A model generated the notes under the pieces. The model was not told the origin of the DNA. It worked only from the letters and a program-made list of their open reading frames with translations, and did no database searches. DNA of 64,000 nucleotides from Oceanimonas smirnovii ATCC BAA-899. Its GTDB lineage: Bacteria > Pseudomonadota > Gammaproteobacteria > Enterobacterales > Aeromonadaceae. Each line of letters opens with the position of its first letter. Within the stretch, counting starts at the first letter, position 1. Shown piece after piece: positions 1-64,000 of this stretch. A program made the translations under genes and the position numbers. The stretch spans positions 124,001 to 188,000 of the forward strand of contig NZ_KB908457.1 of NCBI RefSeq assembly GCF_000381965.1, read 5' to 3'.

Positions 1-104
1 TTCATCACCTGGTCGGCACGAAAAGGTTTCTCTCCCATCTCCTGAAAGAGTGCTCGCATGCCGTCACGATCCAGATCCAGCAGATTAATTTTGGTTTCAC
101 TCAT
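1..104 (-). CDS. rlmN: RlmN, dual-specificity rRNA/tRNA adenine-C2 methyltransferase (N-terminal fragment)
   Basis: Only the first 34 codons lie in the window; the gene runs off the left edge. The reading begins [20 protein letters not shown] and continues through [10 protein letters not shown]. This fits the N-terminal helical domain of RlmN, a radical-SAM enzyme that methylates A2503 of 23S rRNA and A37 of some tRNAs. The radical-SAM cysteines are not in view. It lies directly downstream of ndk on the same strand, as in E. coli, but an ndk terminator intervenes. Identification rests on a short segment plus gene order. Confidence 0.75.
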
Positions 105-145
105 CGGTTGCCTCACGCGTTTTACCAGAGCCTACAGGGCGCAAA

Positions 146-175
146 ATTGTACAGAGTTTAGCACCGGGTTGCCAG
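146..175 (-). promoter_or_regulatory. Candidate sigma70 promoter for rlmN
   Basis: On the minus strand a TACAAT -10 (146-151) lies 18 bp downstream of CTGGCA (170-175), four matches of six to the -35 consensus. It is between the ndk terminator and the rlmN start, as expected for an independent rlmN promoter. Based on consensus match only. Confidence 0.35.
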
Positions 176-235
176 TGGCAAGCAAAACCAGTGCCGTATG
201 CGGCCGGGCCTTTCAGAGCAGTAAAATAACAGGTA

Positions 236-263
236 CAAAAAAAGGCGCCGAAGCGCCTTTTTA
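236..263 (-). terminator. Rho-independent terminator of ndk
   Basis: Read on the minus strand, GGCGC-TTCG-GCGCC is flanked by A and T runs, giving a stable UUCG tetraloop hairpin followed by a T tract. It starts 18 bp after the ndk stop. The A and T tracts on both sides would let it work in either direction. Confidence 0.85.
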
Positions 264-281
264 TTGCCGTTCAGCTCGTGA

Positions 282-713
282 TTAACGAGTGCGCGGGCAG
301 ATTTCTTCGTCGCTGAAGAAGTAAGCGATTTCGCGAGCAGCAGACTCGGGAGCATCGGAGCCGTGTACGGCGTTTTCGTCGATGCTGTCAGCGTAGTCGG
401 CACGCAGGGTACCGGCCAGGGCGTCGGCGGGGTTGGTGGCACCCATGATTTCGCGGTTACGCAGAATGGCGTTTTCACCTTCCAGTACCTGAACCATTAC
501 CGGACCGGAGGTCATGAAGTCAACCAGAGCCTTGAAGAAGGGGCGCTCGCTGTGCTCGGCGTAGAAGCCTTCAGCCTGCTCACGGCTCAGGTGAACCATT
601 TTGGAAGCAACAATCTTGAGGCCAGCAGACTCAAAACGGCCGTAGATAGCGCCGATCAGGTTTTTGGCAACAGCGTCGGGCTTGACGATGGAGAAGGTAC
701 GTTCGATAGCCAT
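282..713 (-). CDS. ndk: Nucleoside diphosphate kinase
   Basis: 143 aa, full family length. Ndk moves the gamma phosphate from ATP to nucleoside diphosphates through a phosphohistidine, balancing cytosolic NTP and dNTP pools. The active-site motif NAVHGSD is visible with the catalytic histidine at residue 117, as is the N-terminal [12 protein letters not shown]. An SD-like AGGA precedes the ATG. It has its own promoter upstream and a strong terminator downstream, so it is probably monocistronic between pepB and rlmN, the enteric order. Confidence 0.97.
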
Positions 714-765
714 AGGAGTATCCTTTAAATCAACAGGTTCTGTTTTCGATAGTAAAAACGCGCGG

Positions 766-794
766 ATTATACGAAAACCGGCGGCGAGTTAACA
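766..794 (-). promoter_or_regulatory. Candidate sigma70 promoter for ndk
   Basis: A perfect TATAAT (766-771, minus strand) lies about 50 bp upstream of the ndk start. The -35 region is weak (TGTTAA at 17 bp spacing) and falls inside the loop of the pepB terminator hairpin, so terminator and promoter are physically overlapped. Confidence 0.45.
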
Positions 795-802
795 CCGCCG
801 GC
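774..802 (-). terminator. Rho-independent terminator of pepB
   Basis: On the minus strand CCGGCGG (795-801) pairs with CCGCCGG (778-784) around a short loop and is followed by TTTTCG. It begins about 10 bp after the pepB stop. Confidence 0.6.
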
Positions 803-810
803 GATGAATT

Positions 811-2115
811 TTATTCGCCTTGTGCCTGACACACCTGGGCCAGCATAGCGGCAATGGTGCGCACGCCGTGGCCTTTGCCACCGGCAGCCCAGAGGTCGTT
901 GGGCACCTTCTGGTAAGAGCCTGACAAATCCATATGCACCCAGCTGCGGCCGTTGTCGGGCACAAAGCGGGACAAAAACGCCGCGGCGGTAGAGGCACCG
1001 GCCTGGCCTTCACCCGCATGAATATTGGCCATATCGGCAAACGAGGAGGTCAGCAGGCCCTGATGAAACGGCTCCAGCGGCAGCGGCCAGGCTTTTTCAC
1101 CTTCCGCTTTGGCCGCCTGCACGGTTTGCTGCGCCAGCTCATCATTCATGCTGAACACGGCGTTGTAGTCCCGGCCCAGCGCCATCTTGGCGGCCCCGGT
1201 AAGGGTGGCTGCATCAAGAATAAAGGGCGCGCCGGTGGCCGAGGCCGCCAGCAGGCCGTCTGCCAGCACCAGCCGGCCTTCGGCATCGGTATTAAGAATT
1301 TCCACGGTCAGGCCGTTGCGGTAGGTAAGAATATCCCCCAGCTTGAAGGCATGGCCCGATACCAGGTTTTCGGCACAGCACAAAAACAGTTTCACCCTGT
1401 GATTCAGGCCCCGGGAAATAGCCAGCGCCAGCGCACCGGTAACGGTGGCGGCACCGCCCATGTCTGATTTCATGACCGACATGCCGTCAGAGGGCTTGAT
1501 GCTGTAACCGCCTGAGTCAAAGGTAATGCCCTTGCCCACCAGACAGGCCGCCACCGGCGCATTCGGGTTACCACCGGGGTTATAGTCCAGCTCCAGCAGA
1601 GTGGGTGGCCGGCTGCTGCCCCGCCCTACTTCATAAATGCCGATATGCCCCAGATCCTTAAGCTGCTCGCCGCTGTAAATGCGATAGGTCACGGCATCGG
1701 GTGCCAGCGACTGTATAAACTTACCCGCTTCCGTGGCCAGTGACGCCGGATAAACGTCTTCCGGCGTGCCGTTAATCATTTCCCGAACCCAGTTAATGGC
1801 AGTGCGGCGGGCATTGAACTCTATTTCATCATCGGCGCTCAGCTCGGCCAGCTCCAGCTGCTGGCCGCCCTTGGCGTTGTAAAAGCCCTGAGCAAAAGCC
1901 CAGCTGGTTTCCAGAGTCCAGCCATCACCACAAAGTGTCAGCTGCTTGATGCCCATGCCATCCAGCTTGCGGCCGGCCTGCTGCACCCGGCGGGTAACAT
2001 CATTTTCACCGGTGTGAATATGCACTTCGTCATTATGAAAACTGAGCAGTGCCTTGTCGCCCCAGCAGGCGGGGGCCGCGTCTGTGGTCAGCATGACCTT
2101 CATGGTTGCAGACAT
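811..2115 (-). CDS. pepB: Aminopeptidase PepB (M17 family)
   Basis: 434 aa from the ATG at 2115, chosen because AAGGAG lies five bases upstream; longer readings to 2178 lack a ribosome site and add a non-homologous tail. PepB is a dinuclear-metal cytosolic aminopeptidase involved in peptide turnover. Family metal and catalytic residues are visible: GKGITFDSGGYS (K195, D200), SDMGGAA (D218) and NTDAEGRL (275-282). It follows iscX as in E. coli, but a terminator separates it from the isc operon, so it probably has its own promoter. Confidence 0.95.
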   Translation of the reverse strand: MSATMKVMLTTDAAPACWGDKALLSFHNDEVHIHTGENDVTRRVQQAGRKLDGMGIKQLTLCGDGWTLETSWAFAQGFYNAKGGQQLELAELSADDEIEFNARRTAINWVREMINGTPEDVYPASLATEAGKFIQSLAPDAVTYRIYSGEQLKDLGHIGIYEVGRGSSRPPTLLELDYNPGGNPNAPVAACLVGKGITFDSGGYSIKPSDGMSVMKSDMGGAATVTGALALAISRGLNHRVKLFLCCAENLVSGHAFKLGDILTYRNGLTVEILNTDAEGRLVLADGLLAASATGAPFILDAATLTGAAKMALGRDYNAVFSMNDELAQQTVQAAKAEGEKAWPLPLEPFHQGLLTSSFADMANIHAGEGQAGASTAAAFLSRFVPDNGRSWVHMDLSGSYQKVPNDLWAAGGKGHGVRTIAAMLAQVCQAQGE

Positions 2116-2157
2116 CATGACTCCTTGTTCTTTGATAAATAATGTTTGGTCGAAAAA

Positions 2158-2188
2158 CAGAAAAAGCCACAGTATCACTGTGGCTCGA
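2158..2188 (-). terminator. Rho-independent terminator of the isc operon
   Basis: On the minus strand GCCACAG-TGATA-CTGTGGC is followed by TTTTTCTGTTTTT. It lies about 90 bp beyond the iscX stop and directly upstream of pepB, ending the iscRSUA-hscBA-fdx-iscX transcript. Confidence 0.85.
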
Positions 2189-2193
2189 AAGAA

Positions 2194-2279
2194 AGCTATA
2201 AGCGGTGAGCTGAAAGCTGGAAGTCTAAAATTATTCTGGCAGGCTTCTAGCTTCCGGCTTCAAGCTTCTGGCTTTCAGT
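2194..2279. repeat. Degenerate AGC-rich inverted repeat (class B element) after iscX
   Basis: Between the iscX stop and the isc terminator lies a run of roughly 7-10 bp units of the form GAAGCNNG. On one side they read gcttctagcttccggcttc, and on the other the complementary sense (agctgaaagctggaag), so the segment folds back on itself. The same unit style recurs after hda, the NSS transporter and kdsA. The iscX stop abuts it. No protein-coding signal is seen. Confidence 0.6.
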
Positions 2280-2479
2280 CAGTCGACTTCGTCCATCCAG
2301 GCGAGGATAATGGCTTCCAGAATGCGCTCGTTGGAGTGCTCCGGCTCATCGTCAAACTCGTCCAGCGCACAAATCCACTGATGCAGATCGGTAAAGCGCA
2401 CCGTTTTGGGATCCACCTCGGGATATTCTTCCAGCAGGGCCAGCGCTATGTCCTGGCTGTCGGTCCATTTCAGGCTCAT
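2279..2479 (-). CDS. iscX: Fe-S assembly protein IscX
   Basis: 66 aa, the normal size. IscX is a small acidic protein that binds IscS and iron and tunes the desulfurase during Fe-S cluster assembly. The family pattern is visible: [20 protein letters not shown] at the start, the central FTDLHQWI and an acidic C-terminus ending WMDEVD. It is the last gene of the isc operon, 26 bp after fdx. Confidence 0.96.
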
Positions 2480-2505
2480 ATCAACTCCTTGGTGAATCGC
2501 TACGC

Positions 2506-2844
2506 TTAATGGCCTTCCGACACCATATTGATGGTATAGCGCGGAATTTCCACCACCAGATCTTCATCATCCACAACTGCCTGACACCCCAGGCGCGACT
2601 CCGGCTCCAGCCCCCAGGCCTTGTCCAGCATGTCGTCTTCCAGCTCGGTGCTTTCTTCCAGTGAGTCAAAGCCCTCACGCACTATCACATGACAGGTGGT
2701 ACAGGCGCAGGACTTCTCACAGGCGTGCTCAATGTCAATGCCATTGCGCAGTGCCACATCCAATACGGTTTCACCGGTCTTGGCCTCCAGCGCGGCCCCT
2801 TCAGGGCACAGCTCGGCATGAGGCAAAAATACAATTTTCGGCAT
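2506..2844 (-). CDS. fdx: ISC-type [2Fe-2S] ferredoxin
   Basis: 112 aa. This adrenodoxin-type ferredoxin supplies electrons for cluster assembly on IscU. The ligand cysteines are visible at C42, C48, C51 and C87, with the extra non-ligand C46 also found in E. coli Fdx. Two bases separate it from hscA, indicating translational coupling. Confidence 0.97.
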
Positions 2845-2846
2845 GG

Positions 2847-4691
2847 TTACACCTTGTCCACTCGTTGGCCGGCCAGCGCCTTGCGAATGGAGGCATCCAT
2901 TCGGCGGGCGGCAAAGTCGGCCGTTTGTTTGTCGGTCTGTTCAATGGCCTGCTTGATGGTCTCCGGATCTTCACCCTGAGCTGCCTGCTGCAGAGACTCC
3001 AGCGCGGCGATAATCCCGGCCTGCTCCTGCTCGCTGAGCAGCGCATCGCCATCGGCCTGCAGGGCGCTGATGATATTTTCCACCACCCGGGCCGCTTCCA
3101 CTTTCTGCTCTGCCAGCATACGGGCGGCAATGTCTTCCTGAGCATGCTCAAAAGAGGCCTTGAGCATGCTGGATATATCTTCTTCCTTCAGGCCGTAAGA
3201 GGGTTTCACCTCAATGCTGGCCTGCACGCCGGAAGATTTTTCCATGGCGCTGACCGACAGCAGACCGTCGGCATCCACCTGAAAGGTCACGCGAATATGG
3301 GCGGCACCAGCGGCCATGGGCGGAATACCGGTGAGCTCAAAGCGGGCCAGGGAGCGGCAGTCGGCCACCAGCTCACGCTCACCCTGCACCACATGAATGG
3401 CCATGGCGGTCTGGCCGTCCTTGAAGGTGGTGAATTCCTGGGCCTTGGCCACGGGAATGGTGGTGTTGCGGTGAATCACCTTCTCCACCAGGCCACCCAT
3501 GGTTTCCAGCCCCAGCGAGAGCGGAATCACGTCCAGCAGCAGCATGTCGCTGTCGGGCTTGTTGCCAATCAGAATATCCGCCTGAATGCTGGCACCAATC
3601 GCCACCACCTTGTCGGGATCGATGCTGGTGAGCGGTTCACGGGCAAAGAAGTCCCCCACCCGCTCCCGCACCAGCGGAACCCGGGTAGAGCCACCGACCA
3701 TCACCACATTCTGCACCTCGTCCTGACTGACGCCGGCGTCTTTCAGCGCCCGGCGACAGGCCATCAGTGTCTTGTTCACCCAGGGCTGAATAAGACTGTT
3801 GAACTGCTCACGGGTCAGCTCCCCCTGCCAGTCCTGCCAGCTGACGGTAATCGTCTCACTGTCGGTGAGTGCCACCTTGGCGGCGTTGGCCACATCCAGC
3901 AGATTGCGCTGCTGTGCCGGTGTCAGTCCGGCAATACCCGCCTGCTGCTGAATCCAGTCGGCCAGAGCATGATCGAAGTCATCGCCGCCCAAAGCAGAGT
4001 CACCGCCGGTGGCCAGTACTTCAAACACGCCCTTGTGCAGACGCAGAATGGAGATATCAAAGGTACCGCCACCCAGATCAAATACCGCTATGACGCCTTC
4101 CTGTCCGGAATCAAGGCCGTAGGCAATGGCGGCGGCGGTAGGTTCGTTCAGCAGGCGCAGCACATTCAGGCCGGCCAGCTGAGCGGCGTCCTTGGTGCCC
4201 TGACGCTGAGCATCATCAAAATAGGCCGGCACTGTAATCACAGCACCATTCACCGGATTGCCCAGCACCTGCTCGGCCCGCTCACCAAGGGCCTTGAGAA
4301 TATCGGCAGACACCTGCACCGGGTTCATCGGTCCCTGAGGGGTATTAAGCTCGATGATGCCGGCACCGGTATCGCAAAAGTCGTAGGGCAGCTTGTGCAC
4401 CGGCACGTCTGCCAGGGCCTTGCCCAGCAGCCGCTTCACCGAAATAATGGTGTTTTGCGGATCCAGCTCGGCTTCCTGTTTGGCGCTATAACCAATGCGT
4501 TTTTCGTCTGCGGTGTAATGCACCACAGAGGGCAATAACTCCCGGCCTTGATCATCAGCCAGGGTTTCTGCCAGACCACTGCGCACCACGGCCACCAGTG
4601 AATTGGTGGTACCCAGATCGATGCCAATGGCCCATTTATGCTCGTGAGGAGCCGCGCTCTGGCCCGGCTCGGATATTTGTAATAATGCCAT
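2847..4691 (-). CDS. hscA: Hsp70-type chaperone HscA
   Basis: 614 aa (E. coli 616). HscA is the specialised Hsp70 that, with HscB, promotes release of clusters from IscU to acceptor proteins by recognising its LPPVK motif. The nucleotide-binding domain is clear ([10 protein letters not shown] near residues 23-31, [15 protein letters not shown]), followed by the substrate-binding domain and helical lid. The start lies five bases from the hscB stop. Confidence 0.98.
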
Positions 4692-4696
4692 GAGAT

Positions 4697-5215
4697 TCAG
4701 AATTCCTGCTGCGCGTCTTCTACCCGCTCAAGCTCAGCATGCAGCTTGGCCATAAATTTAAGTTTGCGCACCGTGTCGGCGGCCTGCTCCCAGTCTGCGG
4801 CGCTCAGCTGTTGCTCAAGCTCACGGAAGTACTCATCGGAAGCCTGCTTCAGCTCCCGCTCAAAGGCCATGATGGCAGCAAATACATCGGTGGCGGCAGG
4901 AATCTCTTCCAGCTGCTCGCGCCATTCCATTTGCTGCATCAGAAATATGGGATCTTTCAGGGTTTGCTGCTCGCCGCGAATATCCATGCCCTGCAGCGAT
5001 AACAGATATTCGGCTCTGCTCAGAGGGTTTTTGAGGGTAGAAAAGGCGTCGTTGATGCGGGCGGCCTGTTGCACCGCCTGCAGGCGCTCCCGCTCGGGGC
5101 GGGAGGCGAATTTATCGGGATGGAACTGAGTCTGTAACTGACGATAGGCCTGTGCCAGTACATCACCGTCAATCCGGAACTGGGCCGGCAGGCCAAACAG
5201 CTCAAAATAATTCAT
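4697..5215 (-). CDS. hscB: J-domain co-chaperone HscB
   Basis: 172 aa. HscB delivers IscU to HscA and stimulates its ATPase. The N-terminal J domain is visible ([10 protein letters not shown]) with the HPD motif at residues 32-34 (QFHPDKF). The C-terminal half is the three-helix IscU-binding domain. It is 10 bp downstream of iscA in the same operon. Confidence 0.97.
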
Positions 5216-5225
5216 GCTGCCTTCC

Positions 5226-5549
5226 TTAAACGTTAAAGCTCTCGCCGCAGCCGCATTCCCCGGTCATGTTCGGGTTGTTGAAGCGAAAGCCTTCGTTCAG
5301 GCCTTCTTTAACAAAGTCCAGCTCGGTGCCATCCAGGTAAACCAGGCTCTTGCTGTCGACGATCACCTTGACCTCGCCATGCTCGAACACCTGATCGCCT
5401 TCGGACAGCTCATCCACAAACTCCAGCACATAAGCCAGGCCGGAGCAGCCGGAGGTTTTCACCCCCAGGCGCAAGCCAAGGCCCTTGCCTCGGTTGGTAA
5501 GAAAGGTCTGCACCCGCCGGGCGGCCGCGTCGGTAATGGTGATCGCCAT
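5226..5549 (-). CDS. iscA: A-type Fe-S carrier IscA
   Basis: 107 aa, the canonical length. IscA receives clusters or iron and passes them to apo-proteins, especially [4Fe-4S] targets. The three conserved cysteines are visible: C35 in KTSGCSGL, and C99 and C101 in the C-terminal ECGCGESF. It sits between iscU and hscB with 10 bp on each side. Confidence 0.97.
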
Positions 5550-5559
5550 AATATCTCCG

Positions 5560-5946
5560 TTACGCCAGGTTCTTTTTCTTTTTGTAGTCGTCGATGGCCG
5601 CCTTGATGGCGTCCTCTGCCAGAATAGAGCAGTGGATCTTCACCGGCGGCAGTGCCAGTTCTTCGGCAATATCGGTATTTTTGATGCTGGCTGCTTCATC
5701 CAGACTCTTGCCCTTTACCCATTCGGTAATGAGTGAGCTGGAGGCAATGGCAGAGCCACAACCATAGGTCTTGAATTTGGCATCTTCAATAATGCCGTCA
5801 TCGGTGATTTTCAGCTGCAGCTTCATTACATCGCCGCAGGCAGGCGCACCTACCATGCCAGTAGCAATGCTCGGGTCGTTTTTGTCAAAACCGCCCACGT
5901 TACGGGGGTTTTCATAGTGATCAATTACTTTTTCGCTGTAAGCCAT
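5560..5946 (-). CDS. iscU: Fe-S cluster scaffold IscU
   Basis: 128 aa. IscU is the scaffold on which [2Fe-2S] clusters are built from IscS sulfur. Key features are visible: APACGD (C37, D39), the second cysteine in [10 protein letters not shown], and LPPVKIHCS, which combines the HscA-recognition motif with the third cysteine. It follows iscS by 31 bp. Confidence 0.98.
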
Positions 5947-5977
5947 GATTCTGCTCCTCTCGCAATCCGTTTACACC

Positions 5978-7192
5978 TTAATGGTGTGCCCACTCAACTT
6001 TATTCAGGTCCACGCCGTCCTTGAACATTTCCCACAACGGAGACATGTCGCGCAGGCGGCCAATGGACTCATTTACCAGACGAATGGCGTAATCAATTTC
6101 TTCTTCCGTGGTAAAACGACCAATGCTGAAACGAATGGAGCTGTGCGCCAGTTCATCAGTCAGGCCAAGTGCACGCAGCACATAAGACGGCTCCAGGCTG
6201 GCAGAGGTACAGGCCGAGCCGGAAGATACCGCCAGATCTTTCAGCGCCATCATCAGTGACTCGCCTTCCACATAGGCAAAGCTGATGTTGAGAATGCCGG
6301 GAACAGACTGTTCCAGATCGCCGTTTACATGCACTTCTTCAATGTCTTTCAGGCCATTGTACAGACGCTGACGCAACGCCAGAATACGCTCGCTTTCAGC
6401 CTGCATTTCTTCTTTGGCAATACGAAAGGCCTCACCCATGCCCACAATCTGGTGAGTGGGAAGCGTGCCGGAGCGCATGCCCCGCTCATGACCGCCGCCG
6501 TGCATCTGAGCTTCCAGACGTACCCGCGGCTTGCGGCATACATACAGAGCACCAATGCCCTTGGGGCCGTAAATTTTGTGTGCCGACATGGACAGCAGAT
6601 CAATGTTCATGCTCTGTACGTCCAGCGGAACCTTGCCCACACTCTGGGCCGCATCCACATGGAACATGATTTTGCGGCTGCGGCACAGCTCACCAATGGC
6701 TTTCACATCCTGAATGACACCGGTTTCGTTATTCACGTGCATCAGGCTTACCAGCACGGTGTCATCACGCAGAGCACCTTCAATCTGCTCCAGGGTAAAC
6801 AGGCCGTTGGACTGCGGCTCAAGGTAAGTCACTTCATATCCTTCCCGCTCCAGCTGACGGCAAGGGTCCAGCACGGCTTTGTGCTCGGTTTTTGAGGTGA
6901 TAATGTGCTTACCCTTTTTGCCATAGAAGTGGGCAATGCCCTTGATGGCCAGGTTGTCGGACTCGGTGGCACCGGAGGTGAACACAATTTCACGGGGATC
7001 AGCGTTGATCAGATCGGCAATCTGATTACGGGCAATGTCTACCGCCTCTTCCGCCTGCCAGCCAAAGCGGTGGGAGCGGGATGCCGGGTTACCAAAGAAG
7101 CCGTCCGGTGTCAGGTATTGCATCATTTTTTCAGCAACGCGCGGATCTGCCGGGCAGGTGGCCGCATAATCCAGATAAATGGGCAGTTTCAT
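5978..7192 (-). CDS. iscS: Cysteine desulfurase IscS
   Basis: 404 aa from the ATG at 7192 ([12 protein letters not shown]), which matches the E. coli length and has GGAG six bases upstream; the in-frame ATG at 7195 is the other option. IscS is a PLP enzyme that takes sulfur from cysteine for Fe-S clusters and tRNA thiolation. The PLP lysine ([12 protein letters not shown]) and the mobile-loop cysteine ([16 protein letters not shown]) are visible. The C-terminus WAHH is the IscU-binding tail. Confidence 0.98.
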
Positions 7193-7244
7193 CATATTCT
7201 CCGTTCCAGCGCTGCCCTTTGAAGGCAGTCTTGTCATCGACATT

Positions 7245-7742
7245 TTAAAGTTGAACTTTCAGGCTCACTTGCTGACCGTCTTTCTCATTCAGGCTCAGCA
7301 TGCTCAGATGTTTGTCTTGCTCTCCGGATATACGCCGGACCTCATTCTGGCTGACCAGCTCCGCCAGGGAGATGGCATCCAGAAAGTTGCTGATGCGCTC
7401 ACTCAGGGCACACCACAATGAATGCGTAAGACACTGATTACCACCGTGGCAGTCACCCTTGCCCTGACACTTGGTCGCATCGACCGACTCATCCACAGCG
7501 GCAATCACGGCCCCGACAGAGATATCAGCGGGCTCAAGCCCCAGCAAATAACCGCCTCCCGGACCACGGACACTGCTCACCAGCCCTTGTTTGCGCAGGC
7601 GGGAAAACAACTGTTCCAGATAAGACAGAGATATCCCCTGTCGCTCGGAAATATCGGCCAGAGATACCGGTCCGTTATTGGCATGCAGCGCCACATCCAG
7701 CATGGCGGTGACAGCATAACGCCCTTTCGATGTCAGTCTCAT
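7245..7742 (-). CDS. iscR: Fe-S cluster regulator IscR
   Basis: 165 aa Rrf2-family regulator. With a [2Fe-2S] cluster it represses the isc operon; the apo form controls other promoters. The winged-helix N-terminus ([18 protein letters not shown]) is intact, and the ligands C92, C98, C104 and H107 are at the E. coli positions. It is the first gene of the operon, and two adjacent type 1 operators lie 38 bp upstream, so autorepression is expected. Confidence 0.98.
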
Positions 7743-7779
7743 GAAGTTAAACCGTTTTCGAACATGGCTTCAGATTGTC

Positions 7780-7829
7780 ATACCTGAGTGTTTTAGTCAA
7801 GTATATAGCCGAGTGAAATACTGGGTTAT
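7780..7829 (-). promoter_or_regulatory. Two abutting type 1 IscR operators with the iscR promoter
   Basis: Two 25-bp imperfect palindromes lie end to end, 7780-7804 and 7805-7829. The first, read on the minus strand, starts ATACTTGACT and ends ACTCAGGTAT. The second, read on the plus strand, starts ATAGCCGAGT and ends ACTGGGTTAT. Both fit the type 1 IscR pattern recalled from E. coli. TTGACT in the first (7795-7800) can serve as the -35; the -10 lies within about 7770-7780 and is weak. The outer site overlaps the trmJ stop codon. Confidence 0.8.
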
Positions 7830-8554
7830 TCTGCTTTTCTGTGAGTGCCAAAACGCTGTACGGAAGTCAGTATACCGCGCAAAATATTCAGTTCATGATC
7901 CTCTGGCCGGGCCCGGTTAAACAACCGGCGCAGCTTGGTCATCACCTGTCCCGGATGGGGCTTAATAATAAAGCCGGTCTCCAGCAGAGTCTGCTCCAGA
8001 TGAGCATAAAAGCGCTCCAGGTCATCGGCCAGCGGATAATCGGTGGCTTCCGGCTCATGATGGCTGCCCGCCAGCCAGGCCATACGCACTTCATAACTGA
8101 GCGTCTGCACGGCCATGGCCAGATTAAGGGAGCTGTAGTCCGGATTGGCAGGAATGGAAACGTGATAATGACATTGCTGCAGCTCCTCGTTGGTCAGGCC
8201 GGTACGCTCCCGGCCAAACACCAGCGCTACTTTGTGATTGGGCGCTTCAGTCATGGCTTTTTCCCCCGCCTGACGAGCATCCAGCATGGGCCAGGACCAG
8301 GTACGGGAACGGGCACTGGTGCCAATCACCAGACCGCAGTCGGCCACTGCCTCGGCAAGCGTGGGCACAATGCGGGCATTGGCCAGAATATCGCTGGCAC
8401 CGGCTGCAAGTGCCACCGACTGACCATCGGGAGGAGAAACCGGATCCACCAGGCAGAGATCGCTCAGCCCCATGGTTTTCATGGCCCGGGCGGCGGAGCC
8501 GATGTTGCCGGTATGAGACGTGTTTACCAGCACGATGCGTACTTGCTCAAGCAT
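7826..8554 (-). CDS. trmJ: tRNA (cytidine/uridine-2'-O-)-methyltransferase TrmJ
   Basis: 242 aa SPOUT-fold enzyme that methylates the 2'-O of nucleotide 32 in the anticodon loop of several tRNAs. Family signatures are visible: [24 protein letters not shown] at the N-terminus, [15 protein letters not shown], and [16 protein letters not shown] forming the trefoil-knot SAM site. As in E. coli it lies upstream of iscR on the same strand. Its stop overlaps the distal IscR operator. Confidence 0.96.
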
Positions 8555-8636
8555 ATTGACTTTGTTTCCGTTGCGCTTAAGGCGCAGGATTTTAACACAG
8601 TCGTACCGGTGGATCAGGTTTTAATCGTGAGCCGGC

Positions 8637-9512
8637 TCAGCGTTTCAGTCTTGCCTGCTGACCAATCAAGTCCAGTTCCAGCAACGCATAACGATGTTCG
8701 ACAAAATCATAAATGTTAGTCGCCAGGGCCAGCTTGAGATATACCTCGGCCTGCTCGGGCTGAGCATTGTGCTGAGCCAGCTTGGCCAGATAGAAATAGG
8801 CTTCGCACAGCATTTCCGCCAGCTCCTGATTATCCTGGCTTTGCTCGGAAATACGGCTTAACAGCACCTCGGGAGCCAGCCGGCCCAGATAGACATCCAC
8901 TATGTCCCAGGCCCATTCATCAGTGCCATATTGATCACGGTGAGCAGCCAGTGTCGTCAACGCATCTTCGGCATCAATCTGGTAACGGGCCAGATGCCAC
9001 CACAGCAAACGATAAGGATCGGCGGGCTCGGCATCCAGAAACACCCGTAAATCCCGCGCGGCAAGCTCGGGCCGGCCACCATAATACAAGGCAATACCCC
9101 GGTTCAGGTTGGCATAGACATAATCCGGTGCCAGCTCCAGTGCCGAGTCGAACGACTCGTAAGCTTCGTCAAATTCCTGATTCTGAGTCAGATAGACGCC
9201 GTTAAGATTATAGGCATCAGCAAAATCAGGCTGTTCCCGTAATGCCCGGTTAAAGTCAAGGCGGGCCATAGCACGCAGACCAACCCGGTCAAACACCACA
9301 CCGCGCTGAAAAAACAGCTCGGCTCGCTGCTCCGGGGTTAATCCCGGGGCATTAAGCATCTGTCCCAGACGGGCAATGCCCAGTTCGCTTTGGTAGGAAA
9401 CCTGCATCGGCACCGGCAACACCAGAGTGGGTGTGACCACACCGGGTGTACTGCAACCACTTAGCATCAGGCCAAACAGGGCCAGAGCAGCAGGCAAAAA
9501 TCTGTGTTTCAA
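8637..9512 (-). CDS. nlpI: Lipoprotein NlpI (TPR adaptor)
   Basis: 291 aa. The signal peptide ends in a lipobox LSGC with the lipidated cysteine at residue 20 and Ser at +2, favouring outer-membrane sorting. Several TPR-like helix pairs follow (for example ELFFQRGVVFDRVGLRAMARLDF, DAYNLNGVYLTQNQEF). In E. coli NlpI brings the murein endopeptidase MepS to the protease Prc. A MepS-like lipoprotein is encoded elsewhere in this window (29630-30157). It stands alone between the secF terminator and trmJ. Confidence 0.92.
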   Translation of the reverse strand: MKHRFLPAALALFGLMLSGCSTPGVVTPTLVLPVPMQVSYQSELGIARLGQMLNAPGLTPEQRAELFFQRGVVFDRVGLRAMARLDFNRALREQPDFADAYNLNGVYLTQNQEFDEAYESFDSALELAPDYVYANLNRGIALYYGGRPELAARDLRVFLDAEPADPYRLLWWHLARYQIDAEDALTTLAAHRDQYGTDEWAWDIVDVYLGRLAPEVLLSRISEQSQDNQELAEMLCEAYFYLAKLAQHNAQPEQAEVYLKLALATNIYDFVEHRYALLELDLIGQQARLKR

Positions 9513-9611
9513 GTAGGCTCCGAACTTGTCTTTTTCTATTTCCCCATGTTATGCAGCCACAGCGCGTTTGTCATGCTGCAAATGCAATCAATCGGCATAA
9601 AGCGCCGAAAA

Positions 9612-9645
9612 ATAAAAAAGGAGCCCGCAGGCTCCTTGTTTTTCA
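9612..9645 (-). terminator. Rho-independent terminator of the secDF transcript
   Basis: On the minus strand AAGGAGCC-TGCG-GGCTCCTT is followed by a T-rich run. It begins 12 bp beyond the secF stop. An A/T-rich tract on both sides makes it potentially bidirectional. Confidence 0.85.
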
Positions 9646-9656
9646 TTAAATCCGGC

Positions 9657-10601
9657 TTAGGTCAGGGGCTCCTGATCTGCTCCTTCCTTTTCTACCACGG
9701 GCGGCAGCATATGCTCCCGGGTTACTCCCAGCAGCATGGCCCAAGCACTGGCAATATAAATAGAAGAGTAGGTACCAAAACCAATACCCAACAGCAGTGC
9801 TGTGGCAAAACCGTGGATCAGGGCACCGCCCTTGAGGAACAGCGCCACTACCACCACCAGGGTGGTGGCCGAGGTGATCAAGGTCCGGCTCAGGGTATCG
9901 GTGATGGCTTCGTCAAATACCCGCTCCGTGGTAGTGTCACGGACCCGGCGAAAGTTTTCCCTTACCCGGTCAAATACCACTATGGTGTCGTTGAGGGAGT
10001 AACCTACCACCGTCAGCAATGCCGCAACTATGGTGAGATCCACCTCAATCTGCATCCAGGAGAATACGCCCAGTGTAATGATCACATCGTGCGCCAGTGA
10101 CAACACGGCACCGGACGCCAGACGCCACTCAAAGCGAATTCCGACATAAATCAGGATACACAGCAGCGCCACCAGAATGGCCAGACCACCCTGCTCTGCC
10201 AGCTCTTTACCGATAGACGGCCCTACAAACTCCAGCCGTTTCATTTGCGCATCCGTCGACAGCTGCTGCATGGCAGCCATGACTTCCTCACCCTGCTGTT
10301 GCACATTGGCACCGTCTTGAGGTGGCATACGGATCAGCAAGTCACGGCTGGTGCCAAAGTGTTGCACTGTAGCCCCGCCAAGACCGGCTCCATCCAGCTG
10401 ATTGCGCACTTCATCCAGCTCCACTGCCTGCTCAAAGGCCACTTCCACAACGGTGCCGCCGGTAAAGTCCAGCCCCCAGTTCAGGCCCTTGGTGGCCAGG
10501 CTGAAAAAGCACAGGGCCATCAGGATCAGTGAGAGTACTGTCGCGCCCTTTGAAAAGCGCATGAAAGGCAATGGCTCTCTGGTCTTGAGGATTTCAAACA
10601 T
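9657..10601 (-). CDS. secF: Protein translocase subunit SecF
   Basis: 314 aa inner-membrane protein. With SecD and YajC it uses the proton gradient to complete export through SecYEG. A first membrane segment (ATVLSLILMALCFFSLA) is followed by the family motif LNWGLDFTGGTVVEV, a periplasmic domain and five more helices, including VVGYSLNDTIVVFDRVREN. It starts 12 bp after secD. The C-terminus carries a short acidic tail. Confidence 0.97.
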   Translation of the reverse strand: MFEILKTREPLPFMRFSKGATVLSLILMALCFFSLATKGLNWGLDFTGGTVVEVAFEQAVELDEVRNQLDGAGLGGATVQHFGTSRDLLIRMPPQDGANVQQQGEEVMAAMQQLSTDAQMKRLEFVGPSIGKELAEQGGLAILVALLCILIYVGIRFEWRLASGAVLSLAHDVIITLGVFSWMQIEVDLTIVAALLTVVGYSLNDTIVVFDRVRENFRRVRDTTTERVFDEAITDTLSRTLITSATTLVVVVALFLKGGALIHGFATALLLGIGFGTYSSIYIASAWAMLLGVTREHMLPPVVEKEGADQEPLT

Positions 10602-10613
10602 CGCTCAAACTCC

Positions 10614-12467
10614 TCATATCGACAGCTTTTTGAGACGCTTGCCGCCCCAAATCAGGTTAACAACGGCCCGGGTACCGACAATGGCGGTAAACATGGAAGC
10701 CAGAATACCGATCATCAGGGTCACGGCAAAGCCCTTGATGGGGCCGGTGCCCACAGCAAACAAAATGATCGCCGTAAGGAAAGTAGTGATGTTGGCATCG
10801 GCAATGGTACCAAAGGCTTTTTCATAGCCTATGTGAATAGCCTGCTGCACACTGCGCCCGTCCCTCAGCTCCTCACGGATACGCTCGAAGATCAGCACGT
10901 TGGCATCCACCGACATACCTATAGTCAACACTATGCCGGCAATGCCCGGCAGTGTCATGGTGGCACCGGGTACCATGGACATGACGCCGATAATGATCAC
11001 CAGGTTGGCCAGCAGTGCCACGTTAGCCACCAGACCAAACTTGCGGTAGTAAATAGCCATAAACAGCACCACTGCCAGCAAGCCGTAGATCATGGCCAAC
11101 AGGCCGTTTTCCACGTTCTGCTTGCCCAGACTCGGGCCTATGGTGCGCTCTTCCACAATCTGAATGGGCGCAATCAGGGCACCGGCACGCAGCAGCAGCG
11201 CCAGGTTCTGAGCTTCGGCCATGGAGTCGATGCCGGTAATGCGGAAGCTGCGGCCCAGCCGGGACTGAATGGTGGCCACGTTGATCACTTCCTGCTCTTT
11301 GCGCAGGGTCGGCTTGCCTTCTGCGGTCAGCTCGTCACCGGGTTTGTATTCGGTGAATACCGTGGCCATGGCCTTGCCCACATTGTCTTTGGTGAAGTCG
11401 GCCATGCGGCTGCCACCGGGGGCATCCAGACTGATGTTTACCTGCGGACGACTGAACTCATCCATGCCGGAATTGGCATCCACTATATGCTCACCGGTGA
11501 GGATAACGCGCTTTTGCAGTACCACAGCGCGGCCATTGCGATCACTGAACAGTTCGGAACCGGGCGGCACTCTGCCCGCCGCCGCCGCAGCGGCGTCGGC
11601 ACGCTCATCCACCAGACGAAATTCCAGGGTAGCGGTAGCACCAAGAATTTCCTTGGCGCGGGCGGTGTCCTGAATGCCGGGCAGCTGCACCACAATGCGT
11701 TCAGCACCCTGGCGCTGTACCAGCGGCTCGGCCACGCCCAGCTCATTCACCCGGTTACGGATAATGGTGATGTTCTGCTGCAGGGCGTACTCCTTTACTT
11801 CCTTAAGCCGCTGCTCACTCATCACCGCAAACAGGCCCACATTGTCACCGTTATCCCGCGTGGTAAACACCAGCTCCGGATATTGCTGGCGCAGATGGCT
11901 GATGGCCTTGTCGCGGGTGTCCGCATCACGGAACAGTACCAGGGTGCCGCCGTCCCGGTTCAGCACGCCGGAATAGCGCAGCCGCTCCTGACGCAGCTCG
12001 GTACGAAAATCCTGTACCGTCTGCTCCTGCACCCGGCTCAGGGCTTCGTCCATGTCCACTTCCATCAGAAAGTGCACACCACCACGCAGGTCCAGACCCA
12101 GTTTCAGCGGGCCGGCCCCAATGGCTTCCAGCCAGGCGGGTGTGGACGGGGCAAGGTTAAGAGCAGTGATATAATCATCACTCAGCGCCTCGGACACTAT
12201 GTCTTTGCCTCTGAGCTGATCATCGGTATTGGTAAAACGAATAAGTAGCTGATCATTTTCCAGGGCGGCACTTTTCACATCAATGCCGGCCTGAGTCAGG
12301 CTTTGCTGCGCCTGGACCAGCGTCTCGGAAGAAACCTGAGTGCCACGGCTGCCGGACACCTGAAGCGCCGGATCTTCACCAAACAGGTTGGGTGCTGCAT
12401 AAAGAAAACTGATGGTGATCACCAGGATCACCATCAAGTATTTCCACAGCGGATATCGATTCAACAC
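10614..12467 (-). CDS. secD: Protein translocase subunit SecD
   Basis: 617 aa (E. coli 615). It has six membrane helices: one at the N-terminus ([21 protein letters not shown]) and five in the C-terminal third, with a large periplasmic P1 domain between. The [13 protein letters not shown] signature and the RND-type [17 protein letters not shown] are visible. It is followed closely by secF and preceded by yajC. Confidence 0.98.
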
Positions 12468-12491
12468 GCTGTGCTCCTCGACAGGAAAGAA

Positions 12492-12821
12492 TTAGAGGGA
12501 CTGAATAGAGCCCTTGGGCAGGACGGCAGTAATGAAGTCCTTCTTGATGGTCACCTGACTTTGCTCGCTCAGGCTCAATACCACGTAGTCGTTGTCGTCG
12601 GAGATCTTGGCAATTTTGCCTACCAGACCACCGTTGGTCAGCACTTCGTCTCCCTTGCTCAGAGAAGACATCAGGTTTTTGTGCTCTTTAACCCGCTTGG
12701 ACTGAGGACGAAAAATCATAAAATAGAAAATCAGGCCAAATACAACCAGCATGATGATCATTTCCATACCGCCACCGGCGGCACCGCCACCCTGGGCGTA
12801 AGCACTGGAGATAAAATCCAT
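12492..12821 (-). CDS. yajC: Sec translocon accessory protein YajC
   Basis: 109 aa, typical size. A short Ala/Gly-rich N-terminus leads into one membrane helix (MIIMLVVFGLIFYFMIFRPQSKR) and a basic cytosolic domain (LSKGDEVLTNGGLVGKI). YajC associates with SecDF. The order tgt-yajC-secD-secF is the classic enteric one, with 24-33 bp gaps. Confidence 0.96.
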   Translation of the reverse strand: MDFISSAYAQGGGAAGGGMEMIIMLVVFGLIFYFMIFRPQSKRVKEHKNLMSSLSKGDEVLTNGGLVGKIAKISDDNDYVVLSLSEQSQVTIKKDFITAVLPKGSIQSL

Positions 12822-12854
12822 TCTTGCAGTTTCCTCGTTAATGGTTAAAAACGG

Positions 12855-15153
<2,299 letters not shown>

Positions 15154-15335
15154 AACTACCTCTGTGTCGGACGAGCGCTAGTCTAGTGAGCGCACCTGAT
15201 GGGATCAAGGCAATTCGACGTTGAAATAATCGCCGGCCGGCCTCGCCACCGACAATCTTTGCCTTTGCCGTGATCCCGGTCAGGTTACTGGCCCATCTTG
15301 TTGAGCTATCTTGATACTAAAAGAGGAGAGCCACT

Positions 15336-15842
15336 ATGCCCGCTATTGTTTCCGAGATAATGTCATCCCGCGTTCTGGGGTTGCCTCCTTCCGCCAGCCT
15401 GGCCGAAGCCCGCACCCTGATGCAACGCCACCATATTCGTCATTTGCCGGTGATAGAAAACGACAAGCTGATAGGCCTGATCAGCCAGCGGGATATTCTG
15501 GCGGCTCAGGAGTCCAGCCTGGAGCAGGGCCTTAACGGTGAGTTTCTGCAACAACATCAGCTGTCGGAAATCATGATCACCGGCGTCACCACCGTCAGCC
15601 CCCATGCCGGCGTGCGCGAAGCGGCACTGTATCTGCAAAAGCACAAATACGGCTGCCTGCCGGTAGTTAACAAAGGCAAACTGGTAGGCATAGTGACCGA
15701 CAGCGATTTTATCGGCGTGGCTATTCATCTGCTGGAAGTGCTGGATAACCAGCTGAACGAGCAGGACGACGAGCCGGATCTCGACGACTGGCAGGCAGAA
15801 GCCGACAGCACCGGCTACCGGGATGACTCCCCCAACGGATGA
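15336..15842 (+). CDS. CBS-domain pair protein
   Basis: 168 aa with two CBS domains, roughly residues 5-58 (IMSSRVLGLPPSASLAEARTL ... LIGLISQRDIL) and 76-130 (IMITGVTTVSPHAGVREAAL ... LVGIVTDSDFI), then an acidic tail. CBS pairs bind adenine nucleotides and usually act as sensors, but no effector domain is attached, so the target is unknown. AGAGGAGAG precedes the ATG. The stop overlaps the acpH start region, suggesting co-expression. Confidence 0.85.
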   Translation: MPAIVSEIMSSRVLGLPPSASLAEARTLMQRHHIRHLPVIENDKLIGLISQRDILAAQESSLEQGLNGEFLQQHQLSEIMITGVTTVSPHAGVREAALYLQKHKYGCLPVVNKGKLVGIVTDSDFIGVAIHLLEVLDNQLNEQDDEPDLDDWQAEADSTGYRDDSPNG

Positions 15843-16426
15843 ATTACCTGGCGCATCTGCATCTGGCGGAACTCAGCAATACCAGCCTGGCCGGTGCCCT
15901 GCTGGGGGAATATGCCAGGGGCGCAATAGACGCTTCTCTGCCTGCTCCGCTGCAAACCGGCATTGTGCTGCACAGGCGCATCGACAGCTTTACCGACGCG
16001 CACCCGCTCCATGCCGGGCAAGTGCGCGCCCTGCCGCCGCCGTTTCGCCGCTTTGGCGGTATTATTACCGACATGATGTTTGATCACTTTCTGGCCCGGC
16101 ACTGGCAGCGTTTTCATTCTCTGTCCCTTGAAGGCTTTGTGCAGCAGGCTCATGCTCAGCTTGAGCCCGACCGGCACTGGCCCCATTCCATGGTATTACT
16201 GGTGGCGCGCATGAAACAAAATAACCTGCTGCTGTATTACCGGGAGTTTGACGGCATCATTACCGCCCTTGGCCGGATTGATCAGCGCTTTAAACGCCCT
16301 ACGCCCCTGCCCCGCTGCCGGCCCGTACTGGAGCAGCACTACACCGGTTTTGAACAGGCTTTTCTCGATTTTTATCCCCAACTACAGCATTACGTTCTGC
16401 GCCAGGTGCGAGGGTTGGCCGGATAA
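15839..16426 (+). CDS. acpH: Acyl carrier protein phosphodiesterase
   Basis: 195 aa. AcpH removes 4'-phosphopantetheine from ACP to regenerate apo-ACP. The family start MNYLAHLHLA, the HRRIDSFTD block and DMMFDHFLARHW (HD-type metal ligands) are conserved. Its ATG overlaps the end of the CBS gene by four bases. The 3' end overlaps the end of the convergent kinase gene by 37 bp. A phosphopantetheinyl transferase, the opposite activity, is encoded at 30227-30937. Confidence 0.88.
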   Translation: MNYLAHLHLAELSNTSLAGALLGEYARGAIDASLPAPLQTGIVLHRRIDSFTDAHPLHAGQVRALPPPFRRFGGIITDMMFDHFLARHWQRFHSLSLEGFVQQAHAQLEPDRHWPHSMVLLVARMKQNNLLLYYREFDGIITALGRIDQRFKRPTPLPRCRPVLEQHYTGFEQAFLDFYPQLQHYVLRQVRGLAG

Positions 16427-18213
16427 AAGCAGTCGGGCTGCACCGGCTGATGCGTAAAGTGACGGGTATTTTTAAAAGGCAGCTTCATAAAGCCCCCCAC
16501 GCCCACATCGGTGATCAAAGGAATATGCTGCACAATCTGCGCCAGCAGGCCGGCAAATTCCGCCTCTGCCCTGGCGTCGAGCAGACGATAATAACTGTGC
16601 AGCTTAAGGTGCTCGGCGGTCACCTCAAAAATAATGCAGCCACTGTGATGAAGCTGGTTCAGCCTGGCAATCACCGCCATGATCTCGGCGGGCAGCATCA
16701 GTTGCTCGTCCGGATCCCGGCCATCCTCAAAATAAGAATGCGGCTGGCGGTCGGCACCGGTATCGGGCCTGTCTGCCAGCCGGTAGGGAATCTGCATCTC
16801 TGGCGGCGGCACAAAAGGCTGTTCCGGCCCGTTTCGGCTCAGATGCAAGGTATTACGGGCATTAAATAAACAGGCCTTGAACACACCGGTTTTGCTGATG
16901 GCCCGCGCCAGGGTCACCACATTATTGACCGCCACCACAAAGGCCGGCTGCAGCGACTCGTCATATAAATTCAGGCTGGAGTCGATATTCAGGCCTCGCT
17001 CATGCCAGTGAATGGCCAGCCCCCCCATCACCGGATAACGCCCCAGCCGGCTGACCGCGGCCACAAAGGCTTTTTCGGTTTCGCCCATGCCTTCCAGATA
17101 TTGCTTGTAGTAGCGCTCCAGCTGGGCATCTGCTAACTGCTGTATATCTTCCTGCTCACTGTGCTCCCGCAGAAACGACTTGCGCGAAGAATACACCACG
17201 GTTTCTATCTCCCGCCCGCCCCTGCTGAGCCACACCGGCAGCTGAGGCTCATCGTCAAACAGCGGCAGCTCGGGCAACACCAGCCGTTTTAACCGGGGCA
17301 TGGCCGCCAGCCAGTAATCCCCGGCCCGGCGGCTGAGTTCAGCGTCGTCCGACAGCATGGCATCCAGCAGCAAAGCAAACTCTTTGGGCAAGCCCAGACT
17401 GGTGGAGGGCATGGCCTTGCGGCCAAAACGACAGGCCTGCCCCGAGGCCAGCGCATACAGGGTGCCGGCTACCCCCTGCTCGTCAAAACGAGGGCTGGAC
17501 AGCGCGCCCGCCAGTTGCTCAGGGCCGATAAAATACACATCCCCCATGCGGGCATTGGACTGCTGCAAATCTCCCGACAGCAGCGCCAGCCCCTGAGCGC
17601 CGGCCCAGTTACCGTCGGCGTCCAGTTGCGCAAACACCGAAGAGCCCCAGTCCACCAGACTGATGCGGCCCGTATTTGAGTCATACATAATATTGGACGG
17701 TTTGATATCGCCGTGCACCACGGGTGCCGGCTCGCCATGATTGCGGTGGTTGCGTAATACCAGCAGGACCTCCGCCAGCTGAGCGGCAATGTCGATCACT
17801 TCCCGCGCCGGCAGCCGGCCACGGCGCAGACTGTAGTGATCCAGATCTTCACCGGCAGCCCGGCTCATCAACAAAATGCCCTGACGGCCGCGCAGGGCAT
17901 AGGCAATATAATCCGGAATTAACCGGTGCTGCACACAAGACAGCATATAGGCCTCGTCTGCCAGCCGCTCCCGCACCGCCTCGGGCAGATCAATGCGGGA
18001 GAACTTGAACGCCACCTGCTCACCCTGTGCGCCGGTGCCGGCAAAGGTGAACCCATAAACGCCCTTGCCCGCCAGGCTGATATTGCGATAACCCAGCTTT
18101 TCCAGCTCGGCAATGCACAGGGCAATCCAGTCTTTCAGCTTTTGGGCATCATTGGCACTGAGCAGATAAACCGACTGCTCCTCGGGAATATAAAAGTTGC
18201 CCAGGGCATCCAT
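16390..18213 (-). CDS. Hanks-type Ser/Thr protein kinase coupled to the bkd operon
   Basis: 607 aa. The N-terminal part (about 40-300) is a complete eukaryote-like kinase: glycine loop GKGVYGFTF (49-57), ATP lysine in VAFKF (K70), alphaC glutamate E87, catalytic loop HGDIKPSN (167-174) and metal motif DWG (188-190). All catalytic residues are present, so activity is expected. The remaining 300 residues match no family I recognise and show no membrane segment. The start codon overlaps the E2 stop in TGATG, so translation is coupled. The likely role, regulating the dehydrogenase or its flux, is inferred from context only. Confidence 0.85.
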   Translation of the reverse strand: MDALGNFYIPEEQSVYLLSANDAQKLKDWIALCIAELEKLGYRNISLAGKGVYGFTFAGTGAQGEQVAFKFSRIDLPEAVRERLADEAYMLSCVQHRLIPDYIAYALRGRQGILLMSRAAGEDLDHYSLRRGRLPAREVIDIAAQLAEVLLVLRNHRNHGEPAPVVHGDIKPSNIMYDSNTGRISLVDWGSSVFAQLDADGNWAGAQGLALLSGDLQQSNARMGDVYFIGPEQLAGALSSPRFDEQGVAGTLYALASGQACRFGRKAMPSTSLGLPKEFALLLDAMLSDDAELSRRAGDYWLAAMPRLKRLVLPELPLFDDEPQLPVWLSRGGREIETVVYSSRKSFLREHSEQEDIQQLADAQLERYYKQYLEGMGETEKAFVAAVSRLGRYPVMGGLAIHWHERGLNIDSSLNLYDESLQPAFVVAVNNVVTLARAISKTGVFKACLFNARNTLHLSRNGPEQPFVPPPEMQIPYRLADRPDTGADRQPHSYFEDGRDPDEQLMLPAEIMAVIARLNQLHHSGCIIFEVTAEHLKLHSYYRLLDARAEAEFAGLLAQIVQHIPLITDVGVGGFMKLPFKNTRHFTHQPVQPDCFYPANPRTWRRT

Positions 18214-19445
18214 CAGTGCAGCCGTGCCAGCATACGCCCGGGGTGTTCAAGATACTCCTGCCAGCAGCGGTTAAAGCGAGCCATGGTGGCCCCGTCTATG
18301 ACCCTGTGATCCGCCGACCAGCATACCGTCATGATATGAGTGGCCACTACCCTGTCCTGCTCGTCAAAGCGGAGCAGGCGCTGCAGCCTGCCCATGGCGG
18401 CAATGGCCAGCTGGGGCGGATTAACGATGGGGGTAGACACGGTGCCGCCCAGCATACCGATATTGGACAGACTGATGGTGGCCCCCGTAAGCTCGGCCTG
18501 AGTCAGGCGGCCATGGCGCGCCGCGTCCGACAAACGGCTCAGCTCCCGAGCAATGGTCAGCAGTGATTTATCTTCACAGTGATGCAGCACCGGCACCAGC
18601 AGGCCCGCCGGCGTATCCACCGCCACGCCCACATGATGGCCGTCTTCATACACCAGGCTCTGGCCGTCTTCATCGAGCCGGGCACCCAGCAGCGGATAGT
18701 CCGACAGCGCCAGCGACAGCGCCTTGATAAAAAACGGCAGCAGCGTCAGTTTCACTGCTTGCTGCTCAAATTCCGGTGCCAGCTGCTGCTTAAGCGCCAG
18801 CAGCTCATTCAGGCAAAACTCATCACAGAAGGTAAAACGGGGAATACTGAGGCTTGCGGTCATGTGCCGGGCCATGGCAGCACGTACGCCGGTAATGGGC
18901 TCGCGCCAGCCGGAGTCGCTGTGCATGTGCCGGTGCTTACTGCCCTGCAGCCAGGCTTCCACATCTTCCTTATACACCCGGCCCTTGTCGCCGGAGCCCG
19001 GCACCTCGGCAAGGTCGATATTGTACTCCCGGGCCAGCCGGCGCACCGCGGGGCTGGCCACCGCCCGGCTGCCGGCAGATTCGGATGTAGATGGCAGCTC
19101 CGGCTGGCTTTCGGCGTCAGAGCTGACGTCAGAGTCAGAGCTGGAGTCCGAGCTGGAGCCTGAGTCAATATCACTCTCGTGCTCAGGCCCGGCATCACTC
19201 TCCTCAACGGCCAGCTCCATTTCAAACAGCGGCGCATGCACTTTGGCCATCTCTCCCTTTTTTACATGCAGCTGGCTGATGATGCCCCCATGCACCGCCG
19301 GTATCTGCACCAGCGCCTTGTCGGTCATCACATCACAGATGGCCTGATCCTCTTCCACCCGGTCGCCTTCGGCCACCAGCCACTCCACCAGCTCGCACTC
19401 CACTATGCCTTCGCCGATATCCGGCAGAAAAAAGTCCTGCTTCAT
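18213..19445 (-). CDS. bkdB: Branched-chain 2-oxoacid dehydrogenase E2 (dihydrolipoyl acyltransferase)
   Basis: 410 aa. Domain order: lipoyl domain 1-80 with lipoyl lysine K43 (DVMTDKALVQIP), a linker 83-125 that is almost entirely Ser, Asp and Glu, a peripheral subunit-binding domain about 130-165 (SPAVRRLAREYNIDLAEVPGSG), and the catalytic domain ending with DHRVIDGA (H380, D384). It transfers branched acyl groups to CoA. The Ser/Asp linker is unlike the usual flexible Ala/Pro linker. It follows E1beta by 9 bp, and its stop overlaps the kinase start. No E3 gene is present, so lipoamide dehydrogenase must be shared from elsewhere. Confidence 0.93.
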   Translation of the reverse strand: MKQDFFLPDIGEGIVECELVEWLVAEGDRVEEDQAICDVMTDKALVQIPAVHGGIISQLHVKKGEMAKVHAPLFEMELAVEESDAGPEHESDIDSGSSSDSSSDSDVSSDAESQPELPSTSESAGSRAVASPAVRRLAREYNIDLAEVPGSGDKGRVYKEDVEAWLQGSKHRHMHSDSGWREPITGVRAAMARHMTASLSIPRFTFCDEFCLNELLALKQQLAPEFEQQAVKLTLLPFFIKALSLALSDYPLLGARLDEDGQSLVYEDGHHVGVAVDTPAGLLVPVLHHCEDKSLLTIARELSRLSDAARHGRLTQAELTGATISLSNIGMLGGTVSTPIVNPPQLAIAAMGRLQRLLRFDEQDRVVATHIMTVCWSADHRVIDGATMARFNRCWQEYLEHPGRMLARLH

Positions 19446-19454
19446 ACCGTTCTC

Positions 19455-20432
19455 CTAAAAATGAATGGTGGCCTCAAGAGCATCGAAAATCTTGTGCTCA
19501 TCAGGCATATAATGCTTTTCCAGCGCCAGTGGAAAAGGGGTGTCGGGGCCGCATACCCGGGCGACGGGACTTTCCAGATATAAAAAACAACGCTCCTGCA
19601 CGGTAGCGGCAATTTCGGCACCTACCCCACCGGTCAGCGGTGCCTCATGGCTTATCAGCAGCCGGCCGGTTTTCAGCACGGAATTGACCACGGTTTCTTC
19701 ATCCCAGGGCAGCAGGCTCTGCAGATCAATCACCTCGCAGGAGATGCCCTCTTTTTCCGCCATGTCCGCCGCTTTCAGCAGATATTCCAGCTGCGCCCCC
19801 CAGCCCAGCAGGGTAATATCGCGCCCTTTTCGCACTATCTCGGCCCGGTCCAGCGGCAACTGATAATAGCCTTCATCCACCTCGGCCACCGCCGCCCGGT
19901 ACAGCCGTTTAGGCTCAAAGAAAATCACCGGATCCGGACAGTCAATGGCGGCCAGCAGCAAGCCCTTGGCCTGCACCGGGCCTCTGGGGATCACCACTCT
20001 CAGGCCGGGCGTATGCACAAAATAGGCTTCCGGCGACTGACTGTGATAGTGCCCGCCGGCAATGCCGCCGCCATAAGGAGCCCGCACCACCAGGCCGCCC
20101 ACATTAAACTCGTTACCGGAGCGGTAACGAAACTTGGCGGTCTCATTCACAAGCTGATCAAAGGCGGGAAAGATATAATCGGCAAACTGAATTTCTGCCA
20201 CCGGCTTCAGCCCTTTGGCCGCCAGGCCATTGGCAAAGCCGGCAATGCCCTGCTCGGTAAGGGGCGTATTAAAGCAGCGCGCCTCGCCAAACTTGTCCTG
20301 CAGGCCGCTGGTGGCCCGGAACACACCGCCGAAGTGACCCACGTCTTCACCAAAGCAGAGCACACCGTCATCCCGCTCCATGGCCAGATGCAGCGCCTGA
20401 TTCACCGCCTGCAACAGGTTCATTTGTTTCAT
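19455..20432 (-). CDS. bkdA2: Branched-chain 2-oxoacid dehydrogenase E1 beta subunit
   Basis: 325 aa. With E1alpha it forms the thiamine-diphosphate decarboxylase for 2-oxoacids from Val, Leu and Ile. Family features are visible: [48 protein letters not shown] and the C-terminal [16 protein letters not shown]. The start overlaps the E1alpha stop in ATGA, coupling synthesis of the two subunits. Confidence 0.94.
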
Positions 20433-21589
20433 TGTGCTCCTCCCCGCTTGTTGGCGCTGGCTTTAAGCTGCTTCAGCTGCCGCTGCAAGTGAGCCGGCGG
20501 CTCGCCATACACATCCTCAATCAGGCTGTCCAGCGGCGGTTTGGGCACCTGCTCCGCCTGCTTCATCGCCTCCAGAATGTGCCGGCGCAGCGCATCCTGC
20601 TGGCGGCGATCCTCGTCTTCGCTGAGCCAGCCCTGATGCTGCAGCCAGCGCCGGTAACGGCCGATGGGATCCCGCTTGCGCCAGCGCTCTTCTTCGGCTT
20701 TGGAGCGATAACCGCTGGGATCATCGGAAGAAGAATGCGCCCCCAGCCGGTAAGACATGGCTTCAATCAACACCGGCTGCGACTCCTTCAGCATCAGTTG
20801 CCGGGCCTGCAGCGTGGCCTCATACACCGCCAGGGCATCGGCTCCGTCCACCCGCAGGGTGCGAATGCCATAGCCCACCGCCCGGCTGGCAATGCCGTCT
20901 CCCACAAACTGCTCGCTGGCCGGCGTGGAAATGGCATAACCATTATTGCGGCAAAAGAAAATCACCGGGGTTTTCAGCACCGCCGCCATGTTCACCCCCG
21001 CATGAAAGTCTCCTTCCGAGGCGGCCCCTTCGCCGAAATAGCAGAGCGTAACCGCCTCCTCACCGGCCAGCCGCTGGCCATAGGCAAAGCCGGTGGCCTG
21101 AGGAATTTGCGTGGCCAGCGGGGAAGAAATGGTCATAACGTTAAGCTCACGGCTGCCGTAATGCACCGGCATCTGCCGGCCCTTGCCCAAATCCCGCTCG
21201 TTGGAAAACAGCTGATTCATAAATTGCTCAAGGGTAAAACCCCGGTGCAGCAGAGCACCCTGCTCCCGGTATTGGGCCATTATCATGTCTTGCGGGGCCA
21301 GCGCCGCCGCACTGGCTACCGCCTGGGCCTCTTCACCCAGACTCTGCAGATAAAAACTGATGCGCCCCTGACGCTGAGCCGCCAGCATGCGTTCATCCAG
21401 CAAGCGGGTGGCCACCATGCTGTGATACATGGCCAGTGCCTGCTCCTTGCCGATATCGGGTGCACTGGCCCCCGCATAAAGCTGGCCGTCGTCTTTCAGC
21501 AGGCGAAAGGTAGGAATGGTCAGGCCGTGGCCGTCCACAAACCGGACCCGGTGCATCAGGCTAATGGTGGCGTTATTGGGATTGGTCAT
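20429..21589 (-). CDS. bkdA1: Branched-chain 2-oxoacid dehydrogenase E1 alpha subunit
   Basis: 386 aa. The thiamine-diphosphate motif is visible as [11 protein letters not shown] with NNGYAIS some 20 residues later. A loop at residues 280-297 ([18 protein letters not shown]) aligns with the phosphorylation loop of the mammalian enzyme, with serines at both mammalian phosphosite positions (S286 and S296 here). The C-terminal helical tail ([18 protein letters not shown]) is typical. It is the first gene of the bkd-kinase operon. The transcript starts just downstream of the aceA terminator. Confidence 0.94.
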
Positions 21590-21659
21590 GCCGTCCTCAC
21601 AGTCCAGACTGGAACCCTGAGGCTAATTCTAGTAGAGCGGGCAAAATTGAGCCCAGACG

Positions 21660-21691
21660 AAAAAAGGCAGCCCTCACAGGGCTGCCAAAAA
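21660..21691 (-). terminator. Rho-independent terminator of aceA
   Basis: On the minus strand GGCAGCCCT-GTG-AGGGCTGCC is followed by six T residues. It lies about 45 bp after the aceA stop and upstream of the bkd operon. Confidence 0.9.
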
Positions 21692-21734
21692 CGAGATGGA
21701 ATATGCGATGTTATTGTTGTGCGTATGACCCGGC

Positions 21735-23333
21735 TCAGATGTTTTCGAACTGACCCATGGTGTTGTCTTTACCACCGGCCTTGAGAGCGGCCTCACCGGC
21801 AAAGAATTCTTTATGGTCGTCACCAATGTTGGAGCCGGCCATGTCCTGGTGTTTGACGGTGGCAATGCCCTGACGAATTTCCTGGCGCTGAACACCTGCC
21901 ACATAGGCCAGCATGCCTTCGTCACCGAAGTAACCCTTGGCCAGGTTGTCGGTAGACAGGGCCGCAGTGTGGTAAGTAGGCAGGGTGATCAGGTGGTGGA
22001 AGATACCGGCTTCACGGGCTGCGTCGCGCTGGAAGTTTGCGGTCCACTCATCGGCCAGCTGAGCCAGCTCGGTGCTGTCGTAATCGGCGCTCATCAGGCG
22101 GTCGCGGTCATAGGCGGATACATCCTTACCTTCTTCGGCCCAGGCATCGAACACCTGCTGACGGAAGTTCAGAGTCCAGTTGAACGACGGGCTGTTGTTG
22201 TACACCAGCTTGGCATCGGGCACCACGGCGCGAATGCGGTCAACCATGCCTTTGATCTGGCCGATGTGCGGTTTCTCGGTTTCAATCCACAGCAGGTCGG
22301 CACCGTTTTGCAGGCTGGCAATACAGTCCATTACCACACGGTCTTCACCGGATCCTTCCTTGAACTGGAACAGACCGGAAGCCAGACGCTTGGGCCGAAC
22401 CAGTTTGCCGTTTTGCTTGATAACCACATCGCCGTTGGCAATGTCGTCGGCACTTTGAATTTCGTCACCGTCAATAAAGCTGTTGTACTGGTCACCCAGA
22501 TCACCCGGCTCATTGGTCACGGCAATTTGCTTGGTCAGGCCGGCACCCAGAGAATCGGTACGGGCAACAATTACACCATCGTCCACACCCAGCTCAAGGA
22601 AGGCCAGACGCACGGCGTTAATCTTGGCCAGGAAGTCGGCGTGCGGCACGGTCACCTTGCCGTCCTGGTGGCCACACTGCTTCTCGTCGGATACCTGGTT
22701 TTCCAGCTGAATACAGCAGGCACCGGCTTCAATCATCTTCTTGGCCAGCAGATAGGTGGCTTCCGCATTACCAAAACCGGCGTCAATGTCGGCAACAATC
22801 GGCACTATGTGGGTTTCATGGTTATCGATTTGGGCGGTGATCTCTTTTGCTTTAGCAGTATCACCGGCTTTCTGGGCCTCTTCCAGCGCACGGAACAGAT
22901 GGTTCAGTTCCCAGGAATCAGCCTGGCGCAGAAAGGTGTACAGCTCTTCAATCAGGGCCGGCACAGAGGTTTTCTCGTGCATGGACTGATCCGGCAGCGG
23001 ACCGAACTCGGAGCGCAGGGCGGCCACCATCCAGCCAGACAGGTAGAGGTAGCGGCGCTTGGTGCTGCCAAAGTGCTTCTTGATGGAAATCAGCTTTTGT
23101 TGGCCGATAAAACCGTGCCAGCAGCCCAGAGACTGGGTGTATTGCGCCGGATCCTTGTCATAGGCAGCCATGTCTTCACGCATGATTTTGGCGGTGTATT
23201 TGGCAATGTCCAGACCGGTCTTGAATTGATTCTGCACGCGCATGCGGGCGGCATGTTCAGGTTTAATGGCACTCCAGCTCGGGTTTTGCTTGATAAGAGT
23301 GGCCAGGGTATCTATCTCGTTTGCGTATGGCAT
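21735..23333 (-). CDS. aceA: Isocitrate lyase
   Basis: 532 aa from the ATG at 23333 (MPYANEIDTLA), preferred because AGGAC lies seven bases upstream and the length then equals the Pseudomonas form (531). ATGs at 23369 and 23378 would add up to 15 residues. The enzyme splits isocitrate into glyoxylate and succinate for growth on acetate or fatty acids. The catalytic KQCGH (C220) is visible, and QVSDEKQCGHQDGKVTVPH marks the longer Pseudomonas-type subfamily rather than the 434-aa E. coli type. It is monocistronic with a strong terminator; malate synthase is not in the window. Confidence 0.95.
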   Translation of the reverse strand: MPYANEIDTLATLIKQNPSWSAIKPEHAARMRVQNQFKTGLDIAKYTAKIMREDMAAYDKDPAQYTQSLGCWHGFIGQQKLISIKKHFGSTKRRYLYLSGWMVAALRSEFGPLPDQSMHEKTSVPALIEELYTFLRQADSWELNHLFRALEEAQKAGDTAKAKEITAQIDNHETHIVPIVADIDAGFGNAEATYLLAKKMIEAGACCIQLENQVSDEKQCGHQDGKVTVPHADFLAKINAVRLAFLELGVDDGVIVARTDSLGAGLTKQIAVTNEPGDLGDQYNSFIDGDEIQSADDIANGDVVIKQNGKLVRPKRLASGLFQFKEGSGEDRVVMDCIASLQNGADLLWIETEKPHIGQIKGMVDRIRAVVPDAKLVYNNSPSFNWTLNFRQQVFDAWAEEGKDVSAYDRDRLMSADYDSTELAQLADEWTANFQRDAAREAGIFHHLITLPTYHTAALSTDNLAKGYFGDEGMLAYVAGVQRQEIRQGIATVKHQDMAGSNIGDDHKEFFAGEAALKAGGKDNTMGQFENI

Positions 23334-23656
23334 GGTTCCAGTCCTGTCTTGTTTGAAGTTGTCGTCCATCTCTGTCATACCAGCCTGTTCACCGCCGCTT
23401 GGCTGATCTGTCAGTTCACATAGTTATTTTTATAGAGCGCCTGGTAGCGCGTTTCCGTTTGTCTGGCTTGTTACAGCAAAAACTTTACCGAACAGTGCCG
23501 TTTCTTGTTGTGTTGCGGTGTGGTTATTAAGTTGCGCAAAAAATCAGATTTGTTCAAGATCCGATTTAACTAAAACACAACACACATCACACTCCTTCAC
23601 CTGCTTGCTACCAAAGTCGCATGGCACCAAACACCTGATAAAACCGGTCTTGCAAA

Positions 23657-23672
23657 GGTGACTCAAATCACA
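23657..23672. promoter_or_regulatory. CRP-like binding site
   Basis: GGTGA-ctcaaa-TCACA matches the CRP half-sites TGTGA-N6-TCACA at nine of ten positions. It lies about 325 bp upstream of aceA and 465 bp upstream of ahpC. Control of the glyoxylate shunt by cAMP-CRP would make sense, but the distance is long and the site is judged only by consensus. Confidence 0.45.
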
Positions 23673-24020
23673 GCAGCCTCCACAAAATGAAATAAATTAA
23701 CGTAATAAAAAAACATAAACCAAACAAAGATTAGAGTTAACTCTACTCTTGATTATGTACTGTCAGCATAGTGCCATTTCGTTTGAAAAGGCTGAGGGCG
23801 GGCTTTACAAGCCGGCGCAGATCATTTTTTGCGATCGCAAAAATAAGCCATTGATGATTAAGAAGGGGCGGCCTGTCACCCTGAGTGGTTGTTTGGTCAG
23901 AATTTACTGGCGGACAGGAGCAGCCGGTTTACCTGAGTAAAGTGGCATGATCTGGTGTTATTACAGACTCATGGCCGGCACAAAAATTTTTTTGAAAAAC
24001 GGCTTAAAAAAAACCAATTG

Positions 24021-24057
24021 ATAGCTTTTAGCAATCAATGGGAAAGATAATAACGAC
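24021..24057 (+). promoter_or_regulatory. OxyR-like operator upstream of ahpC
   Basis: Four tetranucleotides spaced by exactly seven bases (ATAG, CAAT, AAAG, CGAC) match the OxyR pattern ATAG-N7-CTAT-N7-ATAG-N7-CTAT at 11 of 16 positions. The site ends about 80 bp before the ahpC start, a normal position for an OxyR-activated promoter. ahpCF is a classic OxyR target. Confidence 0.5.
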
Positions 24058-24138
24058 TTAACCTAACAATAAATGGTCTCTAGTATGGACAGCGTTCGAG
24101 ACAGGGTCTCATTCGTTAACCTCAATAAGGAGCTTTAC

Positions 24139-24705
24139 ATGGCTGTTTCCATCAATACCGAAATCAAACCTTTCACTGCCGATGCGTTTTATCAGGGCGA
24201 TTTCGTCAAAGTAAGCGATGCAGATCTTAAGGGTAAATGGTCTGTGGTGTTCTTCTACCCCGCCGACTTCACTTTTGTGTGCCCCACCGAGCTGGGTGAT
24301 CTGGCCGACCATTATGAAGAGCTGCAGAAAATGGGCGTGGAAGTGTACTCGGTATCCACTGACACTCACTTCACCCACAAGGCCTGGCACGACAGCTCCG
24401 AGACCATTGGCAAGATCAACTACTACATGGTGGGCGATCAGACCGGCACCATTACCAACAACTTCGGTGTGATGCGTGAAGGTCAGGGCCTGGCAGACCG
24501 CGCCACCTTTATCATTGATCCTCAGGGTGTGATTCAGGCCATTGAAGTCACTGCCGAAGGCATTGGCCGCGATGCCTCCGACCTGGTGCGCAAGATCAAG
24601 GCTGCCCAGTATGTAGCTGCGCACCCGGGTGAAGTATGCCCCGCCAAATGGCAGGAAGGCGAAGCCACTCTGGCTCCGTCGCTCGACCTGGTAGGCAAAA
24701 TCTAA
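24139..24705 (+). CDS. ahpC: Alkyl hydroperoxide reductase peroxiredoxin AhpC
   Basis: 188 aa from the ATG at 24139 ([12 protein letters not shown]), chosen for the AAGGAG eight bases upstream and the family length; an in-frame ATG at 24073 has neither. AhpC reduces hydrogen peroxide and organic peroxides. The peroxidatic cysteine C48 is in [11 protein letters not shown] and the resolving cysteine C167 is in [10 protein letters not shown]. It is followed by a hairpin and then ahpF, its reductant. Confidence 0.97.
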
Positions 24706-24721
24706 ATTTTTGTTGCCCTGT

Positions 24722-24741
24722 GCCCGCCGCCTGCGGCGGGC
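24722..24741 (+). terminator. GC hairpin between ahpC and ahpF (partial terminator or mRNA stabiliser)
   Basis: GCCCGCCG-CCTG-CGGCGGGC is a perfect 8-bp stem 16 bp after the ahpC stop. The following sequence lacks a T run, so read-through into ahpF is likely. Such hairpins often set more AhpC than AhpF, either by attenuation or by protecting the upstream mRNA. Confidence 0.6.
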
Positions 24742-24785
24742 CTGTTACAAACCTTTTCTATTTGTTTACCACACAGGACATCACC

Positions 24786-26327
24786 ATGCTGAACGATAAT
24801 CTCAAACAACAACTTTCTACCTATCTGCAAAACATTACCTCGCCGGTAGCCCTCAGCGTGTCCGGTGATGGCTCTGCAAAATCCAATGAATTAAGAGAGC
24901 TGGCCAGTCAGATTAGCGGGCTCTCAAATCAAATCAGCCTGACTGAAACTCAGGCTGCACGCACGCCCAGCATGAGCATTGCCGCCGAAGGCCAGGAGCC
25001 GCGCATCAGCTTTGCAGGCATTCCGCTGGGTCACGAGTTCACCTCTCTGGTGCTGGCCCTGCTGCAGACCGGTGGCCATCCGTCCAAGGCTGCCCCCGAG
25101 CTGCAGCAGCAGATTCGGGATCTTAAAGGTGAATTTCACTTTGAAACCTATGTGTCGCTGTCGTGCCAGAACTGCCCGGACGTGGTGCAGGCGCTGAACC
25201 TGATGGCTACCCTCAATCCCAACATTACTCATGTAATGATTGACGGTGCCCTGTTTCAGGACGAAGTGAACGAGCGCCAGATTATGGCGGTGCCTGCGGT
25301 TTACCTGAATGGCGAGCACTTTGGGCAGGGCCGCATGACCCTGGAAGAAATTGTCGGCAAGCTCGATACCGGTGCTGCCGAGCGCCAGGCAGAGGCCCTT
25401 AACGAACAGGCCCCCTTTGACGTGCTGGTGGTGGGCGGTGGCCCCGCCGGTGCCGCAGCGGCCATTTATGCCGCTCGCAAAGGAGTGCGCACCGGTCTGG
25501 TGGCCGAGCGCTTTGGCGGCCAGGTGATGGACACGGTGGGCATTGAGAACTTTATTTCCGTGCCCTACACCGAAGGCCCCAAACTGGCCGCCAGCCTGGA
25601 GCAGCACCTGAAGGAATATGACGTTGAGCTGATCACCAGCCAGCGTGCCGCCGGCATACATCAAAACGAGCTGATTGAAGTGCCGCTGGCAAGCGGTGCC
25701 GTACTTAAGAGCAAGTCAGTCATTCTGGCCACCGGTGCCCGCTGGCGCGAGCTGAATGTGCCCGGCGAAGCTGAATACCGTACCAAGGGGGTGGCCTACT
25801 GCCCCCACTGTGACGGCCCCTTCTTCAAAGGCAAGCGGGTGGCCGTGGTGGGTGGCGGCAACTCCGGCATTGAAGCCGCCATCGATCTGGCGGGTATTGT
25901 CGAGCATGTCACCGTGCTGGAGTTTGCCGATACCCTGCGCGCCGACGAGGTGCTGCAGCGCAAGGCCCGTTCCATGGGCAATATCGACATCATTATGAAT
26001 GCCCAGACAACACAAGTGCTGGGTGATGGCAACAAGGTCACCGGCATGCAGTATACCGACCGCGTCAGCGGCGACAGCAAGCAACTCGATGTGGCAGGTA
26101 TTTTTGTACAGATTGGTCTGGTGCCTAACACCGAGTTTCTGCAAGGTTCGGAGATAGAGCTGACCCGCTTTGGTGAAGTCATCATAGACGCCAAAGGGGC
26201 CACTTCCATGCCGGGCGTGTTTGCCGCCGGCGACGCCACTACCGTGCCCTACAAGCAGATCATTATCTCAATGGGTGCCGGTGCCACCGCCGCGCTGGGA
26301 GCCTTTGATCACCTGATCCGGAGTTAA
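24786..26327 (+). CDS. ahpF: Alkyl hydroperoxide reductase flavoprotein AhpF
   Basis: 513 aa from ATG 24786 (E. coli 521); ACAGGA lies upstream. AhpF passes electrons from NADH through FAD and two disulfide centres to AhpC. The N-terminal thioredoxin-like domain contains C127-x-x-C130 (SCQNCP). The FAD motif [10 protein letters not shown] is near 217-226, the NADH motif is [10 protein letters not shown], and the second redox centre is C339-x-x-C342 (YCPHCDGP). It forms an operon with ahpC and is convergent with yejK. Confidence 0.97.
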
Positions 26328-26333
26328 CACCCA

Positions 26334-26393
26334 AGGAATCGGGAATAGTGATTGGGGAATAGTAAATCCCTGGTCCCTATTCCCTGCTCCCTT
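26334..26393. repeat. GGGANT-type inverted repeat (class A) between ahpF and yejK
   Basis: Left arm units GGGAATAGTGATTGGGGAAT are mirrored by right arm units of the TCCCTATTCCC type. The hairpin fills the gap between two convergent genes that otherwise lack a canonical terminator. The yejK stop TAG lies inside the right arm. Confidence 0.75.
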
Positions 26394-27378
26394 GCAGTTG
26401 CGCCTTGAGGTTGGGCGGCGTGCCCCTGATGGTCAGGGTGTCGGTGGCGGGGTCATATTCAATGCGCTCCCCCAGCAGCTTCTGATCAAAACTGATGGTC
26501 AGACCGCCGCCGGATCCCACGTATTTGGTCAGCCCTTTGAGGGAAGATCTGTCCACCGGAAAACGCTCTTCCAGCGCATATTCCTCGCTCACAAACTGAT
26601 AAAAGTCGAGATCGTCGTCCGAGCCCAGCTCGGCCGACAGCTCCCGCAACTCCAGCTCTTCCCCTTCCTTTAACTGCTCCCGGCAGTATTTGCTGATGGT
26701 GGCCTTGCTTTCTTCCCGCTCTTCCTTGCTCAGCTGACGGGCATCGCAGTAGTCATCCACCGCCTTCATCAGGCCCTGGCTCTGCACCTTGGGATCCATG
26801 CCCTCAACGCAAGACAGAAAGTTAAGAAAGAAGTCCGACACCTTGCGTCCTGCCCGGCCCTTGATAAAGGAAAAATACCGTTTTGACTCGGGCCGGGTTT
26901 GCAACTCGGTCAGATCCAGCCGTGCCGCCAGCTGCATGCGCCCCAGGTCCAGATAGCTGGCCCGGCTCACATCCAGCTTTTCGGTCACGGTGACGCTGTC
27001 TTTGTTATCCAGCAGGGCTATCAGTAAATAACGGGCACCCAGCCACTGATAATGCACAAACAGCAGCACGCCTTCTTCCTGCATATCCAGCCGGTTCAGC
27101 TCCCCCAGCAGCCGCTCGGCGGCCTGATGAGAAAAGGCCGCAAAGCCCAGGCTCTGATCTTCCATTCGCCGCACCAGATCTCTGAAACCGGTGTCTTCCT
27201 CACTGAAATAACCAAACACCTTGCCGGCCTTGGTATTGTAAACATGATGCAGCTCGCTCATCAGCTGATTTACTGCCGGGCCAGTGGCCAGCTCATCGTC
27301 ACGCTTGGCAAGGGCGGTCTGCCCCTGCTCATTCAGAAACAGGGAATGTACTATGATGTGTTCTATGTCCAGGCTCAT
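26377..27378 (-). CDS. yejK: Nucleoid-associated protein YejK
   Basis: 333 aa. YejK (NdpA) is a nucleoid-associated protein, reported to interact with topoisomerases in E. coli. The family start MSLDIEHIIVHSLFLNEQGQ, the HHVYNTKAGKVFGYF block and the ending GTPPNLKAQLQ are conserved. The last four residues and the stop codon come from the class A repeat. It is divergent from yejL. Confidence 0.93.
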   Translation of the reverse strand: MSLDIEHIIVHSLFLNEQGQTALAKRDDELATGPAVNQLMSELHHVYNTKAGKVFGYFSEEDTGFRDLVRRMEDQSLGFAAFSHQAAERLLGELNRLDMQEEGVLLFVHYQWLGARYLLIALLDNKDSVTVTEKLDVSRASYLDLGRMQLAARLDLTELQTRPESKRYFSFIKGRAGRKVSDFFLNFLSCVEGMDPKVQSQGLMKAVDDYCDARQLSKEEREESKATISKYCREQLKEGEELELRELSAELGSDDDLDFYQFVSEEYALEERFPVDRSSLKGLTKYVGSGGGLTISFDQKLLGERIEYDPATDTLTIRGTPPNLKAQLQGSRE

Positions 27379-27455
27379 ATCAGATTGCCATAGAGTTGCC
27401 GAATGGGGTGGGGTATTATAGACGCCCTGTTACCAAGTTAAATGACTGAACGCCC

Positions 27456-27683
27456 ATGCCTGTTATTTCCAAATACGACAAACAATTCGACCAGCTGCTG
27501 AGTGAACTGGAAGCAGTCATGGACAACCATAAAGCTCCGGCAGATCTTCGCCTGATGGTGCTGGGCAACCTGGCTACGCATATCATCAATCATCAGATTG
27601 CTCCCGGCCAGCGCAAGGCCATTGCCGACAAGTTTGCCAGCGTGCTCACTTCATCCGTCGACACACAAAAAGGGGCGCACTAA
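27456..27683 (+). CDS. yejL: UPF0352 protein YejL
   Basis: 75 aa, the family length. The sequence MPVISKYDKQFDQLLSELEAVMDNHKAP and NLATHIINHQIAPGQRKAIADKFA is typical of this small conserved protein of unknown function. It is divergent from yejK and just upstream of yejM, the enteric order. A short GC hairpin overlaps its stop (about 27671-27686, GGGCGC/GCGCCC). Confidence 0.92.
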   Translation: MPVISKYDKQFDQLLSELEAVMDNHKAPADLRLMVLGNLATHIINHQIAPGQRKAIADKFASVLTSSVDTQKGAH

Positions 27684-27716
27684 GCGCCCTTTGCTTCACC
27701 GAGAATCATACCGCTC

Positions 27717-29567
27717 ATGGTTGAAACCGGCCCCCAGTATCGTGACCACGTTTCCCGCCTGATTGGCTGGGGTCACTGGTTTGTGTTTTTCAATATTCTG
27801 CTGGCCATGGCGGTATCGGTGCGCTATTTGTTTGCCGCCGGCCTGCCCGACACTGTGCTGGGCACCGTCTATATGCTGGTGAGCTGGGTCGGGCATTTTG
27901 CCTTTCTGACCTTCTGCACCTATCTGCTGACGCTGTTTCCGCTCACATTTTTATTTCCGAAACTGAAAGCAGTGCAGTTTCTCGGAGCTGGCCTGGCCAC
28001 AGGGGCACTTACCCTGTTACTGATAGACACTCAGGTATTCAGCCTGTTTGGATTTCATTTAAATCCCTCGGTGTGGCGGCTGCTGCTGGATCAGGCCCAG
28101 GCGGAAGGAGCGTCCGGCTGGGGCTGGCTGTTTGCCCTGGTGCCGGTGCTGTTTGTGCTGGAGCTGTGGCTGGGTGCCTGGCTGTGGCGCTGGAGCCCGC
28201 GCCGTTCACGCAGCCTGTCGCGCCCGCTTGGCCTGCCGCTGCTGGTGTGTTTTTTTCTCACCCACAGCGTGCATATCTGGGCAGACGCCACTCTGTATAC
28301 GCCCATTACTCTGCAAAAAGCCAACTTTCCGCTGTCTTATCCCATGACCGCCAAAAGCTTTTTAATCAAGCAGGGCTGGCTGGATGAAGCAGAATATCGC
28401 GAACGCTCCGAGCAAATTATCGATAAACCCAAGCAGCGGCTGAATTACCCGCTCCGGCCGTTATCGGTACAACCGCCGGAGCGGGCACCCAATATTCTGC
28501 TGGTGGTGGCAGATGGTCTGCGGGCGGATTACCTCGATCATATTACCATGCCCAATCTGAGCCGTTACGCTGAACGCCATCTGCGTTTTGACGATCACCT
28601 CAGTGCCGGCAACCGGCCGGAACCGGCACTGTTCAGCCTGTTTTACAGTCTGCCTGCCCATTACCGCCGGGAAGCCGAGCTGGAGCGCACCGCCCCAGTG
28701 CTGCTAAACGAATTGCAGCGTCAGGACTATCGCTTTGGTTTGTTTGTCAGCGGTGGCACCGGCTCACCTCTCTATAAAGACGCTATTTTCAGCAATCTTC
28801 GCTCGCCAGGCATGCAGGCGGCTCCGGAAGGTGCCGAAGGTGACCGGCAAGCACTGAGTAATTTTGCCAACTGGCTCAATACTCAGAGTAAGGAGCGGCC
28901 CTGGTTTTCTTATGTGTATCTGGATGCGCTGAATTCACTGTCAGTACCCGCGGGATTGCAAGGGCCGTTTCAGCCAGCGCTGGATCAGCTGAACCCGGCA
29001 GCGCCTTTTCAGTCCGGGCAAAGAGATGCGCTGCTAAATCATTACCGCAACGCCGTATTTTATACCGATCAGCTGCTGGGTGCTCTGCTGGGGCTGGTAC
29101 AAAATGCCGAACGCGACACCATAGTGGTAGTGACCGCAGGGCATGGCATGGAGTTTAATGACAACGGTAATAACACCTGGGGTTATGGCAATGCCTATTC
29201 ACCGGCACAGCTGCGGGTACCACTGGTAATAGGCTGGCCCGGCAAACCTGCAGAACACATCAGTTATCCCACCAGTCACCTTGATCTGGCCCCTACCCTG
29301 CTGCAACAGGCGCTGGGTGTGACGACGCCGCTGCGCAGCTATGCCAGCGGTCAGTCACTGTTCAGAGCTCGTCCAAATCGCTGGCGGATGGCCTCTGATG
29401 AAGAGGAATATGCCATTTATCAGCAAAACGATATTACCCTGTTCAGCCGTCGTGGCGAGCTGCAGCTGGTGGATGCCACAAGCTTTCAGGAGCGCAAAGA
29501 CAGCAGCCCGGAGCTGACACTGTTAATGCAGGTAATGAACGAACTCAACCGGTTTCAGGGGGAATGA
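27717..29567 (+). CDS. yejM: Inner-membrane sulfatase-like protein YejM (PbgA/LapC)
   Basis: 616 aa (E. coli 586). Five predicted membrane helices fill about residues 20-190, followed by a periplasmic domain of the alkaline-phosphatase/sulfatase fold (APNILLVVADGLRADYL at about 258, VVVTAGHGMEFNDNG). In E. coli YejM senses lipopolysaccharide and blocks LapB-FtsH degradation of LpxC. The domain layout supports the same role. It lies 33 bp after yejL. Confidence 0.9.
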   Translation: MVETGPQYRDHVSRLIGWGHWFVFFNILLAMAVSVRYLFAAGLPDTVLGTVYMLVSWVGHFAFLTFCTYLLTLFPLTFLFPKLKAVQFLGAGLATGALTLLLIDTQVFSLFGFHLNPSVWRLLLDQAQAEGASGWGWLFALVPVLFVLELWLGAWLWRWSPRRSRSLSRPLGLPLLVCFFLTHSVHIWADATLYTPITLQKANFPLSYPMTAKSFLIKQGWLDEAEYRERSEQIIDKPKQRLNYPLRPLSVQPPERAPNILLVVADGLRADYLDHITMPNLSRYAERHLRFDDHLSAGNRPEPALFSLFYSLPAHYRREAELERTAPVLLNELQRQDYRFGLFVSGGTGSPLYKDAIFSNLRSPGMQAAPEGAEGDRQALSNFANWLNTQSKERPWFSYVYLDALNSLSVPAGLQGPFQPALDQLNPAAPFQSGQRDALLNHYRNAVFYTDQLLGALLGLVQNAERDTIVVVTAGHGMEFNDNGNNTWGYGNAYSPAQLRVPLVIGWPGKPAEHISYPTSHLDLAPTLLQQALGVTTPLRSYASGQSLFRARPNRWRMASDEEEYAIYQQNDITLFSRRGELQLVDATSFQERKDSSPELTLLMQVMNELNRFQGE

Positions 29568-29572
29568 ACACC

Positions 29573-29626
29573 GGGGATTAGGGATTATCGGTTACGATTC
29601 CCTGTTCACCAGTCCCTGTTCCCTGT
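29573..29626. repeat. GGGANT-type inverted repeat (class A) between yejM and the mepS-like gene
   Basis: A left arm GGGGATTAGGGATTA and a right arm of ATTCCCTG, AGTCCCTG and TTCCCTG units surround a short spacer. It fills the convergent gap with no other terminator visible. Confidence 0.7.
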
Positions 29627-29629
29627 CAT

Positions 29630-30157
29630 TTAATCCAGTACCCGTCGCGCCTGCCAGTAGCGGCTGCGCCAATAGACATTATCCAGGCTGGAAATGGTCA
29701 CGCCTACGCTGGACGACGCATGAGCAAACTTGCCATTGCCCACATACACGCCGTTATGACGGGTGCTGCGGCCGGTGCGGAAAAACACCAGATCACCCGG
29801 GCGAAGCTCACTGCGGTCAATTTCACGCCCCAGCAATACCTGCTCATAGGTGCTGCGGGGCAGCTCCATGCCAAACGCTTCCTGATACATGGTCTGAGTA
29901 AAGGCAGAGCAATCTATGCCCTGCTCACTCTCACCACCAAAGCGATAGGGAACACCACGCCAGCGCTGATATACCTGCTGCAGATCCGCCAGTGCAGAAA
30001 GCGGGCGATTGGGTTTCATGGGCGAGGTACTGATGCTATAAGTCAGGGAAGAGGACGGCTTTTTACCAGTCATCCTTTTGCCTGACTCGGAATCGTGAGT
30101 GCTGCTGCACCCCGTCATTACCAGCAGACTGCCAACAACAATGATATGTTTAAGCAT
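29630..30157 (-). CDS. mepS: MepS/Spr-like NlpC/P60 lipoprotein endopeptidase
   Basis: 175 aa from the ATG at 30157 (MLKHIIVVGSLL), chosen because the signal peptide starts here; 30193 is the longer option. The lipobox MTGC gives lipidated C17. The NlpC/P60 catalytic residues are C83 (GIDCSAF), H134 (RHNGVYVG) and H146 (FAHASS). MepS cleaves D-Ala-mDAP crosslinks during cell-wall growth and is degraded with help from NlpI, also encoded in this window. Assignment to MepS rather than another NlpC lipoprotein rests on overall resemblance. Confidence 0.82.
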   Translation of the reverse strand: MLKHIIVVGSLLVMTGCSSTHDSESGKRMTGKKPSSSLTYSISTSPMKPNRPLSALADLQQVYQRWRGVPYRFGGESEQGIDCSAFTQTMYQEAFGMELPRSTYEQVLLGREIDRSELRPGDLVFFRTGRSTRHNGVYVGNGKFAHASSSVGVTISSLDNVYWRSRYWQARRVLD

Positions 30158-30226
30158 TATGAACAATGGCAACCGAACAATGGGTTCCAGCATAGTCCAG
30201 TTGCTGCGTATTTTGCAAAGCGAAAA

Positions 30227-30937
30227 ATGAGTAAAAACAAGGATATTTTTGCAGAGCTGTTAATTTGTGACGCCATGGCGATAAATTCGCCGAAAGATGC
30301 TTATAAGCTGCTCTCAACTCCGGAAAAACAGCGCCTGGCAGCCATCAAAAATGCGCAGCAGGCGCACCTGTATTTGCTCAGCCGCTACCTGCTGCGCCAG
30401 CGGCTGGGCAGTCTGCTGGCTGTGCCTCCCGACAGCCTTGACTTTTATCATACCGACAAAGGCAAACCCGAGCTGCATGGCGAACCGCTCAGATTCAACC
30501 TGAGCCACAGCGGCTCACTGCTGGCACTGGCCATTTCCAGCGAGCCCGTTGGCGTGGATCTGGAAAGCCGGCTGCTGGCACCTGCCGGCATTCAGCGGCT
30601 GGCCCGGCGCTATCTGGCAACGCAAGAACAAACCTGGCTGGCACAAAGTACACAGCCTGCCAGTGACTTTCAGCAGCTCTGGACCATCAAGGAAGCGGTC
30701 CTGAAAGCTGATGGCAGCGGCATCGCCAATAATCTGCACAGAGTATGCTGGCAGCCCGGCAGTCATAGCGCCCGCTTCAACGAACGGGAATACCGGCTGC
30801 AACACTGGCCTGTTGGCACCGGTACATTAACGCTGGCTTCAGCCCGGAGTACGCCGGTGCGGCTGCCGGACCTGGCTGATTATGGGCCGATGCTTGAAAT
30901 TACCGGTGTGCAACCCAATCTAGCCATAAACCCCTAA
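30227..30937 (+). CDS. Sfp-type 4'-phosphopantetheinyl transferase
   Basis: 236 aa from ATG 30227 (MSKNKDIFAELL); upstream ATGs would overlap the divergent mepS promoter region. The enzyme attaches phosphopantetheine from CoA to carrier proteins. The family motifs are visible: FNLSHSGSLLALAISS, VGVDLES (metal-binding) and LWTIKEAVLKADGSG. The Sfp type usually serves non-ribosomal, polyketide or specialised fatty-acid carriers, none of which is in this window. It lies 12 bp upstream of cnoX. Confidence 0.88.
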   Translation: MSKNKDIFAELLICDAMAINSPKDAYKLLSTPEKQRLAAIKNAQQAHLYLLSRYLLRQRLGSLLAVPPDSLDFYHTDKGKPELHGEPLRFNLSHSGSLLALAISSEPVGVDLESRLLAPAGIQRLARRYLATQEQTWLAQSTQPASDFQQLWTIKEAVLKADGSGIANNLHRVCWQPGSHSARFNEREYRLQHWPVGTGTLTLASARSTPVRLPDLADYGPMLEITGVQPNLAINP

Positions 30938-30949
30938 AGAGACATTTAC

Positions 30950-31786
30950 ATGATCCTTGATATCACGGTAGAAAATTTTCAGCAGGCGCTGATCCAGGCA
31001 TCCATGGAAAAAACGGTAGTGATCTTCTTTCATGCCGCTCAGGTGCCCGAATGTGAGCCAATGCGCATTCAGGCAGAGCAGCTGATCGGTGCCGACAACA
31101 GCCATGTGGATCTGGCCAGGGTAGATGTGGCCGATCCGCAGCTGCAAAGTCTGGCCATGCAGCTGGGACTGCAGGCGCTGCCGGCGCTGGTGGCTTTTAA
31201 GGAAGGACAGCCGGTAGACGTACTGGAAGGCCCGCAGGATGAACATGCCCTCAAGACTTTTCTCAAGCCCTATCTGCCCAACGAGGCGGAACTGCTGCTG
31301 GATCAGGCCAAGCAAATGCTCGGTATGGATCCAAAAGCCGCTTACGGTCTGCTGCAGCAGGCCAGAGCGCTGGACGACACCCCGGCCATTCGCCTGACCC
31401 TGGCCGAAACCGCCCTCGCCCTGAACAAACTGGAAGAAACTCAGCAGCTGCTCGGCACCATCGGCATGGCAGATCAGGACAGTCAGTATCAGCATATTCT
31501 GGCCCGGCTGGAGCTGGCTCAGGAAGCCGCCGACAGCCCCGAGCTGCGCGAGCTGGAGCAGAAACTGGCTGCCGCACCGGACGACCTTGGACTGAAAGAA
31601 GAGCTGGCAGTGCAGTATTTTCAGGCCGGCCGGCAGGAAGAAGGTTTACAGCTGCTGATTGAAATATTGCAGAAAGACCTCGCTTTTGGCGAAGCCAAAA
31701 AACACCTGCTGGATATGCTCACCAGCATGGGTGCCGATCCGCTGGCATCACGCTACCGCCGCAAGCTGTACAGTATGTTGTACTGA
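30950..31786 (+). CDS. cnoX: Thioredoxin-TPR chaperone CnoX (YbbN)
   Basis: 278 aa. An N-terminal thioredoxin fold (about 1-110) is followed by TPR-like helices. The active-site region reads HAAQVPEC: only the second cysteine of a CxxC survives, similar to the SxxC of E. coli CnoX, so it is unlikely to act as a disulfide reductase. CnoX protects folding clients from oxidation and hands them to GroEL or DnaK. It probably shares a transcript with the upstream transferase. Confidence 0.88.
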   Translation: MILDITVENFQQALIQASMEKTVVIFFHAAQVPECEPMRIQAEQLIGADNSHVDLARVDVADPQLQSLAMQLGLQALPALVAFKEGQPVDVLEGPQDEHALKTFLKPYLPNEAELLLDQAKQMLGMDPKAAYGLLQQARALDDTPAIRLTLAETALALNKLEETQQLLGTIGMADQDSQYQHILARLELAQEAADSPELRELEQKLAAAPDDLGLKEELAVQYFQAGRQEEGLQLLIEILQKDLAFGEAKKHLLDMLTSMGADPLASRYRRKLYSMLY

Positions 31787-31803
31787 TCGGGACCAGGGAT
31801 ATC

Positions 31804-31882
31804 GTTGGCGACGAGCGAAGCGAGTCCCAACAATCGAGCAAGCCGTGACAGTGTTGGGATTCGCGCTGCTCATCCCAACCTC
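31804..31882. repeat. REP-like palindrome pair in inverted orientation
   Basis: Two hairpins with GTTGG/CCCAAC ends face each other: 31804-31832 (loop containing GAGCGAAGCGA) and 31851-31882 (GTTGGGAT, 31853-31860, pairing with ATCCCAAC, 31872-31879). The loops are roughly reverse complements, so this is a head-to-head pair as in BIME elements mobilised by REP-associated transposases. No transposase gene is nearby. Confidence 0.65.
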
Positions 31883-31885
31883 TTC

Positions 31886-31920
31886 TTACCGCTGACAGCT
31901 TATGGCTCCCCGAAGGGGGT
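31886..31920. repeat. Class B element after the NSS transporter gene
   Basis: On the minus strand a hairpin CCCCTTCGGGG directly follows the transporter stop and leads into AGCCATAAGCTGTCAGCGG units. The same hairpin-plus-AGC-tail arrangement follows hda and, in part, the TauE-like gene. Confidence 0.6.
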
Positions 31921-33257
31921 TACCAGCTGGCAGCAATCACCAGCACTACCAGCAGCGGGCACACCAGCCGCACATACCAGGGCCAGATACGCCAGAACAG
32001 GCTGCCGGCAAGCTCGGGAGTACCTTTCACCAGCTCGTCAAACAGCTTGGCCCGGCCCCACATCCAGCCCCCCAGCACACAAAAGCCCAGCCCCACCAGC
32101 GGCTGAATATTCTGGGTAGACAGGCGAATAACAAAACCGAACAAAGCGCCGAAATTCAGACAGATCACCACACTGAACAGCGCCAGCGCCCCTCCCAGCA
32201 ACCAGGTCACCATGGGTCTGGGAGCATTAAAACGCTCTGTGGTGTAAGACACAGGTACTTCCAGCATGGAAATCGATGAGGTCAGTGCTGCTATCCCCAT
32301 CAGCACAAAGAACACCAGCGCCATCACCAGGCCCACGGGCCCCATGGTCTCGAACAAGGCCGGTAGTACCTCAAATACCAGGGTATCACTGCTCAGCAGG
32401 CTGCCGTCTTCGGCATAAATGGTCACACCGTTATGCATGGCCACAAACATGGCGGGCAAAATCACCAGCCCCGCCAGAAAGGCCACGCCGGTATCCAGCA
32501 ACGTCACCTGAAAAGCAGTGGCGGGAATACTTTCCTGCCGGCTCAGATAAGAGCCGTACATCAGCATGGAACAACCGCCGATGGTCAGAGAGAAAAACGC
32601 CTGCCCCATGGCACTGATCAACAGCTGACTGTCCATCACTTTGCTGAAGTCAGGCACCAGATAATGACGCAACCCTTCCATGGCCCCATTCTGAGTGAGA
32701 ATGTAGCCAAACAGCAGAATAAACAGCACAAACAGCGCCGGCATCAGCCGTGCCGACCAGCGTTCTATGCCCTTGCGCACACCGGCCTGCACCACCAGAA
32801 TGGTGAGCAGGTAAAACACCAGGGTCCAGACAATATTACGGCCCAGGCCAAAGGCTTCCAGCCAGCCGGTGGCGGCCTGCCAGCCCAGCATACGGGTTAC
32901 GCTGGCGGCCAGAAAAGCCAGCAGCCAGCCCGCCACAATGGCATAAAACGACAGCACCAGGCTGGGTACCAGCATGCCTGCATAACCCACCAGGGCCGCC
33001 AGCTGCTTTTGCAGCCGGGTTTTACCCAGTTTGCGCACCGAGTCCACCGGGTTGGCCTGACCGTGCCGGCCAATGGCCACTTCCATAATCAGCATGGGAA
33101 ATGCCAGGATCAGCACCAATACCAGATAGGCCACCAGAAAAGCTCCGCCGCCATTGCTGGCCGCCTGGGTAGGAAAGCCCCAGATATTACCCAGTCCTAC
33201 CGCTGCTCCCGCGGCCGCCATAATAAACCCGAAGCGGGAAGCAAAATGTTCTCTCAC
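31920..33257 (-). CDS. NSS-family sodium-dependent transporter
   Basis: 445 aa with about 12 membrane helices. The N-terminus RFGFIMAAAGAAVGLGNIWGFPTQAASNGGGAFL is the hallmark of neurotransmitter:sodium symporters, including the sodium-site glycines of helix 1. FSLTIGGCSMLMYGSYLS corresponds to helix 6. Members take up amino acids with sodium; the substrate cannot be assigned. It lies downstream of perM on the same strand with a 33-bp gap. Confidence 0.92.
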   Translation of the reverse strand: MREHFASRFGFIMAAAGAAVGLGNIWGFPTQAASNGGGAFLVAYLVLVLILAFPMLIMEVAIGRHGQANPVDSVRKLGKTRLQKQLAALVGYAGMLVPSLVLSFYAIVAGWLLAFLAASVTRMLGWQAATGWLEAFGLGRNIVWTLVFYLLTILVVQAGVRKGIERWSARLMPALFVLFILLFGYILTQNGAMEGLRHYLVPDFSKVMDSQLLISAMGQAFFSLTIGGCSMLMYGSYLSRQESIPATAFQVTLLDTGVAFLAGLVILPAMFVAMHNGVTIYAEDGSLLSSDTLVFEVLPALFETMGPVGLVMALVFFVLMGIAALTSSISMLEVPVSYTTERFNAPRPMVTWLLGGALALFSVVICLNFGALFGFVIRLSTQNIQPLVGLGFCVLGGWMWGRAKLFDELVKGTPELAGSLFWRIWPWYVRLVCPLLVVLVIAASW

Positions 33258-33290
33258 TCTGTATTCCTTGAATTATTGTTTGTTACTAGA

Positions 33291-34361
33291 TCAAGCCGGC
33301 TTATCAGGTAATGCATTCTGCCGCGGCCAGGCGTTGATCACCGCCTTTACCAGGGTGGCCAGCGGAATGGCAAAAAACACCCCCCAAAAACCCCAGAGGC
33401 CACCGAACACCAGCACAGCGACAATAATGGCAATGGGGTGCAGGTTAACGGCTTCCGAAAACAACACAGGTACCAGCACATTGCCATCCAGTGCCTGAAT
33501 AATGCCATAGGCCACAATCAGATAGAAAAACGGCGGCGTAAAACCCCACTGAAACAGCCCTACCATGGCCACCGGCACTGTGGCCGCAGCAGCACCTATG
33601 TAGGGGATCAGCACCGAAAAGCCCACCAGCACCGCCAGCAGCAGGGCATAATTAAGCCCCAGCAGCGCAAAGGTGACATAACTGACGCTGCCCACTATCA
33701 GAATTTCAATCACCTTGCCGCGCACGTAGTTGGCAATCTGCACGTTCATCTCATGCCACACGCGGGAAATAAGCTCCCGGTTTTCCGGCAAAAAACGGTT
33801 CATGCTCTGCAGCAGCAACGGCTTGTCCTTCAGCATAAAAAACACCAGCACAGACACCAGAATAAGATAAACCAGCATCACAGCCACATTGGTCAGCGAG
33901 CTGATAGAGACACTTAAGATGGCATCAGCTGAGCCCAGCAGCCGGCCGCGCAGCTCGGTCAGCAGGTTTTGCATCAGAGTCACATCCACCAGCTCAGGGT
34001 AGTCTTCCGGCAGGGTCAGCAGCACCTCCTGAGCCCGGTTGATCATGGTGGGAATTTCCCGTGCCAGATTAGTGCTCTGATTGAGAATGGAGGGCACCAG
34101 ACTGACCAGTGACAATACCAGCAAGACCGCAAACAGCAGCAAGACCACCCCCGCCGCCGGCCCCCGGCCCAGCCCGAGGCGGCGCAGACGGCCCACGGGC
34201 CACTCCAGCAGATAGGCAATCACAATGGCAGCAAAAAACGGGGTCAGTATGCGGCCCATGAAATACATGACCACAAAGCCGAACAGCAACAGCAGAAACA
34301 ATACCACGGCACCCGGATCGGAGAAGCGCTGCCGATACCAGTGCTTGATTACATCCAACAT
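33291..34361 (-). CDS. perM: AI-2E family membrane protein PerM
   Basis: 356 aa with about eight membrane helices and the family pattern of a long mid-protein soluble segment followed by GFSVLIPYIGAAAATVPV and a C-terminal GGLWGFWGVFFAIPLATLVKAV. E. coli PerM (YfgO) is likewise next to bepA and yfgD. The family includes the AI-2 exporter TqsA and sodium/proton antiporters; the substrate here is unknown. Confidence 0.88.
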   Translation of the reverse strand: MLDVIKHWYRQRFSDPGAVVLFLLLLFGFVVMYFMGRILTPFFAAIVIAYLLEWPVGRLRRLGLGRGPAAGVVLLLFAVLLVLSLVSLVPSILNQSTNLAREIPTMINRAQEVLLTLPEDYPELVDVTLMQNLLTELRGRLLGSADAILSVSISSLTNVAVMLVYLILVSVLVFFMLKDKPLLLQSMNRFLPENRELISRVWHEMNVQIANYVRGKVIEILIVGSVSYVTFALLGLNYALLLAVLVGFSVLIPYIGAAAATVPVAMVGLFQWGFTPPFFYLIVAYGIIQALDGNVLVPVLFSEAVNLHPIAIIVAVLVFGGLWGFWGVFFAIPLATLVKAVINAWPRQNALPDKPA

Positions 34362-34370
34362 GACCTGTCC

Positions 34371-34592
34371 TTATGAGAGTTTGGTAATGATAAGCCTGAG
34401 CCGGTGGGAAGAGTGTGACACTGTTTTCACGCTGTGCCCGACGCGCTCCAGATAGGCGGGAATATCCCGGCGCGAGCCGGCATCAGCCAGCACCAGTTCA
34501 AGCTGCTGGCCACACTGTGCCTGTTTTAGCCAAAGCTTGACCTCAAGCAGGGGCTGAGGGCAACGCAGGTGGCTTACATCCAGCTGTTCCAT
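34371..34592 (-). CDS. TusA-like small sulfur-carrier protein
   Basis: 73 aa from ATG 34592 (MEQLDVSHLRCPQPLLEVK), with GGGGCAG upstream; a start at 34610 is also possible. The CPxP motif with C11 is the persulfide-carrying cysteine of the TusA/SirA/YedF fold. Its position between bepA and perM rather than with tusBCD makes a dedicated role in tRNA thiolation uncertain. It is 9 bp upstream of perM and divergent from bepA. Confidence 0.82.
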   Translation of the reverse strand: MEQLDVSHLRCPQPLLEVKLWLKQAQCGQQLELVLADAGSRRDIPAYLERVGHSVKTVSHSSHRLRLIITKLS

Positions 34593-34706
34593 GTTCTGCC
34601 CCTTATGCAAAGGGGCATTATCCCCTGCCTGAGGTTCGCAAACAATGCTTGTTCCCCTTGAAACGGCCGGTTATTCTGCCTGTCCCCTTCGGCAAAAGGT
34701 TGAACT

Positions 34707-36149
34707 ATGCGGTTTTACTCCACGCCCCTGTTACTGGCTCTTTTTCTTGGCAACAGTCTGCCCGCTCAGGCCGACAACCGGTTGCCCGATATCGGCACCG
34801 CCGGTGTCAGTGCCATGTCGGTGGAGCGGGAAGCCCGCTTTGGGGAAGCCTTCAGCCGCTTTGCCCGGGCTAATCAGCCGGTAGTGAATGACCCTGTGCT
34901 GAACGAATATATCACCAGTCTGGGACACCGGCTGTTATCTCAGGCAGACTCGGTACGGTTTCCGTTCCGGTTTTTGTTGATCCGAGACGACAGCATCAAC
35001 GCCAGCGCCTTTCTGGGCGGCGTGGTGCAGTTGCATACCGGTCTGTTCCTGTACGCCGACAACGAAAGTGAGCTGGCCTCGGTAATGGCCCATGAAATCA
35101 CTCACGTTACCCAGCGTCATATCGCCCGCTATCTGGAGTCCCAGTCGCGCAGCACACCATTAACGATTGCCGGTCTGGTAGGCTCGGTCGCGCTGGCGGT
35201 GGTGAACCCGCAGGCAGGCATGGCGGCGTTACAAACCACACTGGGGCTGAAAATGCAGTCGGCCATCAACTACACCCGGGACAACGAATTTGAAGCCGAC
35301 CGCTTAGGCTTGAGGTTGTTGCATAATGCCGGCTTTGATCCCAATGCCATGGCTGGCTTTTTTCAGAAACTGGCCGAAAAATATCAGTTTGCCAGTACAC
35401 CGCCACAAATGCTGCTGACCCACCCCCTGCCCGCCAGCCGTATTGCCGAAGCCCGCTCCCGGGCTGCTGATTATAAAGCAGACAAGGTCCCCCCTTCACT
35501 CGATTTTCAGTTTGCCAAGGCGCGCATTATGGTGCGCTTGCAGCAGTCGGGAACCAGAGAGCTGCACAAGTACTTTGCCAGAGAGGTCAACGGCCATGGC
35601 AGCTGGCTGCCCGACGCCGCCCGTTATGGTCAGGCCCTGGGGCTGCTGGATATTAACAAGCCGGAAGAGGCCAGACCCCTGCTGGAGCAGCTGGCCCAGC
35701 GTCATGGCAACAATTTGTTTGTGCTCGATGCACTGACGGATCTGGATAACGCCGAAAGCCGCCATCAGGCCGCCATTACCCGGCTTACTCAGGCTCAGCA
35801 ACGTTTACCCGAGCACAAGGTGGTGGTAATTAACCTGGCCGATACTCTGCTGCAGGCAGGCCGGCATCAGGATGCCGCCACTCTGCTGGATGACTACGCC
35901 CGCCGCCATCCTGAAGAGCCGCTGGTGTGGGATTTGCTGGCCCAGGCGCTGCGTCCATTGGGTGATGAGTCGGCCTTTCGCCGTGCCCGGGCCGAGCTGG
36001 CCGCGCTGGAAGGTCGCTATGATATAGCGGTACAGCAAATGGAGCTGGCCGCCACCCTGTCTCAGGACACCATGCAGCGCGCCCGCCTGGGGGCCCGTCT
36101 GGAGCAGCTGCGCCAGCAACAACAGGAATGGGACGCGCTCAGAAACTAA
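34707..36149 (+). CDS. bepA: Periplasmic metalloprotease/chaperone BepA
   Basis: 480 aa. A signal peptide ends near QAQA/D23. The M48 zinc motif HEITH (H129, E130, H133) and the later FEADRLG third ligand are intact. The C-terminal half has TPR-like repeats. BepA promotes LptD assembly and degrades stalled outer-membrane proteins. It is convergent with the TlpA-like gene. Confidence 0.93.
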   Translation: MRFYSTPLLLALFLGNSLPAQADNRLPDIGTAGVSAMSVEREARFGEAFSRFARANQPVVNDPVLNEYITSLGHRLLSQADSVRFPFRFLLIRDDSINASAFLGGVVQLHTGLFLYADNESELASVMAHEITHVTQRHIARYLESQSRSTPLTIAGLVGSVALAVVNPQAGMAALQTTLGLKMQSAINYTRDNEFEADRLGLRLLHNAGFDPNAMAGFFQKLAEKYQFASTPPQMLLTHPLPASRIAEARSRAADYKADKVPPSLDFQFAKARIMVRLQQSGTRELHKYFAREVNGHGSWLPDAARYGQALGLLDINKPEEARPLLEQLAQRHGNNLFVLDALTDLDNAESRHQAAITRLTQAQQRLPEHKVVVINLADTLLQAGRHQDAATLLDDYARRHPEEPLVWDLLAQALRPLGDESAFRRARAELAALEGRYDIAVQQMELAATLSQDTMQRARLGARLEQLRQQQQEWDALRN

Positions 36150-36154
36150 CTTCA

Positions 36155-36211
36155 GAGAATAGGGAATGGGGAGTAGTGAAGCCATTCCCTGCTCCCCATT
36201 CCCTATTCCCA
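36155..36211. repeat. GGGANT-type inverted repeat (class A) between bepA and the TlpA-like gene
   Basis: GAATAGGGAATGGGGAGTAG is mirrored by ATTCCCTGCTCCCCATTCCC after a four-base loop, the cleanest example in the window. It fills a convergent gap, and the stop codon of the TlpA-like gene (36203-36205) lies in its right arm. Confidence 0.8.
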
Positions 36212-36649
36212 GTACTTTTCCCGCCAGCGGACAATATCTTCCGCCTTCAGCTCCCCCTGATGGCGTTCCGCCAGCTGGCCGTCGGGATCGATTACAAAAG
36301 TGGTGGGCAGCACCCGGGGCGACTCAAAGGGCCAGGGGCCACTGAGACTGGCCGCCACCGGCATGGTCATTTGGTGGCGTTCGCCCAGGGCCTGCAGCGC
36401 CTCCGGGGCCAGTGCATCAAAACTCACCGCCAGCACCTTGGGGCCCTGCCTGTCGTTCAGCTCATTGAGTAATGGCAGCTCCCGCAAACAGGGTTGGCAC
36501 CACTCGGCAAAATAGTTCACCACCAGCCAGTTTCCCTTAAAATCATTCAAGGTCTGCTGCCGGCCGTCGGCCAGTGTGAGGCTGGCCGGCTCGCCGCAAC
36601 CGGCCAGCGCCAGCAGCGCCGTTAAAAACAGAAGGCGAAGTTTGCCCAT
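36203..36649 (-). CDS. TlpA-like thioredoxin-fold lipoprotein
   Basis: 148 aa from ATG 36649 (MGKLRLLFLTALLALAGC), where a lipoprotein signal begins; lipobox LAGC gives C18. The thioredoxin active site WCQPC is at residues 50-54 and a cis-proline loop VLPTTFVID follows. It probably reduces or isomerises disulfides at the envelope; no partner is obvious. The C-terminal YWE and stop run into the class A repeat. It is divergent from the ArsC-like gene. Confidence 0.85.
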   Translation of the reverse strand: MGKLRLLFLTALLALAGCGEPASLTLADGRQQTLNDFKGNWLVVNYFAEWCQPCLRELPLLNELNDRQGPKVLAVSFDALAPEALQALGERHQMTMPVAASLSGPWPFESPRVLPTTFVIDPDGQLAERHQGELKAEDIVRWREKYWE

Positions 36650-36699
36650 TCCGAGGTCCCTTCTATACAATGCCCGCAGCCACGCCACAGGAGTGAAAA

Positions 36700-37050
36700 A
36701 TGAATCTGTTTATCTATCATAATCCCCGCTGCTCTAAAAGCCGGGAAACCCTGGCCCTGCTGCAGGAAAAAGGTCTGGAGCCCGAGATTATCAAATACCT
36801 CGACACGCCCCCTGATGCAGAACAAATAACACAACTGCTGAACCAGCTGGGCATGAGCTCGGCCCGGGAACTGATGCGCACCAAGGAAGAAATATACAAA
36901 ACCCTGGCACTGGCTGACGTGACCGACGAAGCCGCCCTTATCAATGCCATGGTGGCCAACCCCAAACTGATTGAGCGCCCCATAGTGGTATGCAATGGCA
37001 AGGCAGCGCTGGGCCGCCCGCCGGAGCAGGTGCTGAGCATACTGCCATGA
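36700..37050 (+). CDS. yfgD: ArsC-family reductase-like protein (YfgD)
   Basis: 116 aa. The sequence MNLFIYHNPRCSKSRETLALL carries the conserved catalytic cysteine C11, and ERPIVVCNGKAALGRPPE is the C-terminal signature. The fold is that of glutaredoxin-coupled arsenate reductase. No other arsenic genes are nearby, and this yfgD-type neighbourhood with bepA and perM is a housekeeping one, so arsenate may not be the substrate. It overlaps the next gene by four bases. Confidence 0.88.
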   Translation: MNLFIYHNPRCSKSRETLALLQEKGLEPEIIKYLDTPPDAEQITQLLNQLGMSSARELMRTKEEIYKTLALADVTDEAALINAMVANPKLIERPIVVCNGKAALGRPPEQVLSILP

Positions 37051-37421
37051 CCACTTCATTTGCGCGCAAACTGGCGCTCACCGGTTATCTCGGGCTGATT
37101 GTCTGGGTGGCCTTGTGGCACGGTGTGCTGTCTCCTCATCCTGAGCTGGGATCTGTCTTTATGCTGGTCATGTGGCTGCCCTGGCTGTTTATTCCCATGC
37201 CGGGCATGCTCAAGGGTAATCCCTACACTCACGCCTGGGCAGTGTTTTTAATCATGCCCTACTTTCTGCATTCACTGACGTTGCTGTGGGTGGATGAAGG
37301 CGAACGCTGGCTGGCACTGGTGGAGCTGCTGCTGGCCACCACCATGTTTGTGGGCAGCACCTATTACGCCAAACTACGCGGCCGCGAGCTGGGCCTGAGC
37401 ATTCGCAAAAAGAAGGATTAA
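37047..37421 (+). CDS. DUF2069 inner-membrane protein
   Basis: 124 aa from the ATG at 37047, which overlaps the yfgD stop in ATGA. Four hydrophobic segments (LTGYLGLIVWVALWHGVL, FMLVMWLPWLFIPMP, WAVFLIMPYFLHSLTLLWV, LVELLLATTMFVGSTYY) end in a basic tail RKKKD. DUF2069 has no known function. It is convergent with hda. Confidence 0.82.
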   Translation: MTTSFARKLALTGYLGLIVWVALWHGVLSPHPELGSVFMLVMWLPWLFIPMPGMLKGNPYTHAWAVFLIMPYFLHSLTLLWVDEGERWLALVELLLATTMFVGSTYYAKLRGRELGLSIRKKKD

Positions 37422-37425
37422 CGGC

Positions 37426-37449
37426 CAGGGACTGGGGATTAGGGAATTG
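37426..37449. repeat. Half class A element after the DUF2069 gene
   Basis: AGGGACTGGGGATTAGGGAAT matches one arm of the class A repeats, without the complementary arm. A CCGCC/GGCGG-type GC hairpin region follows (37451-37490). Confidence 0.55.
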
Positions 37450-37540
37450 TAGCCGCCGCTTCAGCTGGCGGGACCTGCTTCGCAGGCCCTGCCGACTAAA
37501 GTGGCAGCCACAAAAACATGCCCAGCCCGCATATTCAGGT

Positions 37541-37587
37541 TTAACTTACAGCTGACCGCTTATGGCTTACAGCTGGCCCGAAGGGCC
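37541..37587. repeat. Class B element after hda
   Basis: On the minus strand the hda stop is followed by hairpin GGCCCTTCGGGCC (37575-37587) and then AGCTGTAAGCCATAAGCGG and AGCTGTAAG units. The hairpin without a T run may act as a weak terminator. Confidence 0.6.
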
Positions 37588-37588
37588 G

Positions 37589-38311
37589 TTAAAGCCCCAG
37601 TATTTCCCGGGTGAAGGGCAGGCTTAGCTTGCGCCTGGCCTGAAACGAGGCATTGTCGAGCAGATCAAGAGCGGCAAGCAGCGTGCTCATGTCCCGGGAC
37701 AACCGGCTCAGCAGCAGCCGGCCCACATCGGTGGGCAGCTTGAAGCCACGCAGCTCGGCGCGCAACTGCAGGGCACTGAGCTTGCCTTCGTCATCCAGGG
37801 TTTTCAATTGATAGGCCACGCCCCAGTCCAGCCGTGAGGCCAAATCCGGCAGGCTCAGCCCCAGATTGCGGGACGGTGCCGGGGCGCTGATCACCAGGCT
37901 GCCACCGGCCCGCTCCCGCCGGCGGTTAAAGAAGTTAAATACCGCCCGCTCCCATTCTTCCACGCCGGCAATGGCATCCAGATTATCCAGGCACACCAGG
38001 GGCAGCAGCTCCATGCCCTCCAGCAGGCTGGGCGTCATACGCTGGTAAGACTGTAAAGGCAGGCAGGTGGCCGCCTCGCCGGCGGCATTTACCTCGGCGC
38101 AGGCCGCATGCAGCAAGTGAGAGCGGCCCGAGCCGGGCTGCCCCCAGAGATAAATAACTTCATCCCCCTGACCCACGGCGGCATTTTTAAGGGCGGTGAT
38201 CAGCTGGGCATTGTCACCCGGATAAAAACTGGCAAAGGTTTCATCATCGGGCAGCTGCACCGCCAGCGCCAGCTGGGCTGGCTGCTGTTCCTCGTCGCCG
38301 TCGCGGTTCAC
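37589..38311 (-). CDS. hda: DnaA regulatory inactivator Hda
   Basis: 240 aa with a GTG start at 38311 that overlaps the stop of the upstream DUF2066 gene in GTGA; GGAG lies eight bases upstream. Hda, with the beta clamp, stimulates ATP hydrolysis by DnaA after initiation. The clamp-binding motif QLALAV is at residues 13-18, Walker A GQPGSGRS at 57-64, and the AAA+ sensor/arginine region SRLDWG follows. Confidence 0.93.
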   Translation of the reverse strand: MNRDGDEEQQPAQLALAVQLPDDETFASFYPGDNAQLITALKNAAVGQGDEVIYLWGQPGSGRSHLLHAACAEVNAAGEAATCLPLQSYQRMTPSLLEGMELLPLVCLDNLDAIAGVEEWERAVFNFFNRRRERAGGSLVISAPAPSRNLGLSLPDLASRLDWGVAYQLKTLDDEGKLSALQLRAELRGFKLPTDVGRLLLSRLSRDMSTLLAALDLLDNASFQARRKLSLPFTREILGL

Positions 38312-39258
38312 TCGGTGCGCTCCAGCCGGTAGCGGCGCTCACCCAGGGCACTCAGTCCGGCCCGGCTCAGCGCCGGGCGGACAGCAGCAGACTCAAGCTC
38401 AAGCCGAAAACGGGCCTGATCACCGGCGCTGTCCAGCACAGAGACACCGGCCACACCATCAAGGTCGCTCAGTCGCTGCTCCAGACGGACCATATCGGCA
38501 AACTGTGTCAGGCCGGTTACCACTATGGTGAGTTCACCGGGGGCATCGGCACCAGCCTGCAGTGCCTGCGCCGGCGCGCTGTTATCTGGTCGGGTCTCGG
38601 CCATGGCAGCCTGCCGGGCTACCCAGTAGTTATTCACGTCGGCAAGCACTTGCTCTGCCGACGCCGCCGCTCCCTGAGTCAGAGGCTGCTCAGCGTCTTT
38701 GTGATAAAGCCGCCAGTTCAGACGATGCTCCTGTTGCTGCACCGCCAGCCACACTTCAGCGCCATAGCGCTGGCTGGCTTCAGCAAGGTTCTGAAGGCTG
38801 GTTTTATCAATCTGCATATGCTCCTGCAGATCCCAAAGAGGCCAGAGCAGCGGAATGGCATAATAACGTGATGCCTTGCGCCAGCTGGTGTCGGGCATGT
38901 CTTTGGCCTGGCCGTCATTCACCTGCCATACCAGAATCGCCGGGCGTTTGCCCCGCCACAGGCTCAGGCCGGCACTGTGAAACAGGGGGCTCAGCTCGGC
39001 TTCGGCAAACTGCACTGTATAGCCCCCCGCGGTTGATGTGCTCAGGGTATAGCGGGACCAGTCATTCAGAATTTCCTGCGCCACCCAGGAGCCGGCGGCA
39101 GCACTGCCTCCAAGGCGGGACAGCAGAATGTTAACCGCCTGCTCCCGGGCCTTTTCTCGGCTGTAAGGAGCGGCGTCGAGTTGCACATCAAATACCGATG
39201 CGGCTGCGGTGGCGGAGACACACAACAGCATCAATGACAGCAGCAGTTGTTTCAGCAT
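38308..39258 (-). CDS. DUF2066 exported protein
   Basis: 316 aa from ATG 39258 (MLKQLLLSLMLLCVSATAAAS), which gives a clear signal peptide; the longer frame to 39378 has none. DUF2066 proteins are widely found directly upstream of hda in gammaproteobacteria, and the function is unknown. No lipobox or membrane anchor is seen, so it is probably periplasmic. Translationally coupled to hda. Confidence 0.82.
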   Translation of the reverse strand: MLKQLLLSLMLLCVSATAAASVFDVQLDAAPYSREKAREQAVNILLSRLGGSAAAGSWVAQEILNDWSRYTLSTSTAGGYTVQFAEAELSPLFHSAGLSLWRGKRPAILVWQVNDGQAKDMPDTSWRKASRYYAIPLLWPLWDLQEHMQIDKTSLQNLAEASQRYGAEVWLAVQQQEHRLNWRLYHKDAEQPLTQGAAASAEQVLADVNNYWVARQAAMAETRPDNSAPAQALQAGADAPGELTIVVTGLTQFADMVRLEQRLSDLDGVAGVSVLDSAGDQARFRLELESAAVRPALSRAGLSALGERRYRLERTE

Positions 39259-39320
39259 AACCGGGCCATTGTCGTAAACAGGACGCTTATGATAACCACT
39301 GACCGAAGCGCATGCCAGAA

Positions 39321-40589
39321 TCAATGGGGCCGCTCTTTGGGCAGCACCAGGTTCAGCAGAATGCCGACAATGCCGCACAAACTGATGCCCTGCAGGCTGA
39401 ACTCACCAATGCCAAAGGCCATGCCGCCAATACCAAATACCAGGATCACCGCCACTATGCACAGATTGCGTGCCTGCGACAGATCCACCTGATGCTTGAT
39501 CAGACTGTTAAGGCCCACGGTGGCAATGGAGCCGAACAGCAATATCATGATGCCGCCCATCACCGGCACCGGAATGCTCAGCATCAGGGCACCGAACTTG
39601 CCCACAAAGGCCAGCGCAATGGCAAAGCCGGCGGCCCAGGTCATGATCACCGGGTTGAAGTTTTTGGTCAGCATAACTGCACCGGTCACTTCGGAATAAG
39701 TAGTGTTGGGCGGCCCGCCAAACAGAGAAGCCGCGCCCGTGGCCAGGCCGTCGCCCAGCAGGGTGCGGTGCAGACCGGGCTTTTTCAGATAGTCCTTGCC
39801 GGTCACGGAGCCAATGGCCAGCACATCGCCAATGTGTTCAATGGCGGGAGCGATGGCCACCGGAATCATGAACAGTACCGCCTGCCAGTTCCACTCCGGT
39901 GCCACAAAATTGGGCATTGAGAACCAGGCCGCGTCCCGCACCGGAGAAAAGTCGACCACGCCCATAAACAGCGCCATGCCATAACCCACGGCAATGCCAG
40001 CGGTAATGGGCACCAGCCGGAATACGCCTTTGGCCAGGGTAGACACCAGCAAAGTGGTGATCAGAGACGCCAAAGACAGCCACAGCGCCGTGTTGTGCTC
40101 CACCAGCACGGCGCTGCCGTCGCCGCTTTTGCCAATGGCCATGTTGACCGCCATGGGGGCCAGCCCCAGACCAATCACCATAATCACCGGACCCACCACC
40201 ACAGGCGGCAGCAAACGGGTTAACAGGGCGGTACCGCGCCAGCGCACCAGCTGGCTCAGCAGCACATACATAATGCCCGCCGCCATCAGGCCGCTCATGG
40301 TGGCGGGAATGCCCCAGGTTTGCACGCCGTAAAGAATGGGCGCAATAAAGGCAAAGGAAGACGCCAGAAAAATCGGGATCTGGCGCCTGGTGCACACCTG
40401 AAATACCAGAGTACCGATACCGGCGGTAAACAGCGCCACGTTTGGATCCAGGCCGGTAATCAGCGGCATCAGCACCAGGGCACCAAAGGCCACAAACAAC
40501 ATCTGGGAGCCGGCCAGGGCCTGGCGCAGGGGCGTGTTCACCACCGGCTGGCCGGATGCCAGCTGCTCGGTGCGTTCAGCGGAATTCAT
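39321..40589 (-). CDS. uraA: Uracil permease
   Basis: 422 aa, about 14 membrane helices, of the nucleobase-ascorbate/uracil family. The pattern FAFIAPI, GLAPMAVNMA and PNTTYSEVTGAVMLT (GGPPNTTYSE, substrate and proton site) supports a uracil:proton symporter like E. coli UraA. It follows upp on the same strand, with an intervening hairpin. Confidence 0.93.
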   Translation of the reverse strand: MNSAERTEQLASGQPVVNTPLRQALAGSQMLFVAFGALVLMPLITGLDPNVALFTAGIGTLVFQVCTRRQIPIFLASSFAFIAPILYGVQTWGIPATMSGLMAAGIMYVLLSQLVRWRGTALLTRLLPPVVVGPVIMVIGLGLAPMAVNMAIGKSGDGSAVLVEHNTALWLSLASLITTLLVSTLAKGVFRLVPITAGIAVGYGMALFMGVVDFSPVRDAAWFSMPNFVAPEWNWQAVLFMIPVAIAPAIEHIGDVLAIGSVTGKDYLKKPGLHRTLLGDGLATGAASLFGGPPNTTYSEVTGAVMLTKNFNPVIMTWAAGFAIALAFVGKFGALMLSIPVPVMGGIMILLFGSIATVGLNSLIKHQVDLSQARNLCIVAVILVFGIGGMAFGIGEFSLQGISLCGIVGILLNLVLPKERPH

Positions 40590-40615
40590 TAACTGCTAAC
40601 CTCAAAAAATAACAG

Positions 40616-40642
40616 AAAAAAACCGGCCATTGCCGGTTTTAC
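40616..40642 (-). terminator. Hairpin between upp and uraA
   Basis: On the minus strand AAAACCGGC-AAT-GGCCGGTTTT is followed by TTTCTGTT. It begins a few bases after the upp stop and may reduce transcription into uraA. Confidence 0.65.
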
Positions 40643-40646
40643 GTGC

Positions 40647-41273
40647 TTACTTGGTACCAAAAATCTTGTCGCCGGCATCGCCAAGGCCGGGAATGATATA
40701 GCCGTGCTCATCCAGCCGCTCATCCACGGAAGCACAATACAGCTCCACATCCGGGTGAGCTTCGGCCAGCGCCTGCACCCCTTCCGGTGCCGCCACCAGT
40801 ACAATCACCTTGAAGTGAGTGCAGCCGTTTTGCTTGAGCAGGTCTATGGTGGCGATCATGGAGCCGCCGGTGGCCAGCATGGGGTCCACTATCAGGGCCA
40901 TGCGTTCGTCAATGTGGCTGACCAGCTTACTGAAATAAGACACCGGCTGCAGGGTTTCTTCATCCCGGTAAACCCCCACCACACTCACCCGGGCGCTGGG
41001 CATATGCTCGAGCACGCCGTCCATCATGCCCAGGCCGGCACGCAGAATGGGCACGACCGTGACCTTTTTGCCTTTCAGCTTGTCGACCTCGGTGGGGCCG
41101 GTCCAGCCGTCTATGGTGGTTTTTTCGGTTTCAAAATCGGCAGTGGCTTCATAGGTCAGCAGGCTGCCAACCTCCTTGGCCAGTTCACGAAAGCGTTTGG
41201 TGCTGATATCGGCTTCCCGCATCAGACCCAGCTTGTGTTTCACCAAAGGGTGCTTAACCTCAACGACTTTCAT
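40647..41273 (-). CDS. upp: Uracil phosphoribosyltransferase
   Basis: 208 aa from ATG 41273 ([20 protein letters not shown]), exactly the E. coli length; the longer frame to 41360 is not conserved. Upp makes UMP from uracil and PRPP. The PRPP loop [11 protein letters not shown] and the uracil-binding [16 protein letters not shown] are visible. Forms a salvage unit with uraA and is divergent from purM. Confidence 0.97.
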
Positions 41274-41412
41274 TGACAACTCTCCCGACGCACTGAATAA
41301 CGAATCAAAAAACCGCGGAACTTTAGCATAAAATAGTGAGCCACGGCAGACTTTCAGCACTTATTTTAGCAAACCCAGAGCCGGCTGCTTACACCATCTG
41401 TTGGCGCTGCCA

Positions 41413-41442
41413 GTGGCACTGACACCCGCATTAAATTAGAAT
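41413..41442 (+). promoter_or_regulatory. Candidate promoter for purMN
   Basis: GTGGCA (41413-41418) and TAGAAT (41437-41442) are separated by 18 bp, about 85 bp upstream of purM. No clear PurR box was found nearby. Consensus match only. Confidence 0.3.
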
Positions 41443-41526
41443 AGCCGGCGAAACACATACCCTCGGGCCGGCAAGGGTGCCGAAGAGCACCGCGCAGGCC
41501 AAACACCAATGACAAGGTAACAACAC

Positions 41527-42564
41527 GTGACGCAGAACAAACCCCTGAGCTATAAAGACGCCGGTGTCGATATTGACGCGGGCAACGCCCTGGTTGAACG
41601 CATTAAAGGCGTCAGCCGCCGCACTCAGCGCCCGGAAGTCATGGGCGGCCTCGGGGGCTTTGGTGCCCTGTGCCAGCTGCCCACCGGTTATAAAGAGCCG
41701 GTGCTGGTAGCCGGCACCGACGGTGTGGGCACCAAGCTGCGCCTGGCCATTGATCTCAAGCGCCATCAGGGCGTGGGCATCGATCTGGTGGCCATGTGCG
41801 TGAACGATCTGATTGTGCAGGGTGCCGAGCCGCTGTTCTTCCTCGACTATTACGCCACCGGCAAGCTGGATGTAGACACCGCCGCCGACGTGGTGACCGG
41901 CATTGGCGAAGGCTGTGAGCTGAGCGGCTGTGCCCTGATTGGTGGTGAAACCGCGGAAATGCCCGGCATGTATGAAGCCGGCGACTATGATCTGGCAGGC
42001 TTTTGTGTGGGTGTGGTAGAAAAAAGCGGCATTATCGACGGCACCAAGGTGGCCGCCGGCAACGCCCTGATCGCCCTGGGCTCAAGCGGCCCGCACTCCA
42101 ACGGCTATTCCCTGATCCGCAAAATTCTGGAAGTAAGCCAGGCCGATCTCAACCAGCCCCTGGGCAACGCCACCCTGGCCGATGCCCTGATGGCCCCTAC
42201 CCGCATCTATGTAAAGCCGGCGCTGGAGCTTATCAAGCAGTTCGACATTCATGCCCTCAGCCACATTACCGGCGGCGGCTTCTGGGAAAACATTCCCCGC
42301 GTGCTGCCCGAAGGTGCCAAGGCGGTGATAGACGGCGCCAGCTGGCAATGGCCGGAAGTGTTCACCTGGCTGCAGCAGGCCGGCAATGTGGAAACCCATG
42401 AAATGTATCGCACCTTCAACTGTGGAGTGGGCATGGTGATTGCCCTGCCTGCCGAGCAGGCCGACGCCGCCGTGAAGTTTATGCAGAACGCCGGCGAAAC
42501 CGCCTGGGTGATCGGCCACATTGAACAGGCCGCCGAGGGCGAAGAGCAGGTCGAGATTAAATGA
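41527..42564 (+). CDS. purM: Phosphoribosylformylglycinamidine cyclo-ligase
   Basis: 345 aa with a GTG start. PurM closes the imidazole ring to give AIR in purine synthesis. Signatures are visible: [51 protein letters not shown] and [11 protein letters not shown]. Its last bases overlap purN (ATGA), so the two are coupled as in E. coli. Confidence 0.97.
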
Positions 42565-43199
42565 ACCGCATAGTGGTGCTGATCTCCGGCAACGGCAGCA
42601 ACCTGCAAAGCTTGCTTGATCAGGCGGCTAACCGCCGCCTGAATGGCAGCGTGGTGGCGGTGATCAGCAACAAGGCCGACGCCTATGGCCTGGAGCGGGC
42701 CCGCGCCGCCGGCGTGGCCACGGCGGTGCTGCCGGGCAAGGACTATGCCGAGCGGGAACGCTTTGATGCCGATTTGATGGCACTGATAGACAGCCACCAG
42801 CCCGACTTGCTGGTGCTGGCCGGCTTTATGCGCATTCTCACTCCCGGCTTTGTGCGCCACTATGCCGGGCGCATGCTCAATATCCATCCGTCTCTGCTGC
42901 CCAAATATCAGGGGCTGAACACGCATCAGCGGGCCATTGATGCCGGCGACGCCGAGCATGGCTGCAGCGTGCACTTTGTTACCGAAGAGCTGGACGGCGG
43001 CCCCGTGGTGTTACAGGCCCGGGTGCCGGTATTTGCCGAAGACGACGCCGCCGCCGTGGCCGAGCGGGTGCAAGTGCAGGAGCACGCCATTTATCCGCTG
43101 GCAGTGCGCTGGTTCTGCGACGGCCGGCTGGCCATGAAAGACGGCCGGGCCTGGCTCGACGGTACCCCCCTGCCGCCGCAGGGTCATGCCGGCGACTGA
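42561..43199 (+). CDS. purN: Phosphoribosylglycinamide formyltransferase
   Basis: 212 aa. PurN transfers a formyl group from 10-formyl-tetrahydrofolate to GAR. The start [17 protein letters not shown], the catalytic region [21 protein letters not shown] and [14 protein letters not shown] are visible. Followed by a strong terminator. Confidence 0.97.
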
Positions 43200-43218
43200 G
43201 CCGCTCACAACACTGAAT

Positions 43219-43248
43219 AAAAAAGAATGCCTTGGCATTCTTTTTTTA
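43219..43248. terminator. Bidirectional terminator between purN and the Lon-like gene
   Basis: GAATGCC-TTGGCATTC is flanked by A7 and T8 runs, giving a working Rho-independent terminator on either strand at a convergent junction. Confidence 0.9.
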
Positions 43249-45636
43249 TATCTGCTCCTTATTATCTGACTGAGCCTGCAGCTTATTCTGCACCTTTGCC
43301 AGCCGTGCCAGCCGCTGCTGTACCCGGCCATTGACCGAGCTGGCAGGATATTGGCCGTTTTTGCCGGGCTTGCCGGCGCTGATGCCGGTAAGCAGCGCCA
43401 GTGCTTCATCCAGCTCGCTGACGGCATAAATATAAAACAGCCCTTGTGCGACTGCCTGGCGAACTTCCTGGCTCAGCATCAGATTATCCAGATTGGCGGC
43501 AGGAATAATCACCCCCTGCCCGCGGGCCAGCCCCCGCGCCCGGCACACCTCAAAAAAGCCTTCAATTTTTTCATTGACGCCGCCAATGGGCTGTACCCGG
43601 CCAAACTGGTTAATGGAGCCGGTCACTGCCAGCGCCTGATTAACGGGCACCTCACCCATGGCAGAAATCAGCGCGCAACACTCGGCAATGGACGCGCTGT
43701 CACCTTCTATCATGCCGTAAGACTGCTCAAAGGCGAGGCTGGCAGATACCGGCATGGGCCCTTCGGCGGCATAACGCTGGCTTAAAAAACGCGATAAAAT
43801 CAATATGGCCTTAGCATGCACGGCACCGCTTAGTTTCACTTCCCGTTCAATATCGAGCACAGCTCCTGTACCCAGCCTGGCGGTGGCGGTAATGCGCGCC
43901 GGCTGACCAAAACGGTAATTACCCAGATCCAGCACCGTCAGGCCGTTAACCTGCCCAACCACAGCGCCTTCGGTGTCGATCAGTTTGCTGCCCCGCAGAA
44001 TCGACTGTTCCATTTGCCGGTGAATACGCGCCGCCCGCATGCGGGCGGCTATTTGTGCTCGCTCCACCGCCTCACCGTTTATATGAGGCTGGCCGTGACT
44101 TTCACTCAGATAGTTGGCTTCCTGCAGCAAATCGGTCAGATGCTCGGTCAGGGCCGACAGCCGCTGCTGATCACTGGCCAGCCGGCCGGCATATTCAATG
44201 ACACGGGCCACGCCGCAACGGGTAAGCGGACGCAGATCCTGCTGACGGGCCAGCCAGCCAATAAAACGGGCATAGCGCTGCAGGTTTTCATTACTCACTT
44301 CTATGTCATCGTTGTAATCCGCCTGCACCTTGAACAGCTTGCCAATGTCAGGATCATGGGCCGCCAGCAGATAATAAAACCGCCGGTCACCTATCAGGAT
44401 CACTTTAAGATCCAGCGGCACTGGCTGGGGCTCCAGGCTCACAGTGCTGGCCAGACCATAGATATGCTCCGGTGATTCAATACGGATCTCCCTGGCATAA
44501 AGCGCCCGTTTAAAGATCTCCCACACCATGGGCTGCTGCAGCAAGCGATGCACATCCAGAATAAGATAACCGCCGTTAGCTCTGTGCAGCGCACCGGCAC
44601 GGATCAGCGTGAAGTCGGTTAACAGCGCCCCCTGCTCCACCTGATGCTCCACCCGGCCCATTAATCGCGCCAGATTGGGCCAGTCTTCATAAATAACCGG
44701 GGCGCCGTCGGTATCCGCATTATCTACCAGCAAATTCAGCCGGTAGCGGGTCAACAGGGCTGCCGGCAGCTCACCTTCACGCATATGAGTCAGCAGCAGG
44801 TTCACATTGCCCGACAAGTCCTGCTGAATGGCTTCCAGATGCTGAATAACCGGCTCGCAGCCTGCATATTCAGCGCGCAGCTCATCAATCAGGCTGCCAA
44901 CGGCAAATACCAGCATCTCTTCATTCAGCCACTGTATATGCTGCTGGGTTTCCCGCTTCCATTGAGGAAACTGCTGCAATACCGCCTGCAGGCGAGCCTC
45001 TACCCGTTCAATGGCCTGTTCCAGTGCCATCCGCTCTGCCTCGGGTAACTGTTCAAACTGCCGGGCGCTCATTACGTCATCGTTATAACCGGGTACCAGG
45101 TTAAATCCGGTGGGCGTTTTAAGCAGCGCCACCTTTTCGGCTTCTGCCAGTGCCTTGATTTCATTGATGGCCGTGGTCTGACGCTCGGCCAGCTGCTGAT
45201 TCAGTTCATCCACCCGGCTCTGGTATTCTTCTGCCTGAAAAATAGCCGGAATGGCCTGCAGCAATTCATCCACCAGCCGATCCAGACTGGCACGAAAGCG
45301 CCGCCCCACTCCCGCCGGCAGACGCAGCAGCCCGGGCTTTATCGGATCTTCAAAACCGTGCACATAGCACCAGTCGGCGGGCACGATTTCACTTTCGGCC
45401 CGGCCACGAAGAAAGCGGTTAATCAGGGTATGCCGGTTACAGCTTTCCGGTGCCATCATGTAAATATTAAAGCCCTGCCGGCGAATGCCGGTGCCAAACG
45501 CCAGCGCCTCAAGCAACTGCTCCTGCCCGACCAGGGCACCGCTGTCGCTGAGTTCGTCTGTGGTAGCAAAACTGAACAGAGCTTCATCGCAGGCGCGATA
45601 AAGCCGGTAGGGTTCAAGCGGAGATATAGCTGTCAT
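43246..45636 (-). CDS. Lon-like protease with degenerate P-loop (LonB/YcbZ/AsrA type)
   Basis: 796 aa from ATG 45636 (MTAISPLEPYRLY), with GAGG seven bases upstream; longer frames are unsupported. The C-terminal third is a Lon (S16) proteolytic domain with catalytic Ser647 in EGDSAS and Lys690 in GGVNEKIEG, the 43-residue spacing of Lon. The position where relatives have a Walker A motif (60-70) reads MMAPESCNRHT, lacking the usual glycines and lysine. A long helical middle section is present. Substrates are unknown. It is the last gene of the gmhA-yafJ unit. Confidence 0.85.
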   Translation of the reverse strand: MTAISPLEPYRLYRACDEALFSFATTDELSDSGALVGQEQLLEALAFGTGIRRQGFNIYMMAPESCNRHTLINRFLRGRAESEIVPADWCYVHGFEDPIKPGLLRLPAGVGRRFRASLDRLVDELLQAIPAIFQAEEYQSRVDELNQQLAERQTTAINEIKALAEAEKVALLKTPTGFNLVPGYNDDVMSARQFEQLPEAERMALEQAIERVEARLQAVLQQFPQWKRETQQHIQWLNEEMLVFAVGSLIDELRAEYAGCEPVIQHLEAIQQDLSGNVNLLLTHMREGELPAALLTRYRLNLLVDNADTDGAPVIYEDWPNLARLMGRVEHQVEQGALLTDFTLIRAGALHRANGGYLILDVHRLLQQPMVWEIFKRALYAREIRIESPEHIYGLASTVSLEPQPVPLDLKVILIGDRRFYYLLAAHDPDIGKLFKVQADYNDDIEVSNENLQRYARFIGWLARQQDLRPLTRCGVARVIEYAGRLASDQQRLSALTEHLTDLLQEANYLSESHGQPHINGEAVERAQIAARMRAARIHRQMEQSILRGSKLIDTEGAVVGQVNGLTVLDLGNYRFGQPARITATARLGTGAVLDIEREVKLSGAVHAKAILILSRFLSQRYAAEGPMPVSASLAFEQSYGMIEGDSASIAECCALISAMGEVPVNQALAVTGSINQFGRVQPIGGVNEKIEGFFEVCRARGLARGQGVIIPAANLDNLMLSQEVRQAVAQGLFYIYAVSELDEALALLTGISAGKPGKNGQYPASSVNGRVQQRLARLAKVQNKLQAQSDNKEQI

Positions 45637-45682
45637 GGCAAGCCTCATGCAAACTTTCTGCACAAAGCTTAGCCAATAAGCC

Positions 45683-46474
45683 TTAAGGCGTGGGATTTTC
45701 GCCGTTACCGGCCACCCGCTCGCCCAGCCAGAACAGGTTGTATTCACCTGGCTGCATTTTGTGCCACTGCTCGTTATTGGTCAGCGGTTGAGTGGCGATC
45801 ACGGTCACAATGTCGTTGGGGGTGGTTTCTTTCTGAAAGTCGATTTCCACGTCTTCGTCGATGAGCCGGGCCGGGCCAAAGGGCGCGCGCCGGGTGATCC
45901 AGTGCAGATTATTGCTGCAGTAGGTCATCAGGTATTCGCCGTCGGTGAGCAGCATATTGAACACACCCAGACCACGCAGCTGATCGCACAGGGTGGCCAC
46001 ATAGCGGAACATGGCCGCCATATTGCCGGGCTTGCGCGGATATTTCTGCTCCAGCTCGTGCAGTATCCAGCAAAAGGCCAGCTCGCTGTCGGTGTCGCCC
46101 ACCGGCTTGTGGCGGCCGGTTTTCAGCTTGTTATAGCCACTCAGCTGGCCATTATGGGCAAAGGTCCAGTAACGGCCCCATTGTTCACGGGTAAAGGGAT
46201 GGGTGTTTTCCAGGGCAATGCCGCCCCGGTTGGCCTGGCGTATATGGCTGACCACGGAGCAGCTTTTGATTGGATATTCCTGCACCAGCTGCGCAATACG
46301 CGACTGGCTGGAGGGCTGCGGATCCTTAAAGGTGCGCAATCCCTTGCCTTCGTAAAATACAATGCCCCAGCCGTCTTTATGGGGGCCGGTACGCCCGCCC
46401 CGCTGCATCAGGCCGGTAAAGCTGAAGCAGATATCGGTAGGTACGTTGGCGCTCATCCCTAGCAGTTCACACAT
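45683..46474 (-). CDS. yafJ: Class II glutamine amidotransferase YafJ
   Basis: 263 aa. The mature Ntn nucleophile would be C2 of MCELLGMSA; HIRQANRGG, NTHPF and FAHNGQL are typical glutaminase-domain motifs. No synthase domain is attached, and the physiological reaction is not established. It lies 5 bp after gmhA, the enteric arrangement. Confidence 0.9.
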   Translation of the reverse strand: MCELLGMSANVPTDICFSFTGLMQRGGRTGPHKDGWGIVFYEGKGLRTFKDPQPSSQSRIAQLVQEYPIKSCSVVSHIRQANRGGIALENTHPFTREQWGRYWTFAHNGQLSGYNKLKTGRHKPVGDTDSELAFCWILHELEQKYPRKPGNMAAMFRYVATLCDQLRGLGVFNMLLTDGEYLMTYCSNNLHWITRRAPFGPARLIDEDVEIDFQKETTPNDIVTVIATQPLTNNEQWHKMQPGEYNLFWLGERVAGNGENPTP

Positions 46475-46479
46475 GGCGG

Positions 46480-47061
46480 TTACTTGTTCTCCATTTCCTT
46501 TTCAACCAGCTGGATCAGAATGTGAATGATCTTGATGTGCACTTCCTGAATGCGATCGGCATAGCCAAAGTGCGGCACACGAATTTCCACGTCGGCCAGG
46601 CCGGCCATTTTGCCACCGTCTTTGCCGGTAAGAGCAATGGTTTTGATACCGTTGGCCCTGGCTACTTCAATGGCCCTGAGAATATTGGCCGAGTTGCCGC
46701 TGGTGGATAAGCCCAGCAGCACATCGCCCTGGCGGCCTACCGCTTCCAGATAGCGGGAGAACACAAATTCAAAGCCAAAATCGTTAGACACACAGGAAAG
46801 ATGGCTGGGATCGGAAATGGCAATGGCGGGGTAACCCGGGCGGTTTTCCCGGTAGCGGCCGGTCAGCTCTTCGGCAAAGTGCATGGCGTCGCAATGAGAG
46901 CCGCCATTGCCGCAAGACAGCACCTTGCCACCGGCCTTGAAGCTGTCGGCCAGCAATTTGGCGGCCTGCTCAATGGCGGCAATATTGGCGTCATCGGCCA
47001 GAAAGCGATTCAGTACCTCGGCGGCTTCGTTCAGCTCACTGCGGATCAAACTCTGATACAT
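46480..47061 (-). CDS. gmhA: Phosphoheptose isomerase GmhA
   Basis: 193 aa, nearly identical in layout to E. coli GmhA. It converts sedoheptulose 7-phosphate to D-glycero-manno-heptose 7-phosphate, the first step to LPS inner-core heptose. The SIS-domain motifs [20 protein letters not shown] and [10 protein letters not shown] are visible. First gene of a unit with yafJ and the Lon-like protease. Confidence 0.97.
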
Positions 47062-47139
47062 GTAATGGCCTCATTCTTGCGGTAAAAACGCATTTTGGCA
47101 TAACTGCTGCAAAGCGGAAAGCCGGCGGCGGCCCCCGGG

Positions 47140-48063
47140 TTAGTTCAGCCGCACCTGCGCTATATTGCCGGGCAGTTTTTCAGGCCGCCGGCTGACAATA
47201 AATTCATAAAACTGATCAATCTGCTGCCGGCACCGCGTGTTGACGGGCCAGACCAGATAATAACCGTCGCCGGTGGCCACCGCCGTGTTAAAAGGCAGCG
47301 CCAGCAGGCCGCTGTTGATTGCCTCCCGGCTGAGAAACAGATCTCCTACCGACACGCCATGACCGCTGATGGCCGCCAGACTGCCCTGCTCCAGGGTGTC
47401 GAACACCTTGCCGGTGAACAGCTCAACCTGCTCGCTGCGGCCGGTGGCGGCCAGCCAGCGCTGCCAGTCGCGCCGGTCCGGCGAAGGATGGATCAGCTCA
47501 CACTCAGCCAGATTTTGCCGGGCCCGGGGCAGCAGTGCCGGCGCACACACGGGGATCAGCCACTCTTCAAACAAGGGCAGGCTTTGGGTGCCCGGGCCGA
47601 ACTGGCCCTTGCCCAGCAAAATGGCGCAGTCAAAGGCTTCCCGGCTGAAGTCCACCTCGTCCACATCCATCCACACACTGCTTATTTGCACCCGCGGCGT
47701 TTTGTGGCGCTGCTGAAACTCGCTCAGCACCTGCAGCAGCCAGCGCATGGTAAGGGTGGACGGTGCCTTCAGCCGCAGCTCCTGCTGCTGCCGGCGAAAG
47801 CCGTGACAGGCTTTTTCCAGCAGCTGAAACCCTTCGCCCAGCTGGCCCGCCAGCACCTTGCCGGCGGCGGTAATGTCCACCCTGGGGCCCTTGCGCACAA
47901 ACAGCTCACAGCCAAACCAGGCTTCCAGAGTGCGAATATGCCGGCTTACCGCCCCCGGTGTCACATGCAGGCTGGCGGCGGCCTTGCTGAACGATCCCAG
48001 GCGGGCGGCGGCTTCAAAGGCGCGTAAGGCATAGAGAGGCGGAAGAGACACGGAAGGCTCCAT
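47140..48063 (-). CDS. LysR-family transcriptional regulator (GcvA-like)
   Basis: 307 aa. The N-terminal winged helix reads PPLYALRAFEAAARLGSFSKAAASLHVTPGAVSRHIRTLE, close to the GcvA group, followed by a LysR effector domain. It is divergent from a LysE-type exporter with a 103-bp gap, the usual arrangement for a LysR regulator and its target, so it probably controls that exporter and itself. Confidence 0.9.
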   Translation of the reverse strand: MEPSVSLPPLYALRAFEAAARLGSFSKAAASLHVTPGAVSRHIRTLEAWFGCELFVRKGPRVDITAAGKVLAGQLGEGFQLLEKACHGFRRQQQELRLKAPSTLTMRWLLQVLSEFQQRHKTPRVQISSVWMDVDEVDFSREAFDCAILLGKGQFGPGTQSLPLFEEWLIPVCAPALLPRARQNLAECELIHPSPDRRDWQRWLAATGRSEQVELFTGKVFDTLEQGSLAAISGHGVSVGDLFLSREAINSGLLALPFNTAVATGDGYYLVWPVNTRCRQQIDQFYEFIVSRRPEKLPGNIAQVRLN

Positions 48064-48065
48064 AT

Positions 48066-48078
48066 TGAGTTTTACTCA
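48066..48078. promoter_or_regulatory. Candidate LysR operator (T-N11-A palindrome)
   Basis: TGAGT-TTT-ACTCA is a perfect inverted repeat with the T-N11-A form of LysR sites. It lies three bases upstream of the regulator's own start, in the divergent gap with the exporter. Pattern match only. Confidence 0.4.
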
Positions 48079-48166
48079 CATTAAATGGCAGCTTTATCCG
48101 CTTTTCAAGCACGGCTGTTATGGCAACAATGCCGTTATATTTTATTGATGATGCCGAGTTGTTTAT

Positions 48167-48781
48167 ATGAACCTTGCTCTGCTGCTGGCCTATATCAGTG
48201 CCGTGCTTCTGCTGTTGCTCACTCCCGGCCCCGTGGTGGCCCTGGTGACCGGCACCGCCGCCCGTCATGGCCCGCGCCGGGCCTTTGCCACTGTGCTGGG
48301 CACCAACGCTGCGTCTTTGGTGCTGATTATGCTGGCGTCCCTGATGCTGGCGGGCCTGCTCACCCTGCCCGGACCGCTGTTATACGGGCTGGCAATGGCG
48401 GGCTCCGGTTATATTGGCGTAACGGCCTGGCAGGATTTGCGGGCCGGCCCGGCGGGCGGCCTGGCTGAGGCCGGCAGCGGCGGTTTGGCCAGAGGATTCT
48501 GGACCGGCCTTTCCAACCCCAAGGATCTGTTGTTCTTTGTGGCGTTTTTTCCTCAGTTCATCAGCATTACTCACAATACCGGTGCCAGCCTGCTGATCCT
48601 GTCCGGCCTGTGGGTGCTGTTCGATCTGCTGGTGCTGTCTTTATACATTTGGGTTATCGGCCGCTGGATGGCGAGCAAACAGGGCGAGCGAATTGGCCGG
48701 CTTTCCGCCTGGCTGCTGTTGCTGCTGGGCTTGGCGGGTGTGTTTTATAACGGGGCTCGCTGCCTGGAATTGTTTTCGTGA
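48167..48781 (+). CDS. LysE/RhtB-family exporter
   Basis: 204 aa with about six membrane helices. The N-terminus LLLAYISAVLLLLLTPGPVVALVTGTAARHGPRRAFATVLG and the GLSNPKDLLFFVAFFPQFI block are characteristic. Members export amino acids such as lysine, homoserine or threonine; the substrate is not predictable here. Divergent from the LysR regulator. Confidence 0.9.
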   Translation: MNLALLLAYISAVLLLLLTPGPVVALVTGTAARHGPRRAFATVLGTNAASLVLIMLASLMLAGLLTLPGPLLYGLAMAGSGYIGVTAWQDLRAGPAGGLAEAGSGGLARGFWTGLSNPKDLLFFVAFFPQFISITHNTGASLLILSGLWVLFDLLVLSLYIWVIGRWMASKQGERIGRLSAWLLLLLGLAGVFYNGARCLELFS

Positions 48782-48853
48782 CATTGGTCACACTCGGCTT
48801 TTTAAGTACAATGTTGCCAAGCTTTTAATACAAATTACTTACAGGTCTGGCAC

Positions 48854-50308
48854 ATGGACGCAAAACACCGCATTGCGGCACTGATCGAACACCTGCAGCA
48901 TGGCCTGCTGGAGCGGGAAACCCCGGCCCGGCTGGCGCTGCTGGCGGCCCTTTCCGGCGAGCACCTGCTGCTGCTGGGCCCGCCCGGCACCGCCAAGAGC
49001 GAGCTGTCACGGCGGCTGCACACCCTGATGGCCGACGGCAGCTATTTTGAACGGCTGCTGACCCGCTTCTCGGTACCGGAAGAGCTGTTTGGCCCGCTGT
49101 CCATCAAGGCGCTGGAGCAGGACAGATACCTGCGCCAGACGCAAGGCTACCTGCCCGAGGCCTCCATTGCCTTTATTGATGAAATCTTCAAGGCCAACAG
49201 CGCCATTCTCAACAGCCTGCTGACCCTGCTGAACGAGCGCCAGTTCGATAACGGCAACGCGCGCCTGCCGGTGCCGCTGGTGTCTGTGATTGCCGCCAGT
49301 AACGAGCTGCCGGAAGGGGCCGAGCTGAACGCCCTCTATGACCGTTTTCTGCTGCGTTTTCAGGTGGCCCCGGTGGGCGACGATGCCTTTACCGGCCTGC
49401 TCACCCTGAACAGTGACTATCAGGCTCCGCCGGCCGAGCTGAAGCTGACCAGCACCGAACTGGCTGATCTGCGCAGCCAAGCCGAGCAGCTGCCGCTGTC
49501 GCCGGCGCTGATCCGCCTGCTGCACAGCCTGCGCCGTTTTCTTGCCGAGCAGGAAATTCCGGTGTCGGACCGGCGCTGGCGCAAGGTGGTCAAGCTGCTC
49601 AAGGTGTCGGCCTGCTGCAACGGTCAGTCACAGGCAGACCTGCTTGATGCCTGGCTGCTGCCCCACTGCCTGTGGCAGCAGCCGGATCAGCATGGCCGCC
49701 TCACCGACTGGCTGCACGAACACATTGCCGCCGACCCGGGCTTCAGTCCGCAGCTGGTGAGCGATATGGTAGACAGCTGGCAGGAGCGGCTGGATCAGGA
49801 CGCCGATCCGGTACTGCCGTCCCTCAACGAGCAGGGCTATCAGCTTTATCTCGACGAGCAGGGTCAGCCGGTCACCGAAGCCAAAGGCCAGCGCCACAAG
49901 CGCAATGAAAGCGGCCAGCTGCTCTATCGTCAGCCCCGGCTGCCCGACTCGGTATTTACCGAGCAGGAAATTCGCAACCTGGGCGGCAATCTGGATCAAT
50001 ATCAGCCGCTGCTGGAAGATTATGTGCGCCCCAGCGCCCTGCAGCCCAAGGCCTGGCCCGCCAGCCACGTGGCCTCGCGCCTGCGCCAGCTGGATGAACG
50101 CATTAACGAGCTGGCGGACTATCTGGCCTGGCTGGAGACTCAGCAACAGGGGCTGGGCCAGCGTTTGCGTCAGCATCTGTGGCTGAGCCCGGAGCTGGGT
50201 GAGCGCGCCCGCGCTCAGCTGGAGCAGCAACAGGCCGGCCTGAGCCGCCAGCATGAGCGGCTGCAGGCCCTGCGTGAGGCCTTTGCCGACCTGCCGGTAG
50301 AAGGCTGA
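48854..50308 (+). CDS. ravA: MoxR-type AAA+ ATPase RavA
   Basis: 484 aa. Walker A GPPGTAKS (42-49), Walker B FIDEIF, and the MoxR lid are in the N-terminal 300 residues; a C-terminal LARA-like and helical region follows. In E. coli RavA works with ViaA in respiratory complex maturation and binds LdcI. The following gene is viaA, one base after its stop. Confidence 0.92.
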   Translation: MDAKHRIAALIEHLQHGLLERETPARLALLAALSGEHLLLLGPPGTAKSELSRRLHTLMADGSYFERLLTRFSVPEELFGPLSIKALEQDRYLRQTQGYLPEASIAFIDEIFKANSAILNSLLTLLNERQFDNGNARLPVPLVSVIAASNELPEGAELNALYDRFLLRFQVAPVGDDAFTGLLTLNSDYQAPPAELKLTSTELADLRSQAEQLPLSPALIRLLHSLRRFLAEQEIPVSDRRWRKVVKLLKVSACCNGQSQADLLDAWLLPHCLWQQPDQHGRLTDWLHEHIAADPGFSPQLVSDMVDSWQERLDQDADPVLPSLNEQGYQLYLDEQGQPVTEAKGQRHKRNESGQLLYRQPRLPDSVFTEQEIRNLGGNLDQYQPLLEDYVRPSALQPKAWPASHVASRLRQLDERINELADYLAWLETQQQGLGQRLRQHLWLSPELGERARAQLEQQQAGLSRQHERLQALREAFADLPVEG

Positions 50309-50309
50309 C

Positions 50310-51737
50310 ATGGCCTCTGCCCAAAGCGCTGGCCTGGCGCCGTTAAGCGAGCTGCCCGAGAGCCTGTTCAGTCTGGTGGTCACCCACCCCCTGGGCAGCC
50401 TGCTGCCCAGAGCCAGCCGGGTGCTGGATATGCTGAGCGAGCTCGACAAGGGCCGGCTGCCGGCCCCCGGCAACTGGCTGAGCACCAGCACGGAGCGGCG
50501 CATTCGTCAGCTGCTGGTGCGCGCCAATGCGCTGGAATACAGCAAGGAAACCCCGGACGTGGCCCGGGCCATCGTACAGGACATATTGCTGGTGCTGGAG
50601 CAGGTGGAGCTGGACTGGCCGGCCACCGCCGGTTTGCTTACGCAACAACTGGGCATTGCCGCCGAGCGGGCCGAGCGCCGTGCCCGGGCCCGGCACACAC
50701 GGCGGGCCCTCGCCAAACTGGCGGAGCAGTGGCAGCAGCGCATCACTCTGTGGCAGGCGCTGGATGACGTGGCCGAGGAGTTTGGCATAGCGCCGGCCAT
50801 CGGCACCGATAAAGACAGCGGCAACCTGCGCGATCGCGCCTGGTTTGATCTGCTGCGGCTGGCCCGCTGGGTGGCGGAGATTCGTGAGTTACAAAAACTG
50901 CTGAAACTCATGGGCCAGCAGCGTCCGGATCCGGAGCAGAGCGCCACCCTGAGCCAGCTGCAGCAGATGATGAGCCCGCGGGATAACGGCCCCAGAGAGC
51001 GGCGGCTGCCGGGCATTCCCATGGAAACCCAGGGCATTACCCGCTCCGATAATCTGTCCCGCATGCTGGCACTGGAAGCGGCCCTGCTGGGGCATCCGTC
51101 TTTGCATATGCTGTGGCACGCACGCCGGGCCGAGCAGAGCCTGCTCAGCTACGCCGTGGCCGGGGTGATGCCCATCGACTCGGGCAACGACTGGCCCCTG
51201 CCCCGGGCGGGCAAGGGCGAAGGTGACGGCAAGGGCACTCAGCTGGGCCCCATTATTCTGTGTCTGGACACGTCCGCCTCCATGCACGGCCTGGCGGAGC
51301 AGGTGTCCAAGGCCATGGTGCTGGAAGCCCTGCGCATGGCCAAAAAGCAGCAGAGAGGTTGTCTGGTGTATCTGTTTGGCGGTGCCGGTGAATTACTGGT
51401 GCTCGACAATCAGACCCTGACCCTGCCCGAGCTGCTCGACATGCTGCGCGGCTCCTTCAGTGGCGGCACCGACGTGAGCACACCACTGAACGCTGCCCTC
51501 ACCCGGCTGCAGCAGCAGGAGTGGCGGCAGGCGGATATTCTGCTGGTAAGCGACGGCGAATTTGAAGTGTCCCGAGAGTTGCAGGCGCAGGTGAAGCACG
51601 GCAAGGAGGCATTGGGCGTGCGCCTGTTTGGCCTGCAGCTGGGCTACGCCACCGCCCTGCACGCCATGCGCAAGGTGTGCGATCCTGTGCACCTGTTCAG
51701 CGACTGGCGCAGCCTGGAGCAGGCGGCAAGAGCTTAA
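50310..51737 (+). CDS. viaA: VWA-domain protein ViaA
   Basis: 475 aa. The C-terminal von Willebrand A domain carries the metal-ion site DTSASM with the later SGGTDVSTPL and LLVSDGEFE. The helical N-terminal half (SLVVTHPLGSLLPRASRVLDML) is typical of ViaA. It is the partner of RavA and is translated immediately after it. Confidence 0.92.
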   Translation: MASAQSAGLAPLSELPESLFSLVVTHPLGSLLPRASRVLDMLSELDKGRLPAPGNWLSTSTERRIRQLLVRANALEYSKETPDVARAIVQDILLVLEQVELDWPATAGLLTQQLGIAAERAERRARARHTRRALAKLAEQWQQRITLWQALDDVAEEFGIAPAIGTDKDSGNLRDRAWFDLLRLARWVAEIRELQKLLKLMGQQRPDPEQSATLSQLQQMMSPRDNGPRERRLPGIPMETQGITRSDNLSRMLALEAALLGHPSLHMLWHARRAEQSLLSYAVAGVMPIDSGNDWPLPRAGKGEGDGKGTQLGPIILCLDTSASMHGLAEQVSKAMVLEALRMAKKQQRGCLVYLFGGAGELLVLDNQTLTLPELLDMLRGSFSGGTDVSTPLNAALTRLQQQEWRQADILLVSDGEFEVSRELQAQVKHGKEALGVRLFGLQLGYATALHAMRKVCDPVHLFSDWRSLEQAARA

Positions 51738-52025
51738 GCTTCGTAAGCGTTTGCTTTGCCGTGCTCTACCGTCGGCCAAAGCGCACTGCTTCTCCGGCAC
51801 GCCGTGAATACCTCCCTGTAGGCTCCGCTGCGCCATCCATGGCGCAGAGGGCACAGCGAAGCAGACACCCTTTGCCCTCCTAGAGACACTCGGCGCTGAC
51901 TGAACGATGAAATTCAGCGCCGATGTTACTCGAAGCCACTGCGGGGATTGCCGAAGCCGAGCGCTACATGGAAGTACTTGCAAGTGCAACCACGCAGCTG
52001 CTTCGCATGGCAATTGTTGGTGTAT
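51738..52025. repeat. Non-coding repeat-rich segment after viaA
   Basis: 288 bp between convergent viaA and the GNAT gene, with no plausible gene. It includes the palindrome GCGCCATCCATGGCGC region (51829-51846) and GGCGCTGACTGA/TTCAGCGCC (51892-51921). A block at 51919-51963 recurs at 62461-62505 with the shared core GGGGATTGCCGAAGCCGA. It looks like a cluster of dispersed repeats. Confidence 0.6.
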
Positions 52026-52460
52026 TTAACTTCTCACCATCACCAGCCGGGGTTCGCCGGGGCCGAAGTAGTCGTTTTCCCGGCCGGCTTCAACAAAGCC
52101 GAGGCTCTGGTAAAGCTGTAGTGCCGGATTGTCGGGCAGTACCGTCAGTTTAATGCGCGCGCAGCCCCGCTCTTCCAGTGCGGTAACCGCCGCCTGCAGC
52201 AATTGCCGGCCCAGCCCTCGGCCCCGTGCCGCCGGTGCAACTGCCAGCGACAAGATCCAGCCCTCGTTTACTTTCTCTCCCCTGCCCGCCAGCACATAGC
52301 CCTGCAGCTCTCTTTCACTTTCTGCCACCAGCAACGAGCCCGGCCACAGATCCCAGGCCTGGCGCAGAAAAAAGTACGGATAGCCGTGTTCACCAAAGGC
52401 GACGCATTCCAGCTGGTAAACCTCAGCCAGATCGGCCTTGGTGGCTGCTCTTATTTTCAT
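52026..52460 (-). CDS. GNAT-family N-acetyltransferase
   Basis: 144 aa. The acetyl-CoA motif A is visible (ILSLAVAPAARGRGLGRQLLQAAV) with the later NPALQLYQSLGFVEAGRENDYF. The length and C-terminus (DYF-GPGEPRLVMVRS) resemble RimI-like enzymes, but the substrate cannot be told. Divergent from nfeD. Confidence 0.88.
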   Translation of the reverse strand: MKIRAATKADLAEVYQLECVAFGEHGYPYFFLRQAWDLWPGSLLVAESERELQGYVLAGRGEKVNEGWILSLAVAPAARGRGLGRQLLQAAVTALEERGCARIKLTVLPDNPALQLYQSLGFVEAGRENDYFGPGEPRLVMVRS

Positions 52461-52575
52461 GTTTTGTTCCTGATCTTTGTATTGCGGACAATATGGTAAG
52501 GCATGGCCCCTGCTTTAACTGTTTAAATAACAACCAACCAGCTAAGCTTCAAAGTATGAACAAAAAGGAGGCAGT

Positions 52576-53913
52576 ATGGCGTGGCGAACAGGCTGGTGGG
52601 CATGGTGGCTGCTGCTGGTCAGCGTTATGGTGCCGGCTCAGGAGCGTTACTGGCAGCTGGATATCAAGGGGGCCATCGGCCCCGGCATTTCCGACTATCT
52701 GGTGACCGAGATTAATCAGGCTCAGAGTGAGCGCCCGGCGCTGGTGCTGCTGACCATGGACACCCCCGGCGGCCTGTACAGCGCCACCCGCGATATTATC
52801 AGTGCCATGCTGGAGTCCAGTGTGCCTGTGGTGGTGTATGTCTCCCCCGGCGGTGCCAGAGCAGCTTCTGCCGGTACTTATATTCTTTATGCCAGCCACG
52901 TGGCCGCCATGGCCCCGGGCACTCACCTGGGTGCCGCCACCCCGGTGCAGATGATGCCCGCCCCAGCCGGCGAGGCGGATAAAGACGAAGAGAAAGATGA
53001 CAGCAGCCCGCCTGCCGGCAGCGCCATGGAGCGCAAGTCCCTGAACGATGCCATTGCCTATCTGCGCAGCCTGGCCCAGCTGCGCGGCCGCAATGTGGAA
53101 TGGGCCGAACAGGCGGTGCGCAACGCCGCCACCCTCACCGCCCCCGAGGCACTGGAGCAGAAGGTGATTGAGCTGGTGGCCAGTGATATTGCCGAACTGC
53201 TGCAGCAGCTCGACGGCAGGGAAGTCTTCCTTAAAAACGATACCATCACCCTGGCCACCGCCGGGCTGATTGCCGAACAGCGCCAGCCCGACTGGCGCCA
53301 GCAGTTCATTATTACCATCAGCAACCCCAATATCGCCTATCTGCTGATGCTGGTAGGGGTCTATGGTCTATTGCTGGAGTTTTACAGTCCGGGCTTTGGC
53401 GTGTCGGGCGTGATTGGTGCCATCTGCCTGCTGCTGGCCATGCTGTCGCTGCAGATGCTGCCCTTCAATATGGTGGGGCTGGGACTGCTGGCCCTGGGGC
53501 TGGCGCTGATGGTGGCGGAAGGCCTGTCCCCCAGTTTTGGCATTCTCGGCGGCGGTGGTCTGGTGGCCTTTGTTATTGGCTCTGTGCTGCTGTTCGACAC
53601 GCCCGATCAGGCCTTTCGCGTGGCCTGGCCCTTTATTGCCGCCTTTACCCTCTTTTCTCTCAGCTTGATCCTTGTGGTGGTGCGCCTGATCGTAAAACAA
53701 CGCCGGGCGGCCCCCGTCTCGGGGGCGGCGGCCATGATTGGCGAGCAGGCCAGAACAATAACGGCGCTGGATCCCGACGGTACCGTATTGCTGCAGGGTG
53801 AACGCTGGCAGGCACACAGCCACAGCCGGATTGCCGCCGACAGGGCTGTGGTGGTGGTGGCGGTGCACGATCTGGTAGTAGAGGTAAAACCGATACAGGA
53901 GAGCGAAGCATGA
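52576..53913 (+). CDS. NfeD-type membrane serine protease
   Basis: 445 aa. A signal peptide is followed by a ClpP-like protease domain with the serine in [10 protein letters not shown] and a lysine in [13 protein letters not shown] block of membrane helices follows (about 250-360), then a C-terminal OB-fold NfeD domain. AAAGGAGG precedes the start. The long-form NfeD is usually paired with a slipin, as here (ATGA overlap), and is thought to process it. Confidence 0.9.
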
Positions 53914-54680
53914 TCATTGATTTTATTTATTTTCAGCTGCTGATCATTATTCTGCTGATCATGCTGTTTGCCAGCATGTTCCGCATTCTGCGGGAATACG
54001 AGCGGGGCGTGGTGTTTCTGCTGGGGCGCTTTCACAAGGTAAAAGGACCCGGCTTTATTATTCTGATCCCTCTGGTGCAGCAGATGGTGCGGGTGGATCT
54101 GCGTATTGTGACCATGGATATTCCGTCTCAGGATCTGATCTCGAAAGACAACGTGACCGTGCGGGTCAACGCCGTGCTGTATTTTCGTGTGCTGGATCCG
54201 CAAAAGGCGATCATTAACGTAGAGAATTATCTGGAGGCCACCAGTCAGCTGGCCCAGACCACAATGCGCTCTGTGCTGGGGCAGCACGAGCTGGACGAGA
54301 TCCTCTCGTCCCGGGATACGTTAAATGCGGATCTGCAGCGCATTCTGGATCAAAGCACCGATAACTGGGGTATCAAGGTGTCGGCGGTGGAGATCAAGCA
54401 TGTGGATCTTGACGAGTCCATGATTCGGGCCATCGCCCGTCAGGCCGAGGCGGAGCGTTCCCGCCGGGCCAAGGTGATCCACGCCACCGGTGAGCTGGAG
54501 GCCTCAAAACAACTGCTGGAAGCGGCCCGCATGCTGGGGCAACAGCCGGAAGCCATTCAGCTGCGCTATCTGCAGACCCTCACCGAGATCAGCAGCGACA
54601 ACAGCAAAATCGTGGTGTTTCCCCTGCCCATGGAGCTGGGAAAAATATTGCAGAAAATGAGTTCGGACGAGCCGCCGTAA
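53910..54680 (+). CDS. Slipin (SPFH/stomatin-like membrane protein)
   Basis: 256 aa. A single N-terminal hairpin/membrane segment ([17 protein letters not shown]) is followed by the SPFH domain ([24 protein letters not shown]) and a coiled-coil rich in Glu/Ala/Arg ([22 protein letters not shown]). Slipins form oligomeric membrane microdomain scaffolds. Coupled to nfeD. Confidence 0.92.
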
Positions 54681-54710
54681 GACACCGACGGGCCAACGCA
54701 AATGACTTAA

Positions 54711-54800
54711 GCAAGCTGTAGGCCGTAAGCTGTAAGAAAAAACCGGATTACTTCCAGCTTCCAGCTTCTCGCTTACGGCTCACCTGCGCAGCAGGTGTGA
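54711..54800. repeat. Class B element between the slipin gene and kdsA
   Basis: After the kdsA stop (minus strand) comes hairpin CACCTGC-TGC-GCAGGTG (54781-54797), then AGCCGTAAGCGAGAAGCTGG units. The complementary arm AGCTGTAGGCCGTAAGCTG (54714-54732) lies on the far side of a short AT spacer. The element fills a convergent junction. Confidence 0.65.
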
Positions 54801-55655
<855 letters not shown>

Positions 55656-56462
55656 CTAGTGAAGGGTTTTGGGGCTGAGATCCAGGCCGGCTATCTGGGC
55701 TTTGAGCACATCGGCAATGGGATCATCCGGTCTGTGCTCAATAAAGAATTCAAAGTCGTCGGCGGCCAGTTTGCCGCAATCCAGCTGCTCATACAAAAAG
55801 CCCCTGTCCCGCCGCTCAAAGGGGCAGTCGGGCTTGAGCCGCAGCAGAAGCTCGCTGCAGGCCAGCGCCTTGCCAAACTGCTGTTGATTGATATAGGCGG
55901 CCTTGGTCACGTTCAGCAGCCGCACCAGCACTTCTGTGTCTGAGGTACCTTTAAGGTGCTCCGGTGTCAGCCGGGCCAGGTTGCCCCTGGCCCCCCGCAG
56001 CAGCAGCTCTACTTCATGACGGGGCAATTGCCGGCCGGTGAAAGGATCGATCACCGCCCCTTCTTCTTCCGACCACATACGAACAAGAAAATGGCCGGGA
56101 AAATTAATGCCTTCGGCATCCACCCCAAAGCGCCGGCACAGATGAATAAGCAGGATGCCGAGGCTCACCGGAATACCTTCCCGCCGGGCCAGTACCCGGT
56201 TCATCAGGCAGTTATCAACGGAGAAAAAGGTGTCGCTGTCGCCGGCAAAGCCCAGCCCGTCATAGAGACAGGGCAGCAGATGCAGGGGGGCTATCATGTC
56301 TTCCAGCTCTTCCGCCAGCGCCCGCTCCAGCGCAAACAGCTCCCGCTCGGCTTCATCCCGGGCCGCCGGCCCTTCCAGGCTTTCCACCACATCCAGCGCC
56401 AGCGTCATCAGATCCAGCAGTTCGTCGCTGTGCCAGCGCTCACTGATATTACTTTCAAGCAT
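55656..56462 (-). CDS. sirB1: SirB1-family transglutaminase-like/TPR protein
   Basis: 268 aa. An N-terminal transglutaminase-like region (NCLMNRVLARREGIPVSLGILLIHLCRRFGV with NFPGHFLVR) is followed by TPR-like helices. The role is not established; the gene is conserved between prmC and kdsA. It overlaps the prmC end by eight bases. Confidence 0.88.
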   Translation of the reverse strand: MLESNISERWHSDELLDLMTLALDVVESLEGPAARDEAERELFALERALAEELEDMIAPLHLLPCLYDGLGFAGDSDTFFSVDNCLMNRVLARREGIPVSLGILLIHLCRRFGVDAEGINFPGHFLVRMWSEEEGAVIDPFTGRQLPRHEVELLLRGARGNLARLTPEHLKGTSDTEVLVRLLNVTKAAYINQQQFGKALACSELLLRLKPDCPFERRDRGFLYEQLDCGKLAADDFEFFIEHRPDDPIADVLKAQIAGLDLSPKTLH

Positions 56463-57297
56463 GCTTCCTCCCGGGCCACTGGCCCAGGGTCACTCTGTCC
56501 TGCCCGCCGTAGTCGCGCAGCGTGGTGACCTGTTCAAAACCATTGTCGGTAAAAACGGACTGCACCGCCTCACCTTGCTGCCAGCCGTGCTCCACCAGCA
56601 GCCAGCCGCCGGCACAGAGGTGGGCCGGTGCCAGGCTGGCAATATGGCGAATATCCGCAAGGCCCTGATCGTCGGCCACCAGGGCCGACAGCGGCTCAAA
56701 GCGCACATCCCCCTGAGCCAGATGCGGATCGGCGGCATCAATATAAGGCGGATTGGAGACTATCATGTCAAAGGTCAGGCCGGCGAGGGGTTCAAACCAG
56801 CTGCCCTGGCGCACTTCCACATCGAGATCCAGCCGCTCGGCATTGCGCCGGGCCAGAGCGGCGGCTTGCGGGTTAAACTCCACCGCCATAACGGTATCGT
56901 CAGGGCGCTCGCATTTGATGGACAGCGCAATGGCACCGGTGCCGGTGCCCAGATCCACCACCCGTGCCGGCCTTTCGGGCAGGCGCTCAAGTGCAGACTC
57001 AACCAGCACTTCGGTATCAGGCCGGGGAATAAGGGTATCCGGGCTCACCTCCAGCATCAGGCTCCAGAACTCCCGCTGGCCGGTAAGATGAGCCACCGGC
57101 TCGCCCTGCTGGCGACGGCGAATAAGCTCGGCCAGCTCGGCCTTCTGCCCGGCAGACACCTCAAACTCGGGCCAGGCCAGCAGAAAGCTGCGGGGCTTGT
57201 TCAGCACATGGCACAGCAGCACGTCCGCATCCAGCGCCGGGGATTCGCCGCCGGCCAGTTGCTCGCGCAGTTGAGCGCGCAGTTCGCTCAGGCGCAT
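56455..57297 (-). CDS. prmC: Release factor glutamine methyltransferase PrmC
   Basis: 280 aa. PrmC methylates the GGQ glutamine of release factors. The SAM motif VVDLGTGTGAIALS and the catalytic NPPY (IVSNPPYIDA) are visible. Its start overlaps the prfA stop by one base, linking enzyme and substrate. Confidence 0.96.
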   Translation of the reverse strand: MRLSELRAQLREQLAGGESPALDADVLLCHVLNKPRSFLLAWPEFEVSAGQKAELAELIRRRQQGEPVAHLTGQREFWSLMLEVSPDTLIPRPDTEVLVESALERLPERPARVVDLGTGTGAIALSIKCERPDDTVMAVEFNPQAAALARRNAERLDLDVEVRQGSWFEPLAGLTFDMIVSNPPYIDAADPHLAQGDVRFEPLSALVADDQGLADIRHIASLAPAHLCAGGWLLVEHGWQQGEAVQSVFTDNGFEQVTTLRDYGGQDRVTLGQWPGRKHA

Positions 57298-58382
57298 TAT
57301 TGTCCCGCCAGGGCGGCAAGCAAATCGGCCTGGTGCTCCTGCAGAATAGGCTGAGTGAGCATATCGAGCTGGCCTTCCAGCACTTCACTCAGCCGGTACA
57401 GAGTCAGGTTGATGCGGTGGTCCGACACCCGGCCCTGCGGGTAGTTGTAGGTGCGAATGCGATCGGAGCGGTCACCGCTGCCCAGCAGGTTGCGGCGGGT
57501 GCTCTGCTCTTCGGCGTGGCGCTTGTCCTGCTCGGCCTGAGCCAGACGCGAGGCCAGCACCGCCATGGCCTTGGCCCGGTTCTTGTGCTGGGAGCGTTCG
57601 TCCTGACATTCCACCACCATGCCGGTGGGCAGGTGAGTAATACGAATGGCAGAGTCGGTTTTGTTAACGTGCTGACCACCGGCACCGGAGGCGCGGAAGG
57701 TATCTACCTTGAGATCCGCCGGATTGATCTCCGGGGCCTCGGCCTCGGGAATTTCCGGCATTACCGCCACCGTGCAGGCAGAGGTATGAATGCGGCCCTG
57801 AGATTCGGTTTCCGGCACCCGCTGCACCCGGTGACCGCCAGACTCGAACTTGAGCTGGCCGTACACGCCGGTGCCCTCAATGCGGGCAATGATCTCCTTG
57901 AAGCCGCCGTGCTCGCCCTCGCTGGCGCTGACAATTTCCACCCGCCAGCGCTGAATCTCGGCATAGCGGCTGTACATACGGAACAAGTCGCCGGCAAAAA
58001 TGGCCGCCTCGTCGCCGCCGGCCCCGGCGCGAATTTCCAGAAAGCAGTTATTATCGTCCCGCGGATCCTTGGGCAGCAGCAAAATCTGCAGCTCCTGGCT
58101 CAGGGTCTCGATGGCGGCTTCGGCGCTGTCGATTTCTTCCTTTGCCATGGCTTTCATCTCGGCGTCGTCTTCCGCCAGCATTTCTTTCGCCTCGGCCAGA
58201 TTCTCCTCGGCACGGCGGTAGCGCTGAAAACAGGCCACCACGTCTTCCAGCTGAGCATATTCCCGGGTCAGGGCGCGATAGTGATCCTGGTTGTTGATTA
58301 CCGAGGCCTCGCCCAGCAGCGCCTGCACTTCCTGGTAGCGCTCTTCCAGGCCTTCCAGTTTTTTCAGTACGGATTCGTTCAT
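57297..58382 (-). CDS. prfA: Peptide chain release factor 1
   Basis: 361 aa (E. coli 360). RF1 reads UAA and UAG. The catalytic GGQ is in SGAGGQHVN and the stop-codon anticodon-like motif is in the central domain. It follows hemA by 22 bp. Confidence 0.97.
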
Positions 58383-58404
58383 CAGCGTCTCGCGGTTGTG
58401 CCGG

Positions 58405-59664
58405 TCAGGGCCGGCTGATGCCCAGGCTGCGGGACAGCACCGCCAGCATGTCCTGATCGCCGTCTTTGCCGGCCTGACTCAGGGCCTGGGTGGGAGTATG
58501 AATAAGCTTGTTGGTCAGCCGGCGGGTCAGCTGCTGCACCACCTGGGTGGCGTCTTCGCCCTGGGCCAGCGCCTGCAATGCCCGGGCCAGCTCCTGCTCG
58601 CGCACCGCCTCGGCCTGAGCACGGTAATGACGGATCAGATCCACCGAGTGCAGCGAACGGTACCAGGCCATAAACTGATCCCGCTCTTCCAGAATAATGC
58701 GCTCGGCCTGAGCCGCGGCCCGTTTGCGGGCTTCCATGTTCTGCTCGATGATGCCCTGCAGATCGTCCACGGTATAAAGGTAGGCGTCGTTCAGTTCATC
58801 CACCTCGGGCTCAATGTCCCGGGGCACGGCAATGTCCACCAGCAGAATGGGCTTGTGCCGGCGGGCCTTGAGCGCCCGCTCCACCATGCCTTTGCCGATA
58901 ATGGGCAGGGGGCTGGCGGTGGAGCTGATCACTATGTCGGCCTGAGGCAAAAAGTCGGGGATCTGCTCAAGCGTCATCACCTCGGCTTCAAATTCCTGCG
59001 CCAGGTTCTGAGCCCGCTCCAGAGTACGGTTGGCCACCATCATTTGAGTGACCGACTGCTCACGCAGGTGCCGGGCCACCAGCTCGACGGTTTCACCGGC
59101 GCCCACCAGCAGCACCTTGGTGCGGCCCAGATCCGAGAATATACGCTTGGCCAGACTGACGGCGGCAAAGGCCACCGACACGGCACTGGCACCGATGTCG
59201 GTTTCAGTGCGTACCCGTTTAGCGACAGAAAATGACTTCTGAAACAGCCGCTCCAGCAGGCCTTTCAGGCTGCCCGCCTGATGGGACTGACTGTAGGCCT
59301 GCTTTATTTGCCCCAGTATCTGCGGCTCGCCCAGCACCAGAGAATCCAGCCCGCAGGCCACCCGCATCAAATGGCGAATGGCCTCTTCACCCTGATGCTG
59401 ATACAGGCAGGCAGTGAGCTCATCTTCGTCAAGATGATGAAACTGCTGCAGCCAGTGGCGCACCACGTCACTGTCGCCGTCCGCACTCAGGCTGCAATAC
59501 AGCTCGGTGCGGTTGCAGGTAGACAGGATCACGGTTTCTGCCACACCTGGAGTAGCCATCAGCTCCTGCAGTGCCCGGGGGGCAAGATCAGGGCCAAACG
59601 CCACCCGCTCGCGCAGGGCGACGGACGCTGTCTTATGATTGATTCCCAGTACCAGCAGGCTCAT
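58405..59664 (-). CDS. hemA: Glutamyl-tRNA reductase
   Basis: 419 aa. HemA reduces glutamyl-tRNA to glutamate-1-semialdehyde, the first step of tetrapyrrole synthesis. The catalytic cysteine is in [11 protein letters not shown], the NADPH motif is [14 protein letters not shown], and [22 protein letters not shown] is the family block. Divergent from lolB. Confidence 0.97.
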
Positions 59665-59706
59665 GAGGATTTTATGCGGCTCACATCGTTTTTCGATTAG
59701 CCGTCT

Positions 59707-59758
59707 ATTGTACGAGAAAGGCCAAATCTTTAAAAGTCACCGGCCTTGCCCTTATACT
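59707..59758. promoter_or_regulatory. Divergent hemA/lolB promoters sharing a palindromic -35
   Basis: On the minus strand TTTAAA (59729-59734) and TACAAT (59707-59712) are spaced 16 bp and point at hemA. On the plus strand the same TTTAAA and TATACT (59753-59758) are spaced 18 bp and point at lolB. Consensus match only. Confidence 0.4.
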
Positions 59759-59780
59759 GGCTTTCTCTTTTTTCAGCGGG

Positions 59781-60368
59781 GTGCCTTACGTGCGTACTGT
59801 ATTGATTTTTATTGGCTTGTTGCTGGTTTCCGGCTGTGCTTACCGGGCAGAGCAGGCACCGGCAGGTTCCTGGCTGGCTCAGAAGCAACAGCTGAGTGAG
59901 CTGGAAAACTGGCAGCTGGCGGCCAGACTCGGCATCATCACCCCCGACGAGCGCGGCAGCCTGAGCCTGTTCTGGCGCAATAACAGTGACGATTACCGCC
60001 TTAATCTCACCAATGTGGTGGGCAAACGGGTATTTGATCTCAGCCGGCGCAATGGCCGCATTGAACTGATCGACAGCGAAGGCCAGCGCCACACCGCCAG
60101 CAATGCCCGGGATCTGGTGTATGCCCTTACCGGCTGGGACCTGCCGGTGGAACAGCTGGCCGACTGGATAAAAGGCATGCCCGGCGATGCCGACACCGTC
60201 AGTTTTGATGCCGATGGCCGCCCGGCACAAGTACAGTCTCATGGCTGGCAGCTGCGCTATCTGGGGTATACCCAAATCGACCGGCTCTGGCTGCCCAGCC
60301 GGCTGGAGCTGAGCCACAACACCACTACCCTAAAGCTGGCAGTCAGCCGCTGGGAGCTGAACCCATGA
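59781..60368 (+). CDS. lolB: Outer-membrane lipoprotein receptor LolB
   Basis: 195 aa from GTG 59781; GTG 59790 is an equal candidate because GGGG lies nearer to it. The lipobox VSGC follows a short signal. LolB accepts lipoproteins from LolA and inserts them in the outer membrane. [26 protein letters not shown] and the DYRLNLTN pattern are typical. It overlaps ispE by four bases. Confidence 0.92.
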
Positions 60369-61195
60369 TATGCCTGCCCGCCCCGGCCAAGCTCAACCTG
60401 TTTCTGTACATTACCGGTCGCCGTGATGATGGCTACCACAACCTGCAGACCCTGTTTCAGTTTGTGGACTTTGGCGATGAGCTCGGCTTTGAAACCGCCG
60501 ATGAGCTGACCTTGTCTCCTGAGCTGCCCGGCGTCGCACCCGAGAGTAATCTCATCATAAAAGCCGCGCGCCTGCTGCAGGCACACACCGGCAGCCATAA
60601 AGGCGCACATATTACCCTCACCAAGCGGCTGCCCATGGGCGGTGGACTGGGCGGCGGCTCCAGCGATGCCGCTACCACCCTGGTGGGGCTGAACCGGTTA
60701 TGGCAGCTGGGTCTTGGTAATGACGAGCTGGCAAGCCTGGGACTTCAGCTGGGTGCCGATGTGCCGGTGTTTGTGCATGGCCGCGCCGCTTTTGCCGAAG
60801 GGGTGGGCGATATTTTTACCGATGCGGTGCCACCCGAGCCCTGGTATCTGGTGTTGAACCCGGGGGTGGAAGTGTCGACGCCGGCTGTTTTTACCGATCC
60901 TGAACTGCCCCGTAACAGTCCGGTAATGAGCCTCGAACAGCGCCTTAACTCACCCTGGCAAAACGACTGCGAAGCACTGGTTAAAAAGCGACACCCCGAG
61001 GTTGCCAAACTTCTGAGCTGGTTGCTAGAATATGCGCCGTCACGAATGACGGGCACAGGTGCGTGTGTTTTCGGCACCTTTGACAGCCGGAAAGCAGCTG
61101 AAAATGCGCTTGAAAATGCGCCGGCAGGCACAGTGGGGTTTGTTGCCAAAGGCTGCAACCAGTCTCCTTTGCTTACGGCAATCAAGGCCCTGTAA
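60365..61195 (+). CDS. ispE: 4-diphosphocytidyl-2-C-methyl-D-erythritol kinase
   Basis: 276 aa GHMP kinase of the MEP isoprenoid pathway. The start [30 protein letters not shown] and the ATP loop [17 protein letters not shown] are conserved. lolB-ispE-prs is the enteric order. Confidence 0.97.
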
Positions 61196-61432
61196 GCAAC
61201 CGTCAATAATCCGTGAACAAGGCAGAATCAGGCAGCGATGGCATGAAAACGGGGTGGGCTCGTTTTCTCCCTTATCCCAAGGGTCAGTTCGCTGCCGGCG
61301 GTCGCCAGCAGGACGACACGGCCAATGGCCGGCTCACCGTTGAGTGCTCTCATTCAACACCCTGACTGACGTTCCGAACCAGACTAAAATTCCGAAACCA
61401 CCACCCACGAAGCAACCCCGAGGTTTTAAACC

Positions 61433-62380
61433 GTGCCCGACATGAAGCTGTTTGCTGGTAATGCAACGCCGGAACTCGCCCAACGTATCGCCGATCGTCT
61501 TTTCATCAAACTGAGTGCTGCCGATGTTGGCCGTTTCAGCGATGGTGAGATCAGCGTACAAATCAACGAAAATGTACGCGGCGGCGATGTCTTCATCATC
61601 CAGTCCACCTGTGCGCCCACCAACGACAACCTGATGGAGCTTATCGTCATGGTCGACGCCCTGCGTCGGGCCTCTGCCGGTCGTATTACCGCTGTCATTC
61701 CTTACTTCGGCTACGCTCGTCAGGATCGCCGTGTGCGTTCTGCCCGGGTGCCGATCACTGCCAAGGTAGTGGCCGACTTCCTGTCCAGCGTGGGTGTAGA
61801 CAGAGTACTCACCGTAGATCTGCACGCCGAGCAGATTCAGGGCTTCTTTGACGTGCCGGTAGACAACGTATTCGGTACCCCGGTACTGCTGGAAGACATG
61901 AAAGCCAAAGGCCTGCAGGATGCCGTTGTGGTGTCTCCCGACATTGGTGGTGTGGTGCGTGCCCGTGCCGTGGCCAAACTGCTGGACGAAACCGATATCG
62001 CCATTATCGACAAGCGCCGCCCCCGCGCCAACGTGTCTCAGGTAATGCACCTTATCGGTGACGTGGAAGGCCGTGACTGCGTGATCGTCGACGACATGAT
62101 CGACACCGGCGGCACCCTGTGCAAGGCCGCTGAAGCGCTGAAAAACCGTGGTGCCAAGCGCGTATTTGCCTATGCCACCCATGCCGTGTTCTCCGGCAAC
62201 GCCGCCCAGAACATCAAGGACTCAGTAATCGATGAAGTCATCATCACCGACTCCGTGCCCCTGAGCGATGAAATCAAGGCCATCAGCAAGGTCAAGCAAC
62301 TGACCCTGTCGCCCATGATGGCCGAGGCCATTCGTCGCATCAGCAACGAAGAGTCCATCTCCGCCATGTTCGAGCAATAA
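61433..62380 (+). CDS. prs: Ribose-phosphate pyrophosphokinase
   Basis: 315 aa with a GTG start as in E. coli ([15 protein letters not shown]); ATG 61442 is the alternative. Prs makes PRPP for purines, pyrimidines, His, Trp and NAD. The PRPP loop [14 protein letters not shown] and the [13 protein letters not shown] flexible-loop region are visible. A 237-bp leader precedes it, with small inverted repeats (CGGCCAATGGCCG near 61319-61332; GTTGA/TCAAC near 61340-61360). PRPP feeds purMN and upp in this window. Confidence 0.98.
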
Positions 62381-62403
62381 GCACGGACAAAACAGCTGGA
62401 AGT

Positions 62404-62433
62404 AAAAGCCCGCGAGATTCGCGGGCTTTTTTG
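62404..62433 (+). terminator. Rho-independent terminator of prs
   Basis: AAAAGCCCGCGA-GATT-CGCGGGCTTTTTT follows the prs stop by about 24 bp. Confidence 0.92.
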
Positions 62434-62460
62434 TAATTGCAACGGACATGCATACAGTCA

Positions 62461-62597
62461 ACGCCAATGTTTAATGAAGCAGCAGTGGGGATTGCCGAAG
62501 CCGACCGTCAAATGTCATGGATGACATTTGACGAGCGTCCCAGGGATGGGCCCGAAGCGTGTCGGCGGAGCGTAACCGCACTGATGCTTCACATTGC
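62461..62597. repeat. Dispersed repeat between prs and the TauE-like gene (class C)
   Basis: The left 45 bp resemble 51919-51963 (shared core GGGGATTGCCGAAGCCGA). The right part contains a strong hairpin, CAAATGTCAT-GG-ATGACATTTG (62509-62530), and GTCCCAGGGATGGGCCC. No coding potential is seen. Confidence 0.6.
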
Positions 62598-62601
62598 GTA
62601 T

Positions 62602-62627
62602 CCATTACAGCTCCCCGAAGGGGGTGT
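62602..62627. repeat. Class B hairpin overlapping the TauE-like stop
   Basis: On the minus strand CCCCCTTCGGGGAGCTGTAA forms a GAA-loop hairpin plus the AGCTGTAA unit seen after hda and the NSS gene. Here it lies inside the coding end and gives the TAA stop. Confidence 0.6.
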
Positions 62628-63348
62628 AAAAACGAATAAAATAATACCCGCTCAGCGCCATACCAAAGGCGACAATGCCCCAGGCCAGCAGGCGGGGTTT
62701 TATCCATTCCAGCACCCGGGCACCCAGCTTGCCGCCAAGCAGATAACCCAGCGCCAGCAGCAGCGCCTCATGCCAGTACACCAGCCCCGACACGGAATAC
62801 ACCACTATAGTGGCACCGCTGGCCAGCATCGACAGATACAACTTGATGGCATGTTGCTGCAAACTGGAGCCCATGCGCAGCTGGCCCATCAGCGCCATCA
62901 GCAGAACCCCAAGGCCACCGCCAAAAAAGCCGCCGTAAAAACTGCCCCCCAGGAGTGCCGGCCAGGCTGCAGGTTTCATCAGCAAAGGCCCCTCAAACCC
63001 TTTGCTGCTCAGCAGCTGGCGGCCATAAAGCAGGCTCACCCCCAGCAGCAGCCAGGGCACCAGATAGTTAAAATTGTCAGCCTGAAACCGGGTCAGGGCA
63101 AAAGCCCCCAGACCGCCACCGGCAAGGCCAATCAGCGTCAGCGCCAGCAGCGGGCCGCCCCGCAGGCGCTTGCGCATGCCCCAGAAGGCGCTCACATAAC
63201 CGGGCCAGGACGCCACACTGGCGGTGGCCACGGCCCCGGTGCTGGGAATGCCTGCCCCCAACAGTGCCGGCAGAGTAAAAAACAGACCGCCACCGGCCAG
63301 CGCATTAACCACGCCGGCAAGCAGGGACCAGCCCAAAAGTTCAAGCAT
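62605..63348 (-). CDS. TauE/SafE-family membrane permease
   Basis: 247 aa from ATG 63348 (MLELLGWSLLAGVVNALAGGG); the longer frame to 63387 lacks support. About eight membrane helices with the GGGLFFTLPALLGAGI N-terminal motif of sulfite/anion exporters. The substrate is unknown. Its last residues (about TPFGEL) and stop are encoded by a class B hairpin, CCCCTTCGGGG. Confidence 0.87.
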   Translation of the reverse strand: MLELLGWSLLAGVVNALAGGGLFFTLPALLGAGIPSTGAVATASVASWPGYVSAFWGMRKRLRGGPLLALTLIGLAGGGLGAFALTRFQADNFNYLVPWLLLGVSLLYGRQLLSSKGFEGPLLMKPAAWPALLGGSFYGGFFGGGLGVLLMALMGQLRMGSSLQQHAIKLYLSMLASGATIVVYSVSGLVYWHEALLLALGYLLGGKLGARVLEWIKPRLLAWGIVAFGMALSGYYFIRFYTPFGEL

Positions 63349-63386
63349 GATGATGTCCGTAAAATAGATTCTGTGCAGATAAAGCA

Positions 63387-63407
63387 AAAAGTGAAGGACT
63401 CACTTTT
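63387..63407. promoter_or_regulatory. Palindrome upstream of the TauE-like gene
   Basis: AAAAGTGA-AGGAC-TCACTTTT is an 8-bp perfect inverted repeat with a 5-base centre in the 171-bp divergent gap with pth, about 40 bp upstream of the permease start. It could be an operator; the regulator is unknown. Confidence 0.4.
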
Positions 63408-63519
63408 GAATGAACAATCATAGCACAGATTGTAAACAATTAATCTGAAAGTCCCTCATGGTGGCCATTATCACCGCACTTCATTAGAATATGGCGTCAT
63501 TTTAACGGCCAATTCAGCT

Positions 63520-64000
63520 ATGCAATCTATCGAACTTATTGTCGGACTGGCTAACCCCGGCCCGGAATACGCCCAGACCCGGCACAATGCCGGTGCCTGG
63601 TATGTGGCCGAGCTGGCCCGCATGCACGGCACTCAGCTCAAGGAAGAAGGCAAATTCTTCGGCTGGACCGGGCGCGTGCGCATTGGCGGCAAAGAGGTGC
63701 GTCTGCTGGTGCCCGCCACCTTTATGAACCGCTCGGGTAAAGCGGTAGCGGCTCTGGCCAACTTTTACCAGATCCCGCCCGAGTCAATTCTGGTGGCCCA
63801 CGACGAGCTGGACCTGTCACCGGGCATAGCCCGCTTCAAGCAGGGCGGCGGCCATGGCGGCCATAATGGCCTGCGCGACATTATCAGTTGCCTTGGCAAC
63901 AACAAGAACTTTTACCGGCTGCGGCTGGGCATAGGCCATCCGGGCGATAAATCCCGGGTCTCTGGCTTTGTACTGACCAAGGCCCCGGCTGCCGAGCAGA
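63520..64000 (+). CDS. pth: Peptidyl-tRNA hydrolase (N-terminal 160 residues)
   Basis: The gene runs off the right edge. Pth recycles peptidyl-tRNA. The start [29 protein letters not shown] contains the catalytic histidine (TRHNAG), and [15 protein letters not shown] and [13 protein letters not shown] are the family motifs. It follows prs in the enteric order with the TauE-like gene between them. Confidence 0.97.

Follow-up and report, generated by a model that had tools for sequence, protein, structure and literature searches.

BCKDK is the GHKL-type kinase of the mitochondrial branched-chain 2-oxoacid dehydrogenase. AceK, the isocitrate dehydrogenase kinase/phosphatase, is encoded in the aceBAK operon. 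A classification of prokaryotic kinases published in 2010 describes a cluster 5 specific to Gammaproteobacteria, with members in Shewanella, Pseudoalteromonas, Alteromonas and Marinobacter (PMC2877116). The distribution of this cluster may overlap that of the kinase family described here, the two being compared by distribution. The words "dehydrogenase" and "operon" do not occur in the main text of that classification. No report of a pairing between bkd genes and a Hanks-type kinase was found among the matches listed in the open-access PMC literature.

The window (the whole stretch of 64,000 nucleotides analysed here, from Oceanimonas smirnovii) carries four consecutive genes on the reverse strand. 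These encode a BCKDHA-like E1alpha (20429..21589; E1_dh, PF00676, 1.3e-96), E1beta (19455..20432; Transket_pyr and Transketolase_C, PF02779 and PF02780), an E2 acyltransferase with lipoyl, E3-binding and catalytic domains (18213..19445; PF00364, PF02817 and PF00198, the 2-oxoacid_dh match at 1.2e-78) and a probably soluble Hanks-type protein kinase of 607 aa (16390..18213; PF00069, 3.7e-17). E1alpha and E1beta overlap by 4 bp, E1beta and E2 are separated by 9 bp, and E2 and the kinase overlap by 1 bp at 18213. ORF coordinates and Pfam thus bear out the same-strand operon and the spacings given in the preliminary description. The operon includes no E3 gene. An isocitrate lyase gene lies upstream of it in the same window. 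Translational coupling of the kinase to E2 had also been proposed. The TGATG in which the E2 stop overlaps the kinase start (18211..18215, reverse strand, read directly) is real, but it was seen in the window only among the 23 loci compared; at the other loci the spacing ranges from 3 bp to 1.4 kb. Since the trait is not conserved, it was dropped as a main argument. The kinase gene is under purifying selection, with dN/dS of 0.066-0.074 against three Oceanimonas (dS near 1), values similar to those of the dehydrogenase subunits.

The domains of E1alpha, E1beta and E2 occur in the order of a branched-chain 2-oxoacid dehydrogenase. Among solved structures, E1alpha is nearest the branched-chain enzyme 1dtw (405 bits), which we take to be human, against 232-233 bits for 2bp7 and 1qs0, presumably from Pseudomonas putida. 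It is closer to 1dtw than to pyruvate dehydrogenase E1alpha (244 bits for 1w85 and 125 bits for the mitochondrial 6cer). In NCBIfam no equivalog exceeds its cut-off, the top model being a pyruvate dehydrogenase E1alpha (368 of 411 bits). The predicted substrates are the branched-chain 2-oxoacids.

The kinase and bkd co-occur across genomes. Of 394 genomes drawn evenly from the window's order, 80 have the kinase and 83 have bkd E1beta. Every one of the 80 kinase genomes carries bkd, although these and the following genome counts are not phylogenetically independent. All 126 genomes sampled from family f6, that of Shewanella, carry bkd; the kinase is present in 119, each with bkd. In a sample of the class (274 genomes), the three kinase genomes found all carry bkd. 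In two MAGs of unstated completeness (G411 and G412) the kinase is present but E1beta was not detected, and no kinase without bkd was seen among surveyed genomes of stated completeness. The reverse situation occurs in ten genomes, seven of them at least 99% complete: five of g337 (100%), G396 and G404 (99%, 2.5-2.7 Mb), G687 (95%), G186 (80%) and G690 (62%). This asymmetry is as expected of an accessory regulator. In genus g1, kinase and bkd are jointly absent from four genomes, corresponding to two changes on the SecD tree. The joint absence may be one deletion of neighbouring genes, and co-loss was dropped as a test because two changes are too few and such a deletion would explain them. A PP2C_2 phosphatase was matched in 6 of 14 genomes and not in the kinase-bearing G002, G040 and G616 (this family only being considered); its inconsistent presence led us to reject PP2C as a partner.

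Physical linkage is repeated but far from universal. In 37 of the 80 kinase genomes of the order draw, representing 13 of 19 genera, the kinase lies at most 4 kb downstream of bkd and is encoded on the same strand. The genes lie side by side, or almost so, in families f1, f21 and f7 within the window's order and in f192 from a different one. In G616, from another order of the class, E1alpha, E1beta and E2 are followed after 13 bp by the kinase. In f7 the kinase is within 4 kb downstream on the same strand in 24 of 28 cases, and E2 and the kinase are separated by nothing, by an AAA ATPase or by other genes. Together with the presence of bkd in every kinase genome of the draw, this extends the pairing beyond close relatives, the check proposed in the preliminary description. 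That description had also held that finding the kinase family usually away from bkd would refute its reading. This is so in f6 (linked in 0/32) and f17 (0/7), 0/39 combined, and in 43 of the 80 genomes overall, but not in the remaining 37. The genes are also separate in Alishewanella.

The gene trees add to this association. In both the kinase and the E1 trees the nine f1 sequences, those of Oceanimonas and its kin, join eleven from Rheinheimera, Arsukibacterium, Alkalimonas and Alishewanella, on a branch with 100% SH-aLRT support. In the SecD tree, f1 groups not with Rheinheimera but with two genomes from its own family, G023 and G024. The ratio of the mean distance between f1 and the Rheinheimera group to that between f1 and the others is 0.41 for the kinase, 0.53 for bkd and 0.96 for SecD, the single species marker on which the comparison rests and of which three Rheinheimera-group genomes carry a second copy. 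Because the kinase and dehydrogenase trees agree against SecD, the two seem to have been transferred jointly between bacterial families. Distances over 26 genomes correlate at r 0.79 for kinase and bkd, 0.70 for kinase and SecD and 0.64 for bkd and SecD (partial r 0.62), which is suggestive only as the pairs are not independent. The kinase and the dehydrogenase are likely to be functionally associated.

We tentatively propose, at somewhat less than an even chance, that the kinase serves the dehydrogenase encoded beside it, most likely by phosphorylating a subunit, with its C-terminal domain docking or sensing. The first candidate targets would be S286 or its neighbours in a loop of E1alpha (residues 280-296; 20702..20752, reverse strand, computed from residue numbers), or E2. 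In the alignment with 1dtw, S286 falls on the serine of the GHHS motif, which we take to be the mammalian phosphosite. The loop serine is present in all 51 near E1alpha sequences, with or without the kinase (window included, one genome twice), and the position is Ser in three and Thr in one of four distant sequences. Being common to kinase-bearing and kinase-lacking sequences, it is uninformative as a diagnostic of the kinase. A search of E1alpha, E1beta and E2 for a Ser/Thr shared by 85% or more of the kinase-bearing sequences, but by no more than half of those lacking the kinase, found none. The Ser/acidic-rich linker of the window's E2 was rejected as a target, as it is absent from the two other Oceanimonas compared.

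The lack of a differential Ser/Thr in the subunits would also fit a kinase acting in the branched-chain pathway on another target, such as a transcription factor, a transporter or the use of fatty-acid primers. Co-occurrence and co-transfer name no substrate, and in Shewanella the kinase is unlinked. However, at the loci examined the remaining genes around the kinase are not the same in Shewanella-type as in Rheinheimera-type genomes. We consider this explanation rather unlikely, though a serious one.

Conservation of an ancestral gene order, with a kinase of general signalling role hitchhiking with bkd, appears improbable. Of 54 bkd loci, 39 have an AstE/AspA-like gene just before bkd, including 10 of the 10 without the kinase. 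It is likewise a conserved neighbour, with no obvious role, so that a conserved neighbourhood alone is a weak argument. Moreover, Shewanella, Alishewanella and f17 retain the kinase at a site apart from bkd. However, in the apparent transfers of bkd from one family to another, the kinase came along and the AstE-like gene did not: no such gene was seen next to the operons of f1, f21 and f192, where the kinase is kept. In addition, the kinase was not seen without bkd in genomes of stated completeness.

The catalytic domain of the kinase spans about residues 39-303 (17305..18099, reverse strand; approximate ends from a Pfam match at residues 43-260 and the secondary structure of the model). It passes the curated cut-off of Pkinase PF00069 (63 bits against 31.7). 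The catalytic Lys, alpha-C Glu, catalytic Asp, Asn and metal Asp (K70, E87, D169, N174 and D188) are present as first described and do not vary in either of two alignments, of 25 and of 45 sequences, which overlap and both include the window. The predicted structure matches Hanks-type folds, with PknA (4ow8) first in Foldseek (E 8.6e-9, TM by target 0.66). Profile, catalytic residues and fold thus point to a Hanks-type protein kinase with predicted Ser/Thr activity. A small-molecule kinase or another kinase-fold nucleotide transferase is very improbable: APH also passes its cut-off (29 bits against 23.2) and the catalytic loop reads HGD and the metal-binding motif DWG, where HRD and DFG are usual, but Pkinase outscores APH and the nearest folds are protein kinases.

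Other kinase families were considered. Pkinase, APH and PK_Tyr_Ser-Thr are the only Pfam families matched, none of them GHKL; BCDHK_Adom3 and HATPase_c, presumably the profile names of the mitochondrial BCKDK/PDK family, were not among them. With the Hanks-type fold of the model, this agrees with the earlier view that the kinase is unrelated to the mammalian type. GHKL, AceK and PASTA families were rejected. Neither Pfam nor NCBIfam gave an AceK match at E 0.001. The Stk1 model reaches 34 bits, far below its cut-off (450); no PASTA domain was matched, and the top 19-residue Kyte-Doolittle mean of 1.36 gives no evident membrane segment, which suggests a soluble protein. An anti-phage kinase was not favoured, matches being restricted to the kinase domain: the PD-T4-6-type profile PDLC04042, which has no curated cut-off, scores 62.6 bits over residues 42-266 only. 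The bkd genes adjoin the kinase in 52 of 80 named loci, and a search of 72,556 plasmid records at E 1e-40 found no plasmid-borne copy.

The conserved C-terminal domain (residues 325-607; 16390..17241, reverse strand) is modelled as two beta-beta-alpha-beta units with a mean pLDDT of 77.4. It has no Pfam match at E 0.1 (residues about 325-607), no fold in the PDB matches it at E 0.001 (the best reaches 0.34), and no relatives were found in viral contigs. In the proposed mechanism this domain would dock on the complex or sense its substrates or products, and the kinase would tune the flux from branched-chain 2-oxoacids. We judge that there are few bacterial Hanks-type kinases for which genomics allows a guess at the substrate. 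Shewanella, where kinase and bkd are unlinked, is a tractable laboratory genus.

As for AceK, this would be a bacterial kinase for a metabolic enzyme, encoded among metabolic genes. However, it lacks any AceK profile match and its putative target would be another dehydrogenase. It shares the kinase domain fold of PknA, PknB and Stk1, but differs from them by its C-terminal domain and by having neither a PASTA match nor an evident membrane segment. As in the BCKDK system, a kinase is here associated with a branched-chain dehydrogenase, whose E1alpha is nearest 1dtw among solved structures and has the serine-bearing loop. Unlike the GHKL-type BCKDK, the kinase is of the Pkinase type, and phosphorylation of the complex is what we infer here. 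It is possible, although rather doubtful, that bacteria independently evolved a dedicated kinase of non-mitochondrial fold for a mitochondrial-type branched-chain dehydrogenase, with a fused sensor or docking domain not assigned before, the pair moving between lineages as one regulated module. If so, phosphorylation would have come to control the oxidation of branched-chain 2-oxoacids at least twice, with unrelated kinase folds, once in mitochondria and once in marine Gammaproteobacteria.

The Hanks-type kinase is likely a partner of the branched-chain dehydrogenase. In the window, the two form a compact block on the minus strand (16390-21589). ORFs and Pfam matches confirm the layout first proposed for it: E1alpha (20429-21589) overlaps E1beta (19455-20432) by 4 bp, E2 (18213-19445) follows after a 9-bp gap, and the 607-aa kinase (16390-18213) overlaps E2 by 1 bp (TGATG). 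The solved structure nearest to the window E1alpha is a branched-chain E1alpha, 1dtw (405 bits), which we take to be human. It is followed by 1um9 (253 bits), the PDH E1alpha 1w85 (244 bits) and 2bp7 and 1qs0 (232-233 bits), presumably from Pseudomonas putida. However, the top NCBIfam model for E1alpha is that of PDH E1alpha, at 368 of 411 bits and thus under the cut-off. Against three Oceanimonas, dN/dS is 0.056-0.093 for the dehydrogenase subunits and 0.066-0.074 for the kinase, at dS values of 0.74-2.0. An isocitrate lyase gene (547 aa, 21735-23378, minus strand) lies immediately upstream of E1alpha; it is also present in Oceanimonas and Oceanisphaera loci, and a search of the Rheinheimera loci gave no match. 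A convergent ACP phosphodiesterase gene (15839-16426, plus strand) overlaps the kinase 3' end by 37 bp (16390-16426).

The pairing extends beyond close relatives. Of 394 genomes drawn evenly from the order (kinase profile at E 1e-60, bkd E1beta at E 1e-100), 80 have the kinase and 83 have E1beta, including all 80 with the kinase. The three with bkd alone are G186 (80% complete), G396 and G404 (both 99%, 2.5-2.7 Mb). In 37 of the 80 genomes, and in 13 of 19 genera, the kinase follows E1beta in the same orientation, at most 4 kb away. By family, linkage was observed in 12/12 genomes of the window's group (f1, in which genus g1 appears to comprise Oceanimonas, Oceanisphaera and Zobellella), 1/1 of f21, 24/28 of f7, 0/32 of f6, which includes Shewanella, and 0/7 of f17. 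Where unlinked pairs share a contig, the distance is 122 kb to 3.2 Mb; the remainder are on separate contigs. A genome of another order (G616) has the same layout, with 13 bp between E2 and the kinase. Of 80 named loci, 52, from Oceanimonas, Oceanisphaera, Zobellella, Rheinheimera, Alkalimonas, Arsukibacterium and MAGs, show the kinase preceded by bkd genes in the same orientation. The other 28 comprise 19 Shewanella, 5 Alishewanella (whose bkd genes are located elsewhere), one uncultured MAG (L104) and three contigs that are short or cut (L076, L081, L082); in a further four of the 28 (L062, L068, L107, L109), the upstream sequence is shorter than 1.3 kb.

The TGATG coupling is real in the window but is not conserved, being absent from the other 22 loci compared (one genome entered twice). 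E2-kinase spacing is 3 to 36 bp in loci of the window's genus, except in G014 (77 bp) and G005 (120 bp), 13 bp in locus L165, 40 bp in L166, and 70-86 bp, about 350 bp or, with an inserted gene, 1.4 kb in f7 loci. Start codons occur upstream of the aligned start, and an alternative one in L038 would give a 55 bp overlap with E2. The E2 stop is followed in G005, and in less perfect form in G014, by an inverted repeat (E2-kinase intervals of L034 and L017) that is possibly a terminator or operator. In one Rheinheimera, an AAA ATPase gene (PF00004, L049:6501-7985) separates E2 from the kinase. On the 3' side of the kinase, Rheinheimera and Alishewanella (L049:9969-11447, L060:9962-11542) have a GAF-domain gene and one of about 102 aa that has no match in Pfam; L049 also has a ProQ-family gene downstream.

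Other samples bear on how far the two depend on each other. In a class draw of 274 genomes (kinase at E 1e-40), the kinase occurs in three, the same three, G616 among them, that have E1beta at 71% identity or more; 13 others have E1beta at 51-56% and no kinase. In another set, E1beta accompanies the kinase in 15 of 17 genomes, the remaining two being MAGs of unstated completeness. Among 126 f6 genomes, 119 carry the kinase and all carry bkd, so that this family is uninformative on dependence. The seven without kinase (5/5 of genus g337, 100% complete, 4.2-5.5 Mb; 2/2 of g336, 95% and 62%) indicate that the dehydrogenase can manage without it. Both genes are missing from four genomes of the window's genus. 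As neighbours, they could be lost in one deletion; two changes are required on the SecD tree.

The phylogenies are most simply read as a joint arrival of bkd and kinase in the f1 ancestor. In quick trees of 32 rows (31 different; SH-aLRT support, no bootstrap), both the kinase and E1alpha+E1beta unite nine f1 rows with eleven from Rheinheimera, Arsukibacterium, Alkalimonas and Alishewanella (100%). In contrast, the tree of SecD, a single marker (28 genomes; second copies in G273, G781 and G783), places f1 with two genomes of its family, G023 and G024 (98%). Mean distances of f1 to six rows of the Rheinheimera group are 0.41 (kinase), 0.53 (bkd) and 0.96 (SecD) times those to the other rows. 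In the E1 tree, families f21 and f192 (the latter of another order) form one group (93%), which is not resolved in the kinase tree; since both are long branches, this grouping may be false. An AstE/AspA-family gene (succinylglutamate desuccinylase/aspartoacylase; e.g. L167:4994-6064) precedes E1alpha in 39 of 54 bkd loci, among them 10 of the 10 that lack the kinase. It is present in f6, f7 and f17 genomes; tblastn (E 1e-10) revealed none in eight f1 loci (upstream sequence being too short to judge in one, L039), f21, f192, L183 and four distant loci. Of the two old neighbours of bkd, the kinase is thus the one that stayed when the operon moved.

K70, E87, D169, N174 and D188 of the kinase occur where the preliminary description placed them and do not vary in either of two overlapping alignments, which comprise 25 and 45 sequences including that of the window. 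Its motifs read HGD and DWG, the usual ones being HRD and DFG. The named relatives at 87-88% are Oceanimonas. The whole model has a mean pLDDT of 76.3, and the solved folds nearest to the kinase domain are protein kinases, with PknA at the top. Residues 325-607 form a second domain, as conserved as the first and without a Pfam match. Modelled alone, it shows two beta-beta-alpha-beta units (mean pLDDT 77.4), and no fold in the PDB matches it at E 0.001 (best 0.34). The protein has no apparent membrane segment. In L019 (G013), the kinase is broken into two frames near residue 450, and the E1beta match begins only at residue 23.

Since this catalytically intact kinase accompanies a single enzyme complex and moves along with it, it would most likely act on the dehydrogenase complex or its pathway. 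The dehydrogenase is a plausible, testable putative phosphorylation substrate. S286 in the E1alpha loop aligns with the regulatory serine of 1dtw; the loop does not differ between genomes with and without kinase. In a screen of E1alpha, E1beta and E2, no Ser/Thr combined a frequency of 85% or more in kinase-bearing rows with one of 50% or less in those lacking the kinase. PP2C_2 proteins occur in 6 of 14 genomes searched. G002 has none, and the bkd-associated kinase is its sole Pkinase match above cut-off. Elsewhere in the window's genome (G000:C21:19291-20702), a PP2C-like phosphatase adjoins another Hanks-type kinase.

Among the matches listed, the open-access papers searched contained no description of the kinase-bkd pairing. 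A 2010 classification (PMC2877116), whose main text lacks the words "dehydrogenase" and "operon", includes a kinase cluster specific to Gammaproteobacteria, with members from Shewanella and Alteromonas. This cluster is perhaps the same family as the window kinase.
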